Assembly: GCF_900112605.1 (NCBI RefSeq)
Contig: NZ_FOMJ01000003.1
Location: 124,001-188,000, forward strand
DNA: 64,000 nt
Reading direction: 5' to 3'
From: Thiohalospira halophila DSM 15071
Lineage (GTDB): Bacteria; Pseudomonadota; Gammaproteobacteria; Thiohalospirales; Thiohalospiraceae
Shown: positions 1 through 64,000 of the stretch, piece after piece
Layout: each line of letters begins with the position of its first letter
Position numbering within the stretch: position 1 is the first letter of the stretch
The notes under the pieces: generated by a model
What the model saw: the letters and a program-made list of their open reading frames with translations, nothing else
What the model was told of the DNA's origin: nothing
The model's database searches: none
Program-made: the position numbers and the translations under genes

Positions 1-190
1 CGGCATTGGCGATGCCGAAGGCGACGATGCCCAGCCAGACCGGGACCCAGGCGAGCAGCAGGCCGATCTGGGTCATGCCCAGCAGCAGGCCGTGGAAGAT
101 GATGGCGACGCCGGCGGCGCGCACCCAACCGCGGGCCTGGTAGAGGGGGGCCACCAGCTCGGCACTGACGACGGGGGTCTGTTCGGACAT
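1..190 (-). CDS. Small membrane protein, DUF5362-like (3' part cut by window edge)
   Basis: Reading leftward from an ATG at 190 gives 63 residues before the window ends. They start MSEQTPVVSAELVAPLYQAR and continue into two hydrophobic stretches (about residues 28-42 and 45-62). The ATG follows an AGGAG Shine-Dalgarno at a good distance (about 198-202). The short polar N-terminus with a 'PLYQARGWVR' motif followed by two closely spaced membrane segments resembles DUF5362 proteins, whose function is unknown. It lies downstream of the clpB terminator, so it is probably transcribed separately. The family match is from memory and rests on a partial sequence. Confidence 0.55.
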   Translation of the reverse strand, partial: MSEQTPVVSAELVAPLYQARGWVRAAGVAIIFHGLLLGMTQIGLLLAWVPVWLGIVAFGIANA

Positions 191-250
191 GGGAAACTCC
201 TGCTAGGTCTGGTGCCCATTCTAGCGCCGCTTGCAGCGACGGGGACAATA

Positions 251-291
251 CGATCGAAAAGGCCCCCGCCTCCCGGAGGGAAGCGGGGGCC
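251..291 (-). terminator. Rho-independent terminator of clpB
   Basis: A perfect 9-bp inverted repeat (GGCCCCCGC at 261-269 and GCGGGGGCC at 283-291) encloses a partly self-complementary loop. On the minus strand it is followed by TTTTCG. It starts 22 bases beyond the clpB stop codon, the expected place for an intrinsic terminator. Confidence 0.8.
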
Positions 292-313
292 TGCCGTCAG
301 CGGGTGGCCCGGA

Positions 314-2917
<2,604 letters not shown>

Positions 2918-2974
2918 GTGCTGACTCCTGACTCGATACTTGACGACAGGCCACGTGGGCCTCGATTACCCGTA

Positions 2975-3004
2975 TATCTGGGGGAGTTTCGGGCGGGTTT
3001 CAAG
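2975..3004 (-). promoter_or_regulatory. Candidate sigma-32 (heat-shock) promoter of clpB
   Basis: On the minus strand CTTGAA (2999-3004) is followed after 14 bases by CCCCCAGATA (2975-2984). This fits the RpoH pattern CTTGAA-N13-17-CCCCATNTA well. It lies about 60 bases upstream of the clpB start, and clpB is a classic RpoH target. Confidence 0.75.
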
Positions 3005-3034
3005 GTGAACGGCGAGGGCGAGCACGCGCCCTCC

Positions 3035-3063
3035 TTGCATCACCCATTTTCTGTACATACATT
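3035..3063 (+). promoter_or_regulatory. Candidate sigma-70 promoter of the brnT/brnA remnant
   Basis: TTGCAT (3035-3040), a 17-base spacer and TACATT (3058-3063) make a reasonable promoter. The predicted start point (about 3070) falls on the first ATG, so the message would be leaderless or nearly so for the fused frame. The TGTACA palindrome in the spacer (3052-3057) could be an autoregulatory operator, as BrnA-type antitoxins repress their own promoters; that is inference. Confidence 0.45.
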
Positions 3064-3069
3064 AACCGA

Positions 3070-3248
3070 ATGGAAATGGAGTTCGATCCCGGCAAGGATG
3101 CCGGCAACATCGCCAAGCACGGCCTTTCCCTGGCGGATGCAGCTGCCCTGGAGTGGGACACTCTGTGGGCGATGGAGGATGACCATCGAGACTACGGGGA
3201 GCCGCGAATGATCGGGAGATCCGACGCTATGTCGAAAACCTTGCCTGA
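3070..3248 (+). pseudogene. brnT: BrnT toxin remnant with internal deletion
   Basis: The first 48 residues (MEMEFDPGKDAGNIAKHG through DYGEPRMI) match the N-terminal half of BrnT ribonuclease toxins. The middle part (about 30 residues, including the late beta strands) is absent. The typical BrnT C-terminus reappears in a different frame from about 3213: R-E-I-R-R-Y-V-E-N-L-A then TGA at 3246-3248. That stop overlaps the ATG of brnA (3229) by 20 bases, the usual operon geometry. The simplest reading is a frame-changing internal deletion near 3211-3216 in an ancestral brnT. The toxin should be inactive. Confidence 0.75.
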
Positions 3249-3549
3249 CGGCCGGCGGCTCGACGGGAACACACCGGAGGAAGAGGCCGCCATCGAGGCC
3301 GGCATCGCGGCCGACCCGGATACCTACGAGCCAACCGAAGAAGAGGCGCGACAATTGCGCCGGGTCGGCCGGCCACCCGCCGCCGTGACCAAGGAGCGGA
3401 TCACCATCCGGCTGTCGCCGGATGTCGTGGAGCGCTTCCGCGCCAGCGGCCCCGGCTGGCAGGGTCGCATGAATGCGGCCCTGCAGGACTGGCTGCGGGA
3501 ACACGAACCGGAGCAGGCCGAGGCCGGCGGTACCGGCCAGGACGGATAA
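3070..3549 (+). CDS. brnA: Fused frame: BrnT N-terminus joined to BrnA antitoxin
   Basis: A continuous 159-codon frame joins the truncated BrnT half (1-48) to a complete BrnA-like antitoxin. The antitoxin part begins at Met 54 (ATG 3229, MSKTLPDGRRLDGNTPEEE) and would be 106 residues if started there. GGGAG at 3214-3218 is a possible ribosome site for that start. The BrnA part holds the 'AGIAADPDT' linker region and a C-terminal ribbon-helix-helix-like segment (ERITIRLSPDVVERFRASG, then GWQGRMNAALQDWL) expected to bind DNA. Intact, BrnA neutralises BrnT and represses the operon. Here it may survive as an orphan repressor or as a chimera. The fusion follows from the deletion in brnT. Confidence 0.7.
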   Translation: MEMEFDPGKDAGNIAKHGLSLADAAALEWDTLWAMEDDHRDYGEPRMIGRSDAMSKTLPDGRRLDGNTPEEEAAIEAGIAADPDTYEPTEEEARQLRRVGRPPAAVTKERITIRLSPDVVERFRASGPGWQGRMNAALQDWLREHEPEQAEAGGTGQDG

Positions 3550-3556
3550 CGACCCT

Positions 3557-4243
3557 CTAGCCGGACCGGGGTCGTCCCAGGATCGCCACCCGGATCCCCT
3601 CCAGGCATTCCTGGCTGTCGGCCGACTGGCAGGTTCGAGGCTCGGCGGCAGTGATCCGGGCGCGGCTGCGGCGGAAGACGGCGAGCAGGGTCTGGCCGCG
3701 GCCGCGCACGCCGGTCACCCGCAGCGGCTGCACGGGGGCGCCGGTGCTCGCCGAGAGCCAGGCCATACCGCCCTTCAGGGGGCGTTCCGGGTCCTCGTCC
3801 ACGTCGATCCGCCCCTGGGGAAAGAGGGCCACCACCTCGCCGCGCTCCAGGGCGCGGCGGGCGGCGCGCAGGGCCAGGTGGGGATGGCGGCTGCGCTCCA
3901 CGGGGATGCAGCCGATGGCGTCGAAGAGCCGCCGCAGGCCGGGGCGCCGGTACTCCTCGGCGGCGATGACGAAGCGCAGGGGCCGCCGGCAGGCGGCGAC
4001 CATCAGCAGGGGATCCAGTCCGGAGACGTGGTTGGCCACTACCAGCGCCGAGCCGTGCTCGGGCAGCGGCACCGGGTCCGCCTCCAGCCGGTGGAAGCGG
4101 CGGCAGAGGATCCGGTTGATGCCGTCCAGCCAGTTGAGGAAGGGGCCGCCCCAGTCGGCCTGGTTGGCCCGGCGGCCGGCCTGGATGACGAACACCACCA
4201 GGACCAGGACAGCGACCAACCCTACCCAGCCGACCCACCCCAT
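3557..4243 (-). CDS. Lysophospholipid/1-acylglycerol-3-phosphate acyltransferase family protein (PlsC-like)
   Basis: This 228-residue protein starts MGWVGWVGLVAVLVLVV, one N-terminal membrane segment. It then shows the acyltransferase motif NHVSGLD (NHxxxxD, catalytic His and Asp), CIPVERS, and FPQGRID in the place of the usual substrate-binding E/P-EGTR block. It probably acylates lysophosphatidate or a related lysolipid at the inner membrane. The ATG is used in a TGATG overlap with the pgeF stop, which argues against much longer upstream starts in the same frame. It is the last gene of rluD-pgeF-plsC and converges with the brnA frame 7 bases away. The exact acceptor lipid cannot be told. 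Confidence 0.85.
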   Translation of the reverse strand: MGWVGWVGLVAVLVLVVFVIQAGRRANQADWGGPFLNWLDGINRILCRRFHRLEADPVPLPEHGSALVVANHVSGLDPLLMVAACRRPLRFVIAAEEYRRPGLRRLFDAIGCIPVERSRHPHLALRAARRALERGEVVALFPQGRIDVDEDPERPLKGGMAWLSASTGAPVQPLRVTGVRGRGQTLLAVFRRSRARITAAEPRTCQSADSQECLEGIRVAILGRPRSG

Positions 4244-4974
4244 CAGACCGGGTCCCGCCAGATCAGCGTGGCCATGCGGCCGGTGCGGCCTTCCCGACGG
4301 TAGGAGTAGAAGCGCTCCCCCTCGGTGAAGGTGCAGCGCCCGCCGCCGTGGACCACCGCCACCCCGGCGGCGAAGAGCCGCCGCCGGGCCAGGGCGTAGA
4401 GGTCGGCGTGGAGCGAGCCGCCCTGGTAGCGGAAGCAGGCGGCGGCACCCGGATCGGAATCGACGAAGGCGGCCCGGACCTCCTCGCCCACCTCGAAGGC
4501 CGCCGGACCGATGGCCGGCCCCAGCCAGGCGGTGATACGGCCCGGGCCCAATCGCACCGCCGTCGCCTCCAGCACCCCGGCGGCCAGCCCCTTCCAGCCG
4601 GCGTGGGCGGCGGCCACCGCCGTACCATCGCTCCGCGCCAGGAGCACCGGCAGGCAATCGGCGGTGAGTACCGCGCAGACCGTGCCGGGTTCCGTCGCAA
4701 CGCTGGCGTCGGCCTGCTGCCCCGGGCCCGCGCCGGCATCGGCCACCGCGACGCCGTGGACCTGCTCCAGCCAGGCCGGCTCGGCAGGCAGCCCCAGCGC
4801 CTCCACCAGGGCCGCCCGGTCGGCGGCCACCGCGGCGGGCTCATCGCCCACGTGGTCGGCGAGATTCAGGCTGGCGAAGGGGTCCTGGCTCACCCCGCCG
4901 GCGCGGGTGGTCACCGCCGCCCGCACGCCGGGGGGACGCGGCCAATCCGGGGCAAACCAGGCGGGGGCCGTCAT
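4243..4974 (-). CDS. pgeF: Peptidoglycan editing factor PgeF / multicopper-like purine phosphorylase-polyphenol oxidase (YfiH)
   Basis: This 243-residue member of the YfiH/LACC1 family shows the metal-ligand motifs LEQVHG, TADCLPVLL and AAHAGWKGL, plus GPAIGPAAFEVG. In Escherichia coli the homologue prevents wrong amino acids entering the peptidoglycan stem peptide; other members have purine nucleoside phosphorylase or laccase-like activity. The start ATG overlaps the rluD stop as ATGA. The rluD-pgeF pairing is the common gammaproteobacterial order. Confidence 0.93.
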   Translation of the reverse strand: MTAPAWFAPDWPRPPGVRAAVTTRAGGVSQDPFASLNLADHVGDEPAAVAADRAALVEALGLPAEPAWLEQVHGVAVADAGAGPGQQADASVATEPGTVCAVLTADCLPVLLARSDGTAVAAAHAGWKGLAAGVLEATAVRLGPGRITAWLGPAIGPAAFEVGEEVRAAFVDSDPGAAACFRYQGGSLHADLYALARRRLFAAGVAVVHGGGRCTFTEGERFYSYRREGRTGRMATLIWRDPV

Positions 4975-5936
4975 GCCGGGGCCGCCTCCCCGCGCAGGGC
5001 GGCCAGAAGCCCGGCGAGGTCCGCCGGCAGCGGCGCCTCCCAGGCCAGCTCCTCGCCGGTGCGCGGGTGGGTGAGGGCCAGGCGCGCGGCGTGCAGCGCC
5101 TGGCGCGGGAAGTTGGCCATGGCCTCGGCGGCCGCCGGCGCCACCCGTCCCGGGGCGGCGCGGCGGCGGCCGTAGACCGGGTCGCCGATAATCGGATGGC
5201 GGCGGTGGGCCAGGTGGACGCGGATCTGGTGGGTACGGCCGGTCTCCAAGGTGACGTCCAGCCGGGCCGCCGCCGCGAAGCGCTCGGCGACGGTGAACCG
5301 GGTCACCGCCGGCTTGCCATCGCGGATCACGGCCATGCGCTTGCGATCCCGGGGGTGGCGGCCCATGGGGGCATCGATGGTCGCCCCGCCGGTGGGGACG
5401 CCGTGGCAGACGGCGGTGTACTGGCGCTTGATCCGCCGCTCCTGGAGGTCGGCCACCAGCCCGGTATGGCCGGCGCGGCTGCGGGCGACCACCAGCAGGC
5501 CGGTGGTATCCCGGTCCAGGCGGTGGACCAGGCCGGCGCGCGGCAGGTCCGCCAGCTCCGGGTAGTGGTACAGCAGGGCGTTGACCAGGGTCCCTGAGGG
5601 GTTGCCGGCGCCGGGGTGGACCACCAGCCCGGCCGGCTTGTCGATGACCAGCAGATCCTCGTCGGCGTGGAGGACCGTCAGCGGCAGCTCTTCCGGCTCC
5701 CAGCGCGGCTCGCCGCCGGCCTCCGGCGTCACCGCCACCACCTCGCCGCCGGCCACCTTGTCCCGGGGCCGGGCCGGCCCGCCGTCGACGGTGACGCGCC
5801 CCTCGTTCAGCCAGCGGGTAAGGAGGCTGCGGGAGTAGTCCGGGAAGAGCGCGGCCAGGGCCTGATCCAGCCGCCGACCGGCCTCGGTCTCGGGGATCGC
5901 CGCCTCGAGGGCGCCCTCATCGGGGATCTCGGCCAA
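4971..5936 (-). CDS. rluD: 23S rRNA pseudouridine synthase RluD
   Basis: This 321-residue protein has an N-terminal S4 RNA-binding domain (RRLDQALAALFPDYSRS, near residue 20) and the catalytic HRLDRDTTGLLVVAR block with the nucleophile Asp. It forms pseudouridines in helix 69 of 23S rRNA. I choose a TTG start at 5936 because GGGAGG (5943-5948) sits 6 bases upstream. The frame stays open to 6107, but that extension has no family similarity and would run into the bamD promoter region. It diverges from bamD, as in many gammaproteobacteria. Confidence 0.95.
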   Translation of the reverse strand: MAEIPDEGALEAAIPETEAGRRLDQALAALFPDYSRSLLTRWLNEGRVTVDGGPARPRDKVAGGEVVAVTPEAGGEPRWEPEELPLTVLHADEDLLVIDKPAGLVVHPGAGNPSGTLVNALLYHYPELADLPRAGLVHRLDRDTTGLLVVARSRAGHTGLVADLQERRIKRQYTAVCHGVPTGGATIDAPMGRHPRDRKRMAVIRDGKPAVTRFTVAERFAAAARLDVTLETGRTHQIRVHLAHRRHPIIGDPVYGRRRAAPGRVAPAAAEAMANFPRQALHAARLALTHPRTGEELAWEAPLPADLAGLLAALRGEAAPA

Positions 5937-5972
5937 GGGAGGCCTCCCTGCGGATGGAAGAAGGGTTGCACG

Positions 5973-6001
5973 TTTCGAACCGACCCCGCTGCCGTTATAC
6001 T
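5973..6001 (+). promoter_or_regulatory. Weak candidate promoter for bamD
   Basis: TATACT (5996-6001) is a fair -10 box, 41 bases before the bamD ATG. The -35 position 17 bases upstream reads TTTCGA, which is poor. The region between the divergent rluD and bamD starts must hold promoters for both. Confidence 0.35.
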
Positions 6002-6042
6002 GCGGGGTCCCAGTTTCCGACGCGGCAGGATACCCCAGCGGC

Positions 6043-6816
6043 ATGTTCCCCCGATACCTCCTGGCTCCGACCCTCCTCGCCCTCGGCCTCCTCGCCGGCT
6101 GCGGCACCCTGAATCGCGACGACTGGTCCGCCGAGCGCTACTACGAGGAGGCGCGCGAGGCCATGGAGTCGGAGCGCTACCAGACCGCCCTGGAGTACTA
6201 CCAGGAGCTGGAGAGCGAGTACCCCTACGGTCGCTACGCGGAGCAGGCGCAGCTGGACATGGCCTACGTCTACTACCGCACCAGCCAGCCGCAGTCGGCC
6301 ATCGACACCGCCGAACGCTTCATCGAGATGCATCCGCGCCATCCCCAGGTGGACTACGCCTACTACCTGCGTGGCCTCGCCGCCTACGGCCAGAACCGCA
6401 GCTTCCTCAACAAGCTGTTCAACCAGTCGCCGGACGAGCGGAATCCTCAGGGAGCGCGGGACGCCTTCCGCCACTTCGCCGAACTGGTCCGCGAGTTCCC
6501 GGAGAGCGACTACGCCGGCGACGCCATCCAGCGCATGATCCACCTGCGCAACAGCCTGGGTCGTTACGAGGTCCACGTGGCCCAGTACTATCTCGACCGC
6601 GAGGCGTGGGTGGCGGCCGCCGACCGGGCCCGCTACGTGGTGGAGAACTACGATCGCACCCCCGCCGTGGCCGAGGCCCTGGCGATCATGGGGCAGGCCT
6701 ACGTGCGGCTGGGCGAGACCGACCTGGCCCGTGATGCGCTCTCCGTCCTGCGCGCCAACCACCCGGAGCACGAGGGCATCGGGGAACTGGAACAGGCCCT
6801 GGCCGACAACGACTGA
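6043..6816 (+). CDS. bamD: Outer membrane assembly lipoprotein BamD (ComL)
   Basis: This 257-residue lipoprotein has a signal peptide (MFPRYLLAPTLLALGLLAG) ending in the lipobox LLAGC, so Cys 20 is the lipidated residue. The rest is a string of TPR-like helical pairs rich in Tyr, Glu and Arg (for example ALEYYQELESEYPYGRYAEQ and FNQSPDERNPQGARDAFRHF). BamD is an essential part of the BAM machine that inserts beta-barrel proteins into the outer membrane. Length and motifs match the family closely. Confidence 0.96.
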   Translation: MFPRYLLAPTLLALGLLAGCGTLNRDDWSAERYYEEAREAMESERYQTALEYYQELESEYPYGRYAEQAQLDMAYVYYRTSQPQSAIDTAERFIEMHPRHPQVDYAYYLRGLAAYGQNRSFLNKLFNQSPDERNPQGARDAFRHFAELVREFPESDYAGDAIQRMIHLRNSLGRYEVHVAQYYLDREAWVAAADRARYVVENYDRTPAVAEALAIMGQAYVRLGETDLARDALSVLRANHPEHEGIGELEQALADND

Positions 6817-6857
6817 ACGGGCCGGCCTGACACGACAATTCGAGGGGAGAACGGGCG

Positions 6858-7379
6858 ATGTGGGACTTCTTCGAGACGGTGCGCCACCGCCACTCCATCC
6901 GCCGCTTCCGGAAGGAGCGGGAGGTGGAGGCGGAAAAGCTCCACGCCATCATCGAGGTGGCCGCCTCCGCCCCCTCGGCCGGCGACATCCAGCCCTGGCG
7001 CATCGAGGTCATCCAGGACGAGGGCCTGCGCTCGGCCCTGGATGCCGCCGCCCCCGGGGAATCCTTCATCGGCGAGGCGCCGGTGAGCCTGGTCTTCCTG
7101 GCGGAGCCGGCGCGCTCGGCGGCGGAGTACGGCCAGCGCGGCGCGGACCTCTACGCCATCCAGGACACCACCATCGCCGCCGCCTACGCCCAGCTGGCCG
7201 TGGTGGCCGCCGGCATGGGCTCCACCTGGGTGGGCCACTTCGACGAGGCGGCGGTGCGCTCGGCCCTGGGCACCGGCGAGGAGCTGGTGCCGCTGACCAT
7301 CCTCTGCGTGGGCTACCCGGCGGAGGTCCCGGAACCCACCCCGCGCCGGCCGCTGGAAGAACTCGTCCGCTACCGGTAG
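6858..7379 (+). CDS. Nitroreductase-family FMN protein
   Basis: This 173-residue protein begins MWDFFETVRHRHSIRRFRK, the family's FMN-contacting RHSIRxF motif. It continues with ASAPSAGDIQPWRIEVI and the late GMGSTWVGHFDE segment. Members reduce nitro compounds, quinones or enones with NAD(P)H and FMN; the physiological substrate is not visible. GGGGAG lies 9-14 bases before the ATG. It follows bamD after 41 bases and converges with glnB, whose 3' end is 14 bases away. Confidence 0.88.
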   Translation: MWDFFETVRHRHSIRRFRKEREVEAEKLHAIIEVAASAPSAGDIQPWRIEVIQDEGLRSALDAAAPGESFIGEAPVSLVFLAEPARSAAEYGQRGADLYAIQDTTIAAAYAQLAVVAAGMGSTWVGHFDEAAVRSALGTGEELVPLTILCVGYPAEVPEPTPRRPLEELVRYR

Positions 7380-7393
7380 CCGGGGCAGCGCCC

Positions 7394-11434
<4,041 letters not shown>

Positions 11435-11556
11435 GGGTGCCCTCGGAGCGTTTCCAGAGCCCGGTATTCTGGCCGAAATGGCGGGGTTAGAAAAGCGAGA
11501 CCGACACCCTGGCCGGACAGTCATCTGCTCGCCCCGGAAGAGGCCCGGCGGATGGT

Positions 11557-11648
11557 ACGGGTCCCGGCTGCCAGGTCGTCGGCAGCAGGGATGCTGCCGT
11601 CGAGCCGACAGGGACGTTTTCACGGCGTACCTGGCAGCCGGGACCCGT
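11557..11648 (+). repeat. Structured palindromic repeat, copy A
   Basis: A perfect 20-bp inverted repeat (11557-11576 with 11629-11648) encloses a second hairpin. That hairpin has a 7-bp stem CGGCAGC (11580-11586), a loop AGGGAT (11587-11592) and GCTGCCG (11593-11599). A spacer containing ACAGGGA and ending CACGGCGT follows. Copy B at 43705-43831 (minus strand) shares the AGGGAT loop, the 23-base spacing between the two CAGGGA words and the CACGGCGT end. Its arm sequences differ but are equally perfect. Here the element lies between divergent sucC and the PP0621-family gene, so it is not a simple terminator. Confidence 0.85.
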
Positions 11649-11720
11649 GCCAGCCGCCCTCCAAATCCGGACGGCCACCGGCCCATTCCGGCCGTGGCCC
11701 CCAAGCGGTACCATGGCCCC

Positions 11721-12011
11721 ATGAACGGGATCCGCCTCATCCTCCTCGCCGTCGCCGTGGCCATCGCCTGGCGGCTGTTCAAGAATTGGCGCGCCCGGCG
11801 CGCCGTCGACTCCCCCGATCGCCCGAAACAGACCCGGGACCAGCGCCGGGATCGGCAGGGGACCGGCTCGGGTCAGAAGGGGATCGACACCATCCGCTGC
11901 GACCACTGCGGCACCCATGTCCCCGTGGGCCGGGAACTGCGCGCCCACGGCCGGACCTGGTGCTCCCGCGAATGCCGGGATGCCGACCGGGAGAAGTCGG
12001 ACCGCGACTAA
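11721..12011 (+). CDS. Small membrane-anchored zinc-ribbon protein, PP0621 family
   Basis: This 96-residue protein has one N-terminal membrane segment (MNGIRLILLAVAVAIAW), a basic linker (about 20-52), and a C-terminal metal-binding-like motif CDHCGTHVPVGRELRAHGRTWCSREC, with paired cysteines. Layout and the 'CxxCGxHVP' signature match the PP0621 family, whose function is unknown. No strong ribosome site precedes the ATG. An upstream ATG at 11713 is out of frame. It stands alone between repeat copy A and the pilus genes. Confidence 0.8.
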   Translation: MNGIRLILLAVAVAIAWRLFKNWRARRAVDSPDRPKQTRDQRRDRQGTGSGQKGIDTIRCDHCGTHVPVGRELRAHGRTWCSRECRDADREKSDRD

Positions 12012-12176
12012 CAGCGTCCCGGGGGTTGCACGCCGACGACAGTTGGTCCATAAATGGACACGCGAGCCGGTCGTGGGCCGGCTCAGGGAGCATTGCGACA
12101 GGACGTCGGCCTCTCCTACCCACGCCCTGCGCAGTGCCTTCCAGAAACGGACGATAATCCGACACCGGAGGTCAGC
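12012..12176 (+). promoter_or_regulatory. Leader region of the pilin operon
   Basis: This 165-base gap must hold the pilin promoter. I see an operator-like inverted repeat GTCCAT-AA-ATGGAC (12046-12059) and a 7-bp hairpin GAGCCGG/CCGGCTC (12064-12084) without a T tract. I do not see a convincing sigma-54 GG-N10-GC pair or a good sigma-70 promoter. GGAGGT at 12167-12172 is the pilin ribosome site. Confidence 0.35.
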
Positions 12177-12632
12177 ATGCGCAAGTCCCAGGGTTTCACC
12201 CTCATCGAACTGATGATCGTCGTGGCCATCATCGGCATCCTCGCCGCCGTGGCCATCCCGGCCTATAACGGCTATATCGAGCAGAGCCGCGTCAACGCCG
12301 TCCAGTCCAACAAGGACACCGCAGTGCGCTACATCAAGAACGAGGTATCCAAGGTCGCGGCCGGCGGGGAGAGCCGGGTCGACGCCGATGGCGATATCGG
12401 TAACCTGGCCGATGCCCTCAATGAGGGCGGAAAGACCAACCCCATGGATGACGAAGACCCTGCCTTCGTTGCCGACACCCAGGGCAACGCGGCCGAAGGC
12501 CAAATCTCCATCAACGGGGACCTCGACGGCGATACCATCACGGTGGGTGTCGGCGGCGACGGTAGCGCACCCCTCGACGAGGACTGGGCCGACCCCGGCG
12601 TTGACGGAACCGTCGACATCACGGTCGAGTAG
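12177..12632 (+). CDS. pilA: Type IV major-type prepilin, acidic and cysteine-free
   Basis: The 151-residue precursor begins MRKSQG, then [20 protein letters not shown]. PilD should cleave after Gly 6 and methylate Phe 1 of the mature chain, where Glu 5 is conserved. After the N-terminal helix the C-terminal 89 residues contain 23 Asp/Glu but only 2 Arg/Lys, with DADGD and DLDGD runs. There is no cysteine, so the disulfide-bounded D-region of classical pilins is missing. Calcium binding or halophilic adaptation could replace it (inference). GGAGGT precedes the ATG. It heads pilA-pilE-like-pilB-pilC-pilD. Confidence 0.88.
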
Positions 12633-12638
12633 CATCCA

Positions 12639-13016
12639 ATGCTCCGCCCCGGCTTCACCCTGGTGGAGCTGATGATCGTCGTGGCGATCCTCGGGATCGT
12701 CGCGACCGTCGCCATCCCGACCTATTCCGGCTACGTGGACACCGCCCGCCAGGGCCAGGCCCGGCAGAACGCCGCCAGCCTGGAGCTGGCCCTGGAGTCC
12801 TACTACCTGCAGAACAACACCTACGTCGCCGGCAGCTGGGACCCCGACGGTACCCGGACCCTGGAGACCGGGGCCCTGGGCTGGGAACCGGAGGGGGAGG
12901 AGATCACCCACACCTACCAGGTCACCGCCGGTGACTGCGGCGACATCGCCCTCTGCTACGACCTCACCGTCACCGACGAGGACGGTCATACCATCATCGA
13001 TCAGGACGACTCATGA
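12639..13016 (+). CDS. Second type IV prepilin (PilE/minor-pilin-like)
   Basis: This 125-residue precursor starts MLRPG, then [20 protein letters not shown], with a prepilin peptidase site after Gly 5 and the conserved Glu 5. Unlike its neighbour it has two cysteines (DCGDIALCYDL) that can form a C-terminal disulfide. The ALESYYLQNNTYVAG stretch resembles PilE/minor pilins. It starts 6 bases after the first pilin without a clear ribosome site, so translation may be coupled. Its stop overlaps the pilB start as ATGA. Whether it is a minor pilin or an alternative major pilin cannot be told. Confidence 0.86.
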   Translation: MLRPGFTLVELMIVVAILGIVATVAIPTYSGYVDTARQGQARQNAASLELALESYYLQNNTYVAGSWDPDGTRTLETGALGWEPEGEEITHTYQVTAGDCGDIALCYDLTVTDEDGHTIIDQDDS

Positions 13017-14716
13017 GCGGCAACGCACCCCAGGGGGTTACCGCCGAACTCCTCGCTGCCGGCCACCTGGATGCCGAGGCGGCCCGCGCCGCCGAGGCGG
13101 CGGAGGGCTCCCGGGTGGCCCACCTGGTCACCGAGGCCGGGGTGGACCCCGTGGTCGTGGCCGAGGCGGCGGGCCGCGCCTTCGGCCTGCCGGTGGTCGA
13201 CCTGACGGCGGTGGAGCCGCTCCCGGAGGCGCTGGAAGGGCTCAAGCCGGATCTCCTGCGCCGCCACCGCCTCCTCCCCTTCTTCCGGCGCGGCCGACGC
13301 CTGGCCGTGGCCCTGGCCGACCCCGGCATCCTCCACGGCCTGGACGAACTCCAGTTCCAGGCCGGGGTCACCGCCGAGGCGGTGGTCGCCCCCCACGACC
13401 AGATCGAACCGGCCCTGGAGGCCGCCCTCACCGCCCGGGAGCAGGAGCTGGATGAGGGCACCGACGATACCGGGGAGATGGACGACCTGGACAATATCGG
13501 GGTGGACACCGGCGGGGAGACCGAGGAGAGCGACCCCGCCGCGGAGGGCGTGGACGAGGCGCCGGTGGTGCGCTTCATCAACCGCATCCTCCTGGACGCC
13601 ATCCGGCGCGGCGCCTCGGACATCCACTTCGAACCCTTCGAGGAGTCCTACCGCATCCGCGTGCGCCTGGACGGCGTCCTGCGAACCATTACCCGGCCGC
13701 CGGTGGCCCAGGCCCCGCGCCTGGCAGCCCGGCTCAAGGTGATGGCGCGGCTGGACATCTCCGAGCGCCGCCTGCCCCAGGACGGGCGCATGAAGGTCCG
13801 GATCACGCGCAACCGCGCCGTGGACTTCCGCGTCTCCACCCTGCCGACCCTCTTCGGCGAGAAGGTGGTGCTGCGCATCCTCGATCCCATGGCCGCCAGC
13901 CTGGACGTGGACTCCCTGGGCATGAACGAGGACCAGAAGGCGGCCTTCCTCGCCGCCCTGGAGCGCCCCCAGGGGATGGTCCTGGTAACCGGCCCCACGG
14001 GCAGCGGCAAGACCATGTCCCTCTACACCGCCCTGGGCCTGCTCAACGACGATCGGCGCAACATCGCCACTGCCGAGGACCCGGCGGAGATCAACCTCCC
14101 CGGGGTCAACCAGGTGAACGTGAATCCCCGGGCCGGACTGGACTTTGCCGCCGCCCTACGCTCCTTCCTGCGCCAGGACCCCGACATCATCATGGTCGGC
14201 GAGATCCGCGACCTGGAGACGGCGGAGATCGGCATCAAGGCGGCCCAGACCGGCCACCTGGTGCTCTCCACCCTGCACACCAACGACGCCCCCCAGACCC
14301 TGGCGCGGCTGGTGAACATGGGGGTGCCGACCTACAACATCGCCACCAGCGTCAGCCTTATCATGGCCCAGCGGCTGGCCCGGCGGCTCTGCGACCACTG
14401 CAAGCAGCCCGTGGAGATTCCCCGGAGCGCGCTGGAGGCCGCCGGCTTCCCGCCCGAGGAGGCGGCAGAGGTCCGCCCCTTCGGCCCGGTGGGTTGCGAG
14501 CACTGCAACGAGGGCTACCGCGGCCGCGCGGGGATCTTCCAGGTCATGCCGGTCTCCGACGATATGGCGCGGCTCATCATGGAGGGCAGTGACGCCCTGG
14601 CCCTCGCGGCGCAGGCGGAGCAGGAGGGGATCCGCGATCTGCGCCGCTCCGGGCTGGACAAGGTGGCCGACGGCATCACCAGCCTGGAAGAAGTGGAACG
14701 GGTAACCCGGGAGTAG
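13013..14716 (+). CDS. pilB: Type IV pilus assembly ATPase PilB
   Basis: This 567-residue hexameric motor powers pilus extension at the inner membrane. An N-terminal MshEN-type region (about 1-150) precedes the secretion ATPase core: [20 protein letters not shown], Walker [13 protein letters not shown] (about 326), Asp box and Walker [15 protein letters not shown], and the His box [17 protein letters not shown] (about 460) and CEHC (about 496) pair forms the tetracysteine zinc motif typical of PilB rather than PilT. A short acidic linker lies at about 145-175. Confidence 0.97.
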
Positions 14717-14719
14717 ACG

Positions 14720-15922
14720 ATGGCCGAGACGGCAACGGAGAGGGATTTCCAGTGGCGCGGCCGGGATGCCGACGGTAACCGCCGCCAGGGCCGCATCCGC
14801 GCCAGCGGAACCGACAGGGCCCGCGCCGAACTCCAGCGCCAGGGCCTGAAGGTAGAACGGATCCGCCCTGCTCGGGGCGGTCGCCGCATCAAGAGCGCGG
14901 ACATCGCCCTCTTCGCCCGCCAGCTCTCGGTGATGGTCAATGCCGGCGTCCCCCTGGTCCAGGGGCTGGCCATCATTGCCGAGGGCTTCGACTCCCCGGC
15001 CATGCGCCATCTCATCAGCGAGCTGCGGCGGGATATCGAGGGGGGATCGCCCCTCTCATCCGCCCTGGAACGCCACCCGGCCCACTTCGACAGCCTCTTC
15101 TGCAACCTCGTGGCGGTGGGCGAGCAGACCGGCCGGCTCGACGAACTCCTGGAGCGGATCGCCGATACCCGGGAGCGCCTGGAGGCCATCAAGTCCAAGG
15201 TCCGCAAGGCGCTGGCCTATCCCACGGTGGTCCTCGCCGTGGCCCTGGCCATTACCGCCCTGATGCTCATGGTGGTGGTGCCCGCCTTCCAGGGGCTCTT
15301 TGCCGGCTTCGATGCCGAGCTGCCGACCATCACCCGCTGGGTGATCGGGCTCTCGGAGTTCGCCCAGGCCTGGGGCCTCCCGATCTTCGGCCTCCTGGTG
15401 CTGATGGCCATCGGCGCCTGGTGGTGGTACCGCCGTTCACCGGCCCTGCAACACCGGGCCGCCAGCTGGCTGCTTCGTGTGCCCCTTATTGGGGGGATCG
15501 TGCGCAAGGCGGCCATCGGCCGCTTCGCCCGGACCCAGGCCACCCTCTTCAATGCCGGCGTCCCCCTGGTGGAGGGGATGGACTCGGTGGCCGGGGCCAT
15601 GGGCAACCCCGTCTACGCCGATGCCATCACCCGCATCCGGGACCAGGTGGCCACGGGCCAGAGTTTGCAGCGGGCCCTGGAGGCCAGTGGCCTGTTCCCC
15701 GACATGGTCGTCCAGATGGTGGCCATCGGCGAGGAGACCGGCTCCCTGGACGCCATGCTCTCCAAGGTGGCCGATTTCTACGAGGCGGAGGTCAATGATG
15801 CCGTGGACACCCTCTCCAGCCTCATGGAGCCCATCGTGATGGTGGTCCTGGGCGGCCTCATCGGTGGCCTGGTGGTGGCCATGTACCTGCCGGTCTTCCA
15901 GATGGGCCAGGCCATCGGCTAG
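14720..15922 (+). CDS. pilC: Type IV pilus inner-membrane platform protein PilC
   Basis: This 400-residue GspF/PilC-family protein has two homologous cytoplasmic domains, each opened by a matching motif: [19 protein letters not shown] and [19 protein letters not shown]. Membrane segments lie at about 165-190, 215-240 and 370-395. PilC couples PilB (and PilT, not in this window) to the pilin pool. It starts 3 bases after pilB. Confidence 0.97.
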
Positions 15923-15953
15923 AGTCGTCCCCTCCTGCCGCCCGGAGCCGCCC

Positions 15954-16796
15954 GTGTCCACCGAAACCCTCTGGATCACCCTCGCCGCCCTGCTGGGGCT
16001 GGTGGTAGGCAGCTTCCTCAACGTCGTCGCCCTGCGCCTGCCGGCCCGGCTCTGGCACCAGTACCGGCGGGAGTGCCGCGAGGACCTGGGACTGGAGGCC
16101 CCTTCGGAGGAACCCCCGCCGGGCCTCCTCGGGCCGCCCTCCCACTGCCCCGCCTGCGGCCATCGGCTGCGCCCCTGGGAGAACGTGCCGGTGGTGAGCT
16201 GGCTGCTCCAGCGCGGCCGCTGCCGGGCCTGCGGCACCGCCATCAGTGTCCGCTACCCGGTCGTGGAGCTGGCCGCCGCGGGGCTCGCCGTCTGGGCCGT
16301 GGCGGCCGCGGGGCCCGGTCCTCAAGCGCTGGCCTACGCCGGACTGGGCTGGACCCTGCTCACCCTCTCCCTCATCGACCTGGACCATCAGCTCCTGCCC
16401 GATGGCCCGACCCTGGGGCTGCTCTGGGCGGGCCTGCTCCTGGCCACGCTGGGTATCGGTCCCCCACCGGCGACCGCCATCATCGGGGCGGCCGCCGGCT
16501 TCAGCGCCCTGTGGCTGGTGGCCACCGGCTATCGCCTGCTGGCCGGCCGGGAAGGCCTGGGGGGAGGCGACCTCAAGCTCCTGGCCGCCCTGGGCGCCTG
16601 GGTGGGCTGGCAGCCGCTGCCGCTGGTGGTCATCGCCTCGGCCGTCCCCGGCGCCGTGATCGGGCTCCTCCTCACCGCCGGCGGCCGGAACCGCCACGAG
16701 CCACTGCCCTTCGGCCCCTTCCTCGCCCTGGGCGGCTGGTTCGTGGTCCTCCACGGCGACCAGCTGGCCCGCTGGCTCTACGGCGCCCCCCTCTGA
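15954..16796 (+). CDS. pilD: Prepilin peptidase/N-methyltransferase PilD
   Basis: This bifunctional membrane enzyme cleaves prepilins and methylates their new N-terminus. I choose a GTG start at 15954 (VSTETLWITLAALLGLVVGS), with GGAG 7 bases upstream, giving 280 residues. The N-terminal domain carries the zinc motif CPAC...CRAC (about 66-94). The aspartyl protease residues are in SLIDLDHQLLPD (about 138) and GGGDLKLLAALGAW (about 203), a GxGD-type motif. About seven membrane segments follow the cytoplasmic loop. An upstream extension of the frame overlaps pilC and is unlikely. Confidence 0.95.
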   Translation: MSTETLWITLAALLGLVVGSFLNVVALRLPARLWHQYRRECREDLGLEAPSEEPPPGLLGPPSHCPACGHRLRPWENVPVVSWLLQRGRCRACGTAISVRYPVVELAAAGLAVWAVAAAGPGPQALAYAGLGWTLLTLSLIDLDHQLLPDGPTLGLLWAGLLLATLGIGPPPATAIIGAAAGFSALWLVATGYRLLAGREGLGGGDLKLLAALGAWVGWQPLPLVVIASAVPGAVIGLLLTAGGRNRHEPLPFGPFLALGGWFVVLHGDQLARWLYGAPL

Positions 16797-16837
16797 GCCG
16801 GCTTCCCCGGCCCGCCCACGGCGGCTAGGATCGCGCC

Positions 16838-17461
16838 ATGAACGAACAGCGACCCTTCACCGTAGGCCTCACCGGCGGGATCGGCAGCGGCAAGTCCACC
16901 GTGGCCGACCTCTTCGCCGAGCGCGGGATCCCCGTAGTGGATGCCGACGAGGCCGCCCGCGCCGTGGTGGCCCCCGGCAGCGAGGGGCTGGCCGAGGTGG
17001 TTGCCCGCTTCGGTGAGGCCGTGCTGGCCGCGGACGGCTCCCTGGATCGGGCCGCCCTGCGTCGACGGATCTTCCAGGAGCCGGAGGAACGGGAGGCCCT
17101 GGAGGCCCTCCTCCATCCGCGGATCCGCGCCTGGATGGAAGAACAGACCGCCGCCGCCGAGGGCCCCTGGGTGCTTCAGGTCATCCCGCTGCTGGTGGAG
17201 AAGGGATGGGCCGACCGGCTGGACCGGGTGCTGGTGGTGGAGGCCGATCCCGACGAGCAAGTCCAGCGCGCCGCCCGCCGCGACGGGGCGGAGCCGGCCG
17301 AGGTGGAGGCCATTCGGGCCAGCCAGGCGACGCCGGAGGAGCGGCGGGCGGTGGCCGATGATATCCTGCGCAACGACGATCGCGGCGCCCTGGCCGAGGC
17401 GGTGACGCAGCTGGATGCACAGTACCGCGCCCTGGCCGCCCGCGGCGGGGAGGAAGACTGA
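16838..17461 (+). CDS. coaE: Dephospho-CoA kinase
   Basis: This 207-residue P-loop kinase ([19 protein letters not shown] at about 6-24) catalyses the last step of coenzyme A synthesis. DADEAAR and the [10 protein letters not shown] lid region are typical. It follows pilD after 41 bases in the frequent gammaproteobacterial order pilD-coaE-yacG. Confidence 0.95.
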
Positions 17462-17462
17462 G

Positions 17463-17663
17463 ATGAGCGAGAACGAGACGGGGCCCACCGTGCCCTGCCC
17501 CACCTGCCGCAAGCCGGTGGTCTACAGCACGGAGAATCCCTGGCGCCCCTTCTGCAGTGAGCGCTGCCGGCTGGTGGACCTGGGCGCCTGGGCCGACGAG
17601 GAGCATCGCATCGCCGGTGAGCCGGCGCCCCCGCCACCGGACGACGACCCCGAGGCCTACTGA
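17463..17663 (+). CDS. yacG: DNA gyrase inhibitor YacG
   Basis: This 66-residue zinc protein has ligands CPTC and CSERC around PWRPFC, plus the conserved [15 protein letters not shown] tail. In Escherichia coli YacG binds GyrB and blocks DNA binding. It starts 1 base after the coaE stop, so the two are probably co-translated. The 15 bases after it separate it from a convergent gene. Confidence 0.95.
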
Positions 17664-17678
17664 GCCCCGGGCGCCGGG

Positions 17679-18131
17679 TCAGCGCTCACCCACCTCGAAG
17701 GGGAAGGCAAAGCGGGTCATCCCCGCCGCGTGGTGGACCGTGACCTCGGCGAACCAGTCCACACGATCGGCCGTGCAGACCGGCAGCATTGCCTCCGTGG
17801 ACCAGCTGTCCTCGCCCTCCGCCTCCAGGGGGTAACGATTCTCCCCCATCTCCATGCCGGTCATGTCGAAGCGGACCATGACCCGGGAGACCTCGCGAAA
17901 ACCGGTCGTCTCTGCCTCCAGGTCGAAGGCCTGCAGGGTCCGGAGGGTCGCGGGCAGGGTCAGGGTCACCTCGCCGCCGTCGGCGGCCAGGGTGCAGGGG
18001 TTCCCGGTAGGCCGGCACTCCTCGGCGACAACATCGGCGGCCAGCGGGTCCGGGGCCCGGCTCGAGAGCCAGGCATAGGCGGACCCCAGGGCGAGACCCA
18101 GGAGGGCAGCGGCCACGAGATTGCGGTTCAT
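17679..18131 (-). CDS. Uncharacterised membrane-anchored or exported protein
   Basis: This 150-residue protein has one N-terminal hydrophobic segment (MNRNLVAAALLGLALGSAYAW) acting as signal or anchor. A beta-rich exported domain follows, including VRFDMTGMEMGENRYPLEAEG and LPVCTADRVDWFAEVTVHH. Three cysteines occur (EECRPTGNPC and PVC). The 'M-x-MG-NRYPL' stretch recalls FixH-like periplasmic domains, but I cannot name a family. It overlaps the MutT-ThiE stop as ATGA and is the last gene of secA-argJ-mutT. Confidence 0.7.
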   Translation of the reverse strand: MNRNLVAAALLGLALGSAYAWLSSRAPDPLAADVVAEECRPTGNPCTLAADGGEVTLTLPATLRTLQAFDLEAETTGFREVSRVMVRFDMTGMEMGENRYPLEAEGEDSWSTEAMLPVCTADRVDWFAEVTVHHAAGMTRFAFPFEVGER

Positions 18132-19072
18132 GCCGCCCCCTGCCAGAAGGCCCGGATCCCGGCCAAGCCCCGGGCCCCGGCCGCTACCGCGGCGGCCCGA
18201 TCGCCGGGACCGACGCCGCCCAGGGCGTAGACCGGCAACCGCGCCCCGGCCACCAGGCGCCCGAATCCGGCCCACCCCAGGGGCTCCGTCCCCGGATGGC
18301 TGGCCGTCGGTGCCACGGGGCTCAGGAGGGCGAAGTCGGCGCCCACTTCCTCCGCTCGCGCCAGGTCGGCAGCCGAGTGGCAGGAGGCCCCCACCCACGC
18401 CAGGTTGGCCGGGCGCTCCTCCATCCGGGCCAGCCGGCGGCTGTTCAGGTGGACCCCGGCGGCCCCGACCTCGCGGGCCAGCTCCGGCTCGGCATTGAGC
18501 AGCAGGCGCCCGCCCACCGCCGCCACCCGGGCCACCGCCGCCTCCGCCAGCACGGCGTAGGCGGCCTGGTCCAGACCCGGGGCGCGCAACTGGACCAGGC
18601 CGGTGGCGGCAGCCGTGGCGGCCAGCCCCTCCAGAAAGGTCTCCAGTCCCGCCCCCGGCTCCGGGCTGATGGCCAGTTCATCGGGCAGGCGAAGGCTGGT
18701 GATCACGGCGGCATTGGCCGCGGGCATGGGGTAGTCGGGGAGTTCTCCGGCGGTGACCCAGCGCAGCGGCTGCCCCTCCCGGGAGGTGATCTCACCGTCC
18801 CAGGCAGTCACTCGCCAGATGTGGAGACGCGGCCCGTCGTCCACGGGGGGGAGCGTGATCAGGGGTTCGGCGACGGTGGGGGTGATCCCCACCTCTTCGG
18901 CCAGCTCCCGGGACAGGGCGGTCTCCGGGCTCTCCCCGGCCTCCACCTTGCCGCCGGGAAACTCCCACAGGCCGCCGCCGATGACCTCCGGCGGACGCTG
19001 ATCGATGAGGACCCGGCCGTCAGCGGCGACGATCACGCCGATGGCGACCGCCGGCTCGTTGCCGGCTCCCAT
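18128..19072 (-). CDS. mutT: Nudix hydrolase MutT fused to a degenerate thiamine-phosphate-synthase (ThiE/TenI-like) domain
   Basis: The ATG at 19072, preceded by GAGG inside the end of argJ, gives 314 residues. Residues 5-130 form the MutT domain with a full Nudix box (G41, E47, R55-E56, E59-E60, G62). It should remove 8-oxo-dGTP. Residues about 140-310 form a ThiE-like barrel (GVHLNSRRLA, GASCHSAADLARAEEVGADFALLSPVAPT), but the usual NDxxDLA metal-site segment reads LNAEPELA. The PTxTK phosphate loop reads PTASHP. The second domain is therefore probably not an active thiamine-phosphate synthase. This fusion is common in gammaproteobacteria; the role of its second half is unknown. Confidence 0.9.
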   Translation of the reverse strand: MGAGNEPAVAIGVIVAADGRVLIDQRPPEVIGGGLWEFPGGKVEAGESPETALSRELAEEVGITPTVAEPLITLPPVDDGPRLHIWRVTAWDGEITSREGQPLRWVTAGELPDYPMPAANAAVITSLRLPDELAISPEPGAGLETFLEGLAATAAATGLVQLRAPGLDQAAYAVLAEAAVARVAAVGGRLLLNAEPELAREVGAAGVHLNSRRLARMEERPANLAWVGASCHSAADLARAEEVGADFALLSPVAPTASHPGTEPLGWAGFGRLVAGARLPVYALGGVGPGDRAAAVAAGARGLAGIRAFWQGAA

Positions 19073-19079
19073 CACCGCC

Positions 19080-20297
19080 TCAGCTGCGGTACTCGGCGTT
19101 GATGCGGACATAGTCGTAGGAGAGATCGGAGGTCCAGACGGTGGCCTCGGCATCACCCCGTCCCAGCGCCACGTGGATGGTCACCTCCGACTCGGCCATC
19201 ACCGCGGCGCCCTGCTCCTCGGTGTAGTCGACGGCGGGCTCGCCGCCACGGACGATGCAGACCTCGCCCAGATGGATGGTCACCCCGGTCAGGTCCAGGC
19301 CGTCGATGCCGGCACGCCCCACCGCGGCGAGGATCCGGCCCCAGTTGGGGTCGCCGGCGAAGAGCGCCGTCTTTACCAGGGGCGAGTGGGCGATGGTAAA
19401 AGCCACCTGCTCACACTCGGCCTCGTCCCGGCCGCCGCTCACGTGGAGGGTGACGAAGCGGGTCGCGCCCTCGGCGTCCCGGACGATGGCCTGGGCCAGG
19501 GCGGTACAGGCCCGTTCCACCGCGGCCGCAAAGGCGGGAAAGCGCGGGTCGTCGGTGGACTTGAGCGGCGCACTGTGACCGGTGTGGGTACTCACCAGCA
19601 CGGCGGCATCATTGGTGGAGGTGTCGCCATCCACGGTGATGCGATTGAAGCTGCCGTCCACGGCCCGACGCAGGGCGGCGTCCAGCACCGGCTCGGTGGC
19701 CGGCAGGTCGGTGGCCAGGAAGGCGAGCATGGTGGCCATGTCCGGGCGGATCATCCCGGATCCCTTGGTGATCCCGGTGAGGATCGCCCCGTCCAGCTCC
19801 TCGATGACCTCGGAGTAGCCCTTGGCGACGGTATCCGTGGTGCGGATGGCATCCGCCGCCGCGGCCCAGCCCTCTACCTCCAGGCACTGGAAGGCATCGG
19901 CGATCCCGGGGATGAGCCGATCCATGGGCAGGGGCTCGCCGATGACGCCGGTGGAGAAGGGGAGCACCGCCTCGGGGCTGCAACCGCCGAGGTCGGCGAC
20001 CTCGCGGCAGCTCGCCTCGGCATCGCGCTGACCCTGCTCGCCGGTGCCCGCGTTGGCGAAGCCGGTGTTGATGACGAGATAGCGAGGCGTGGCGGCCTGC
20101 AGATGGGCCTCGGCCACGCGCACGGGGGCCGCGCGGAAGGCATTGCGGGTAAAGACCGCAACCGCCCGGCTGCCGGCGGCCAGGGACATGAGCACCAGGT
20201 CCGGCCGACCGGGCTTGCGCAGCCCGGCGGCCACCACACCCAGCCGAACGCCGGGGACCGGCCGCAGCACGGGCGGCTCGTTCAGCCCCACGGCCAT
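19080..20297 (-). CDS. argJ: Bifunctional ornithine acetyltransferase / N-acetylglutamate synthase
   Basis: This 405-residue enzyme transfers acetyl from N-acetylornithine to glutamate and so recycles the acetyl group in arginine synthesis. It self-cleaves before the nucleophile Thr 189 in KGSGMIRPDMATMLAF. VFTRNAFRAAPV and the C-terminal DLSYDYVRINAEYRS are family signatures. It starts 2 bases after secA and ends 7 bases before mutT. Confidence 0.97.
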   Translation of the reverse strand: MAVGLNEPPVLRPVPGVRLGVVAAGLRKPGRPDLVLMSLAAGSRAVAVFTRNAFRAAPVRVAEAHLQAATPRYLVINTGFANAGTGEQGQRDAEASCREVADLGGCSPEAVLPFSTGVIGEPLPMDRLIPGIADAFQCLEVEGWAAAADAIRTTDTVAKGYSEVIEELDGAILTGITKGSGMIRPDMATMLAFLATDLPATEPVLDAALRRAVDGSFNRITVDGDTSTNDAAVLVSTHTGHSAPLKSTDDPRFPAFAAAVERACTALAQAIVRDAEGATRFVTLHVSGGRDEAECEQVAFTIAHSPLVKTALFAGDPNWGRILAAVGRAGIDGLDLTGVTIHLGEVCIVRGGEPAVDYTEEQGAAVMAESEVTIHVALGRGDAEATVWTSDLSYDYVRINAEYRS

Positions 20298-20299
20298 GG

Positions 20300-23059
<2,760 letters not shown>

Positions 23060-23132
23060 GTAACCGTCGCATCTGCCGCAAGAAGACTTGACCATCTTAC
23101 CCTATGGCAGGGTTGTGCGGCAGGGGTGCAGA

Positions 23133-23150
23133 GGGGCGCGGAAGCGCCCC
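23133..23150 (-). terminator. Possible weak terminator between the M23 gene and secA
   Basis: A 7-bp stem GGGGCGC/GCGCCCC with a 4-base loop follows the M23 peptidase stop. It has no T run on the minus strand, so it may only attenuate. Confidence 0.3.
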
Positions 23151-23158
23151 GGGAGGAT

Positions 23159-24088
23159 TCAGCGGTTGGCCCGCCGGATGTAGCTGGCCGGATCGACGGT
23201 GTCCCCGTCCTCCCAGACCTCGAAGTGGACGTGGGGGCCGGTGGAGCGTCCGGTGGATCCCATGAGGGCGATGGCCTCGCCCTGCTCCACCGTATCGCCC
23301 ACCTCGACCAGGATCTCGGCATTGTGGCCGTAGCGGGTGATTACCCCGTTTCCGTGGTTGATCTCCACCAGATTGCCGTAGCCCCAGCGGCTGCCGGCCC
23401 AGGTAACCACACCGGAGGCGGTGGCGATGACATCGCTCCCCTCGCGCCCGGCGAAATCCATGCCCTTGTGGAATTCCCGGTTGCCGTTGAAGGGATCGGT
23501 GCGCATGCCGTAGTGGGAGGAGCGCCACCCCTTGCGGATGGGCCGGCCGGCGGGGAGGACCTCGTCCTGGAGATTGCGGTTCATCATCATCCCCTCCAGC
23601 ACGGAGAGCTGGCGGGAGCGGCTATCCAGTTGCTGCGACAGGTCCCCCAGGGCCTTCATGAAGTCGGGCTTCGCCACCGGCCGGGCCTCCTCCGACGACT
23701 CGGGGCCGCCCTGGCCGGGGACCTTGCCGAACTGGAACTCACCGCCATCCAGGTCGGCCATCTGGGTGAGTCGCTCGCCCAGCGCGTTGAGCCGGATCAT
23801 CTGGGCCTGCATCTCGCCCAGCTTCATCGCCAGGGCATCCAAGTTATTCCGGGCCTCCTGGCGGGCCTCCTCCACTCGGGCCTCCTGCTCGGCCAGCCGC
23901 TCCTGGTACTGCTGCTCCAGCTCCGACGGATTCATGGAGACGTAGCGCTCCCCGGCGACGAACCCAAGCACCACGGCGGTTACCGGCAGGAGGAAGAGGG
24001 ACGCGAACAGGGCGACGGCCGCCCCCCGATGGTGGAGGGTCAGGTGGCGGCCTCCGTTGAGCCTGGGGGAGTGGATGATGATATTCAT
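23159..24088 (-). CDS. M23-family peptidoglycan endopeptidase-like membrane protein
   Basis: This 309-residue protein has a short cytoplasmic N-terminus, one membrane segment (about 24-44) and a periplasmic coiled coil rich in Glu, Gln and Arg (about 55-110). The LytM/M23 domain follows. Zinc ligands appear intact: His 207 and Asp 211 in HKGMD, and the HVHFE motif (His 286, His 288). It could be an active DD-endopeptidase or an amidase activator. An M23 gene directly upstream of secA is a recurring gammaproteobacterial arrangement. It diverges from dciA, with starts 81 bases apart. Confidence 0.9.
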   Translation of the reverse strand: MNIIIHSPRLNGGRHLTLHHRGAAVALFASLFLLPVTAVVLGFVAGERYVSMNPSELEQQYQERLAEQEARVEEARQEARNNLDALAMKLGEMQAQMIRLNALGERLTQMADLDGGEFQFGKVPGQGGPESSEEARPVAKPDFMKALGDLSQQLDSRSRQLSVLEGMMMNRNLQDEVLPAGRPIRKGWRSSHYGMRTDPFNGNREFHKGMDFAGREGSDVIATASGVVTWAGSRWGYGNLVEINHGNGVITRYGHNAEILVEVGDTVEQGEAIALMGSTGRSTGPHVHFEVWEDGDTVDPASYIRRANR

Positions 24089-24168
24089 GGCCGGAATCCC
24101 TTGATTGGCGGTTCTCGGTTAGTATCGTGCTGGTGATCGGGCCATGCCACCAGGACACGTTTCACAAA

Positions 24169-24582
24169 ATGCGACAACCGAAGCCGCTTGATGACCTGTT
24201 CCCCGGCGACGGGGTTACCGACCGCGCCCGGCGCCTGGCCCACGCCGATGGCATCCTCCGGGCCGCGCTACCGGAGGCGGCGGCGCCACACGTCCGCCTG
24301 GCCAACCTCCGCGGGGGTTGCGCCATCCTCCACGCGGACTCCGCCGCCTGGGCCGAACGGCTGCGCTACCTCCGTGCCACCATCCTCGATGCCCTCGGCG
24401 AGGGCGTCTCGGACCTGCAGATCCGGGTCGTCACGCCCGAGAGCGAGCCGTCGCCCCGTAGCACCCCGCGCCGGCCACCCCCCGAATTCGCGGGCCGGAC
24501 CCTGAAACAGCTTGCCGACCACTGCGAGCCCGGACTGGCCTCCGCCCTGCGCCGTCTCGCGCGCCACGCCCGGACGGAATGA
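24169..24582 (+). CDS. dciA: DciA-like DUF721 protein (putative helicase-loading factor)
   Basis: This 137-residue protein starts at ATG 24169 (MRQPKPLDDLFPG). A longer in-frame start at 24127 is possible but adds atypical residues. The core LRGGCAILHADSAAWAERLRYLRATILDAL is the DUF721 fold that, in DciA, contacts the replicative helicase DnaB. The C-terminal tail (EFAGRTLKQLADHCEPGLASALRRLARH) is helical. It sits beside the M23-secA genes as in many relatives and converges with lpxC. Confidence 0.85.
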   Translation: MRQPKPLDDLFPGDGVTDRARRLAHADGILRAALPEAAAPHVRLANLRGGCAILHADSAAWAERLRYLRATILDALGEGVSDLQIRVVTPESEPSPRSTPRRPPPEFAGRTLKQLADHCEPGLASALRRLARHARTE

Positions 24583-24601
24583 GACCGGTCTTCAGGCCCT
24601 C

Positions 24602-25525
24602 CTAGGCCGGCGCGCCCTCGGCATCGGCGGCCGGATGGGCATAGGCGATGGGCGCGGTGCCCTTCTCGAAGGTCACCTCCTCCCACGCCTCGGGGTCCGC
24701 GATCAGCGCACGGAGCAGGCGGTTGTTCAGGGCGTGACCGGACTTGAAGCCCTCGTAGGCGCCGATGAGGCTGTGGCCCAGAAGGTAGAGATCACCGATG
24801 GCGTCGAGGACCTTGTGCTTCACGAACTCGTCCTGGTAGCGCAGGCCGTCCTCGTTGAGGATGCGGTAGTCGTCCAGGACGATGGCGTTGTCGAGGCTGC
24901 CGCCGAGGGCGAGATTGTTCGCCTGCAGGTGCTCGATATCGTTCATGAAGCCGAAGGTCCGCGCCCGGGAAACCTCCTTGACGAAGGAGGTGGTGGAGAA
25001 GTCCACCTCCGCATTCTGGCCGCAGTCCTGAATGGCGGGGTGCTCGAAATCGATGCGAAAGCCCACCTTGAAGCCGTCGAAGGGCTCGAAGCGGGCCCAC
25101 TTGCCGTCCTCTTCCACCGCCACCGGCTTGCGGATGCGCACGAAGCGCTTGGCCGCCGACTGCTCCTCGATGCCGGCCGACTGGATGAGGAAGACGAAGG
25201 GCCCGGCACTGCCATCCATGATCGGCACCTCGGCGGCGCTGACGTCGATGATGGCGTTGTCGATCCCCAGCCCGGCCAGGGCCGAGAGGAGGTGCTCGAC
25301 GGTGGAGATGCGCACCCCGTCCTTGACCAGCGCCGTGGAGAGCGTGGTATCCCCCACGTTCTCTGCCCGCGCCGGGATGGTCACCGGCTCGTCCAGATCC
25401 ACGCGCCGGAACAGGATCCCGGAATTGACCGGCGCCGGGCGCAGGGTCAGGTAGATCTTCTCACCGGTGTGGAGACCGACACCGGTGGCCTTGATCGCTT
25501 GTCTCAGGGTGCGCTGCTTGATCAT
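24602..25525 (-). CDS. lpxC: UDP-3-O-acyl-N-acetylglucosamine deacetylase LpxC
   Basis: The ATG at 25525 ([21 protein letters not shown]) gives 307 residues, the family length. It performs the committed zinc-dependent step of lipid A synthesis. Visible are the zinc/catalytic region [17 protein letters not shown] (His 78), [13 protein letters not shown], and the late [18 protein letters not shown] with further ligands. A GTG at 25540 in frame is an unlikely alternative. It closes the dcw cluster after ftsZ, as in Escherichia coli. Confidence 0.97.
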
Positions 25526-25572
25526 CGAGCCGGTTTTCACCTCGTCTGGCGTCTGGAGATCCCTGTTCGGGA

Positions 25573-25588
25573 ACGATTGACCAATCGT
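25573..25588. repeat. Palindrome between ftsZ and lpxC
   Basis: ACGATTG-AC-CAATCGT is a perfect 7-bp dyad with a 2-base centre. It is 32 bases after the ftsZ stop and 47 bases before the lpxC start. It has no T run. It overlaps a weak possible lpxC promoter, so it could be an operator. Confidence 0.4.
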
Positions 25589-25620
25589 ACCACAGTCTCA
25601 ATCCCATTGACCACGTGATG

Positions 25621-26769
25621 TCAATCCGCCTGGCGCCGCAGGAAGGCCGGGATATCCAGGTAGTTGTACTCGTCGTCGCCCTGGTTGCCCTGCCCGGTGG
25701 TGCCGTCCCCGGCGGCCTTGTTGCGGATCACCGTGGGGCGGTCGAGCTCGTGGTAATCCATGTCGCCGGAGGCCTTGCGCTTGGGCATCTCCACGGTCTT
25801 CTCCGGCTCCGGAGACCGCCCGATGCCGGTGGCCACCACGGTGACGCGCATCTCGTTCTCCATGTCCATGTCGATGGCCGTACCCACGACCACATTGGCA
25901 TTGGCGTCGGCGAACTCGCGGACCGTGTCACCCACCTCGCCGAACTCGCCGATACTCATGTCCGGGCCAGCGGTGACGTTGACCAGAACGCCGCGGGCGC
26001 CGGCCAGGTCCACATCCTCCAGCAGCGGGCTGGAGACGGCCGACTCGGCCGCGGTACGCGCCCGGCCCTCGCCGGTCCCGCTGCCGCTGCCCATCATGGC
26101 CATGCCCATCTCCGACATCACCGCGCGCACGTCGGCGAAGTCGACGTTGATGAGCCCGGGCCGGGTGATGAGTTCGGCGATACCCTGCACCGCCCCGTAG
26201 AGGACGTTGTTGGCCGCCTTGAAGGCGTCCAGCAGGCTGGTGTTCTTGCCCATCACCGAGATCAGCTTCTCGTTGGGGATGGTGATGAGGGAGTCGACGT
26301 ACTCGCCCAGCTGCTGGATCCCCTCGTCGGCCACGGAGGTCCGCTTGCCCCCCTCGAAGGGGAAGGGCCGGGTCACCACGGCCACGGTGAGGATGCCCAT
26401 CTCCCGGGCGATCTGGGCCACCACCGGCGCACCGCCGGTCCCCGTGCCGCCGCCCATACCGGCGGTGACGAAGAGCATGTCGGCACCCTCGATGCTCTCG
26501 ACGATGCGGTCCTTGTCCTCCAGGGCAGCCTGCCGGCCGATCTCCGGGTCGGCCCCGGCGCCGAGGCCCTTGGTCACCCCGTTACCCAGCTGCAGTACCG
26601 AACGCGCCGACGACTTCTTCAGCGCCTGGGCGTCGGTATTGGCGCAGATGAAGTCCACGCCATCCAGGTTCTGCTCCACCATGTGCTCGACCGCATTGCC
26701 GCCGCCGCCGCCAACGCCGAGCACCTTGATCACCGCATTCGGTGTATAGGAATCCATCAGTTCGAACAT
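25621..26769 (-). CDS. ftsZ: Cell division GTPase FtsZ
   Basis: This 382-residue tubulin homologue forms the Z ring. The nucleotide motifs [10 protein letters not shown] (19-27) and GGGTGTG (106-112) and the T7 loop [12 protein letters not shown] are intact. The C-terminal peptide [17 protein letters not shown], which binds FtsA and ZipA, is preserved after a polar linker. An 87-base spacer separates it from ftsA, long enough to hold an internal promoter or ribosome-site control, but I cannot point to one. Confidence 0.99.
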
Positions 26770-26856
26770 CGCTTGTTACCCCTTGGTCGTAATCCGTCCT
26801 GGCCTGCGGGCGGGTGCCCGCTCCCCTTGTCGCGTCGCTGTCCTGAAAGTCCGGTA

Positions 26857-28092
26857 TCAGAACCCCTGAAACCATCCGCGCATGCGCTCCAGCATGCCCT
26901 TGACCCCGTTGTTGTTCCGCTCTCGATCCATGAACCCTCCTCCCTTGTGCATTTGACCGAATCGCAACAGCCCCACGCCGGTGGCATGGATGGGGTTGCG
27001 GACCACGTCCACCAGCCCCGAGACCCCCTGCGGCAGCCCCAGCCGCACCGGCATGTGAAAGACCTCCTCGGCGAGGTCCACCGCGCCCTCCATGCGCGAA
27101 CTCCCGCCCGTGAGGACCACGCCGGCGGCACACAGGTCCTCGAAACCGGAGCGTCGCAGCTCCGCCTGGACCAGATTGAAGAGCTCCTCGTAGCGCGGCT
27201 CCACCACCTCCGCCAGGGTCTGGCGCGCCAGCCGCCGCGGCGGCCGGTCGCCCACCGAGGGGACCTCGATGGTCTCCTCGGAGGTCGCCAGCTGGCGCAG
27301 GGCGCAGGCGTACTTCACCTTGATCTCCTCGGCGTGCTGGGTGGGCGTGCGCAGGGCCACGGCGATATCGTTGGTCACCTGATCGCCGGCGATGGGGATG
27401 ACCGCCGTGTGGCGGATGGCGCCCTCGGCGAAGATGGCCATGTCGGTGGTGCCGCCACCCACGTCCACCAGGCAGACCCCGAGTTCCTTCTCGTCCTCGG
27501 TGAGCACGGAGTGGCTGGAGGCGAGCTGCTCCAGGATGATGTCGTCCACCTCCAGGCCGCAGCGGCGCACGCACTTGACGATGTTCTGCGCCGCCGACAC
27601 GGCCCCGGCCACCATGTGGACCTTGGCCTCCAGGCGCACTCCGGACATGCCCACGGGCTCCCGGATACCCTCCTGGGCATCGATGATGAACTCCTGGGGG
27701 ATCAGGTGGAGGATCTGCTGGTCCGCCGGGATCGCCACGGCGCGGGCCGCATCCAGCACCCGGTCCACGTCCCCCTGGGTGACCTCCTTGTCCCGGATGG
27801 CCACGATGCCGTGGGAGTTCAGGCTCTGGATGTGGCTCCCGGCGATGCCGGCGAAGACCGAGTGGATCTGGCAGCCTGCCATGAGTTCGGCCTCTTCCAC
27901 CGCCCGCTGGATGGACTGGACGGTGGACTCGATATTCACCACCACGCCCTTCTTCATCCCCCGGGAGGGGTGGGACCCGATGCCGATGACCTCGATGGTG
28001 CCCTCGGGATTCACCTCCCCCACGATGGCCACCACCTTGGAGGTCCCGATATCCAGGCCCACGATGAGATTTTTCTCGCCTCGTTTAGACAT
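26857..28092 (-). CDS. ftsA: Cell division actin homologue FtsA
   Basis: This 411-residue protein tethers FtsZ to the membrane. The phosphate-1 motif VGLDIGTSKVVAIVGEV, the phosphate-2 region CLVDVGGGTTDMAIF and the adenosine motif GVVLTGGSSRMEG are visible. The C-terminal amphipathic helix (VKGMLERMRGWFQGF) is the membrane-targeting sequence. The ATG directly follows the ftsQ TGA with no gap. Confidence 0.98.
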   Translation of the reverse strand: MSKRGEKNLIVGLDIGTSKVVAIVGEVNPEGTIEVIGIGSHPSRGMKKGVVVNIESTVQSIQRAVEEAELMAGCQIHSVFAGIAGSHIQSLNSHGIVAIRDKEVTQGDVDRVLDAARAVAIPADQQILHLIPQEFIIDAQEGIREPVGMSGVRLEAKVHMVAGAVSAAQNIVKCVRRCGLEVDDIILEQLASSHSVLTEDEKELGVCLVDVGGGTTDMAIFAEGAIRHTAVIPIAGDQVTNDIAVALRTPTQHAEEIKVKYACALRQLATSEETIEVPSVGDRPPRRLARQTLAEVVEPRYEELFNLVQAELRRSGFEDLCAAGVVLTGGSSRMEGAVDLAEEVFHMPVRLGLPQGVSGLVDVVRNPIHATGVGLLRFGQMHKGGGFMDRERNNNGVKGMLERMRGWFQGF

Positions 28093-28887
28093 TCATGCCC
28101 TCTCCCGTCGTCCGGCGTGGCCGCCCAGGCTCGGCGGCTCGCCCTCCCAGCGCACGGCAAATCCGTTGGTATAACGCAGATCCACGGCCTTGATGCGATC
28201 GGCCATGGGCTGCAGCGTCTCCGGCCAGCTGGCCAGGAAGCGCTGCAGGCGGTCGCGCCAGGCATCACGGCCCAGCACCACCTCGATTCCGTTGTTCAAC
28301 TCCAGCCTCCAGGCGCGGCGCCGATCCGCGGCGAGCCCCTGGAGCGACAGACCCGCCCCCTCCAGGGTCCGGCCCAGTTCCCGGAAGCGCCGGGCCATGT
28401 CCCCGGCCAGCGCCTCCGGACCGCGGAAGGTCGGAAGCCCCTCGGGAAGGCTCTCCGGCGCCGGGCGCAGTAGCACACCCTCGCGGCTGACCACGCCCCC
28501 GGCGTCCCAGCGCGCCAGGGGCCGGTGCTCGGTGACCTCGATCCCGAGGCGGTCGGGCCAGATCCGGCGAACGCGGGCCTCCGCGACCCAGGGGAGTGCC
28601 TCCACTGCCTTCCGGACGGCGGCTACATCCACGGCGAAGAAGCCGCTGTCGGCGTGGGGCGCCACCGCCCGGCGCACCGCATCGCCGTGGACCCGCTCCA
28701 GCCGCCCTTCCAGCTCCACGGCCTCCAGCGGCAGGGTCGCCGGGTCCTGCAGCCAGGAGAGCGCGGTGGCCGCCAGAGCCACCAGCACCAGACCGCCGGC
28801 AAAGGCCCCCAGCAGGCGCGGATCCAGCACCTCGTGCCAGCGGGGAGCGGCGTCGCGCCGCCGATCGTGGCGTTTCGCCTGACTCAC
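28093..28887 (-). CDS. ftsQ: Cell division protein FtsQ
   Basis: This 264-residue bitopic protein has one membrane segment (about 26-46), followed by a POTRA domain (LEAVELEGRLERVHGDAVRR) and a beta domain ending in VDLRYTNGFAVRW. It links early and late divisome parts with FtsL and FtsB. The start is a GTG that overlaps the ddlB stop as GTGA. Confidence 0.95.
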   Translation of the reverse strand: MSQAKRHDRRRDAAPRWHEVLDPRLLGAFAGGLVLVALAATALSWLQDPATLPLEAVELEGRLERVHGDAVRRAVAPHADSGFFAVDVAAVRKAVEALPWVAEARVRRIWPDRLGIEVTEHRPLARWDAGGVVSREGVLLRPAPESLPEGLPTFRGPEALAGDMARRFRELGRTLEGAGLSLQGLAADRRRAWRLELNNGIEVVLGRDAWRDRLQRFLASWPETLQPMADRIKAVDLRYTNGFAVRWEGEPPSLGGHAGRRERA

Positions 28888-29807
28888 GCCGCTCCCTCCC
28901 CACCGCCCTTGAGAGCGGCGCTGTCGAGTATGGTCCGCGCCAGGGCGGGAAAATCCAACCCCGCCGCCGCGGCGGCCATGGGAACCAGGCTGTGATCGGT
29001 CATGCCGGGCACGGTATTCACCTCCACCAGCCAGTCGGTCCCGTCGCCATCCCGGAGGATGTCCACCCGGCCCCAGCCGCGGCCATCCAGGGCCGCGAAG
29101 GCCGCGCGGGAGAGGCGCGCCATCGCCGCCTCGTCGGCCTCCGAGAGGCCCGCCGGGCAGTGGTAGCGGGTGGTCTGTTCGCTGTACTTGGCCGCGTAGT
29201 CATAGAAGCCCCTGGGGGTCTCCAGCCGGATGGCCGGCAGGGCCCGGTCCCCCAGCAGGGCGACGGTGTACTCCTCGCCGGTCACCCAGCGCTCGGCGAA
29301 GACCTCGTCGTCGTAGGCGGCGGCGGCCGCTCGGGCGGCCTCGAGGTCGGTGGCGCGCTCCACGCGGCTCATACCGATGCTCGAGCCCTCCCGGGCCGGC
29401 TTGACCATCAGGGGCAGCCCCAGCCGCGCGACCACCGCCTCCGGATCGGTCTCCGGGGTCAGCTCCGCCCAGTCCAGCGTGGGCAGACCGGCCCCGCGCC
29501 AGATCCGCTTGCTGCGCAGCTTGTCCATGGCCAGGGCGGAGCCGAGGACGCCGCTGCCGGTATAGGGGATCCCGAACGCCTCCAGGCAGCCCTGGATGAC
29601 CCCGTCTTCACCACCCCGGCCGTGGAGGGCGATGAAGGCCCGCTCCCAGCCGCCATCGACCAGCGCCCGCACGGCGGTGGGGCCGTCGACATCCAGCGCC
29701 TCGGCGCTCACCCCCGCCTGCTGCAGAGCGGCGAGGACCGCCCGCCCGCTCTTGAGCGAGATGGGCCGCTCCGCCGACCAGCCGCCCATGAGGACCACCG
29801 CCGTCAT
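28884..29807 (-). CDS. ddlB: D-alanine-D-alanine ligase
   Basis: The ATG at 29807 ([21 protein letters not shown]) gives 307 residues. It joins two D-Ala with ATP. The ATP-grasp signatures ALHGRGGEDGVIQG, PLMVKPAREGSSIGMSRV and EVNTVPGMTDHSL are present. It overlaps murB (ATGA) and ftsQ (GTGA). Confidence 0.97.
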   Translation of the reverse strand: MTAVVLMGGWSAERPISLKSGRAVLAALQQAGVSAEALDVDGPTAVRALVDGGWERAFIALHGRGGEDGVIQGCLEAFGIPYTGSGVLGSALAMDKLRSKRIWRGAGLPTLDWAELTPETDPEAVVARLGLPLMVKPAREGSSIGMSRVERATDLEAARAAAAAYDDEVFAERWVTGEEYTVALLGDRALPAIRLETPRGFYDYAAKYSEQTTRYHCPAGLSEADEAAMARLSRAAFAALDGRGWGRVDILRDGDGTDWLVEVNTVPGMTDHSLVPMAAAAAGLDFPALARTILDSAALKGGGEGAA

Positions 29808-30697
29808 GCCGCCACCCCCGCGATCCGGACCTCGGGCTCCAGGACGACGCCGTGGACGGCCCGGACTCGCTCGGCCATGCGGGCCATGAGCGCCTCGATG
29901 TCGGCACTGGTGGCCGCGCCGGTGTTGACGATGAAGTTGGCGTGCCGCTCGGAGACGCAGGCCCCGCCCACGCAGGCCCCCTTGAGGCCGGCCGTCTCCA
30001 GCAGTCGCGCCGCATGGTCGCCGGGGGGATTGCGGAAGGTGGAGCCCGCCGTGGCCTCCTGGACGGGCTGGGTGGCGCCGCGCTGCTCCAGCAGCTCGCG
30101 CACGCCCTCGCGGCCCCGACCGCCCGGCTCCAGGGCCAGTTCCGCGGCGGTGAACCACTCGCCCTCGGGGCCGCGGACGTGGCGATAGCCCACCTCGTAG
30201 TCCGCCGGCGTGCGCCGCCGCCGTTCTCCGGCGTGGTCCACGGTCTCCACCGCCACCACGCGCTCCCAGGTCTCGCCTCCGAAGGCGCCGGCGTTCATGG
30301 CCAGGGCCCCGCCCAGGGTGCCGGGGATCCCGCCCCAGAACTCGCCCCCGGTCATCCCCGACTTGCCGGCGAAGCGGGCGAGCTTGGCGCAGGGCACCCC
30401 GGCCCCGGCGCGCAGGGTCATCGCATCCTGCCACTCCAGGTCCGCCAGGCGGTTGGTGGTGGCGATGACCGTGCCGGGGAAGCCGCCGTCGCGCACCAGC
30501 AGGTTGGAACCCAGCCCCAGCCACAACAGCGGCTCCTCCGGCGACAGGCCGGCCAGGAAGGTCGCCAGGTCGTCGGCATCCGCCGGGCGATAGAAACGCG
30601 TCGCCGGCCCCCCGGTCCGCCAGGTGGTATGGCGGCTCAGGGGCTCGTCGGTGCGCAGCTCCCCGCGCAGAGCGGTGATCTCGGGAGCGGCCATCAT
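29804..30697 (-). CDS. murB: UDP-N-acetylenolpyruvoylglucosamine reductase
   Basis: This 297-residue FAD enzyme reduces enolpyruvyl-UDP-GlcNAc to UDP-MurNAc. Seen are [53 protein letters not shown] and the catalytic-Ser loop AGSTFRNP. Two adjacent ATGs (30697 and 30694) are possible. The second has the better distance from GGAGG, while the first makes an ATGA overlap with murC. Confidence 0.96.
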
Positions 30698-32130
30698 GCG
30701 CCCTCCTCCGCCAGCCGCCGGGGCAGTTCGCCGGCCAGGGCGCCGATGCTGCCGGCTCCCAGGGTGACCACGACGTCGCCGGCGCGGATCCGCTCCCGGA
30801 GGACGGCCACTGCCTCGTCGGCGTCGGCGGCGAAGACCGGCTCCGCACCACCCCGATCGCGGATGGCGCGGCAGAGGCTGCGACCATCGGCGGTGGGAAT
30901 GGGGTCCTCCCCGGCGGGGTAGACCTCCATCACCACCAGGTTCTCCACGCCGGCCAGGGTCCGGGCGAAGTCGTCCAGCAGATCCCGGGTGCGGGTGTAG
31001 CGATGGGGCTGGAAGACCACGTGGATCCGGCGGTCCGGCCACGCCTCGCTCACCGCCTCCAGCATGGCCGCCAGCTCCCGCGGGTGGTGGCCGTAGTCGT
31101 CCACCAGCGTGACGGGGCCGGCCGGCGTGGCCACCCCCTCGGTGACCTGGAAGCGGCGCCCGATCCCGGCGAAGCCCTCCAGGCCCCGGGCGATGGCGGC
31201 GGGCTCCACGCCCAGCTCCCGGGCCACCGCGGCGGCGGCCAGGGCGTTGCGCACGTTGTGCCGGCCGGGCAGATTCAGCCGCACCGTCTGCGGCTCGCCA
31301 TCCGGGAGGTGGAGCTCGAAGCGGGTCACCAGGCCATCGGCCTCCAGCCCCGTGGCGCGGACGTCGGCGCCGTCCTCCAGCCCGTAGGAAAGGACCGGCT
31401 TGGCCACCTCCGGGCGCAGGGCGCGCACCTCCGGATCGTCGTGGCAGAGCACCGCCAGACCGTAGAAGGGCAGGTGGCCCAGGAAGGTCAGGAAGGTCTC
31501 GCGCAGCCGCTGGAAGTCGCCGCCGTAGGTCTCCAGGTGGTCGGCGTCGATATTGGTAACCACCGCCACCACCGGCGTCAGGTGGAGGAAGGAGGCGTCA
31601 CTCTCGTCCGCCTCCGCCACCAGGTAGGGGCCGCCGCCCAGACGGGCATTGGCCGCGGCGCTGTTCAGGCGGCCGCCGATGACGAAGGTGGGATCCAGTC
31701 CCCCCTCCGCCAGCAGACTCGCCACCAGGCTGGTCGTCGTCGTCTTGCCGTGGGTCCCGGCCACCGCGATGCCGTAGCGGAAGCGCATGAGTTCGGCGAG
31801 CATCTCCGCCCGCGGCACCACCGGCACCCGCGCCTCCCGCGCGGCGACCCACTCCGGGTTGTCCGCGGTCACCGCCGACGAAGTGACCACCACGTCGGCA
31901 TCCGCCACCCGGGCCGGGTCGTGCCCACGCCCCACGGTGGCACCCAGTTCGGCCAGCCGGCGGGTGGCGTCGTTCTCGCCCAGGTCGGAGCCGGAGACGG
32001 CGTAGCCGAGATTCAGCAGCACCTCGGCGATCCCGCTCATGCCGGCACCGCCGATCCCGATGAAGTGGATCCGCCGGATGCGGCGCATCAGGGGTACTCC
32101 ACCCGGGTCCAGGGGGCGGGTCTCAGCCAT
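30694..32130 (-). CDS. murC: UDP-N-acetylmuramate-L-alanine ligase
   Basis: This 478-residue Mur ligase adds the first amino acid of the stem peptide. The N-terminal [22 protein letters not shown]-binding motif, the ATP loop [14 protein letters not shown], and [10 protein letters not shown] with [13 protein letters not shown] are family marks. GGGAGG precedes its ATG, which lies 8 bases inside the end of murG. Confidence 0.98.
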
Positions 32131-33214
32131 GGCTCACCTCCCGGCAGATGGCCGCCACCGTCTCCGCCGCCTCCGGCCGCGCCCGCTTGCGGGCCGCGGT
32201 GGCCATGGCCTGCAGCCCGCCCCGGCCCCTGGCGGCGTCGGCGGCGACCTCGTCCAGGGCGCGGGCGAGGTTCGCCGTCTCCAGCTGGTCCTGGGGCCAG
32301 AGCTGGGCGGCGCCCACATCGGCCAGGTAGGCGGCGTTGCGGGTCTGATGATCATCCACTGCGTGGGGGAAGGGTACCAGCAGGCTCCCCACGCCGGCCG
32401 CCGCCAGCTCCGCCACCGTGAGGGCCCCGGAGCGGGCGATAACCAGATCGGCCCAGGCGTAGGCGCTCGCCATGTCCTCCACGAAGGGGACTACCTCCGC
32501 AGCAACCCCGGCCTCGGCGTAGGTAGCCCGGGCCTCTTCCTGCTCGCGCTGGCCGGCCTGATGGTGGACCTCGACTTCGCCGCGCCGCTCCATGGCCGCC
32601 ACCGCCGCGGGTACGGTCCGGTTGAGCGCCAGGGCCCCCTGGCTACCCCCCAGGACCAGGATCCGCAGGGGCCCCTCCCGCCCCTGGAAACGCGCCGCCG
32701 GCTCTGGCAGCGCGGCGATATCGGCCCGGACCGGGTTCCCGGTCACCGTGGCGCCCACCCGCTCGGGGAAGGCGCCGGGGAAGGCGGCCAGTACCCGGGC
32801 CGGGCGCAGCCGCGCCAGGGCCCGATTGGTCAGGCCGGCGCTGGCGTTCTGTTCATGGATGATCAGCGGACGGCCGGTGAGGCGTGCCGCCAGCCCGCCG
32901 GGGCCGGCGGCAAAGCCACCCATGCCGAGTACGGCATCCGCCCCGCGCTGCGCGAGGATCCGGCGGGCACCGAGCACGGCCCGGGTCAGCCGCCACGGGG
33001 CGGCCAGCCAGCGGCCGGCCCCGTTGCCGCGCAGCCCCGCTACGCTCAGGGTATCCAGGTCGAAACCGGCCTCCGGCACCACGCGGGCCTCCAGGCCCTC
33101 GGCGGTGCCCAGCCAGCTCACCGTGTCCCCGGTGCTGCGCAGGGCCTCGGCCACCGCCAGGGCGGGGAAGATGTGTCCACCGGTGCCGCCGGCGGCGATG
33201 ACTAGGTGCGCCAT
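32123..33214 (-). CDS. murG: UDP-GlcNAc:lipid I N-acetylglucosaminyltransferase MurG
   Basis: This 363-residue GT28-type enzyme converts lipid I to lipid II on the inner face of the inner membrane. The ATG at 33214 ([20 protein letters not shown]) follows [38 protein letters not shown] and [20 protein letters not shown] are all present. It begins 13 bases inside ftsW. Confidence 0.98.
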
Positions 33215-34398
33215 GCGCCCCTCCCGCGCCGGTGGCGCTGTGCGAAGCGGTTCTCGTGGTCCACGCGCAGCAGCAGGGCCAGGAGCAGGGCGGTACTCAC
33301 CACCGAGCTGCCACCATAGCTCACCAGGGGCAGGGTCAGCCCCTTGGTGGGCAGGACGCCCATGTTGACGCCGGCACTGATAAAGACCTGCAGCCCCAGC
33401 CAGAGGGCGATGCCGTAGGCGATATAGGCCGCGAAGATGCGACCGGCCGCCTCGGCGACTCGGGCGACCACCAGCCCGCGCACCACCAGCAGGCCGTAGA
33501 GGGCCAGGATGGCCAGCACCCCTATCAGCCCCAGTTCTTCGCCGATGACCGCGAAGACGAAGTCGGTGTGCGCCTCCGGCAGGTAGAAGAGCTTCTGCAC
33601 GGAGCCGCCCAGGCCCACCCCGGTCCACTCGCCGCGGCCGAAGGCGATGAGCGCCTGGGTCAGCTGAAAACCGCTGTTATAGGGGTCGGCCCAGGGATTC
33701 AGGAAGGCGGTCACCCGCTCCAGCCGATAGGGGGCGGAGACCACGAGCAACGCCACGACCCCGGCCGCCACCCCGGAGGCCGCGGCGAAGAGCCACAACC
33801 GGGCACCGGCCAGGAAGAGCACCCCCAGGACGGTGGCCGCCATGACCACGGCGGCCCCGAAATCGGGCTGGGCCAGCAGCAGGGTCCCGGCGACGGCCAG
33901 TAGCAGCAGCGGTTTGAAGAAACCGCCGGCCGAGGTCTGAACCTCTTCCTGGCGACGACCCACATAATCGGCGATGTAGACCAGCAGGGCGATCTTGAAG
34001 AACTCCGATACCTGGAGGTTCACCGGACCCAGGGGCAGCCACCGGGTCGCGCCGTTGACCTCCACCCCGACTACCAGGACCACCAGCAACAGGCCAAAGC
34101 CCAGCGCCAGCCCCGGTCCCGAGAGGCGCTGCCACTGGGCCAGGGGAGTGGTCACTACCAGCCACCCCAGCGCGGTCCCGGCGGCGTAGAAGACCAGCTG
34201 GCGCGCGACGTAGTGGAAGGGCGAACCGAGATTCCGATCGGCGATATCCATGGAGGCCGAGGCGACGATGACCAGCCCCAGCCCCACCAGCAAGGCCACG
34301 GCGAGGACCAGAAGGGGGTCGAAGGGCCAGGGCTGGCTGGTCGCGGCTCCGCCCCGGGGGCGATAGCCCTGCTGCAGACCGGACATTGCCTCGCTCAT
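33202..34398 (-). CDS. ftsW: Peptidoglycan polymerase FtsW
   Basis: This 398-residue SEDS protein has about ten membrane segments and polymerises lipid II at the septum with FtsI. Family motifs include PLAQWQRLSGPGLALG near residue 85 and the late GVLPTKGLTLPLVSYGGSSV. The N-terminal 30 residues are cytoplasmic. The ATG lies 7 bases after GGGGAGG and overlaps the murD stop as ATGA. Confidence 0.97.
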   Translation of the reverse strand: MSEAMSGLQQGYRPRGGAATSQPWPFDPLLVLAVALLVGLGLVIVASASMDIADRNLGSPFHYVARQLVFYAAGTALGWLVVTTPLAQWQRLSGPGLALGFGLLLVVLVVGVEVNGATRWLPLGPVNLQVSEFFKIALLVYIADYVGRRQEEVQTSAGGFFKPLLLLAVAGTLLLAQPDFGAAVVMAATVLGVLFLAGARLWLFAAASGVAAGVVALLVVSAPYRLERVTAFLNPWADPYNSGFQLTQALIAFGRGEWTGVGLGGSVQKLFYLPEAHTDFVFAVIGEELGLIGVLAILALYGLLVVRGLVVARVAEAAGRIFAAYIAYGIALWLGLQVFISAGVNMGVLPTKGLTLPLVSYGGSSVVSTALLLALLLRVDHENRFAQRHRRGRGAWRT

Positions 34399-35729
34399 GC
34401 CGCCCTCCCCGCCACTGCAGTGGCGAAGGCCTCGCCCCGCTGGGCGTAGCCATCGAACTGGTCGAAGCTGGCGCAGGCCGGCGACAGCAGCACGGTATCT
34501 CCGGGCTGCGCCAGCTCCCCGGCGCGGGCCACCGCCTCCGTCATGTCGGCGGCGGCGTGGACCGGGACGTGGGGCGCGAGGACCGCGGCGATGGTCGGGC
34601 CGTCCTCGCCCAGGGTCACCGCCGCTCGCAGCCGGCCCCGGCGTGCGGGCTCGGCCAGCGGGGCAAAGTCCTGGTCCTTGCCCTGCCCCCCGGCGATGAG
34701 GACCACCGGTACCTCGAGCCCCTCAATGGCCGCCAGGGCCGCACCGACGTTGGTGGCCTTGGAATCGTCGACCCAGGTCACGCCGTCGCTCTCCGCGACC
34801 CGGACACAGCGGTGGTCCAGGCCGATGAAGCCGGCCAGTGCGGTCCGCATGGCGGCCCGGGGCAGGCCGGCGGCCTCGCCCAGGGCCAGCGCCGCCAGCG
34901 CATTGGCGCGATTGTGCGCGCCCACGAGGGGCAGCTCCGCCGCCGGCATCACCCGCTCTTCCCCGCAGGCGAGCCAGGGTGTCCCGTCGGGGCCGGAGCG
35001 GATGCCCCAGTCGCCAGCAGCGGGCTCACCCAGGGTAAAGCCCCGGGTTTGACCCGGCCCCGAGAGGGCCGCCGAACGCGAGTCGTCGCAATTGACCACC
35101 AGGGTCTCCGCCCCCCGTGCGATACGCGCCTTGGCGGCGGCGTAGTCGTCCAGGTCGGCGTAGCGGTCCAGGTGGTCGGCGCTGACGTTGAGCACCGTCG
35201 CCGCCTTCGGCGCCAGGCTCTCGGTGGTCTCCAGCTGGAAGCTGGAGAGCTCCAGGATGTAGAGGGCCGGCTCGGGATCGGTGAGCAGCTCCAGGGCGGG
35301 CGGGCCGTAATTGCCCCCCACCCCGGCGCCCACGCCGGCCTCCGCGGCCATGGCGGCAAGCATGGCCGTCACCGTGGACTTGCCGTTGGAGCCGGTGATG
35401 GCGACCACCGGCGCAGTGGCGGCGCGGGCGAAGAGTTCGATATCGCCGATAATCTCCGCCCCGGCCGCCTCGGCCGCGGCGATGGCCGGAGTGGAACGGG
35501 CAATGCCGGGGCTGACGATGATCCGCCGGGCCTCGGCCAGAAGCCGGGCATCCAGGCCGCCGGTGATGATCGTCGCCCCCGGATGGGCACGCCGGGCCGC
35601 CTCCAGCTCCGGCGGCGCGCTCCGGGTATCCATGGCCACCACCGCCTCGCCGCGAGCGGCGAGATGCGCGAGGCAGGAGACGCCGGTGCGCCCCAGCCCG
35701 ATGACCACGTTGTTGGCGGAATCGCTCAA
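34395..35729 (-). CDS. murD: UDP-N-acetylmuramoylalanine-D-glutamate ligase
   Basis: This 444-residue Mur ligase adds D-Glu. The N-terminal VVIGLGRTGVSCLAHLAARG and the ATP loop AITGSNGKSTVTAML are clear. No ATG fits the family N-terminus. A TTG at 35729 with GGAGG 7 bases upstream gives MSDSANNVVIGLG, so I take TTG as the start. An ATG 5 bases earlier is out of frame and stops after two codons. Confidence 0.96.
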   Translation of the reverse strand: MSDSANNVVIGLGRTGVSCLAHLAARGEAVVAMDTRSAPPELEAARRAHPGATIITGGLDARLLAEARRIIVSPGIARSTPAIAAAEAAGAEIIGDIELFARAATAPVVAITGSNGKSTVTAMLAAMAAEAGVGAGVGGNYGPPALELLTDPEPALYILELSSFQLETTESLAPKAATVLNVSADHLDRYADLDDYAAAKARIARGAETLVVNCDDSRSAALSGPGQTRGFTLGEPAAGDWGIRSGPDGTPWLACGEERVMPAAELPLVGAHNRANALAALALGEAAGLPRAAMRTALAGFIGLDHRCVRVAESDGVTWVDDSKATNVGAALAAIEGLEVPVVLIAGGQGKDQDFAPLAEPARRGRLRAAVTLGEDGPTIAAVLAPHVPVHAAADMTEAVARAGELAQPGDTVLLSPACASFDQFDGYAQRGEAFATAVAGRAA

Positions 35730-35742
35730 CCCATTGCCTCCG

Positions 35743-36825
35743 TTACCGGACCTTCAGCGAGGCCAGACCGATGAGCACCAGGATCACCGTGGTGATCCAG
35801 AAGCGGACGATGATCCGTGGCTCCGGCCAACCCTTGAGTTCGAAGTGGTGGTGCAGCGGCGCCATGCGGAAGAACCGCCGCCCCGTGGCGCGGTAGCCGA
35901 GCACCTGGACCATGACCGACAGGGTCTCGGCGACGAACACCCCGCCCATGATGAAGAGCACCAGTTCCTGCCGGGTCACCACCGCCATGGCGCCCAAGGC
36001 CGCGCCCAGGGCCAGGGCGCCCACGTCGCCCATGAAGACCTGGGCCGGGTAGGCATTGAACCAGAGGAAGCCCAGCCCGGCGCCCACCAGGGCGCCGGCG
36101 AAGATGACCACCTCCCCGGCCCCGGCGACGAAGGGAATCCCGAGGTAATCCGCGAAGACGCCATGGCCCACGGCGTAGGCGAAGATCCCCATGGCCCCGC
36201 CTACCAGCACCGTGGGCAGGATGGCCAGGCCGTCCAGTCCGTCGGTGAGATTCACCGCATTGGAGGCGCCGACGATGACGAAGTAGGCCAGCAGGATGAA
36301 CAGCGGCCCCAGCTCCAGGTAGATCCCCTTCACGAAGGGGATGACCAGCTGGGTCTCGATACCGGCCGGGGCGGCATACCAGAGCCAGACAGCGGCGGCG
36401 AGGCCGGCCACCGACTGCCAGAAGTACTTGTAGCGCCCGCGCAGCCCCTGGGGATCCTTGAGGACCAGCTTCTTGTAGTCGTCCACCAGGCCGATGAGGC
36501 CGAAGGCCAGGGTCACCAGCAGGACCACCCAGACGTAACGGTTGGTGAGGTCGGCCCAGAGCAGGGTGGACAGCCCCAGCGCCACCAGGATGAGGGCGCC
36601 GCCCATGGTCGGCGTACCCGCCTTGTCCAGGTGGGACTCGGGACCGTCGTCGCGCACGGTCTGGCCTACCTTGTAGTAGGTGAGCCGGCGGATCATCCAG
36701 GGCCCGACGATGAAGGAGATCACCAGCGCCGTGAGCACCCCGAGGATGGCGCGCAGGGTCAGGTACCCGAAGACATTGAAGCCGGAGTGAAACTCCGTGA
36801 GCCACTGGCTCAGGTGATAGAGCAT
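35743..36825 (-). CDS. mraY: Phospho-N-acetylmuramoyl-pentapeptide transferase MraY
   Basis: This 360-residue membrane enzyme with about ten segments makes lipid I from undecaprenyl phosphate. The catalytic aspartate motifs [13 protein letters not shown] and [13 protein letters not shown], and the C-terminal histidine loop [15 protein letters not shown], are intact. It starts 3 bases after murF. Confidence 0.98.
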
Positions 36826-36828
36826 GTG

Positions 36829-38175
36829 TCAGTTCCCCTCTTCGGTCAGGGCCGTCACCACGGCCTCCAGGCCCATGGTACGGGAGCCCTTGACCAGCAC
36901 TGTCGTCTTGTTATCGAGTTTCCTGGCGAGGGCGCTGGCCAGCTCATCCGGGTCCGCCCACTGCCGACCGCCGCCGAAGGCCTTACCGGCAGCAGCGGCG
37001 AGTTCACCCACGGTCCAGAGTTCGTCGATCCCGGCTTCGGCCGCCGCCCGGCCCGCCCGGGCGTGGTAGTCCTCGGCACTGCCCCCGAGTTCCCCCATAT
37101 CCCCCAGGATCAGGATCCGCCGGCCCGGCGACGCCGCCAGGACCTCCAGGCCCGCGGCCAGGGAGGCGGGGTTGGCATTGTAGGTATCGTCCAGGAGGGT
37201 CGCGCCCTTCCGACCCCGACGTTGCACCAGGCGACCGGCCACCGGTGCCGCGGCCTCCAGGCCGGCCGTGACCTCTTCCAGAGTCGCCCCACCCGCCAGG
37301 GCCAGGGCCGCCGCCGCGGCGGCGTTGTCCGCATTATGCGATCCCGCCAGCGGCAGATGACACCGCCCCGTTCCCCAGGGCGTCTCCAGGTCCAGCTCCT
37401 GGCCCGACTCGGCGGGGGTCGCTGCCACGCGCACCTCGCCGGCCTCCCGGCCAAAGGTGAGGCAGGGCCGACCCTCCGCGAGCCCGCGCCACTGGTCGGC
37501 GAAGGGCGAGTCGGCCGGGAACAGCGCCGTCCCCCCGGCCGGAAGGCCGCCGAAGATCTCGCCCTTGGCCGTGGCCACCCCCGCCACGGAACCGAAGCCC
37601 TCCAGGTGGGCGGGGCCGGCGTTGGTGACAAGCGCCGCATCCGGCGCCGTCGCGGCGGTAAGTTCGGCGATCTCGCCGGGATGGTTGGCTCCCATCTCGA
37701 TGACGGCACGCTCGTGGTCGTCCCCCAGCCGCAGCAGGGTCAGGGGGACGCCGATGCGGTTGTTCAGGTTGCCGCGGGTGGACAGGGTGGCGTAGCGCCG
37801 CGACAGGATCGCGGCGGTGAGCTCCTTCACCGTGGTCTTGCCGTTGCTGCCGGTGAGCGCCAGCACGGTCCCCTCCCAGGCTCGACGCCAGGCGGAGCCG
37901 AGGTCCAGGAGACCGTCCCCGGTGTCGGCCACCTGCCACTGGGGGCACGCCGCCGCCACCGGGTGGTCGACCATGGCGGCCACGGCGCCGGCCTCGGCGG
38001 CCGCCGCCACGTGGTCATGGCCGTCGAAACGGGGGCCGCGGAGGGCAATGAAGAGTTCACCGCCGACAACGGCCCGGCTGTCCGTGGTCACGCCGGTGAA
38101 GGCGACGTCGGCGCCGTGGAGCTCACCGCCCACGCGCTCGACCCACTGGCCCAACCGCGGCTCAGGCAGGGGCAT
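36829..38175 (-). CDS. murF: UDP-MurNAc-tripeptide-D-alanyl-D-alanine ligase
   Basis: The ATG at 38175 (MPLPEPRLGQWVERVGGELH) with GGAGG 5 bases upstream gives 448 residues. It adds D-Ala-D-Ala. VTTDSRAVVGGELFIALRG, the ATP loop ALTGSNGKTTVKEL and DDTYNANPASLAAGL are family signatures. The frame extends to 38430 inside murE, but that part is a shadow. Its start overlaps the murE end by 14 bases. Confidence 0.97.
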   Translation of the reverse strand: MPLPEPRLGQWVERVGGELHGADVAFTGVTTDSRAVVGGELFIALRGPRFDGHDHVAAAAEAGAVAAMVDHPVAAACPQWQVADTGDGLLDLGSAWRRAWEGTVLALTGSNGKTTVKELTAAILSRRYATLSTRGNLNNRIGVPLTLLRLGDDHERAVIEMGANHPGEIAELTAATAPDAALVTNAGPAHLEGFGSVAGVATAKGEIFGGLPAGGTALFPADSPFADQWRGLAEGRPCLTFGREAGEVRVAATPAESGQELDLETPWGTGRCHLPLAGSHNADNAAAAAALALAGGATLEEVTAGLEAAAPVAGRLVQRRGRKGATLLDDTYNANPASLAAGLEVLAASPGRRILILGDMGELGGSAEDYHARAGRAAAEAGIDELWTVGELAAAAGKAFGGGRQWADPDELASALARKLDNKTTVLVKGSRTMGLEAVVTALTEEGN

Positions 38176-39646
38176 GGGCACCTCCCCGGCGCTCCAGCGC
38201 CGCCCGGGCGGTATCGATATCGGAGAAGGCCCGGCGGGTAGTCCCCACCTCCTGCTCCGCCTCGTGGCCCTTGCCGGCGATGAGCACGGCATCCCCGGCG
38301 CCGGCCGTGCCGATGGCGTGGTCGATGGCGGCGGCGCGATCGTGGATGACCGTGACGGCCTCGGGCCGGGCAAAACCGGCGAGGATCTCGCTGGCGATGG
38401 CCGCGGGATCCTCCCGGCGCGGATTGTCATCGGTGATCACCACCACATCGGCCCCCGCCTCGGCCACCGCGCCCATGGGTGCGCGCTTGCCCGCATCGCG
38501 GTCCCCGCCGCAACCGAAGACCAGCCACAACCGTCCCCGGGTCTGCTCCTGCATGGCGGCCAGCGCCGCCTCCAGGGCGGCCGGGGTGTGGGCATAGTCC
38601 ACCCGCACCTCCGGCGGTCCGCCCGGGACGGCCTCCAGCCGGCCCGGGGGCGGCATGACCGCCGCCAGGGCCGCGGCGATGGCGGCCGGCTGCCACTCCA
38701 GGGCCACCAGGGTGGCCACCACGGCGAGGGCGTTGGCCGCGTTGAAGGCCCCGGGCAGGGGCAGATCCAGCCGAACCGGCCCCACCGGTGTGGCCAGGGC
38801 CAGCCGCTGCCCGCCGTAGTGCGGCTCCCGCCCCTGCAACGCTACCTCGGCGGTGGCGTGGACCCCGTAATGGATGATCCGGCAGCCGGCCGGTACCACG
38901 GCAGCCATCTGCGGGGCCGCCGGGTCGTCGGCATTGATGACCGCCACCTTCAGCTCCGGCCGGGCAAAGAGTCGCGCCTTGGCGGCGATGTAGGCCTCCA
39001 TGTCGGCGTGGTAGTCCAGGTGGTCCCGGCTGAGATTGGTGAAGACGGCGATATCCACGGCGGCGCCGGCCAGCCGCTCCTGGGCCAGGGCGTGGGAGGA
39101 GACCTCCATGACCGCGGCCCCCGCCCCGGTGTCCCGAAAGCCGGCCAGGGTCTGCTGGAGGGTCACCGGATCCGGTGTGGTGTGGATGGCCGGCGCCAGA
39201 TCGGGCCACAGGCCGTGGCCCAGGGTCCCGATGAGGCCGGCCGGCCGCTCGCCACCGCCGAGGGCCTGGGCCAGGAGCCAGGCACAGGTGGACTTGCCGT
39301 TGGTCCCGGTGACCCCGATGAGGGTGAGCGCCGAAGCCGGGTCTCCCAGGGAACGGGCGGCGATGGTGCCGGCCGCCGCGCGCAGTCCGGGGACCGGCAG
39401 GGCGTCGGCCACGGGCGCCTCGCCGTCCGCCGGTTCCCAGGCAATGGCCACCGCGCCGCGCTCCCGGGCCTCGGTGGCATGGGCGCGGCGCTGCTCGCCC
39501 TCCCGGGCGATGGCCAGGAAGAGGTCTCCCGGGGAGGCGTGGCGGCTGTCGGCGGCAACACCGGTCACCTCCCCGTGCAGGGGGGCGTCGGTGAGGCCGG
39601 CCAGCAGCTCGGCCAGGGAGCGGGGTTCGATGACGGCAGCGCTCAT
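38162..39646 (-). CDS. murE: UDP-MurNAc-L-Ala-D-Glu:meso-diaminopimelate ligase
   Basis: This 494-residue Mur ligase has the ATP loop GVTGTNGKSTCAWLL and the substrate motif DDNPRREDP. The DNPR sequence is the marker for meso-diaminopimelate, as expected in a Gram-negative wall. VAADSRHASPGDLFLAI is the N-terminal uridine-binding region. The ATG overlaps the ftsI stop as ATGA. Confidence 0.97.
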   Translation of the reverse strand: MSAAVIEPRSLAELLAGLTDAPLHGEVTGVAADSRHASPGDLFLAIAREGEQRRAHATEARERGAVAIAWEPADGEAPVADALPVPGLRAAAGTIAARSLGDPASALTLIGVTGTNGKSTCAWLLAQALGGGERPAGLIGTLGHGLWPDLAPAIHTTPDPVTLQQTLAGFRDTGAGAAVMEVSSHALAQERLAGAAVDIAVFTNLSRDHLDYHADMEAYIAAKARLFARPELKVAVINADDPAAPQMAAVVPAGCRIIHYGVHATAEVALQGREPHYGGQRLALATPVGPVRLDLPLPGAFNAANALAVVATLVALEWQPAAIAAALAAVMPPPGRLEAVPGGPPEVRVDYAHTPAALEAALAAMQEQTRGRLWLVFGCGGDRDAGKRAPMGAVAEAGADVVVITDDNPRREDPAAIASEILAGFARPEAVTVIHDRAAAIDHAIGTAGAGDAVLIAGKGHEAEQEVGTTRRAFSDIDTARAALERRGGAHAPA

Positions 39647-41358
39647 TGCCCCTCCTCCCGCCAGGCCAGCCGAGGCTGCTCCTCGTCGAGATCGTCCGGC
39701 GGAATGTCCAGCAGGCGCACGGCGCCGGACATCACCCGGCTGAAGACCGGTGCCGCCACCTGCCCGCCGTAGTATTCGCCGTTGCGCGGTTCATCGATGG
39801 TCACCACCATCACCAGGCGCGGATCGCTGGCCGGGATCAGGCCGGCGAAGAGCGCCTGGTAGCGGTCGTCGGCGTAGCCCCCGGCCACGGCCTTCTTCAC
39901 CGTGCCGGTCTTGCCGGCCACCCGGTAGCCGGGGACGTCGGCGCGGTGACCGGTGCCGCCGGGGGCGACCACGGCCTCCATCATGCGGCGCACGGCGCGC
40001 TGCACCTCCGGATCGAGGACCTGCTCGCGGACGCCCGGATTGCGGTCTGCCACGAACCGCACCGGCTTCCGGACCCCGTCCCGCGCCAGCACCGTGTAGG
40101 CCCGCGCCAGCTGCAGTGGCGTGGTGGAGATCCCGTAGCCGAAGCCCAGGGTGGCCCGCTCGACCTTGCCCCACTGGAAGAAGTCGCCGAGGTGGCCGTT
40201 GGCTTCGCCGGGGAAGCCGCTGCCGCTGGTACCGCCGAAACCCAGGGCGGAGAGGGTTCCCCAGAGCCGCTCGGGAGGCGTCTCCAGGGCGATCTTGGCC
40301 GCCCCGATGTTGCTGGATTTGCGGATCACCCCGGCCACCTCCAGGGTGCCGTAGCCACGGACGTCACGGATCTCCATCCCCGCCACCCGGTGGTAACCGT
40401 TGCCGGTTTCTACCTCGGTATCCGGCTCGAAGCGGCCGCTGGCCAGCGCCGCAGCGGCGATGAAGGGCTTGATGGTGGACCCCGGCTCCAGCAGGTCGGT
40501 GACGGCGCGGTTCCGCCCCGAGGCGCCGCTGGCGTTGTCACGGTTGTTGGGGTTGAAGGACGGCTGGTTGACCATGGCCAGGACCTCGGCGCTGCGCGCG
40601 TCCAGGATCACGGCGCTGCCCCCCTTGGCGTCGTGACGGGTCACCGCGGCCTTGAGTTCGCGGTAGGCGAGATACTGCAGGCGGCGGTCCAGGGTCAGGC
40701 GCAGATTCTCCCCCGGCTCGGGCGGACGAAGCCGCTCCACATCTTCCACCACGTGGCCGAGACGGTCCTTGATGACCCGCTTCTTGCCGACCCGACCGCT
40801 GAGCTGCTCCTCCCACGCCATCTCCAGGCCGGCGATCCCCTTCTCGTCGATATCGGTCATGCCCACGAGCTGGGCCGCCACCTCGCCGGTGGGGTAGTAG
40901 CGGCGATATTCGCGGCGCAGATGGACACCGGGCAGCCCCAGCTCGGTGGCCTCCCGGGCCACCTCCGGGGAGACCTGGCGGCGCAGGTAGACGAAGGAGC
41001 GTCCCTGCCGGGCCTCGACGAAGTCGGCCATCCGCTGCGGATCGAGGCCCAGGGTCCGGGCCAGCTCCGGCCAGCGCTCCCGGGCGGCCAGGAAGTCCTC
41101 CGGCTTGACCCAGACGGAGTCCACCGGGGTGCTCACCGCCAGCGGCTCGCCGTGGCGGTCGAGGATGTTGCCGCGATGGGCGGGGATATCGACCACGCGC
41201 AGGTGACGGGCATCCCCCTCGCTCTGGAGGAAGCCGCTGTCCAGGACCTGCAGGTCCACCGCGCGACCGACGAGCACCGCCAGCCCCACCAGGAGCAGGG
41301 CCCCGACCACCATCAGGCGGCGGGGGGATGGACCATTGTCCGGCTCGGTGCCTGCCAC
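39643..41358 (-). CDS. ftsI: Septal peptidoglycan transpeptidase FtsI (PBP3)
   Basis: This 571-residue class B penicillin-binding protein has a membrane anchor (about 15-35) and a dimerisation domain beginning RGNILDRHGEPLAVST. The transpeptidase has the active-site EPGSTIKPF (nucleophile Ser), the SSN triad in RKSSNIGAAK and AGKTGTVKK. The start is a GTG at 41358 with GAGG 8 bases upstream, 1 base before the ftsL stop in reading direction. Confidence 0.97.
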   Translation of the reverse strand: MAGTEPDNGPSPRRLMVVGALLLVGLAVLVGRAVDLQVLDSGFLQSEGDARHLRVVDIPAHRGNILDRHGEPLAVSTPVDSVWVKPEDFLAARERWPELARTLGLDPQRMADFVEARQGRSFVYLRRQVSPEVAREATELGLPGVHLRREYRRYYPTGEVAAQLVGMTDIDEKGIAGLEMAWEEQLSGRVGKKRVIKDRLGHVVEDVERLRPPEPGENLRLTLDRRLQYLAYRELKAAVTRHDAKGGSAVILDARSAEVLAMVNQPSFNPNNRDNASGASGRNRAVTDLLEPGSTIKPFIAAAALASGRFEPDTEVETGNGYHRVAGMEIRDVRGYGTLEVAGVIRKSSNIGAAKIALETPPERLWGTLSALGFGGTSGSGFPGEANGHLGDFFQWGKVERATLGFGYGISTTPLQLARAYTVLARDGVRKPVRFVADRNPGVREQVLDPEVQRAVRRMMEAVVAPGGTGHRADVPGYRVAGKTGTVKKAVAGGYADDRYQALFAGLIPASDPRLVMVVTIDEPRNGEYYGGQVAAPVFSRVMSGAVRLLDIPPDDLDEEQPRLAWREEGQ

Positions 41359-41359
41359 G

Positions 41360-41632
41360 CTAATCCCTCACGATGATGACGCGGTCCATGGGGGGCCGCT
41401 CCATGTTCAGCTGCTCCCGGGCGATCCCCTCGATACGGGCGTGGGTCCCCCAGGTACTCTGCTCCAGCTGCAACCGACTCCATTCGGCGTTGTATTCATC
41501 CCGACGCTCTTCCAGGGCCTGAAGCTCGCCGAAGAGCTGCCGACTCTGGTGCTTGGACCAGACCACACCCAGGGCGGAGAGCAGCACCAGCAGCCCCATA
41601 AGGACGGTGATCCCGGCCGTGAGCCCCCTCAA
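41360..41632 (-). CDS. ftsL: Cell division protein FtsL
   Basis: This 90-residue bitopic protein has a membrane segment (about 8-27) followed by a periplasmic coiled coil ([22 protein letters not shown]) and a short tail. It forms the FtsQLB complex. The only start that keeps a full membrane segment is a TTG at 41632, overlapping the rsmH stop as TTGA. Translation is therefore probably coupled to rsmH. Confidence 0.92.
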
Positions 41633-42552
41633 TCCCGCCGCTCCGCCACCCGGAGCACGGCGCTGCGCGCCCGGGGGTTCTCGTCCACTTCCGCCTCGCC
41701 GGCGCGCCGCGCACCGCCCACGAGGGTCAGCCGCCGCCGGATCTGATCCTCCCGCAGCGGCATGTCCGGCGGGGCATCGCCCCGCGCCTCGTCGCGCATG
41801 AAGCGCTTCACCCGACGGTCCTCCAGGGAGTGGAAGCTGATGATCGCCAGCCGCCCGCCCCGGGTGAGGGCCTCCAGCGCCACCGGCAGGACCCGGTCCA
41901 GCTCCCCCAGTTCGTCATTGATGGCGATACGCAGGGCCTGGAAGGTCCGCGTGGCCGGATCCCGGCCCGGCTCCCGCCGCGGTACCGCCTCGGCGATGAG
42001 GGCGGCGAGCCGGCCGGTGGTCGTGATCGGCTCCTCCTCTCGGGCGGCGACGATGGCCCGGGCGATCCGCCGGGCGAAGCGCTCCTCGCCGTAGTCGCGC
42101 AGCACCCGGACCAGCTCCTTCTCCTCCACCCGGGCCAGCCAGCTCGCGGCATCCTCGCCCCGGGTGGGATCCATGCGCATATCCAGCGGGCCGTCGTGGC
42201 GAAAGCTGAATCCCCGCTCCCCCTGGTCCAGCTGAGGCGAGGAGACGCCCAGGTCCAGCAGGATCCCGTCCACCGAGCCGTTGAGATCGACGGCCGTGAG
42301 ATGTTCGCCCAGATGGGCGAAGGAATCCGCGATGATGGTCACACGCGCATCCTCCCCCAGCTGCTCCCGGGCGGCTGCTACCGCCTCCGGATCCCGATCC
42401 ACGACCCAGAGCCGCCCCTCCGGCCCCAGATGCTCGAGGATGGCCGCGGCATGGCCGCCCCGGCCATAGGTCCCGTCGACATAGAGACCGTCGGAACGGA
42501 TGGCCAGCGCCTGGAGGGCGGCGTCGCAGAGGACCGGTCGATGCCCGCCCAT
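41629..42552 (-). CDS. rsmH: 16S rRNA (cytosine-1402-N4)-methyltransferase RsmH (MraW)
   Basis: This 307-residue methyltransferase starts [16 protein letters not shown]. The SAM motif [31 protein letters not shown] and the late [16 protein letters not shown] are diagnostic. It acts on the ribosomal P site. It follows mraZ after 3 bases. Confidence 0.98.
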
Positions 42553-42555
42553 GGC

Positions 42556-43011
42556 CTAGAGGGAGAGCCCTTCGAGCTCGGCTGGGAGTTCACCATCACC
42601 CTCGGCCTCCTCCTGGAACCAGAGTTCGCGGTTGCTGTTCCAGCGATCCTCGTCCCAGATCTCGAACTTGTTGCCCTGCCCCACCAGCACCGTGCGCCGG
42701 TCCAGGCCGGCGAACTCGCGCAACGGCTGCGGCAGGAGGATCCGGCCGCTGCCATCCATGTCCACGTCGGTGGCATGACCGATATACAGGCGCTGCAGAC
42801 GGCGGATGGTCGGATTGAGGCTGGAGAGCTGGGTCAGCTTGCGCTCCAGGCTCTCCCATTCGGGCAGCGGATAGAGCAGGAGACAGTAGTCACGGTCCAC
42901 CGTGACCACCATCTGGCCCTCACTCAGCTCCATGATGCGCTCGCGATGCCGGGCGGGGATGGCCAATCGGCCCTTGCCGTCCAGTGCGAGCGCGCTGACC
43001 CCTCGAAACAC
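42556..43011 (-). CDS. mraZ: Transcriptional regulator MraZ
   Basis: This 151-residue protein has two AbrB-like halves, each with the DxxxR motif (DGKGRLAIPARHR and DGSGRILLPQPLREF). MraZ forms a ring and represses its own dcw operon by binding TGGGN direct repeats. The start is GTG at 43011 after GGAGG. It is the first gene of the cluster, and its predicted operator lies just upstream. Confidence 0.97.
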   Translation of the reverse strand: MFRGVSALALDGKGRLAIPARHRERIMELSEGQMVVTVDRDYCLLLYPLPEWESLERKLTQLSSLNPTIRRLQRLYIGHATDVDMDGSGRILLPQPLREFAGLDRRTVLVGQGNKFEIWDEDRWNSNRELWFQEEAEGDGELPAELEGLSL

Positions 43012-43036
43012 AACCCCTCCCGGCTATGGGCGCGCC

Positions 43037-43061
43037 TGCCATTTTTTCCCACTTCCTCCCA
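43037..43061 (-). promoter_or_regulatory. MraZ operator: three spaced TGGGN boxes
   Basis: On the minus strand TGGGA (43057-43061), five bases, TGGGA (43047-43051), five bases and a degenerate TGGCA (43037-43041) match the MraZ target, 5-bp repeats on a 10-bp period. They lie just downstream of the -10 box, suited to block transcription. Confidence 0.88.
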
Positions 43062-43070
43062 CTTGCCGAC

Positions 43071-43100
43071 ACTATAGGTAGCGGTTTTCCCCCGTGTCAA
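43071..43100 (-). promoter_or_regulatory. Main dcw promoter (Pmra-like)
   Basis: A perfect TTGACA (43095-43100), an 18-base spacer and TATAGT (43071-43076) form the strongest sigma-70 promoter in the window. Predicted initiation is near 43064, about 53 bases before the mraZ GTG. Confidence 0.88.
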
Positions 43101-43266
43101 CCTGAACTGGGCAGTAACTGACCGATTTCTTTCTTTTGACACAAGGACTTACCGATTCCCCTAGTGCACGCTTGGGAATACCGGCAAACCGGCATGGATT
43201 CAGCGAGTTGCCGCTAATCGCTCAAGGGATTCCTGAATTCCGGGCGGAAGGGGCCGGAGATATGAA

Positions 43267-43288
43267 TCGAAGGTCGGAGAGTCTTCGA
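43267..43288 (-). terminator. Possible rnpB terminator hairpin
   Basis: TCGAAG (43267-43272) pairs with CTTCGA (43283-43288), just beyond the 3' end of RNase P RNA. Only two Ts follow directly (TTCATATCT), so termination by this hairpin is uncertain. The stretch from here to 43100 shows no gene. Confidence 0.35.
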
Positions 43289-43292
43289 GGGG

Positions 43293-43650
43293 AGAAGGAG
43301 CCGGTCGTTAAGCCGGGTTCTGTCGCGGACAGTCATTCGTCTGGGACGTGCGTCGCCGCACGCCTCAAGCAGCCTACCCGGGGGCGGATGCGGGCCACAC
43401 CGTCTGCCCCCCTATTCGGCCTTGCTCCGGGTGGGGTTTGCCGTGCCGCCGACGTTGCCGCCGGCGCGGTGCGCTCTTACCGCACCTTTTCACCCTTGCC
43501 GGCGCCCCGCGGGGCGCTTGGGCGGTCTGTTTTCTGTGGCACTTTCCGTCGGCTCGCGCCGCCCAGGCGTTACCTGGCACCCTGCCCTGTGGAGCCCGGA
43601 CTTTCCTCCGCGCCGCCCGATGGCGAAGCAGCGACTGCCTGACCGACTCC
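43293..43650 (-). ncRNA. rnpB: RNase P RNA (type A)
   Basis: The transcribed strand starts GGAGTCGGTCAGGCAGTCGC, matching the known 5' region. It contains the universal GAGGAAAGTCCGGGCTCC and GGTGCCAGGTAACGCCTGG, then CCCGGGTAGGCTGCTTGAG, and ends GACAGAACCCGGCTTAACG. The 5' GGAGTCGGTC (43641-43650) pairs with 3' GACCGGCTCC (43297-43306) as helix P1. It is the catalytic RNA that matures tRNA 5' ends. Its place beside rsmI is conserved in gammaproteobacteria. Ends are set from P1 and the promoter, so a few bases of error are possible. Confidence 0.97.
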
Positions 43651-43657
43651 AGCAGGT

Positions 43658-43686
43658 ATTGTCGGGGCGCCGGGTCGCGGTTGCAA
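43658..43686 (-). promoter_or_regulatory. Promoter of rnpB
   Basis: TTGCAA (43681-43686), a 17-base spacer and GACAAT (43658-43663) put initiation at about 43650, exactly the predicted 5' end of the RNA. Confidence 0.75.
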
Positions 43687-43704
43687 GCCGAGGGGAAGCT
43701 GAAA

Positions 43705-43831
43705 GCGTCGGTTCCCGAACCCGGGGCAGGGTCCGTCAGGGACGCCGTGGATACCTCCCTGTAGGCTTGCGCGCAACATCCCTGTTGCGCGACACCCTGA
43801 CGGACCCTGCCCCGGGTTCGGGAACCGACGC
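43705..43831 (-). repeat. Structured palindromic repeat, copy B
   Basis: A perfect 37-bp inverted repeat (43705-43741 with 43795-43831) encloses an inner hairpin GCGCAAC-AGGGAT-GTTGCGC (43771-43790, read on the minus strand). A spacer with TACAGGGA, ending CACGGCGT, follows. Copy A at 11557-11648 has the same inner loop, the same 23-base spacing between CAGGGA words and the same CACGGCGT end. The two 29-base spacers match at about 23 positions. The arms are unrelated in sequence and length. It lies between the rsmI stop (25 bases away) and the rnpB -35 box (18 bases away). Confidence 0.88.
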
Positions 43832-43855
43832 GCCCCCGCTACGCGGATTCCGCAT

Positions 43856-44701
43856 CTATCGGTCACCCTCCCCCTCCTGGAGGTAACGGTAGAGGGTGTT
43901 GCGCCGCGCCCCGGTGAGATCGGCGGCCACCGCGGCTGCCCGACGGGGCGGCAATTCCGCTGCCAGCCGGGTGACCAGCCGGCAGGTCGCCTCATCCAGG
44001 GCGTCGGGGTCCGGCGGCGGCGCACCGCCCACCACGAGGACCATCTCCCCGCGGCGCTGGTCCGGATCGGCGGTCACCGCCGCGGCCACGCCGGCCAGGT
44101 CAGGGCCCAGGAAGGTCTCGTGGCGCTTGGTGAGCTCCCGGGCCAGGGTGGCCGGACGGTCGCCCCCCAGGATCTCCACCAGGTCGGCCAGGCAGGCCTC
44201 GATACGGTGCGGGGCCTCGAAGAAGACCAGGGTGCGCGCCTCGCGGGCCAGTCCGTCCAGCCGCTGGCGGCGAGCCCCGGCCTTGGCGGGGAGAAAGCCC
44301 TCGAAACAGAAGCGGTCCGAGGGGATGCCGGCACCCATCAGGGCAGCCAGCAGGGCACTGGGACCGGGAATGGGCGTAACGCGGATCCCGGCCTCCCGGG
44401 CGGCCCGGACCAGTCGGAAACCGGGATCGGAGACCAGCGGCGTACCGGCATCACTGACCAGGGCGAGGTTCTCCCCGGCCTCCAGGCGGCTTACCAGCGC
44501 CGGGATCCGGTCGCGCTCGTTGTGCTCGTGCAGCGACACCAGGGGCGGATGGGCCCCGATATGCTCCATCAGCCTGCCCGTACGCCGCGTATCCTCGCAG
44601 GCCACGGCATCGGCCCGCGCCAGCGCCTCCGCGGCCCGGGGCGAGAGATCCCCGAGATGGCCGATGGGCGTCGCCACTACTTCGAGCCCGCTTGTCTCCA
44701 T
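43856..44701 (-). CDS. rsmI: 16S rRNA (cytidine-1402-2'-O)-methyltransferase RsmI
   Basis: The ATG at 44701 (METSGLEVVATPIGHLGDLS) with GGAGG 7 bases upstream gives 281 residues. VACEDTRRTGRLMEHIG, LVSDAGTPLVSDPGFRLV and PIPGPSALLAAL are the SAM-tetrapyrrole-methylase-like motifs. It modifies the same nucleotide as RsmH. The frame stays open upstream to 44899, but that region overlaps lpoA and its promoter. It diverges from lpoA. Confidence 0.97.
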   Translation of the reverse strand: METSGLEVVATPIGHLGDLSPRAAEALARADAVACEDTRRTGRLMEHIGAHPPLVSLHEHNERDRIPALVSRLEAGENLALVSDAGTPLVSDPGFRLVRAAREAGIRVTPIPGPSALLAALMGAGIPSDRFCFEGFLPAKAGARRQRLDGLAREARTLVFFEAPHRIEACLADLVEILGGDRPATLARELTKRHETFLGPDLAGVAAAVTADPDQRRGEMVLVVGGAPPPDPDALDEATCRLVTRLAAELPPRRAAAVAADLTGARRNTLYRYLQEGEGDR

Positions 44702-44729
44702 TGACACCCCTCCCTTCGCACCAGATACT
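44701..44729 (+). promoter_or_regulatory. Promoter of lpoA
   Basis: TTGACA (44701-44706), a 17-base spacer and GATACT (44724-44729) make a good sigma-70 promoter, initiating near 44736. The lpoA ATG is at 44769. The -35 box overlaps the first codon of divergent rsmI. Confidence 0.7.
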
Positions 44730-44768
44730 GCCTGTCTGAAACCCACCCCATCAGTATACGGGCGACCC

Positions 44769-46640
44769 ATGCCCCTTCGCCTCCTCCCGGCCCTGTTCGC
44801 CGCTGCCCTGACCGCCTGCGCCACTGCGCCCCCCGACCGCCCCCCGGGGGAGGATGCAACGCCGCAGGACATGGCCCCGCGCCCGATGGTGGAGCCCACC
44901 CGCCCGGCGGAGCCGGATCGCGAACAGGCGCGGGAGGCCCAGGAGCTCTCCCGGGAGGCGGCGACCTCGGGCCCCGAACGTCGCCACCGCCTCCAGCTCG
45001 ACGCGGTCGCCCGTTTCCTCGACGGCGGCTACCTGGACCCGGCGGCGCGCCTCCTGCGGAACATCCCGCGGAAGGAGCTGGAACGGGCCCAGGCGGCACG
45101 CTGGCAGCTCCTGGCCGGACGTCTGGACCTGGCCCGCCGGCGGCCGGCAGCGGCCCTGGAACGGCTGGAGACCCTGGCCTCGGAACCGGCGCTGGCCCGT
45201 CCGGCGCTGACCCTGGTCGCGCGGGCCCACGACCGCCTGGACCGACCCCTGGAGGCCGCCCGCGCCCGCATCAACCTGGCTCCCCACCTCGATGAAGCGG
45301 AGAGCCGTGAGCGCAACCGCCGGGCGATCTGGGCCGGCCTGCTGCAGGTGCGTCAGCCGCGCCTGGCCACCGCCCGAACCCGCGTGGGCGACGACTTCAC
45401 CGGCTGGGTGGAGCTGGCCCGGCTGGCCAAGGGCTTCCAGACCGAACCGCAACAGCTCCAGCAGGCCGTGGCCTCCTGGCAGAGCCGCTTCGACGACCAT
45501 CCCGCGATGCCCGTCGCCGAAGAACTCCTCCTGCGCGACCCGAATCTTGTGGAACGACCCACCGAGGTCGCCGTCCTCCTGCCGCTGAGCGGGCGCTACG
45601 CCGATGCCGGCGCGGCCGTGCGCGACGGTCTCCTGGCCGGCTGGTTCGAGGCCCGCAGGCGGGGAGGCGCGGAGAAGACCCGGCTGACCTTCCACGATAC
45701 CGCGGCCAGCGAGGATATCCCGGCCCTGGCGCGGCGGGCCGTGGAGGAGGGGGCCGGGATGGTGGTCGGCCCCCTGCGCAAACAGACCGTGGCCGCCCTG
45801 GCCGAGGACCCGCCGTCGATTCCCGTACTGGCCCTGAACAGTGGAGAGGGCCGGGAAGGCAGCGAGCGCTTCCACCGCTTCGGCCTGGAGCCGGAGGCCG
45901 AGGCCGTGGAGGCGGCGGACCGGCTCTGGCGGGATGGCCACAGCCGCGTCGCCATGCTCCGGCCGCGGGGCGACTGGGGCGAACGCATGGCTGAGGCCTT
46001 CCAGCAGCGCTGGCGAGGCCAGGGCGGGGCGCTGGCCAGTGCGGAGTTCTACGACCCCGAGGGCAGCCGGCTCTCCCTGCCCGTAAAGCGGCTGCTGGGG
46101 GTGGATGCCAGCGAACAGCGCTACCGTAATCTCCGCGCCGACCTCGGTGCCCGGCTCCACTTCGAGCCGCGCCACCGGCAGGACATCGACGCCGTCTTCC
46201 TCGCCGCCTTCCCCGAGCCGGCGCGCCAGATCCCGCCCCAGCTCCGTTTCCAGGGGGCACGAGAGCTGCCGGTCTACGCCACTTCCCATGTCTACAGCGG
46301 CCGCCCCGATCCCGACATGGACAGCGACCTGGAAGGGCTCCGCTTTGCCGACAGCCCCTGGGCGCTGGGACCCGACACCGATCGACTCTTCCGGCTCCGC
46401 CGGGAGACGGCGGAACACCTGCCGGACAGCGCCCTCGCCCGCCGTCTCCACGGGCTGGGTATCGATGCCTGGACCCTGCTGCCGCGGCTGGCGCTGCTCC
46501 GGGCCCACCCGGAAGAGCGCGTGGACGGGGCCACCGGCACCCTGCGCCTGGCGGAGGATGGCCGGATCCGGCGAGACCTCTGGTGGGCCCGGTTCGAGGA
46601 CGGGCGGCCCGTTCGGCAGTCGCTGGTCAGGGACGATTGA
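44769..46640 (+). CDS. lpoA: Outer-membrane lipoprotein LpoA, activator of PBP1A
   Basis: The ATG at 44769 gives 623 residues. The signal peptide MPLRLLPALFAAALTAC ends in a lipobox with lipidated Cys 17. An Arg/Glu/Leu-rich helical TPR-like N-domain (about 60-260) precedes a periplasmic-binding-protein-like C-domain (VAVLLPLSGRYADAGAAVRDG, GPLRKQTVAALAED, DAVFLAAFPEPARQI). In Escherichia coli LpoA reaches across the periplasm to stimulate PBP1A. The rsmI-lpoA-yraN order equals yraL-M-N. Confidence 0.93.
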   Translation: MPLRLLPALFAAALTACATAPPDRPPGEDATPQDMAPRPMVEPTRPAEPDREQAREAQELSREAATSGPERRHRLQLDAVARFLDGGYLDPAARLLRNIPRKELERAQAARWQLLAGRLDLARRRPAAALERLETLASEPALARPALTLVARAHDRLDRPLEAARARINLAPHLDEAESRERNRRAIWAGLLQVRQPRLATARTRVGDDFTGWVELARLAKGFQTEPQQLQQAVASWQSRFDDHPAMPVAEELLLRDPNLVERPTEVAVLLPLSGRYADAGAAVRDGLLAGWFEARRRGGAEKTRLTFHDTAASEDIPALARRAVEEGAGMVVGPLRKQTVAALAEDPPSIPVLALNSGEGREGSERFHRFGLEPEAEAVEAADRLWRDGHSRVAMLRPRGDWGERMAEAFQQRWRGQGGALASAEFYDPEGSRLSLPVKRLLGVDASEQRYRNLRADLGARLHFEPRHRQDIDAVFLAAFPEPARQIPPQLRFQGARELPVYATSHVYSGRPDPDMDSDLEGLRFADSPWALGPDTDRLFRLRRETAEHLPDSALARRLHGLGIDAWTLLPRLALLRAHPEERVDGATGTLRLAEDGRIRRDLWWARFEDGRPVRQSLVRDD

Positions 46641-46646
46641 CCAGCC

Positions 46647-47003
46647 ATGGCACGGGCGAAGGGAGACGCCGCCGAGGAACGCGCACTGAACCACCTCCAG
46701 CGCCAGGGACTGACGCTGGTCACCCGGAACTGGCACTGCCGCATGGGTGAACTGGACCTGATCATGCGGGAGGGCGAGGAGCTGGTGATCGTCGAGGTCC
46801 GCCAGCGCACCCACGCCAGCTTCGGCGGCGCGGCGGAGAGCATCACCGCCACCAAGCGCCGGCGCCTGACCCGGGCCGCCCGGCTCTATCTCCAGCGCCA
46901 CCCCCGGGAGGCCCAGCGGCCGGTCCGCTTCGATGTGGTGGCGCTCAACGGCGATGGCGAGCCGGAGTGGATCCGCCACGCCTTCCTTCCGGAGGCTCCG
47001 TGA
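46647..47003 (+). CDS. yraN: UPF0102 protein YraN (endonuclease-like fold)
   Basis: This 118-residue protein carries the restriction-endonuclease-like core GELDLIMREGEELVIVEVRQR. Its D-x(n)-ExK-like metal site reads E-V-R, as in the family. The N-terminal GDAAEERALNHLQRQGL is typical. The function is not established; a role in DNA processing has been suggested for the fold. It begins 6 bases after lpoA. Confidence 0.92.
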   Translation: MARAKGDAAEERALNHLQRQGLTLVTRNWHCRMGELDLIMREGEELVIVEVRQRTHASFGGAAESITATKRRRLTRAARLYLQRHPREAQRPVRFDVVALNGDGEPEWIRHAFLPEAP

Positions 47004-48388
47004 CCGATACCGACGCCCTGTTCCGCCGCCTGGAGGGCGAACTCCCGGCGGGGGCCCTGCTCACCGACCCGGACGAGTGCTGGGTCTACGGCTACGACAA
47101 CAGCCGCCGCCAGGGCCGACCGGTAGCGGTGGCACAACCCGAGGACCGGGATCAGGTGGCCGCGATCCTGCGCCACTGCCACGCGGCCGGGGTCACCGTG
47201 ACGCCCCGCGGGCGGGGCACCGGCACCACCGGTGCCACGGTTCCGGATCACGGGGGCGTCATCCTCTCCACGGAGCGCCTGCGGCGGCTGGAGCCGGTCG
47301 CGGCGGATGACCGCTACGTCGTCGCCGAGCCCGGAGTGACCAACGGCGCCGTCCAGGCCGCCGCCGGCGAGCACGGCTTCTTCTGGCCCCCCGATCCCAC
47401 CAGCGCCGCCTACTGTTCCATCGGTGGCAATCTCGCCTACAACTCCGCCGGTCCGCGCGCCGTGAAATACGGCACGCCCCGGGAGAACACCCTGGGCCTG
47501 GAGGCGGTGACGATGGATGGCCGGGTCCTGCGTAGTGGGGTACGAACCACCAAGGGGGTCGTGGGCTACGACCTCACCCGGCTGCTCATCGGCTCCGAGG
47601 GGACCCTGGCGGTCATCACCGAGGCGACCCTGAAGCTCACCCCTCTGCCGGAGGCGCGGGCGACGCTCAAGGCGGTCTATGCGGACATGGCCGCCGCCGC
47701 CCGGGCCGTGAGCCGGATCATGGCCCAGCCGGTGGTGCCCTGCGCCCTGGAATTCATCGACGGGGCCGCCATCGAGATGGTGCACTCCCATTCGGAGGCC
47801 GATCTCCCCGAAGGGGCCGGGGCGCTGTTGATGATCGAGGTGGACGGGCCCGCGGCCTGCCTGGAGGCCTCGGCCACGGCGGTAGCCAATGCCGCCCATG
47901 GCGAGGGACTCCTCGACCTGCAGCGCGCCACCGAGGCCGCCGATGTCGCGGCCCTGTGGGCCACGCGCAAGGCGCTATCCCCCGCCCTGCGGCAGGTGGC
48001 GCCAAAGAAGATCAACGAGGACGTCGTGGTCCCGGTCTCGCGGATCCCGGAACTCATCGAGGGACTCCAGGGGCTGGGACGGCGCCACGGGATCACCATC
48101 GTGAATTTCGGCCATGCCGGCAACGGCAACATCCACGTGAATCTGCTGGTGAACCCGGACGACGCCGAGGAGCTGGACCGTGCCTGGCGCTGCCTGGACG
48201 AGGTCTTCGCCCTGGTGCTGGGGCTGGACGGGACACTCTCCGGCGAGCACGGCGTGGGGCTGGAGAAGCGGGACTACGTCGACCGCGAGATCACGCCGGC
48301 GACGCTGGATCTCATGCGCGGCATCAAGGAGGCCTTCGACCCCCGGGGCCTGCTCAACCCCGGCAAGGGCCTGCCGAACGCCTCCTGA
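47000..48388 (+). CDS. FAD-linked 2-hydroxyacid oxidase/dehydrogenase (GlcD/D-lactate dehydrogenase type)
   Basis: A GTG at 47000, overlapping the yraN stop as GTGA and following GGAGG, gives 462 residues. The FAD-binding PCMH domain shows PRGRGTGTTGATVPDHGG and DPTSAAYCSIGGNLAYNSAGP. The C-terminal domain shows KINEDVVVPVSRIPEL, NFGHAGNGNIHVN and SGEHGVGLEKRDYV, with the histidines expected near the substrate. Likely substrates are glycolate, D-lactate or D-2-hydroxyglutarate. No glcE or glcF follows, so a single-subunit enzyme is more likely than glycolate oxidase. Confidence 0.9.
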   Translation: MTDTDALFRRLEGELPAGALLTDPDECWVYGYDNSRRQGRPVAVAQPEDRDQVAAILRHCHAAGVTVTPRGRGTGTTGATVPDHGGVILSTERLRRLEPVAADDRYVVAEPGVTNGAVQAAAGEHGFFWPPDPTSAAYCSIGGNLAYNSAGPRAVKYGTPRENTLGLEAVTMDGRVLRSGVRTTKGVVGYDLTRLLIGSEGTLAVITEATLKLTPLPEARATLKAVYADMAAAARAVSRIMAQPVVPCALEFIDGAAIEMVHSHSEADLPEGAGALLMIEVDGPAACLEASATAVANAAHGEGLLDLQRATEAADVAALWATRKALSPALRQVAPKKINEDVVVPVSRIPELIEGLQGLGRRHGITIVNFGHAGNGNIHVNLLVNPDDAEELDRAWRCLDEVFALVLGLDGTLSGEHGVGLEKRDYVDREITPATLDLMRGIKEAFDPRGLLNPGKGLPNAS

Positions 48389-48394
48389 GACCCG

Positions 48395-48814
48395 CTACTT
48401 GACCACCTTCAGGTGGGAACGGTCACTGCCGCCGCCCCCGGTGTCATCCCCGGACGGGCCGTCGTCACCATCGCCACCCGGTTCCGGCGGCGGCGGACCG
48501 TCGTCGCTGAAGAGCATCCCCTGCCCGTTCTCGCGGGCGTAGATGGCCTGGGCCGCGGCCACCGGCACTTCCACCGTCATCGGCTGACCGCCGAAGCGGG
48601 CATCGAAGCAGATGGTCTCGTTGCCGAGATCCATTGCACCGGTGGCGGTGGGGCTGATATTGAGCACCACTCGGCCCTCCTCCACCGTCTCCGGCGGAAC
48701 CTGCACGCCGGGCATGGTGGCATCCACCAGGAGATGCGGTGTCATCCCGTTATCCACGATCCAGTCGAAGAGCGCGCGGATGAGGTACGGCCGGCTGGAG
48801 GTCATCTCGTCCAA
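48395..48814 (-). CDS. sspB: ClpXP protease adaptor SspB
   Basis: This 139-residue adaptor delivers ssrA-tagged proteins to ClpXP. The N-terminal RPYLIRALFDWIVDNGMTPHLLV and NISPTATGAMDLGNETICFDARF form the tag-binding domain. A flexible acidic/Gly/Pro linker (about 105-132) and the ClpX-binding tail SHLKVVK complete it. I choose a TTG start at 48814 because GGAG lies 6 bases upstream. An ATG three codons later lacks a ribosome site. It follows sspA after 23 bases. Confidence 0.95.
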   Translation of the reverse strand: MDEMTSSRPYLIRALFDWIVDNGMTPHLLVDATMPGVQVPPETVEEGRVVLNISPTATGAMDLGNETICFDARFGGQPMTVEVPVAAAQAIYARENGQGMLFSDDGPPPPEPGGDGDDGPSGDDTGGGGSDRSHLKVVK

Positions 48815-48837
48815 GGTTGGCTCCTGCTGCTTGTGTC

Positions 48838-49467
48838 TCAGGCCCGGCGCATTTCGCGCTCGGCCTCGTCCAGGCTCTCGCGGACCGCCGGCCGCTGAAA
48901 GAGCCGCTCGGTATAGCCGAGCAGGCCCGACGCCTTCTCCGGGATCTCGATCCCCAGGGCCGGCAGTCGCCAGAGCAGTGCGGCCATGTCGACATCCGCC
49001 AGCCCGAAATCATCACTCATGAACCAGGTCATGCTGTCGAACAGCGGGCCGATGGAAACCAGGCCCTCCCGGAGCTCCTTGCGCGCCCGGGCCGCCGTCT
49101 TCTCCCCCTTCTGGAGGATATCCCTGGCCAGCGGCTCCCAGTCCTGACGGATGCGGTGGCGCAGCTGCCGGACATTCGCCCGGGCCACCGGGTCCACCGG
49201 CATCAGCGGGGGATGGGGAAAGCGTTCATCGAGGTACTCACTGATCACGCGATCCTCATAGAGGACCAGGTCGCGATCCACCAGCGTGGGGACGGTGGCG
49301 TAGGGATTGAGTTCAACCAGATCCTCGGGGGGGGCCGTCGGGTCCACCTCGACCACATCGGCACTGATGCCCTTCTCCGCCAGGACGATACGGACCCGGT
49401 GGCCCGCCATTTCGCCTGGCTCGGCGAAGAGGGTCATCGCGGAACGTCGATTGGCAAGCGCCGCCAT
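48838..49467 (-). CDS. sspA: Stringent starvation protein A
   Basis: This 209-residue protein has a glutathione-S-transferase fold: thioredoxin-like part MTLFAEPGEMAGHRVRIVLAEKG, cis-Pro region YATVPTLVDRDLVLYEDRVISEYLDERFP, then a helical domain. SspA binds RNA polymerase and supports stress adaptation. GGGAG precedes the ATG. sspA-sspB lie downstream of the petABC terminator, as in many proteobacteria. Confidence 0.94.
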   Translation of the reverse strand: MAALANRRSAMTLFAEPGEMAGHRVRIVLAEKGISADVVEVDPTAPPEDLVELNPYATVPTLVDRDLVLYEDRVISEYLDERFPHPPLMPVDPVARANVRQLRHRIRQDWEPLARDILQKGEKTAARARKELREGLVSIGPLFDSMTWFMSDDFGLADVDMAALLWRLPALGIEIPEKASGLLGYTERLFQRPAVRESLDEAEREMRRA

Positions 49468-49498
49468 ACACGTTCTCCCGGTTGTTGGACTAGAAACA

Positions 49499-49525
49499 CG
49501 AAGGGGGGGCCAGACCCCCCCTTCG
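49499..49525 (-). terminator. Terminator after petABC
   Basis: A perfect 11-bp stem CGAAGGGGGGG/CCCCCCCTTCG with a 5-base loop is followed on the minus strand by TGTTTCTAG. A second perfect hairpin, GGTACGGC/GCCGTACC (49531-49551), lies between it and petC. Together they should stop petABC transcription before sspA. Confidence 0.75.
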
Positions 49526-49572
49526 CTCGAGGTACGGCCTCCTGCCGTACCGGCCCGGCTGTATTGGCCAGC

Positions 49573-50313
49573 CTAGTGGATATCCTTCCAGAACTCGCGC
49601 TTCATGAAGTAGGCGAAGACCAGGAGGACCGCCAGGAACCCGATGACCCAGACCCCGAGGGTGGGACGCTCCAGGCGGGCCGGCTCACCGACATAGGAGA
49701 GGAAGGTGACGATGTCCCGGGCGGCACGATCGTACTCCGAGTGGGTCATGCTGCCCTCGGTGACGTACTCGAAACCGTCGCGGACCTTGTGCTCCTCGCC
49801 ATCCTCGCCGGTGACGGTCTTGTAGACCGGCTTCTTGAGCCCCTCCAGCTCCCACAGGGCATGGGGCATACCCACGTTGGAGAAGACGGTGTTGTTCACA
49901 CCGAAGGGCCGGCTGTCATCCAGATAGAAGCCCTTGAGGTAGCTGTAGAGCCAGTCCTCGCTCCGGGAGCGGGCGACCACGGAGAGATCCGGCGGCGTGG
50001 TGCCGAACCAGTTCGCCGCCTGCTCCGCCGGCATGACGTTGTCCATCATGTCATTGACGGTGTCGTCACCAGGGATGAGGTTCTTCTCCACCTGGTCCTG
50101 GGAGAGCCCCAGGTCCTCGGCCGTCCGCCGCCACCGCTGGAACTCCACCGAGTGGCAGGAGAGGCAGAAGTTGGAGAAGAGCTTGGCACCGCGCTGCAGC
50201 GCCGCCTCGTCGTGGATATTGACCGAGACCTCCTCCAGGTGGGCACCGCCGCCGGCGGCCGTGGCCAGCCCGGGGAGGAGGGCCAACAGGAACGTTGCGA
50301 TCGTCTTTTTCAT
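49573..50313 (-). CDS. petC: Cytochrome c1 of the bc1 complex
   Basis: This 246-residue protein has a signal peptide (MKKTIATFLLALLPGLATAA), the haem c site CLSCH (50-54), the axial Met region NVGMPHALWELEG and a C-terminal membrane anchor (about 216-237). It passes electrons from the Rieske protein to soluble cytochrome c. It starts in a TAATG overlap with petB. Confidence 0.97.
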   Translation of the reverse strand: MKKTIATFLLALLPGLATAAGGGAHLEEVSVNIHDEAALQRGAKLFSNFCLSCHSVEFQRWRRTAEDLGLSQDQVEKNLIPGDDTVNDMMDNVMPAEQAANWFGTTPPDLSVVARSRSEDWLYSYLKGFYLDDSRPFGVNNTVFSNVGMPHALWELEGLKKPVYKTVTGEDGEEHKVRDGFEYVTEGSMTHSEYDRAARDIVTFLSYVGEPARLERPTLGVWVIGFLAVLLVFAYFMKREFWKDIH

Positions 50314-51533
50314 TACTTCGTCACCCTCTCCGGAACCGGCTTGTCCTTGTCGACCTTGGTGTACCACGGCATCAGGATGAAGAACGCGAAGTACAGGATC
50401 GTGAAGATCTGCGCCAGCGTCGTGTAGATACCGGTGGCCGGCTGGGTCCCGAGGTACCCGAGCACCAGGAAGCTCACGGTGAAGACGGTCAGCGCCATCT
50501 TGAACAACGGACCGCGATAGCGCACCGAGCGGACCGGGCTGCGATCCAGCCAGGGCAGCAGGAAGAGCACCACGATGGCCGCTGCCATGAGGATGACCCC
50601 GATGAGCTTGTCCGGAACGGCCCGGAGGATGGCGTAGTACGGGGTGAAGTACCACAGCGGCACGATGTGCTCCGGCGTCTTCAGCGGGTCAGCCGGGACG
50701 AAGTTGGCGGGCTCCAGGAACCAGCCGCCACCCTCGGGCACGAAGAAGACCACGGCGCTGAAGAAGATCAGGAAGACGATGGTGCCGACGATGTCCTTCA
50801 CCGTGTAGTACGGATGGAAGGGGATCCCGTCCTTCGGCTTGCCGTTCTCGTCCTTGTTCTTCTTGATGTCGATGCCGTCGGGGTTGTTCGAACCCACCTC
50901 GTGCAGCGCGATGATGTGCGCCACCACCAGGGCCAGCAAGATGATCGGCAGGGCGATGACATGCAGGGCGAAGAAGCGGTTCAGGGTGGCGTCGGAGACG
51001 ACGAAATCACCGCGGATCCACAGCGCCAGCTGCTCGCCGATGCCCGGCACGGCCCCGAACAGGGAGATGATCACCTGCGCCCCCCAGTAGGACATCTGAC
51101 CCCAGGGGAGGAGATACCCCAGGAAGGCCTCGGCCATGAGCACCACGTAGATGAGCATGCCGAAGATCCAGACCAGCTCCCGCGGCTTCTTGAACGAGCC
51201 GTACATCAGGCCGCGGAACATGTGCAGGTAGACCACGACGAAGAAGGCGGAGGCGCCCGTGGAGTGGAGGTAGCGGATGAGCCACCCCCAGTTCACGTCA
51301 CGCATGATGAACTCCACCGAGCCGAAGGCCTGATCGGCATCCGGCTTGTAGTTCATGGTCAGGAAGATCCCGGTAACGATCTGGATCACCAGCACCAGCA
51401 GTGCCAGGGACCCGAAGAAGTACCAGAAGTTGAAGTTCTTGGGGGCGTAGTACTCGGACAGGTGCTCCCGCCACATCTTGGACATGGGGAAGCGGGCGTC
51501 CACCCACCCCGCTAGATCACGCATGACGCTCAT
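50313..51533 (-). CDS. petB: Cytochrome b of the bc1 complex
   Basis: This 406-residue protein has eight or nine membrane segments. Paired haem-ligand histidines fall in LIRYLHSTGASAFFVVVYLHMFRG and FFALHVIALPIILLALVVAHI, and the Qo-site motif PEHIVPLWYFTPYYAIL (PEWY-like) is visible. A charged cytoplasmic loop (KKNKDENGKPKDG) separates the halves. Its ATG directly follows the petA stop. Confidence 0.98.
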   Translation of the reverse strand: MSVMRDLAGWVDARFPMSKMWREHLSEYYAPKNFNFWYFFGSLALLVLVIQIVTGIFLTMNYKPDADQAFGSVEFIMRDVNWGWLIRYLHSTGASAFFVVVYLHMFRGLMYGSFKKPRELVWIFGMLIYVVLMAEAFLGYLLPWGQMSYWGAQVIISLFGAVPGIGEQLALWIRGDFVVSDATLNRFFALHVIALPIILLALVVAHIIALHEVGSNNPDGIDIKKNKDENGKPKDGIPFHPYYTVKDIVGTIVFLIFFSAVVFFVPEGGGWFLEPANFVPADPLKTPEHIVPLWYFTPYYAILRAVPDKLIGVILMAAAIVVLFLLPWLDRSPVRSVRYRGPLFKMALTVFTVSFLVLGYLGTQPATGIYTTLAQIFTILYFAFFILMPWYTKVDKDKPVPERVTK

Positions 51534-52136
51534 TTACGCGGCTCCCTGTTCTGGATCCTCGCCGACGAGGATCTTGTTCTCGGCCGTGTAGCGGTGCGGC
51601 GGGACCACGAGATTGGTGGGTGCCGGCACCCCCTGGAAGACGCGCCCTGCCAGGTCGAAGCGCGAGCCGTGGCAGGGGCAGAAGAAACCGCCCTTCCAGT
51701 CCGCACCCAGGTCATCCGGGCCGAACTCGGGGCGGAAGGTCGGGGAGCAGCCCAGGTGGGTGCAGATCCCCACGCCCACCCAGTAATCCTCCTTCACCGA
51801 ACGGGTGGGATTCTGGGCATACTCGGGCTGCTGGCTCGCGACCTCGGACTCGGGGTCGCGGAGCCGGTCATCCAGGCTCGGCAGGGCGTCGATCATCTTC
51901 TGGGAACGGCGCACGACCCAGACCGGATTCCCGCGCCACTCCACGGTCAGCATCTGACCGGGCTCGAGTTTGCCGACGTCCACCTCCACCGGCGCGCCGG
52001 CGGCCTGGGCCTTGCGGCTCGGCCAGAAGGACTGGAAGAACGGTGTCACCGCGTAGGCCACGCCGACTCCCCCCACCACCGTGGTTGCGGCGGTCAGGAA
52101 GCGGCGCTTGCCGATATCCACGCCATCTTTACTCAT
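51534..52136 (-). CDS. petA: Rieske iron-sulfur subunit of the bc1 complex
   Basis: This 200-residue protein has an N-terminal twin-arginine-like anchor (GKRRFLTAATTVVGGVGVAYAV). The [2Fe-2S] ligands are in CTHLGC (Cys 125, His 127, Cys 130) and CPCHGS (Cys 153, Cys 155, His 156). It heads petA-petB-petC. The 171-base gap upstream holds a 14-base perfect palindrome GACCCCCGGGGGTC (52269-52282) but no promoter I can call with confidence. Confidence 0.98.
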   Translation of the reverse strand: MSKDGVDIGKRRFLTAATTVVGGVGVAYAVTPFFQSFWPSRKAQAAGAPVEVDVGKLEPGQMLTVEWRGNPVWVVRRSQKMIDALPSLDDRLRDPESEVASQQPEYAQNPTRSVKEDYWVGVGICTHLGCSPTFRPEFGPDDLGADWKGGFFCPCHGSRFDLAGRVFQGVPAPTNLVVPPHRYTAENKILVGEDPEQGAA

Positions 52137-52307
52137 TTTATGGATACTCCCGAAGCTGAAGGTGCCGAACGCCCGCGCTCGCCGACGGGGGGCGCCCCAA
52201 TCCGGATTTCAGGATGTTCTTATTAACTGAACTACCCGGGATAATCAGCACGGTAGTCTCGGCCATTCGACCCCCGGGGGTCAAGTTCTGTACCCGCCAC
52301 AGCGGCC

Positions 52308-53066
52308 TCACGCGGGGCTGTCGACGTCCAGAAACTCGTGATCCAGATCAAATTCCTCTGCCAGACGCCGCGCCAGTGCGTCGGGGCCGAAGGTCTCGGT
52401 GGCATGGTGACCGGCGGCGAAATAATCGATGCCGCACTCCCGGGCAATATGGACCGTGGGCTCGCTGATCTCGCCGCTGACGAAGGCATCCATGCCGCGA
52501 TCGGCGGCCTCCTCGATGAAGCCCTCGGCCGCCCCCGTCGCCCAGGCCAGGCGGCGGATGGGGCGGCCGTGGCCGCGGATGTGCAGCGGCGGACGCCCCA
52601 GGATCGCCCCCAGGGAGTCCGCGAGTTCCTCGCCGCTGCAGGGCTCGGTGAGGCTGCCCACCCGGCCCAGGGGGCCGCCGTTGCGCTCGGCAAAGGGACC
52701 CTCCACCTGCCAGCCCAGGGCGCGCCCCAGGCCCACGGCATTCCCCACCTCCGCGTGGGCATCCAGGGGGAGGTGGTAGGCGAGCAGGCCGATCCCCGCC
52801 TCCAGCAGCCGGGAGAGACGGCGGTACTTCATCCCGACGACCCGGGGGTCCTCGCCCTTCCAGAAGAAGCCGTGGTGGACCACCAGCAGATCCGCCCCGC
52901 GCTCGGCGGCGCCGTCGATGAGGGCCTGGCTGGCCGTGACCCCGCTGACCACCTTCTGTACCTGTTCCGGCCCCGCCACCTGGAGCCCGTTGGGGGCATA
53001 ATCGGTAAAGTCCGACACCGCCAGATAGCGATCGCACCAGTCCACCAGATCCGCCAGTCGCGCCAT
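52308..53066 (-). CDS. NIF3/DUF34 family metal-binding protein
   Basis: This 252-residue protein starts MARLADLVDWCDRYLAVSDFTDYAPNGLQV. The metal ligands appear in VVHHGFFWKG, YHLPLDAH and the late GHHATETFG. Homologues (YbgI) are dinuclear-metal proteins sometimes called GTP cyclohydrolase I type 2; a true function is not proven. It diverges from the DegS-like protease and precedes petABC on the same strand. Confidence 0.93.
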   Translation of the reverse strand: MARLADLVDWCDRYLAVSDFTDYAPNGLQVAGPEQVQKVVSGVTASQALIDGAAERGADLLVVHHGFFWKGEDPRVVGMKYRRLSRLLEAGIGLLAYHLPLDAHAEVGNAVGLGRALGWQVEGPFAERNGGPLGRVGSLTEPCSGEELADSLGAILGRPPLHIRGHGRPIRRLAWATGAAEGFIEEAADRGMDAFVSGEISEPTVHIARECGIDYFAAGHHATETFGPDALARRLAEEFDLDHEFLDVDSPA

Positions 53067-53068
53067 AG

Positions 53069-53097
53069 TTACCGTCCCCCGGCTGCTTTCCTATAAT
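53069..53097 (+). promoter_or_regulatory. Candidate promoter of the DegS-like protease
   Basis: A perfect TATAAT (53092-53097) lies 17 bases after a weak TTACCG (53069-53074), and 37 bases before the ATG. The same AT-rich spot reads CTATTATAGG on the other strand and may also serve NIF3. Confidence 0.55.
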
Positions 53098-53134
53098 AGG
53101 TCGAGTCTATCGAGGCCGCCCCCGGAAACGCCAC

Positions 53135-54283
53135 ATGCCCATGCAACGTACCGCCACCTTCCTCCTCCAGGCCACCGCCGTGGGCGTGGTCGCCGCCCTC
53201 GCCCTGCTCTTCCTCGCCCCGGAGCGCGCCGGCCAGCCCATTGTGGAGATCCACAGCGCCGAGGCCGCCGATCGGGCCCCCGCCGCGAGCTCCTACGCCG
53301 ATGCCGTGGAGCGCGCCGCCCCCTCGGTGGTGAACATCTACACCCGCAAGAAGGTGGTCCGCCGGGACCACCCCTTCATGGACGACCCCTTCTTCCGCCG
53401 CTTCTTCGGCGACCGCTTCGGGGTCCCCCGGGAACGCATGGAGAGCAGCCTGGGCTCCGGGGTCATCGTCAGCGAGGACGGCTACATCCTCACCAACCAC
53501 CACGTCATCCAGGGGGCCGACGCCATCGAGGTCGCCCTGCACGACGGCCGGACCGCCGAGGCCGCCATCGTGGGCTCGGACCCCGGCAGCGACCTGGCGG
53601 TGCTCCGGGTCGGACTCGAAGAGCTCCCCACGGCGGAGTTCGGCGACTCCGAGGGGTTACGGGTGGGCGACGTGGTCCTGGCCATGGGGAATCCCTTCGG
53701 GGTCGGGCGCACGGTGACCCAGGGGATCATCAGCGCCACCGGCCGCAACCAGCGCGGGCTCTCCGCCTTCGAGGACTTCATACAGACCGATGCGGCCATC
53801 AACCCCGGTAACTCCGGCGGCGCCCTGGTGGATGCCGCCGGGCGGCTGGTGGGTATCAACACGGCCATCTACTCCCGCACCGGCGGCCACATGGGAATCG
53901 GCTTCGCCATCCCCGCCGACCGGGCCCGGGCGATCTTCACCGACCTGGTGGAGACCGGGCGGGTGGAACGCGGCTGGCTGGGCATCGAGGTCCAGGCGCT
54001 GTCGCCGCGGCTGCGGGAATCCTTCGGCCTGGAGGGGGAGAACGGCGTCGTCATCACCGGCCTGCTCCGGGACGGACCCGCCCACCGGGCCGGCCTGCGG
54101 CCGGGAGATGTCGTCACCGGCATCGACAGGGAGCCGGTGGACGAGATGAACGCGGCCCTGCGCCGGATCGCCGACCTGGAGCCCGGCACGACGGTGGAGC
54201 TGACCGGCCTGCGCAACGGCCGCCAGCGCACCTGGGAGGTGACCATCGGCGAGCGGCCGGCACGCAACCAGCGACGGCGCTAG
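53135..54283 (+). CDS. degS: DegS/AlgW-type periplasmic serine protease
   Basis: This 382-residue protein has an N-terminal membrane segment (about 9-28) without a clear cleavage site. A trypsin-like domain with catalytic His 123 (TNHHVI), Asp 153 (SDLAVL) and Ser 227 (GNSGGAL) follows, then one PDZ domain (about 275-365: GVVITGLLRDGPAHRAGLRPGDVVTGI). One PDZ plus an anchor points to DegS/AlgW, which cleaves the anti-sigma factor RseA/MucA in response to misfolded porins. No rpoE or rseA is near. Two ATGs (53135 and 53141) are possible. Its stop overlaps the convergent neighbour at CTAG. Confidence 0.93.
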   Translation: MPMQRTATFLLQATAVGVVAALALLFLAPERAGQPIVEIHSAEAADRAPAASSYADAVERAAPSVVNIYTRKKVVRRDHPFMDDPFFRRFFGDRFGVPRERMESSLGSGVIVSEDGYILTNHHVIQGADAIEVALHDGRTAEAAIVGSDPGSDLAVLRVGLEELPTAEFGDSEGLRVGDVVLAMGNPFGVGRTVTQGIISATGRNQRGLSAFEDFIQTDAAINPGNSGGALVDAAGRLVGINTAIYSRTGGHMGIGFAIPADRARAIFTDLVETGRVERGWLGIEVQALSPRLRESFGLEGENGVVITGLLRDGPAHRAGLRPGDVVTGIDREPVDEMNAALRRIADLEPGTTVELTGLRNGRQRTWEVTIGERPARNQRRR

Positions 54284-55107
54284 TCGGGAGTCGCGCCTTC
54301 CCCCTCCCCCGCCTCCCGGAGCCAGGCCTGCCACTGCCGGAAGAGGTCGCCGTCCAGGGCGGCCACCACCGAGCGGCTCTCCAGGACCGGCTCGAAGACC
54401 GGCTCCCCCGCCAGCGTTGCGGCGTGGCCGCCCGCCTCGGAGAGGATCAGGCTGCCGGCGGCCAGGTCCCAGACCTTCTGCCCGCCGTGGACGTAGAGGT
54501 GGCAGCGCCCGGCCGCCACCCAGCACCAGTCCAGGGCCACGGAGCCGAAGCTGCGCTGGGAGCGGTAGGGCGGTTCGGTGGCCAGGGCCGCCGCCAGCCC
54601 GGTGGGCAGGCGCTTGAAGTCCACCAGCGCCGAGGCGTGGGCCAGGTCGGGCTGAAAGCCCTCCCCCAGCCGCTCCCCGTCCAGCCAGGCGCCCTCTCCC
54701 CGGGCGGCGGTAAAGCACTCCCCGGTGGTGGGATGGTAGACCACCGCCAGCTCCACCCGGCCGGCCACTACCAGGGCCAGGGAGATGGAGAAGAAGGGGA
54801 TCCCCACGGCGAAGTTCCCGGTCCCGTCCAGCGGGTCCAGGATCCAGAGCCCGGCCTCGTTCCCGGTCAGGTAGTCGGCCTGCTCGGCGGCGGTCATCTC
54901 CTCCCCCAGCAACGGGATCGCCGGCGCCAGGCGGGCCAGCTCCGCCGTCAGCGCCTCCTGGCAGGCGGTATCCGCCTCGGTGACCAGGCTGCCATCGGCC
55001 TTGAACTCGTGCCCCACCCGCTCGTAGCGCGGCAGCAGCTCCGCCTCCGCTGCCCGGCGCACACAGGCGGCCACCGCGGCCAGGTCCGGTCGCCCCGCGA
55101 CAGTCAC
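54280..55107 (-). CDS. Inositol-monophosphatase-family phosphatase
   Basis: This 275-residue enzyme has the metal-binding motifs LLGEEMTAAE, WILDPLDGTGNFAVGIPFFSISLAL and the late QKVWDLAAGSLILSEAGGHA. Members hydrolyse inositol phosphates, fructose-1,6-bisphosphate, 3'-phosphoadenosine phosphate or histidinol phosphate. The long insertion-free sequence does not settle which. The start is GTG at 55107, overlapping the upstream GNAT-nitrilase stop as GTGA. It converges with degS, the two stop codons sharing the palindrome CTAG. Confidence 0.9.
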   Translation of the reverse strand: MTVAGRPDLAAVAACVRRAAEAELLPRYERVGHEFKADGSLVTEADTACQEALTAELARLAPAIPLLGEEMTAAEQADYLTGNEAGLWILDPLDGTGNFAVGIPFFSISLALVVAGRVELAVVYHPTTGECFTAARGEGAWLDGERLGEGFQPDLAHASALVDFKRLPTGLAAALATEPPYRSQRSFGSVALDWCWVAAGRCHLYVHGGQKVWDLAAGSLILSEAGGHAATLAGEPVFEPVLESRSVVAALDGDLFRQWQAWLREAGEGEGATPD

Positions 55108-56663
55108 GAGCGCGGCTCCGGCCGGTCGTTGAGCCAGGAGACCCGGTAGAGGTCCAGCCGCCGGTCCTGGAAGTTGCGCACGGTGCCCTCGTTGCGCAGC
55201 TGCTTGAGCTTGTCGAGTTCCAGATCCACCACCAGGGTCATCTCCGTGTTGGGGGAGCTCTCCGCCAGGATCCCGTCCTGGGGGAAGCTGAAGTCACAGG
55301 GGGTGAAGACCGCCGACTGGGCGTACTGGATGTCGACGTTCTCCACGTTGGGGAGGTTGCCCACGCTGCCGGCGATGGCCACGTAGCACTCGTTCTCGAT
55401 GGCCCGGGCCTGGGCGCAGTGGCGTACCCGCAGGTAGGCGTTGCGGGTGTCGGTCCAGAAGGGGACGAAGAGGATCTGCACCCCCTGCTCGAACAGGGTC
55501 CGGCCCAGCTCCGGGAACTCCACATCGTAACAGACCAGGATCCCCACCCGGCCCACATCGGTATCGAAGACGCGCAGCTCGTCGCCCCCCTCCAGGGCCC
55601 AGTCCTTGGACTCCTGCGGGGTGATGTGGAGCTTGCGCTGGCCATCGGCGGTGCCATCGCGACGGCAGAGGTAGGAGACGTTGTGCAGCCGGCCGTCCAC
55701 GTACTCCGGCATGGAGCCGGCGATGATGTTGGTGTTGTAGGTCACCGCCAGCCGCTGGATGGCCTCCACCAGCGGCTCGGTATAGCCGGCCAGCTCGCGG
55801 ATGGCCTCCGCCGGGTAGGGCGCCTCCACCAGCGCCATCAGCGGCAGATTGAACAGCTCCGGGAAGATGACGAAATCCGACTCGTAGGCGCCCATGGCGT
55901 CCACGAAGAACTCCAGCTGGCCGATGAGCTCCTCCAGGGAGGTCATGGAGCGCATCTGCCACTGCACCAGCCCCACCCGGGCGGTGGTCTTGGTCCCGCC
56001 GAAGAGCGGCTGCTCCTTGGGCTCGTAGTAGAAGTTGTTCCACTGCAGCAGGGTGGCGTAGCCGCGGGACTCCTCGTCCTCCGGCAGGTAGCCCTTGAGG
56101 ACCCGCTTGACCTGGAAGTCGTTGGCCAGCTGGAAGGTGAGGATGGGGTCGTAGATCTCCCGGCGGCGCACCTGCTCGATGTACTCGTGGGGCCCCATCT
56201 GGTCGGCGTACCGGCCGTAACCGGGGATCCGGCCGCCGGCGATCATGGCGCGCAGGTTGAGCTGGCGGCAGAGCTCCTTGCGGGCGTCGTAGAGCCGCCG
56301 GCCCAGGCGCATGCCGCGGTAGTCGGGATGGACGAAGATGTCCACGCCGTAGAGGACGTCGCCGTTGGGATCGTGGGTGGTGAAGCGGGCCCCGGCGATG
56401 ACATCCTCGTAGGTGTGCTGGTCGCCGAAGTCCTCGTAGTCGACGATGACGGCGAAGGCGGCGGCCACCACCCGGCCGTTGTCCTCGATGGCGATCTGGC
56501 CCTCGGGGAAGCGGTGGATCTGGGCCAGGTATTCCTTGTGGGTCCAGGCGCCACCGATGCCGGGGTAGACGGCGTCCATGGCGGCCTTGATGTCGGGGTA
56601 GTCCTCCGGCTGGAGGTTGCGCAGGGTGAGCCGGTGCTCGTCCTCGTGGGCGTACTCGCTCAT
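55104..56663 (-). CDS. Fused GNAT acetyltransferase and carbon-nitrogen hydrolase
   Basis: This 519-residue protein joins an N-terminal GNAT domain (about 12-190, acetyl-CoA loop DYRGMRLGRRLYDARKELC) to a nitrilase-superfamily domain (about 225-505). The hydrolase triad looks complete: Glu in FVIFPELFNLP, Lys in LHITPQESKDW/RKLHITP, Cys in ILVCYDVEFPELG. It may acetylate an amine and hydrolyse an amide of the same substrate. The substrate is unknown. It overlaps the methyltransferase stop (ATGA) and the phosphatase start (GTGA), so the three are probably translated together. Confidence 0.9.
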   Translation of the reverse strand: MSEYAHEDEHRLTLRNLQPEDYPDIKAAMDAVYPGIGGAWTHKEYLAQIHRFPEGQIAIEDNGRVVAAAFAVIVDYEDFGDQHTYEDVIAGARFTTHDPNGDVLYGVDIFVHPDYRGMRLGRRLYDARKELCRQLNLRAMIAGGRIPGYGRYADQMGPHEYIEQVRRREIYDPILTFQLANDFQVKRVLKGYLPEDEESRGYATLLQWNNFYYEPKEQPLFGGTKTTARVGLVQWQMRSMTSLEELIGQLEFFVDAMGAYESDFVIFPELFNLPLMALVEAPYPAEAIRELAGYTEPLVEAIQRLAVTYNTNIIAGSMPEYVDGRLHNVSYLCRRDGTADGQRKLHITPQESKDWALEGGDELRVFDTDVGRVGILVCYDVEFPELGRTLFEQGVQILFVPFWTDTRNAYLRVRHCAQARAIENECYVAIAGSVGNLPNVENVDIQYAQSAVFTPCDFSFPQDGILAESSPNTEMTLVVDLELDKLKQLRNEGTVRNFQDRRLDLYRVSWLNDRPEPRS

Positions 56664-57601
56664 TCGTTCTCCGCGGCCCGGGCCAGGATCCAGGAATCGG
56701 CGGTGGCGTTCACCGCCGCTGGCTTGTCGGCGAAGGGCACGGCCAGCGCCATCCCCGCCTCGATGGCCGCGCGACCCGCCTCGTCCTCCCGCGCATCCAC
56801 GTCCAGTACCGCCAGACCCTGCTCGCGGAAGAGCGCCTCCATGTCGTCCACCCGCAGGCGGTTCATGTACATGAAGGGGTTCCCCGCGTAGCGCCGCCAG
56901 CGCCCCTCGGGATACTGCAGGAAGTTCACCATGGTAATCGACGGGTCACTGTGGGCGAAGTGGTCGGTGTAGTCCACCCGATGGAGGAGCCAGCCGCGGC
57001 CCCGGGTCACCCGGCCGCCCTCGGCCAGGATCGGCCCCAGGACCTCGGGCGGGATGTGCTCCAGGACGTTGAAGGAGATGTGGACATCCGCCTCCCCGTC
57101 GGCCATGGGAAGCGCCCGGGCATCCCCGGGGCTGTGGTAGGTAATCCCGGTGGCCTCGAGGATCTCGTCCAGTCCGGCCCGTGCCAGCCCCTCGAATCGG
57201 GCCAGGCGCTGAGGGACGGCCTCCAGCCCCGCCTCGCGGAACCAGGCCACGATGGACTCGGAACGGGCCGCCAGATGGGCCAGGTCGGCGCGGACCAGGT
57301 CTTCGCGCAAATAGGGGTTGAGGTCCACGGTGAGGGTGCGCTGGGCGCCGGCCAGCCAGAGCGCCAGCGGGGTGGCGATCCGGCGACCGGTACCCACCTC
57401 CACCACCGCCGCCCCGGTGGGATCGCCGCCGGCGGCCACCATGCGGCGGGCCATCTCGATGCCGGCCCGGAACTGCGGCACCGGATCAAAGAGTTCGGCG
57501 CCGCCGAACCGTCGCTGCAGGGCGTGATAGACCGACTGCCGGGGGGGATCCGGCAGGCGGGCGATGAGGTTCTGGATGAGGGCCTTGGTCTTCCAGTGCA
57601 T
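56660..57601 (-). CDS. SAM-dependent methyltransferase (class I)
   Basis: The ATG at 57601 (MHWKTKALIQNLIARLPDPP) with GGAG 8 bases upstream gives 313 residues. VVEVGTGRRIATPLALWLAG is the SAM-binding motif I and DVHISFNVLEHIPPEVLGP is motif IV-like, as in small-molecule methyltransferases. A central stretch (YLREDLVRADLAHLAARSE) is helical. The substrate cannot be told. The open frame continues to 57826 but that part covers an inverted repeat and the neighbour gene. Confidence 0.88.
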   Translation of the reverse strand: MHWKTKALIQNLIARLPDPPRQSVYHALQRRFGGAELFDPVPQFRAGIEMARRMVAAGGDPTGAAVVEVGTGRRIATPLALWLAGAQRTLTVDLNPYLREDLVRADLAHLAARSESIVAWFREAGLEAVPQRLARFEGLARAGLDEILEATGITYHSPGDARALPMADGEADVHISFNVLEHIPPEVLGPILAEGGRVTRGRGWLLHRVDYTDHFAHSDPSITMVNFLQYPEGRWRRYAGNPFMYMNRLRVDDMEALFREQGLAVLDVDAREDEAGRAAIEAGMALAVPFADKPAAVNATADSWILARAAENE

Positions 57602-57616
57602 GGCGCGCGCTCCGTG

Positions 57617-57660
57617 GCTGTCCGCGGCGATGGTAGCCGGGTTCACCGGCCGCGGACAGC
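57617..57660. repeat. Inverted repeat upstream of the methyltransferase gene
   Basis: GCTGTCCGCGG (57617-57627) and CCGCGGACAGC (57650-57660) are perfect 11-bp arms around a 22-base loop. They sit just before the methyltransferase ribosome site, 36 bases after the preceding gene. It lacks a T run. It could be an operator or an RNA structure. Confidence 0.5.
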
Positions 57661-57695
57661 GGCGAGCGCACGCTTTATGCGCAACCGGACCCCCT

Positions 57696-58076
57696 TCAGG
57701 GTCCGAAGGCGACCAGAAGCACCAGGGCCACGAGGGTAGCGGGGACCAGCACGAAGGCCCCCACGGGCGAGGGATCCCGCGAGCGGCGTAGCCGGAAGGA
57801 GGCGGTGAGCAGGGAGGCCACACCAAGAGCCAGGCTCAGCACCAGCAGCCGGGGCACCCAGGCCAGCGTCTCCCGATCCCAGACCGAGGGCAGCACGATG
57901 CGTTCCCCGGTGAAGTGCTCCCAGGCCCGGTGAAGGAAGTACTCCTGCGGCGGGGCGGCCGCATCCAGGGTAAAGAGCGCCGCCAGCAGCGCCAGCCATC
58001 CCAGGGCGGTGACCGCGGCGACACCCCGTCGCCAGAGATCGGGGCCGCGGCGGCGTTCGAGCCCTCCCTCAGCCAT
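57696..58076 (-). CDS. Small three-segment membrane protein of unknown function
   Basis: The ATG at 58076 (MAEGGLERRRGPDLWRRG) gives 126 residues. Three hydrophobic segments are visible (about 18-38, 72-92 and 103-124), with a periplasmic-like loop between the first two. I do not recognise the family. The start lies 8 bases inside the end of the diguanylate cyclase gene, so the two are probably coupled and may work together. Confidence 0.7.
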   Translation of the reverse strand: MAEGGLERRRGPDLWRRGVAAVTALGWLALLAALFTLDAAAPPQEYFLHRAWEHFTGERIVLPSVWDRETLAWVPRLLVLSLALGVASLLTASFRLRRSRDPSPVGAFVLVPATLVALVLLVAFGP

Positions 58077-59199
58077 CGACGGTCGCCTCCGCCACCAGGT
58101 CGCGGCCCCCCTCCTTGGCCTGATAGAGGGCCTGATCCACGCGGGAGAGCAGTGCCCCCACGGCCTCCTCCTCGCCCCCCTGGGCCACACCCACGGAGAC
58201 GGTGTAGCTCACCGGGGTCCCGTCCTCGGCCCTGACCTCCCGGCCCCGGGTCTCGGCCCGGATGGTCTCCGCCAGCACCCGGGCCGCCCCGGCATCCCGG
58301 CCTGGCAGGGCGACCAGGAACTCCTCGCCGCCGTAGCGCGAGAGCAGGCACTCCCGCTGGCAGACCCCGCGCAGGACGCCGGCGAAATCGGCCAGGACCG
58401 CATCGCCGGTGAGGTGGCCGTGGGTATCGTTGATACGCTTGAACAGATCCAGGTCGAAGAGCAGCACCGACAGCGGCTCCCCGGTGCGCCGGCAATCCAG
58501 CCGGGCGCGCTCCATCTCCGCCAGCAGGGCGCGGCGGTTGAACAGTCCGGTCAGGGCATCCCGGGTGGCCTCGCGGTAGAGGCGCAGCAACATGTAGAGC
58601 TGACTCTGCTGAACCCAGACGACGATGGCCGCGAGCAGAGCCAGCAGCCAGAACTCCGCCAGGGTCGTCAGCTCGGTGATCGCCCCCGCCTCCACCTCGG
58701 CCAGCGCCAGGGTCGCCCCCACCGCGGCCACCCCGGCGATCCCCTCGACCAGGGTGAGCGGGAAGATGGCCAGGATGGTCACCATGAGGTAGGGCAGGAA
58801 GTAGTAGCCCACCACGATGCCGGTGTCCGAGTCGTCCGCGGCGAGGACGAGGCGCGCCCCGACGTAGAAGGCGGCGGGGATCAGGATGAACAGGGCCAGC
58901 CGCAGCCGGGCGCGGAACAGGTCGTGGCGACGATGCCGCCAGCCGGCCAGCAGCAGGAAGGCGAGGCCAGCGCCGACACGAAGGCTCACGATGCCGGTGC
59001 GCCCGGGCTCCGCCAGGAAGAGGAGGTCCAGCGGGATCCAGGCCAGGGTCAGCAGCCCCGCCACCAGCGAGAGCACCTCGATGCGCAGGGCGATCCGTTC
59101 GGCCCGGGCGCCGTTGAAATCGGGGGAGTGATTCCGCGCCGTGAAGAGGTCGGCGAGGCTCCCGTAGCGCAGCCACTCCCGGGGATGGATTCTCTGCAT
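58069..59199 (-). CDS. Membrane-bound diguanylate cyclase
   Basis: From ATG 59199 (MQRIHPREWLRYGSLAD) there are 376 residues; a GTG at 59211 is an alternative and neither has a clear ribosome site. About six membrane segments (50-205) form an N-terminal sensor-like region. A GGDEF domain follows (DALTGLFNRRALL, LFDLDLFKRINDTHGH, SRYGGEEFLVALPG). The active-site GGEEF is intact, so cyclic di-GMP synthesis is expected. The RxxD inhibitory site five residues before it is not preserved (QREC), so product inhibition may be lost. Confidence 0.93.
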   Translation of the reverse strand: MQRIHPREWLRYGSLADLFTARNHSPDFNGARAERIALRIEVLSLVAGLLTLAWIPLDLLFLAEPGRTGIVSLRVGAGLAFLLLAGWRHRRHDLFRARLRLALFILIPAAFYVGARLVLAADDSDTGIVVGYYFLPYLMVTILAIFPLTLVEGIAGVAAVGATLALAEVEAGAITELTTLAEFWLLALLAAIVVWVQQSQLYMLLRLYREATRDALTGLFNRRALLAEMERARLDCRRTGEPLSVLLFDLDLFKRINDTHGHLTGDAVLADFAGVLRGVCQRECLLSRYGGEEFLVALPGRDAGAARVLAETIRAETRGREVRAEDGTPVSYTVSVGVAQGGEEEAVGALLSRVDQALYQAKEGGRDLVAEATVDG

Positions 59200-59312
59200 G
59201 AGGGCGATCACCGAGCCGCTGACGGGCGCTGGGTCAAAGGGTTACACAAGCGCCGAAGAATAGCACGATTCCCCTGCCCGGCTCATGCCTTTGGCGGCCT
59301 CCGGGTATCCGC

Positions 59313-60401
59313 TCAGGACATCCCTCTCAGGCTGCCATCCAGCGCCTCCAGGAAGGCGGCGTTCTCCTTGGGCGTACCCACCGTCACTCGCAGGCAGTCG
59401 GCCAGCGCCCCGCCGGCCCCCGAGAGATCCTTGATGAGGACGCCGCGCTCGCGGATCCCCTCGAAGAGAGCCCGACCCTGTCCCTCCGGGGCCCGGAAGA
59501 GCAGGAAATTGGCCGCCGAGGGCCAGACGGCCAGCCCCGGCCGCTCGACCAGGGCGGCGTACAGCCGCTCGCGCTCGTCGCGGATGGCCGCCGCCTGGAC
59601 CTCGAAGGCGTCCCAGTGGTCCAGGGCGAAGCGCGCCGTCGCCTGGGTGAGGCGATTGATGTTGTAGGGCAGCCGGATCTTGTCCAGCTCCGCCAGCCAC
59701 TCCGGGTGGCCGGCGGCAAAGCCCAGGCGCAGCCCGGCCAGCCCCGCCTTGGAGAGCGTGCGCAGGACGATGAGATCGGGGTGGTCGACCACCCGGGGCA
59801 GGAAGCTCTCCCGGGCGAAGGCGTGGTAGGCCTCGTCCACCACCACCAGCCCCGGCGCCGCCGTCAGCGCGGCTTCCACCGCCTCGGGCTCGAACAGGTT
59901 GCCGGTGGGATTGTTGGGCCAGGCCAGGAAGACCAGGGCCGGCTCGTGCTCGGCAATGGCCGCGATCAGGGCCTCCCGGTCCAGCCGGAAGTCCTCCCCC
60001 AGGGGGACGCCGACAAACTCCATGCCGGCGGCCTCCGCCAGCAGCCGGTACATGGCGAAGCCCGGCTCCGGCGCCACCACCGTCCGGCCGCGCTCGGCCA
60101 CCGCGTGGATGAGGATCTGGAGGATCTCGTCGGAGCCGTTGCCCAGCAGCAGGTCGGCGGCCTCCGGCACCCCGAAGACCCGGCGCAGGCGGTCGGCGAC
60201 CTCGCCGGCGGCAGGGTCGGGGTAACGGTTCACCGGCTCGGCAGCCAGTGCCTCCTGCCAGCCCTCGCGCAGCTCCGCCGGCCAGGGCCAGGGATTCTCC
60301 ATGGCATCGAGCTTGACCAGGCCGGAGGCATCGGCAACCCGGTAGGCCGAGAGCGCCCGGATGGCTGGCCGGACCCACTCCGCCGCCCGCGTCTCAGCCA
60401 T
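59313..60401 (-). CDS. hisC: Histidinol-phosphate aminotransferase
   Basis: The ATG at 60401 ([20 protein letters not shown]) gives 362 residues. It is a class I/II PLP aminotransferase, with [35 protein letters not shown] and the PLP lysine in [13 protein letters not shown]. The N-terminal [23 protein letters not shown] is a HisC mark. It overlaps the end of hisD by 8 bases. Confidence 0.96.
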
Positions 60402-61707
60402 GGTCGCCCGTTCCCAGCCGGCGACGGGCCGCCTCGGCGTGGGCGCCCAGCCCCTCGCCGTCGGCCAGGGCCGCCGCCGTGGGGCCCAGGGCGGCCGCCC
60501 CGGCCGCCGAGCAGCCGATGAGGCTAGAGCGCTTCTGGAAGTCGTAGACCCCCAGGGGCGAGGAGAAACGCGCCGTGCGCGAGGTGGGAAGGACGTGGTT
60601 GGGCCCGGCGCAGTAGTCGCCCAGGGACTCCGAGGTATAGCGACCCAGGAAGATGGCGCCGGCGTGGCGGACCTTCGCCGCCAGCGCCTCGGGCTCGGCC
60701 ACCGAGAGTTCCAGGTGCTCCGGGGCGACGCGGTTGATGACCGCGGCCGCATCGTCCAGGTCGCGGCACTGGATGAGGGCGCCGCGGGCCGCCAGGGAGC
60801 TCCGGATGATGGTCTCCCGCCCCATGGTGGGCAGCAGGCGATCCATGGCCTCGGCCACCCGATCCAGGTAGGCGGCATCCGGGCAGACCAGGATGGCCTG
60901 GGCATCCTCGTCGTGCTCCGCCTGGGAGAAGAGGTCCACCGCCACCCACTCGGGGTCCGTCTCGCCGTCGCAGACCACCAGGATCTCCGAGGGGCCGGCG
61001 ATCATGTCGATGCCCACGGTGCCGAAGACCATGCGCTTGGCGGTAGCGACAAAGATATTGCCGGGGCCGACGATCTTGTCCACCGCAGGCACGGTCTCGG
61101 TGCCGTAAGCCAGGGCGGCCACGGCCTGAGCGCCACCGAGGGTGAAGACGCGGTCCACCCCGGCCACGGCCGCGGCGGCCAGGACGAGGTCGTTGAGTTC
61201 GCCGTCCGGGGCCGGGACCACCATGACCAGCTCCCCCACCCCGGCCACCTTGGCCGGGAGGGCGTTCATGAGCACCGAGGAGGGGTAGGCCGCCTTGCCC
61301 CCGGGGACGTAGAGACCCGCCCGGTCCATGGGGGTGACCTGCTGGCCCAGGACGGTGCCGTCGGCCTCGGTGTACTGCCAGGATTCCTGGCACTGGTGGC
61401 GGTGGTAGCCCCGGATCCGCTCGGCGGCAGTCTCCAGCGCCTGGCGCTGGGCGGACGGCAGGGCCTCCAGGGCCCGCTGCAGGCGCTCGGCGGGCAGCTC
61501 CAGGTCCGCCATGGTGGCGGCATCGCGCCGGTCCAGCCGGTTGGTCTGCTCCACCACGGCGGTATCACCGCGGGTGCGGACGTCGGTGAGGATGTCGCGG
61601 ACGATGCCCTCCACCCGGTCGTCGGTCCCCTCTTCCCAGGCCAGGAGGCGGTCCAGGGCGGCGTCGAAGCCGTCCTCGTCGGTATTCAGTCGCTGAATGT
61701 CCGGCAT
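60394..61707 (-). CDS. hisD: Histidinol dehydrogenase
   Basis: This 437-residue zinc enzyme oxidises histidinol to histidine in two NAD+-linked steps. [51 protein letters not shown] (zinc-ligand Gln and His) and [13 protein letters not shown] are all present. It starts 1 base after hisG. Confidence 0.98.
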
Positions 61708-61708
61708 C

Positions 61709-62347
61709 TCACTCCCCTCCCACGGCCTCGCGGAAGGCCGAGATGATGCCTCCCAGGGCGTCGTGCTTGACCTTCATGGCGGCGCGATTGACCACCAGCC
61801 GGGAGCTGATGTCGGCGATGTGCTCCTGGGGCTCCAGGCCGTTGGCGCGCAGGGTGTTCCCGGTGTCCACCACGTCCACGATGGCATCGGCCAGCCCCAC
61901 CAGGGGGGCCAGCTCCATGGAGCCGTAGAGCTTGATGATCTCGACCTGCTCGCCCTTCTCGGCGTAGTAGCGCCGGGTGGTGTGGACGTACTTGGTGGCG
62001 ATGCGCCGGCGTCCGCGCGGCGGCTCGGCCTCCCCGGCCCGGCCGGCGACCATGAGCCGGCAGGCGGCAATACCGAGATCCACCGGCTCGTAGAGGCCGT
62101 CGCCGCCGTGCTCCATGAGCACGTCCTTGCCGGCGACGCCGATGTCGGCGGCGCCGTACTGGACGTAGGTGGGCACGTCCGAGGCGCGCACGATGACGAT
62201 GCGCACGCCGGGGCGGTTGGTCTCCAGGATCAGGCGGCGGCTGCTCTCGGGGTCTTCCGCCGGCTCGATGCCGGCGTGGCGCAGCAGCGGTACTGTCTCC
62301 TCGAAGATCCGGCCCTTGGAGAGCGCCAGGGTGATCGGCTCGGCCAT
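61709..62347 (-). CDS. hisG: ATP phosphoribosyltransferase, short form
   Basis: The ATG at 62347 ([18 protein letters not shown]) gives 212 residues, the short HisG type that lacks the C-terminal regulatory domain. [27 protein letters not shown] is the substrate loop. Short HisG needs the HisZ subunit for activity and feedback control; no hisZ is in this window, so it must lie elsewhere. It begins 16 bases after murA. Confidence 0.96.
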
Positions 62348-62363
62348 TCCCTCTTTCCTTCCT

Positions 62364-63665
<1,302 letters not shown>

Positions 63666-63926
63666 CTAGCCGGAGGTTACGCGCAGCTTGCGGGCGCGCT
63701 CCCACTCGTCCGGCGTGTGGGCCTGAATGGTCAGGGCGTGGAGTTCCCCGCTGGTGATGGCCTCGTTCACCGCCTTGTAGACCATCTGCTGGCGCTTGAC
63801 CTTGCTGACGCCCTCGAAGGCGGGGCTGACCACCACCGCCTCGAAGTGGCTGCCATCCCCGGTAACCTCGGCCTCGCTGTCCGGGACCGTGGCCTCGATG
63901 CGCTCCTTGACCGTCGCCGACTCCAT
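63666..63926 (-). CDS. BolA family protein (IbaG-like)
   Basis: The ATG at 63926 (MESATVKERIEATVPDSEAE) with GGGGGA upstream gives 86 residues. The class II KH-like fold shows GDGSHFEAVVVSPAFEGVSKVKRQQMVYKAV and HALTIQAHTPDEW. The SRVKRQQ-type motif and the place next to murA match IbaG, which partners monothiol glutaredoxin in iron-sulfur handling. A TTG ten codons upstream is possible but has no support. The last 74 bases of the window hold no gene I can identify. Confidence 0.93.
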   Translation of the reverse strand: MESATVKERIEATVPDSEAEVTGDGSHFEAVVVSPAFEGVSKVKRQQMVYKAVNEAITSGELHALTIQAHTPDEWERARKLRVTSG

Positions 63927-64000
63927 CGTTTCCCCCGTCCTGACCTTCGCTGACAATGATCCACGAGGATACAGGAAAGCGCGGACCCTCCGCCACAGGC

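Follow-up and report, generated by a model that had tools for sequence, protein, structure and literature searches.

YPAL elements are mobile intergenic repeats of approximately 167 bp (167-168 bp with RU-2) from Yersinia and Erwinia carotovora (PMC2229807). Their target duplications measure 3-26 bp, their targets span or adjoin dyad symmetry, and they are expressed together with upstream genes, possibly affecting the stability of the RNA of these genes (PMC2229807). Most Yersinia species carry 37-144 copies, and three matches occur in E. coli (PMC2847712). The sequence of RU-2, which is the same repeat as YPAL, is printed in PMC2759123. YPAL is known from Yersinia and a few relatives, and its function is not established in the literature consulted.

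Here we describe an element of Thiohalospira halophila DSM 15071 that is a member or close variant of YPAL/RU-2, far beyond the described range of that family. Two copies, A and B, lie in the window analyzed, a stretch of 64,000 nucleotides (contig NZ_FOMJ01000003.1, positions 124,001 to 188,000). Membership follows from the printed RU-2 sequence, which has the same core (CGCGCCAAGGATGGCGCGGCTCGAGCCTACATGGATGTATTTACGGCGT), both GGA loops, and the GAGCCTACA...TTTACGGCGT block, and which folds alike, with two GGA hairpins within a long stem. Like YPAL, the element is multicopy and intergenic. A covariance model (R1) detects 44 copies of several subtypes in the T. halophila genome, rather than the two assumed in the first-pass annotation, and all 31 copies examined with a simple codon-based gene finder lie between genes. 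There are also differences. Copies in this genome measure approximately 112-130 bp, compared to 167-168 bp for YPAL, and their arms are free and unrelated in sequence, whereas those of the Yersinia subfamily are conserved. YPAL has been reported from Yersinia, Erwinia carotovora, and matches in E. coli, whereas the present element extends across many gammaproteobacterial families. While the kind of element is known, its range, its variants, and the function proposed below appear to be new.

Several other described systems share some of these features. Ysr224 (Rfam RF02770), a model of a Yersinia RNA that contains this core as its reverse complement, matches several copies, but on the opposite strand and below its gathering score (51.3 bits against a cut-off of 70, E 6e-10). 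CsrB/RsmZ-type RNAs likewise contain hairpins with GGA loops of the ANGGAN type. However, they concentrate many sites in one discrete RNA gene that has a promoter and a terminator, whereas here there are two sites in each dispersed repeat. As its name implies, the TwoAYGGAY RNA motif comprises a pair of hairpins with AYGGAY loops. It is listed in Rfam for gammaproteobacteria among others, and its covariance model gave no match up to an E-value of 10 on copies of the present element from several genera; the long closing stem and conserved bulge of the latter set the two apart. ERIC, REP, and other short repeats are likewise short, intergenic, palindromic, and non-autonomous, but their core sequences differ. 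REPs are 20-40 bp long with GTAG or CGTC tags (PMC3733652).

Anatomy, fold and strand preference

Copies A and B are the longest two near-perfect inverted repeats within the window. Their folding energies are -70 and -112 kcal/mol respectively, with z-scores of -8.8 and -14.0, and none of 200 shuffled sequences proved equally stable. On the basis of these scores and of their rank among the inverted repeats, the two palindromes are not products of chance. The RNase P RNA was the sole match when the window was scanned with Rfam at gathering thresholds. Copy A is flanked by two divergent genes, one sucC-like and the other a small ORF. Copy B has an rsmI-like gene on one side and that of RNase P RNA on the other, and is oriented in their direction; we take the names sucC and rsmI from our own reading of the translated sequences. 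Coordinates are provided in Table 1.

Table 1. Position and strand of the two copies, their parts, and the neighboring RNA gene, numbered from the first nucleotide of the window.
Feature	Position	Strand	Remark
Copy A, whole element (type 1 hairpin)	11547..11658	+	
Copy A, P1 5' arm (long stem)	11547..11576	+	
Copy A, P1 3' arm	11629..11658	+	
Copy A, hairpin P2	11577..11602	+	CG-T-CGGCAGC / GCTGCCG-T-CG
Copy A, first ANGGAN hexaloop AGGGAT	11587..11592	+	CsrA-type site 1 (predicted)
Copy A, hairpin P3	11604..11626	+	GCC/GGC, 5-nt bulge TTCAC, GAC/GTT
Copy A, second ANGGAN hexaloop AGGGAC	11610..11615	+	CsrA-type site 2 (predicted)
Copy B, whole element	43705..43831	-	55 bp upstream of RNase P RNA gene, same strand
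Copy B, P1 5' arm (37 bp, perfect)	43795..43831	-	
Copy B, P1 3' arm (37 bp, perfect)	43705..43741	-	
Copy B, first ANGGAN hexaloop AGGGAT	43778..43783	-	
Copy B, second ANGGAN hexaloop AGGGAG	43755..43760	-	
RNase P RNA gene, class A	43293-43650	-	316 bits

The first-pass annotation had proposed that both copies share one architecture, and most of its particulars hold. The perfect outer inverted repeats of 20 bp (copy A) and 37 bp (copy B) are present, the former being the inner part of 30-bp arms that are 93% complementary. Both copies have the AGGGAT hexaloop, a second CAGGGA word 23 bases after the first, and CACGGCGT directly ahead of the closing arm. The inner hairpin had been given as 7 bp, which is its length in copy A; the stem of copy B has 8 bp. 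Likewise, the inner stems had been described as completely different, but CGGCAGC in copy A and CGCGCAAC in copy B differ in part only. The second GGA word likewise forms a hairpin loop, a feature overlooked in the first pass; the hairpins read GAC-AGGGAC-GTT and TAC-AGGGAG-GTA in copies A and B respectively.

On the sense strand, a P1 stem of free sequence (approximately 24-41 bp) encloses hairpin P2, an unpaired A, hairpin P3, and a GU linker that precedes the closing arm. P2 is a hairpin of 7-8 bp with an ANGGAN loop. P3 starts with three base pairs (usually GCC/GGC), continues through a bulge of 5 nt (in general UUCAC or UUUAC) and another three base pairs (mostly UAC/GUA), and is capped by the second ANGGAN loop. 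Across 110 distinct sequences, 97.5% of cells are paired and 24 of the 27 pairs include double changes. The covariation score is 0.776, compared to 0.171 for shuffled data, and pairing falls to about a third if the partner columns are shifted by one. P3 itself covaries, occurring as UAC/GUA, GAC/GUC, CCC/GGG, UCC/GGA, and UGC/GCA. The stems are compensated, and the earlier suggestion of selection on a folded strand is borne out. A further subtype is represented in this genome by seven copies (L324-L329); their first loop is ATGGAY (AGGGAT in one copy), their P3 is shorter (GCGCCAGGGAYGGTCCTCGCGT), and their arms are 27-38 bp long and unrelated.

The arms reveal which strand is folded. Among 159 distinct arms, G-T pairs outnumber A-C mismatches by 204 to 31 (p 1e-32, with copies not all independent) and G-A mismatches outnumber C-T mismatches by 79 to 14. 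Mutation alone would be expected to produce G-T and A-C equally often. The excess of G-T therefore indicates that the GGA strand is selected as a folded single strand. This asymmetry argues for RNA or single-stranded DNA. It argues against a DNA cruciform, the other structure considered in the first pass, which needs pairing to be kept equally on both strands.

Hexaloops and predicted CsrA binding

Both hairpins present a C-[ANGGAN]-G hexaloop. In a set of 111 copies, the closing pair is C-G, loop positions 1, 3, 4, and 5 are A, G, G, and A in 109-111 copies for both loops, and positions 2 and 6 are variable in both. The flanking AC and GU are paired around the loops. The distance from the start of the first GGA motif to that of the second is 23 nt, which leaves 20 nt in between. 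The ANGGAN loop is that of RsmE/RsmN targets (PMC3791407). The published CsrA consensus is RUACARGGAUGU, sites 10-63 nt apart can be bridged by CsrA with an optimum over 18, and short CsrA hairpins were favored in SELEX. P3 (UAC-ANGGAN-GUA) matches the consensus more closely than P2, and the preference for short hairpins agrees with the 3 bp of P3, though not with the 7 bp of P2. From this agreement in sequence and spacing, we infer that the loops most likely serve in CsrA binding and that one CsrA/RsmA dimer probably binds both. While the first-pass annotation could assign no function, the family is now identified as YPAL/RU-2, and the agreement of its loops with the CsrA consensus suggests binding. 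No publication linking YPAL and CsrA was found in a search that missed most subscription literature.

With modest confidence, we favor a model in which a mobile, non-autonomous YPAL/RU-2 repeat acts through the RNA of one strand by dual-loop CsrA binding. The element is a short intergenic repeat whose RNA, from that strand, folds into a long stem of free sequence (approximately 24-41 bp), a three-way junction, and two hairpins. A CsrA/RsmA dimer would bind both C-[ANGGAN]-G hexaloops of one RNA molecule, and each transcribed copy would be a stable piece of CsrA-binding RNA. Such a copy may titrate CsrA, or may mark and protect its host transcript. If the dual CsrA site is conserved across gammaproteobacteria, what appears to be junk DNA would become a set of regulatory RNA sites; if the CsrA reading is true, the number of such sites would differ widely between related species. 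A stronger version appears unlikely to us. In this version, the copies would act as dispersed decoys, each genome's load (0 to over 100) would tune CsrA, and new copies would obtain fresh perfect arms through some copying mechanism.

Distribution, genomic context and mobility

A pattern search of the T. halophila genome recovered approximately 35 plausible copies, compared to none for the reversed pattern that served as control, and model R1 was built from 21 pattern copies of this genome. Covariance searches of the genome and of relatives, as the first pass had recommended, yielded many further copies both in T. halophila and in other gammaproteobacteria. The hunch that intergenic elements with an ACAGGGA...ACGGCGT core occur elsewhere in this class was correct. 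The element was detected in 68 of 369 sampled gammaproteobacterial genomes. Other members of Thiohalospira's family have 0-2 copies each. One genus of six species has many copies in every genome, with counts from 120 up to 150 or more in the five that are nearly complete. When 398 genomes were sampled from the phylum, with the share outside the class not given, all 27 positives belonged to the same class.

The element is associated with csrA, which supports the CsrA reading by association only and may reflect no more than shared ancestry. Among genomes of good quality, csrA is present in 56 of the 57 that carry the element, compared to 224 of the 257 that do not (Fisher p 0.007). When all 68 element genomes are considered, five have no csrA, with 3.2 expected from incompleteness alone. 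One genome (G206, 98% complete, nine copies) gave no csrA match over the cut-off, a lax search included.

Some copies are arranged in groups. Copies often lie pairwise in opposite orientation, minus then plus and approximately 130-310 bp apart, as at L125, L126, L127, L150, L151, L021, L396, and other loci. Tandem arrays with a spacing of approximately 227 bp comprise six units at G557:C1:94432-95644 and three at L280:14409-14937. In Thiohalospira's family, two near-identical copies in the same direction lie 1.2 kb apart (L246; G011:C195:14810 and 16030), arranged as if bordering a small unit.

Read along the sense strand, the genes flanking 31 T. halophila copies are oriented ++ in 10 cases, -+ in 9, -- in 8, and +- in 4; the flanking-gene survey suggested in the first pass hence disclosed no bias, which is a poor fit to an obligatory 3'-end or leader element. 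Neither a promoter nor a terminator belonging to the element was seen, given that the flanks of type 2 and type 3 copies share nothing and that no T-run follows copies A and B. An intrinsic terminator was rejected because of the missing T-run and the unbiased orientation. More broadly, the strong hairpin might stabilize or terminate the RNA of an upstream gene, with the loops being secondary. Such a role would accord with the folding energies of copies A and B, with the co-expression of YPAL with upstream genes and its possible effect on RNA stability (PMC2229807), and with the location of copies directly behind the fumA terminator in Pantoea. We nevertheless consider it quite improbable: just 14 of the 31 copies have a co-directional gene upstream, 9 lie between divergent genes, copies A and B lack a T-run after the stem, and the invariant loops would be left without explanation. 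The RNA model, too, is weakest on this point in the present genome: the unbiased orientation implies that many copies would be transcribed in the sense direction only from some unseen promoter, and no conserved flank that could hold one was seen in type 2 and type 3 copies. A further point against the model is that Ysr224, the only related RNA on record, stems from the opposite strand.

The element is inserted as a whole unit in one other genus (g210), in which species differ by filled and empty sites. At the cleanest of these, site B, the hairpin lies inside terminal inverted repeats of approximately 23 bp with a short target duplication. In another genome (G046), the unit is flanked differently and is present in approximately 46 copies. 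Units that differ in their ends, such as those of g210 and G046, thus carry the same hairpin. Beyond the arms, the T. halophila copies share no common flank apart from short stretches in type 1. YPAL-like copies are present on plasmids of Klebsiella, Citrobacter, E. coli, Shigella, Pantoea, and Enterobacter, and copies are found on conjugative plasmids. Searches for empty sites yielded none for the Enterobacter and Klebsiella plasmid copies and no orthologous ones in Thiohalospira's family, where relatives are mostly 66-72% identical and intergenic DNA is not alignable; comparison within the genus Thiohalospira covered one species. A search of plasmids and phages with the T. halophila core was unproductive, as was a scan of viral contigs for CsrA. 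Compensated arm changes distinguish orthologous copies at fumA on Pantoea plasmids (e.g. CACGG/CCGTG against TACAG/CTGTA). The fumA-locus copy on P. agglomerans plasmid pAJ2b_A (L401) contains a second structured sequence, with a CAGGGATG hairpin, inside the P2 loop; the same copy in strain SUH1 is without this insert. A different hairpin-bearing insert of approximately 195 bp, with similar ends, occurs at the site L280:11333-11335 in three sister species (L293, L295, L296).

These insertions raise the possibility of a purely selfish repeat, in which a transposase would recognize folded single-stranded DNA or RNA, the loops and junction would be its site, and CsrA would be uninvolved. In favor of this are the insertions of entire units, with their inverted repeats and short duplications, the unbiased orientation of neighboring genes, and the patchy spread (0-2 copies in the family versus 44 here, and at least 120 per nearly complete genome elsewhere). 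In addition, conservation approximately equal to that of the loops extends to the junction A, the UUCAC bulge, and the GU linker, though CsrA would not need them and does not account for them. G-T, G-A, and G-G are the more stable mismatches in DNA too, so the asymmetry between G-T and A-C does not separate RNA from single-stranded DNA. However, the invariant and the variable positions of the loops coincide exactly with those of a known RNA-binding consensus. The terminal repeats vary between lineages while the core stays the same, and hence the core is not simply the end of one transposon-like unit recognized by one transposase. Single-strand transposases recognize hairpins much shorter than the 30-bp stems found here. 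On balance, we regard a selfish repeat as possible but doubtful.

Origin of the arms

The first-pass claim that the arms covary stands for comparisons between subtypes, between genera, and between orthologous Pantoea copies, all of which include compensated pairs. It does not stand, as simple site-by-site covariation, for T. halophila copies with the same core, whose arm identity is 0.35 compared to 0.38 for copies of different subtypes. For example, four type 2 copies have identical 52-nt cores, P2 included, within unrelated outer arms. Identical cores in unrelated perfect 30-bp stems present a defined problem of repeat copying.

Two simple solutions were rejected. Copying of the arms from elsewhere in the genome is contradicted by a search with 18 arm sequences across the T. 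halophila genome, which found no third copy of any. Very fast evolution of the arms is contradicted by nine orthologous comparisons in g210, in which, on these small numbers, approximately 1% of arm positions have changed, compared to 2% in flanks and 0.8% in the core. As arms change approximately as slowly as the core, and identical cores have unrelated arms, ordinary compensated drift is not an easy explanation.

Insertion of the core into the loops of pre-existing palindromes, whose arms would be target DNA, would yield identical cores with unrelated arms and recalls the YPAL targets reported to span or adjoin dyad symmetry (PMC2229807). This route is already disfavored and seems to us highly improbable, given that 181 kb of the T. 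halophila genome contain no perfect inverted repeat of at least 16 bp without the core and that the arms are absent from the empty allele of site B in g210. Either copying of the core may generate new arms, for example through fold-back copying of the target, or gene conversion between copies may homogenize the cores. The two arms also differ in composition: G and T are abundant in the 5' arm of most genomes and C and A in the 3' arm, and the arm mostly starts with G, with G318 and G188 as the exceptions.
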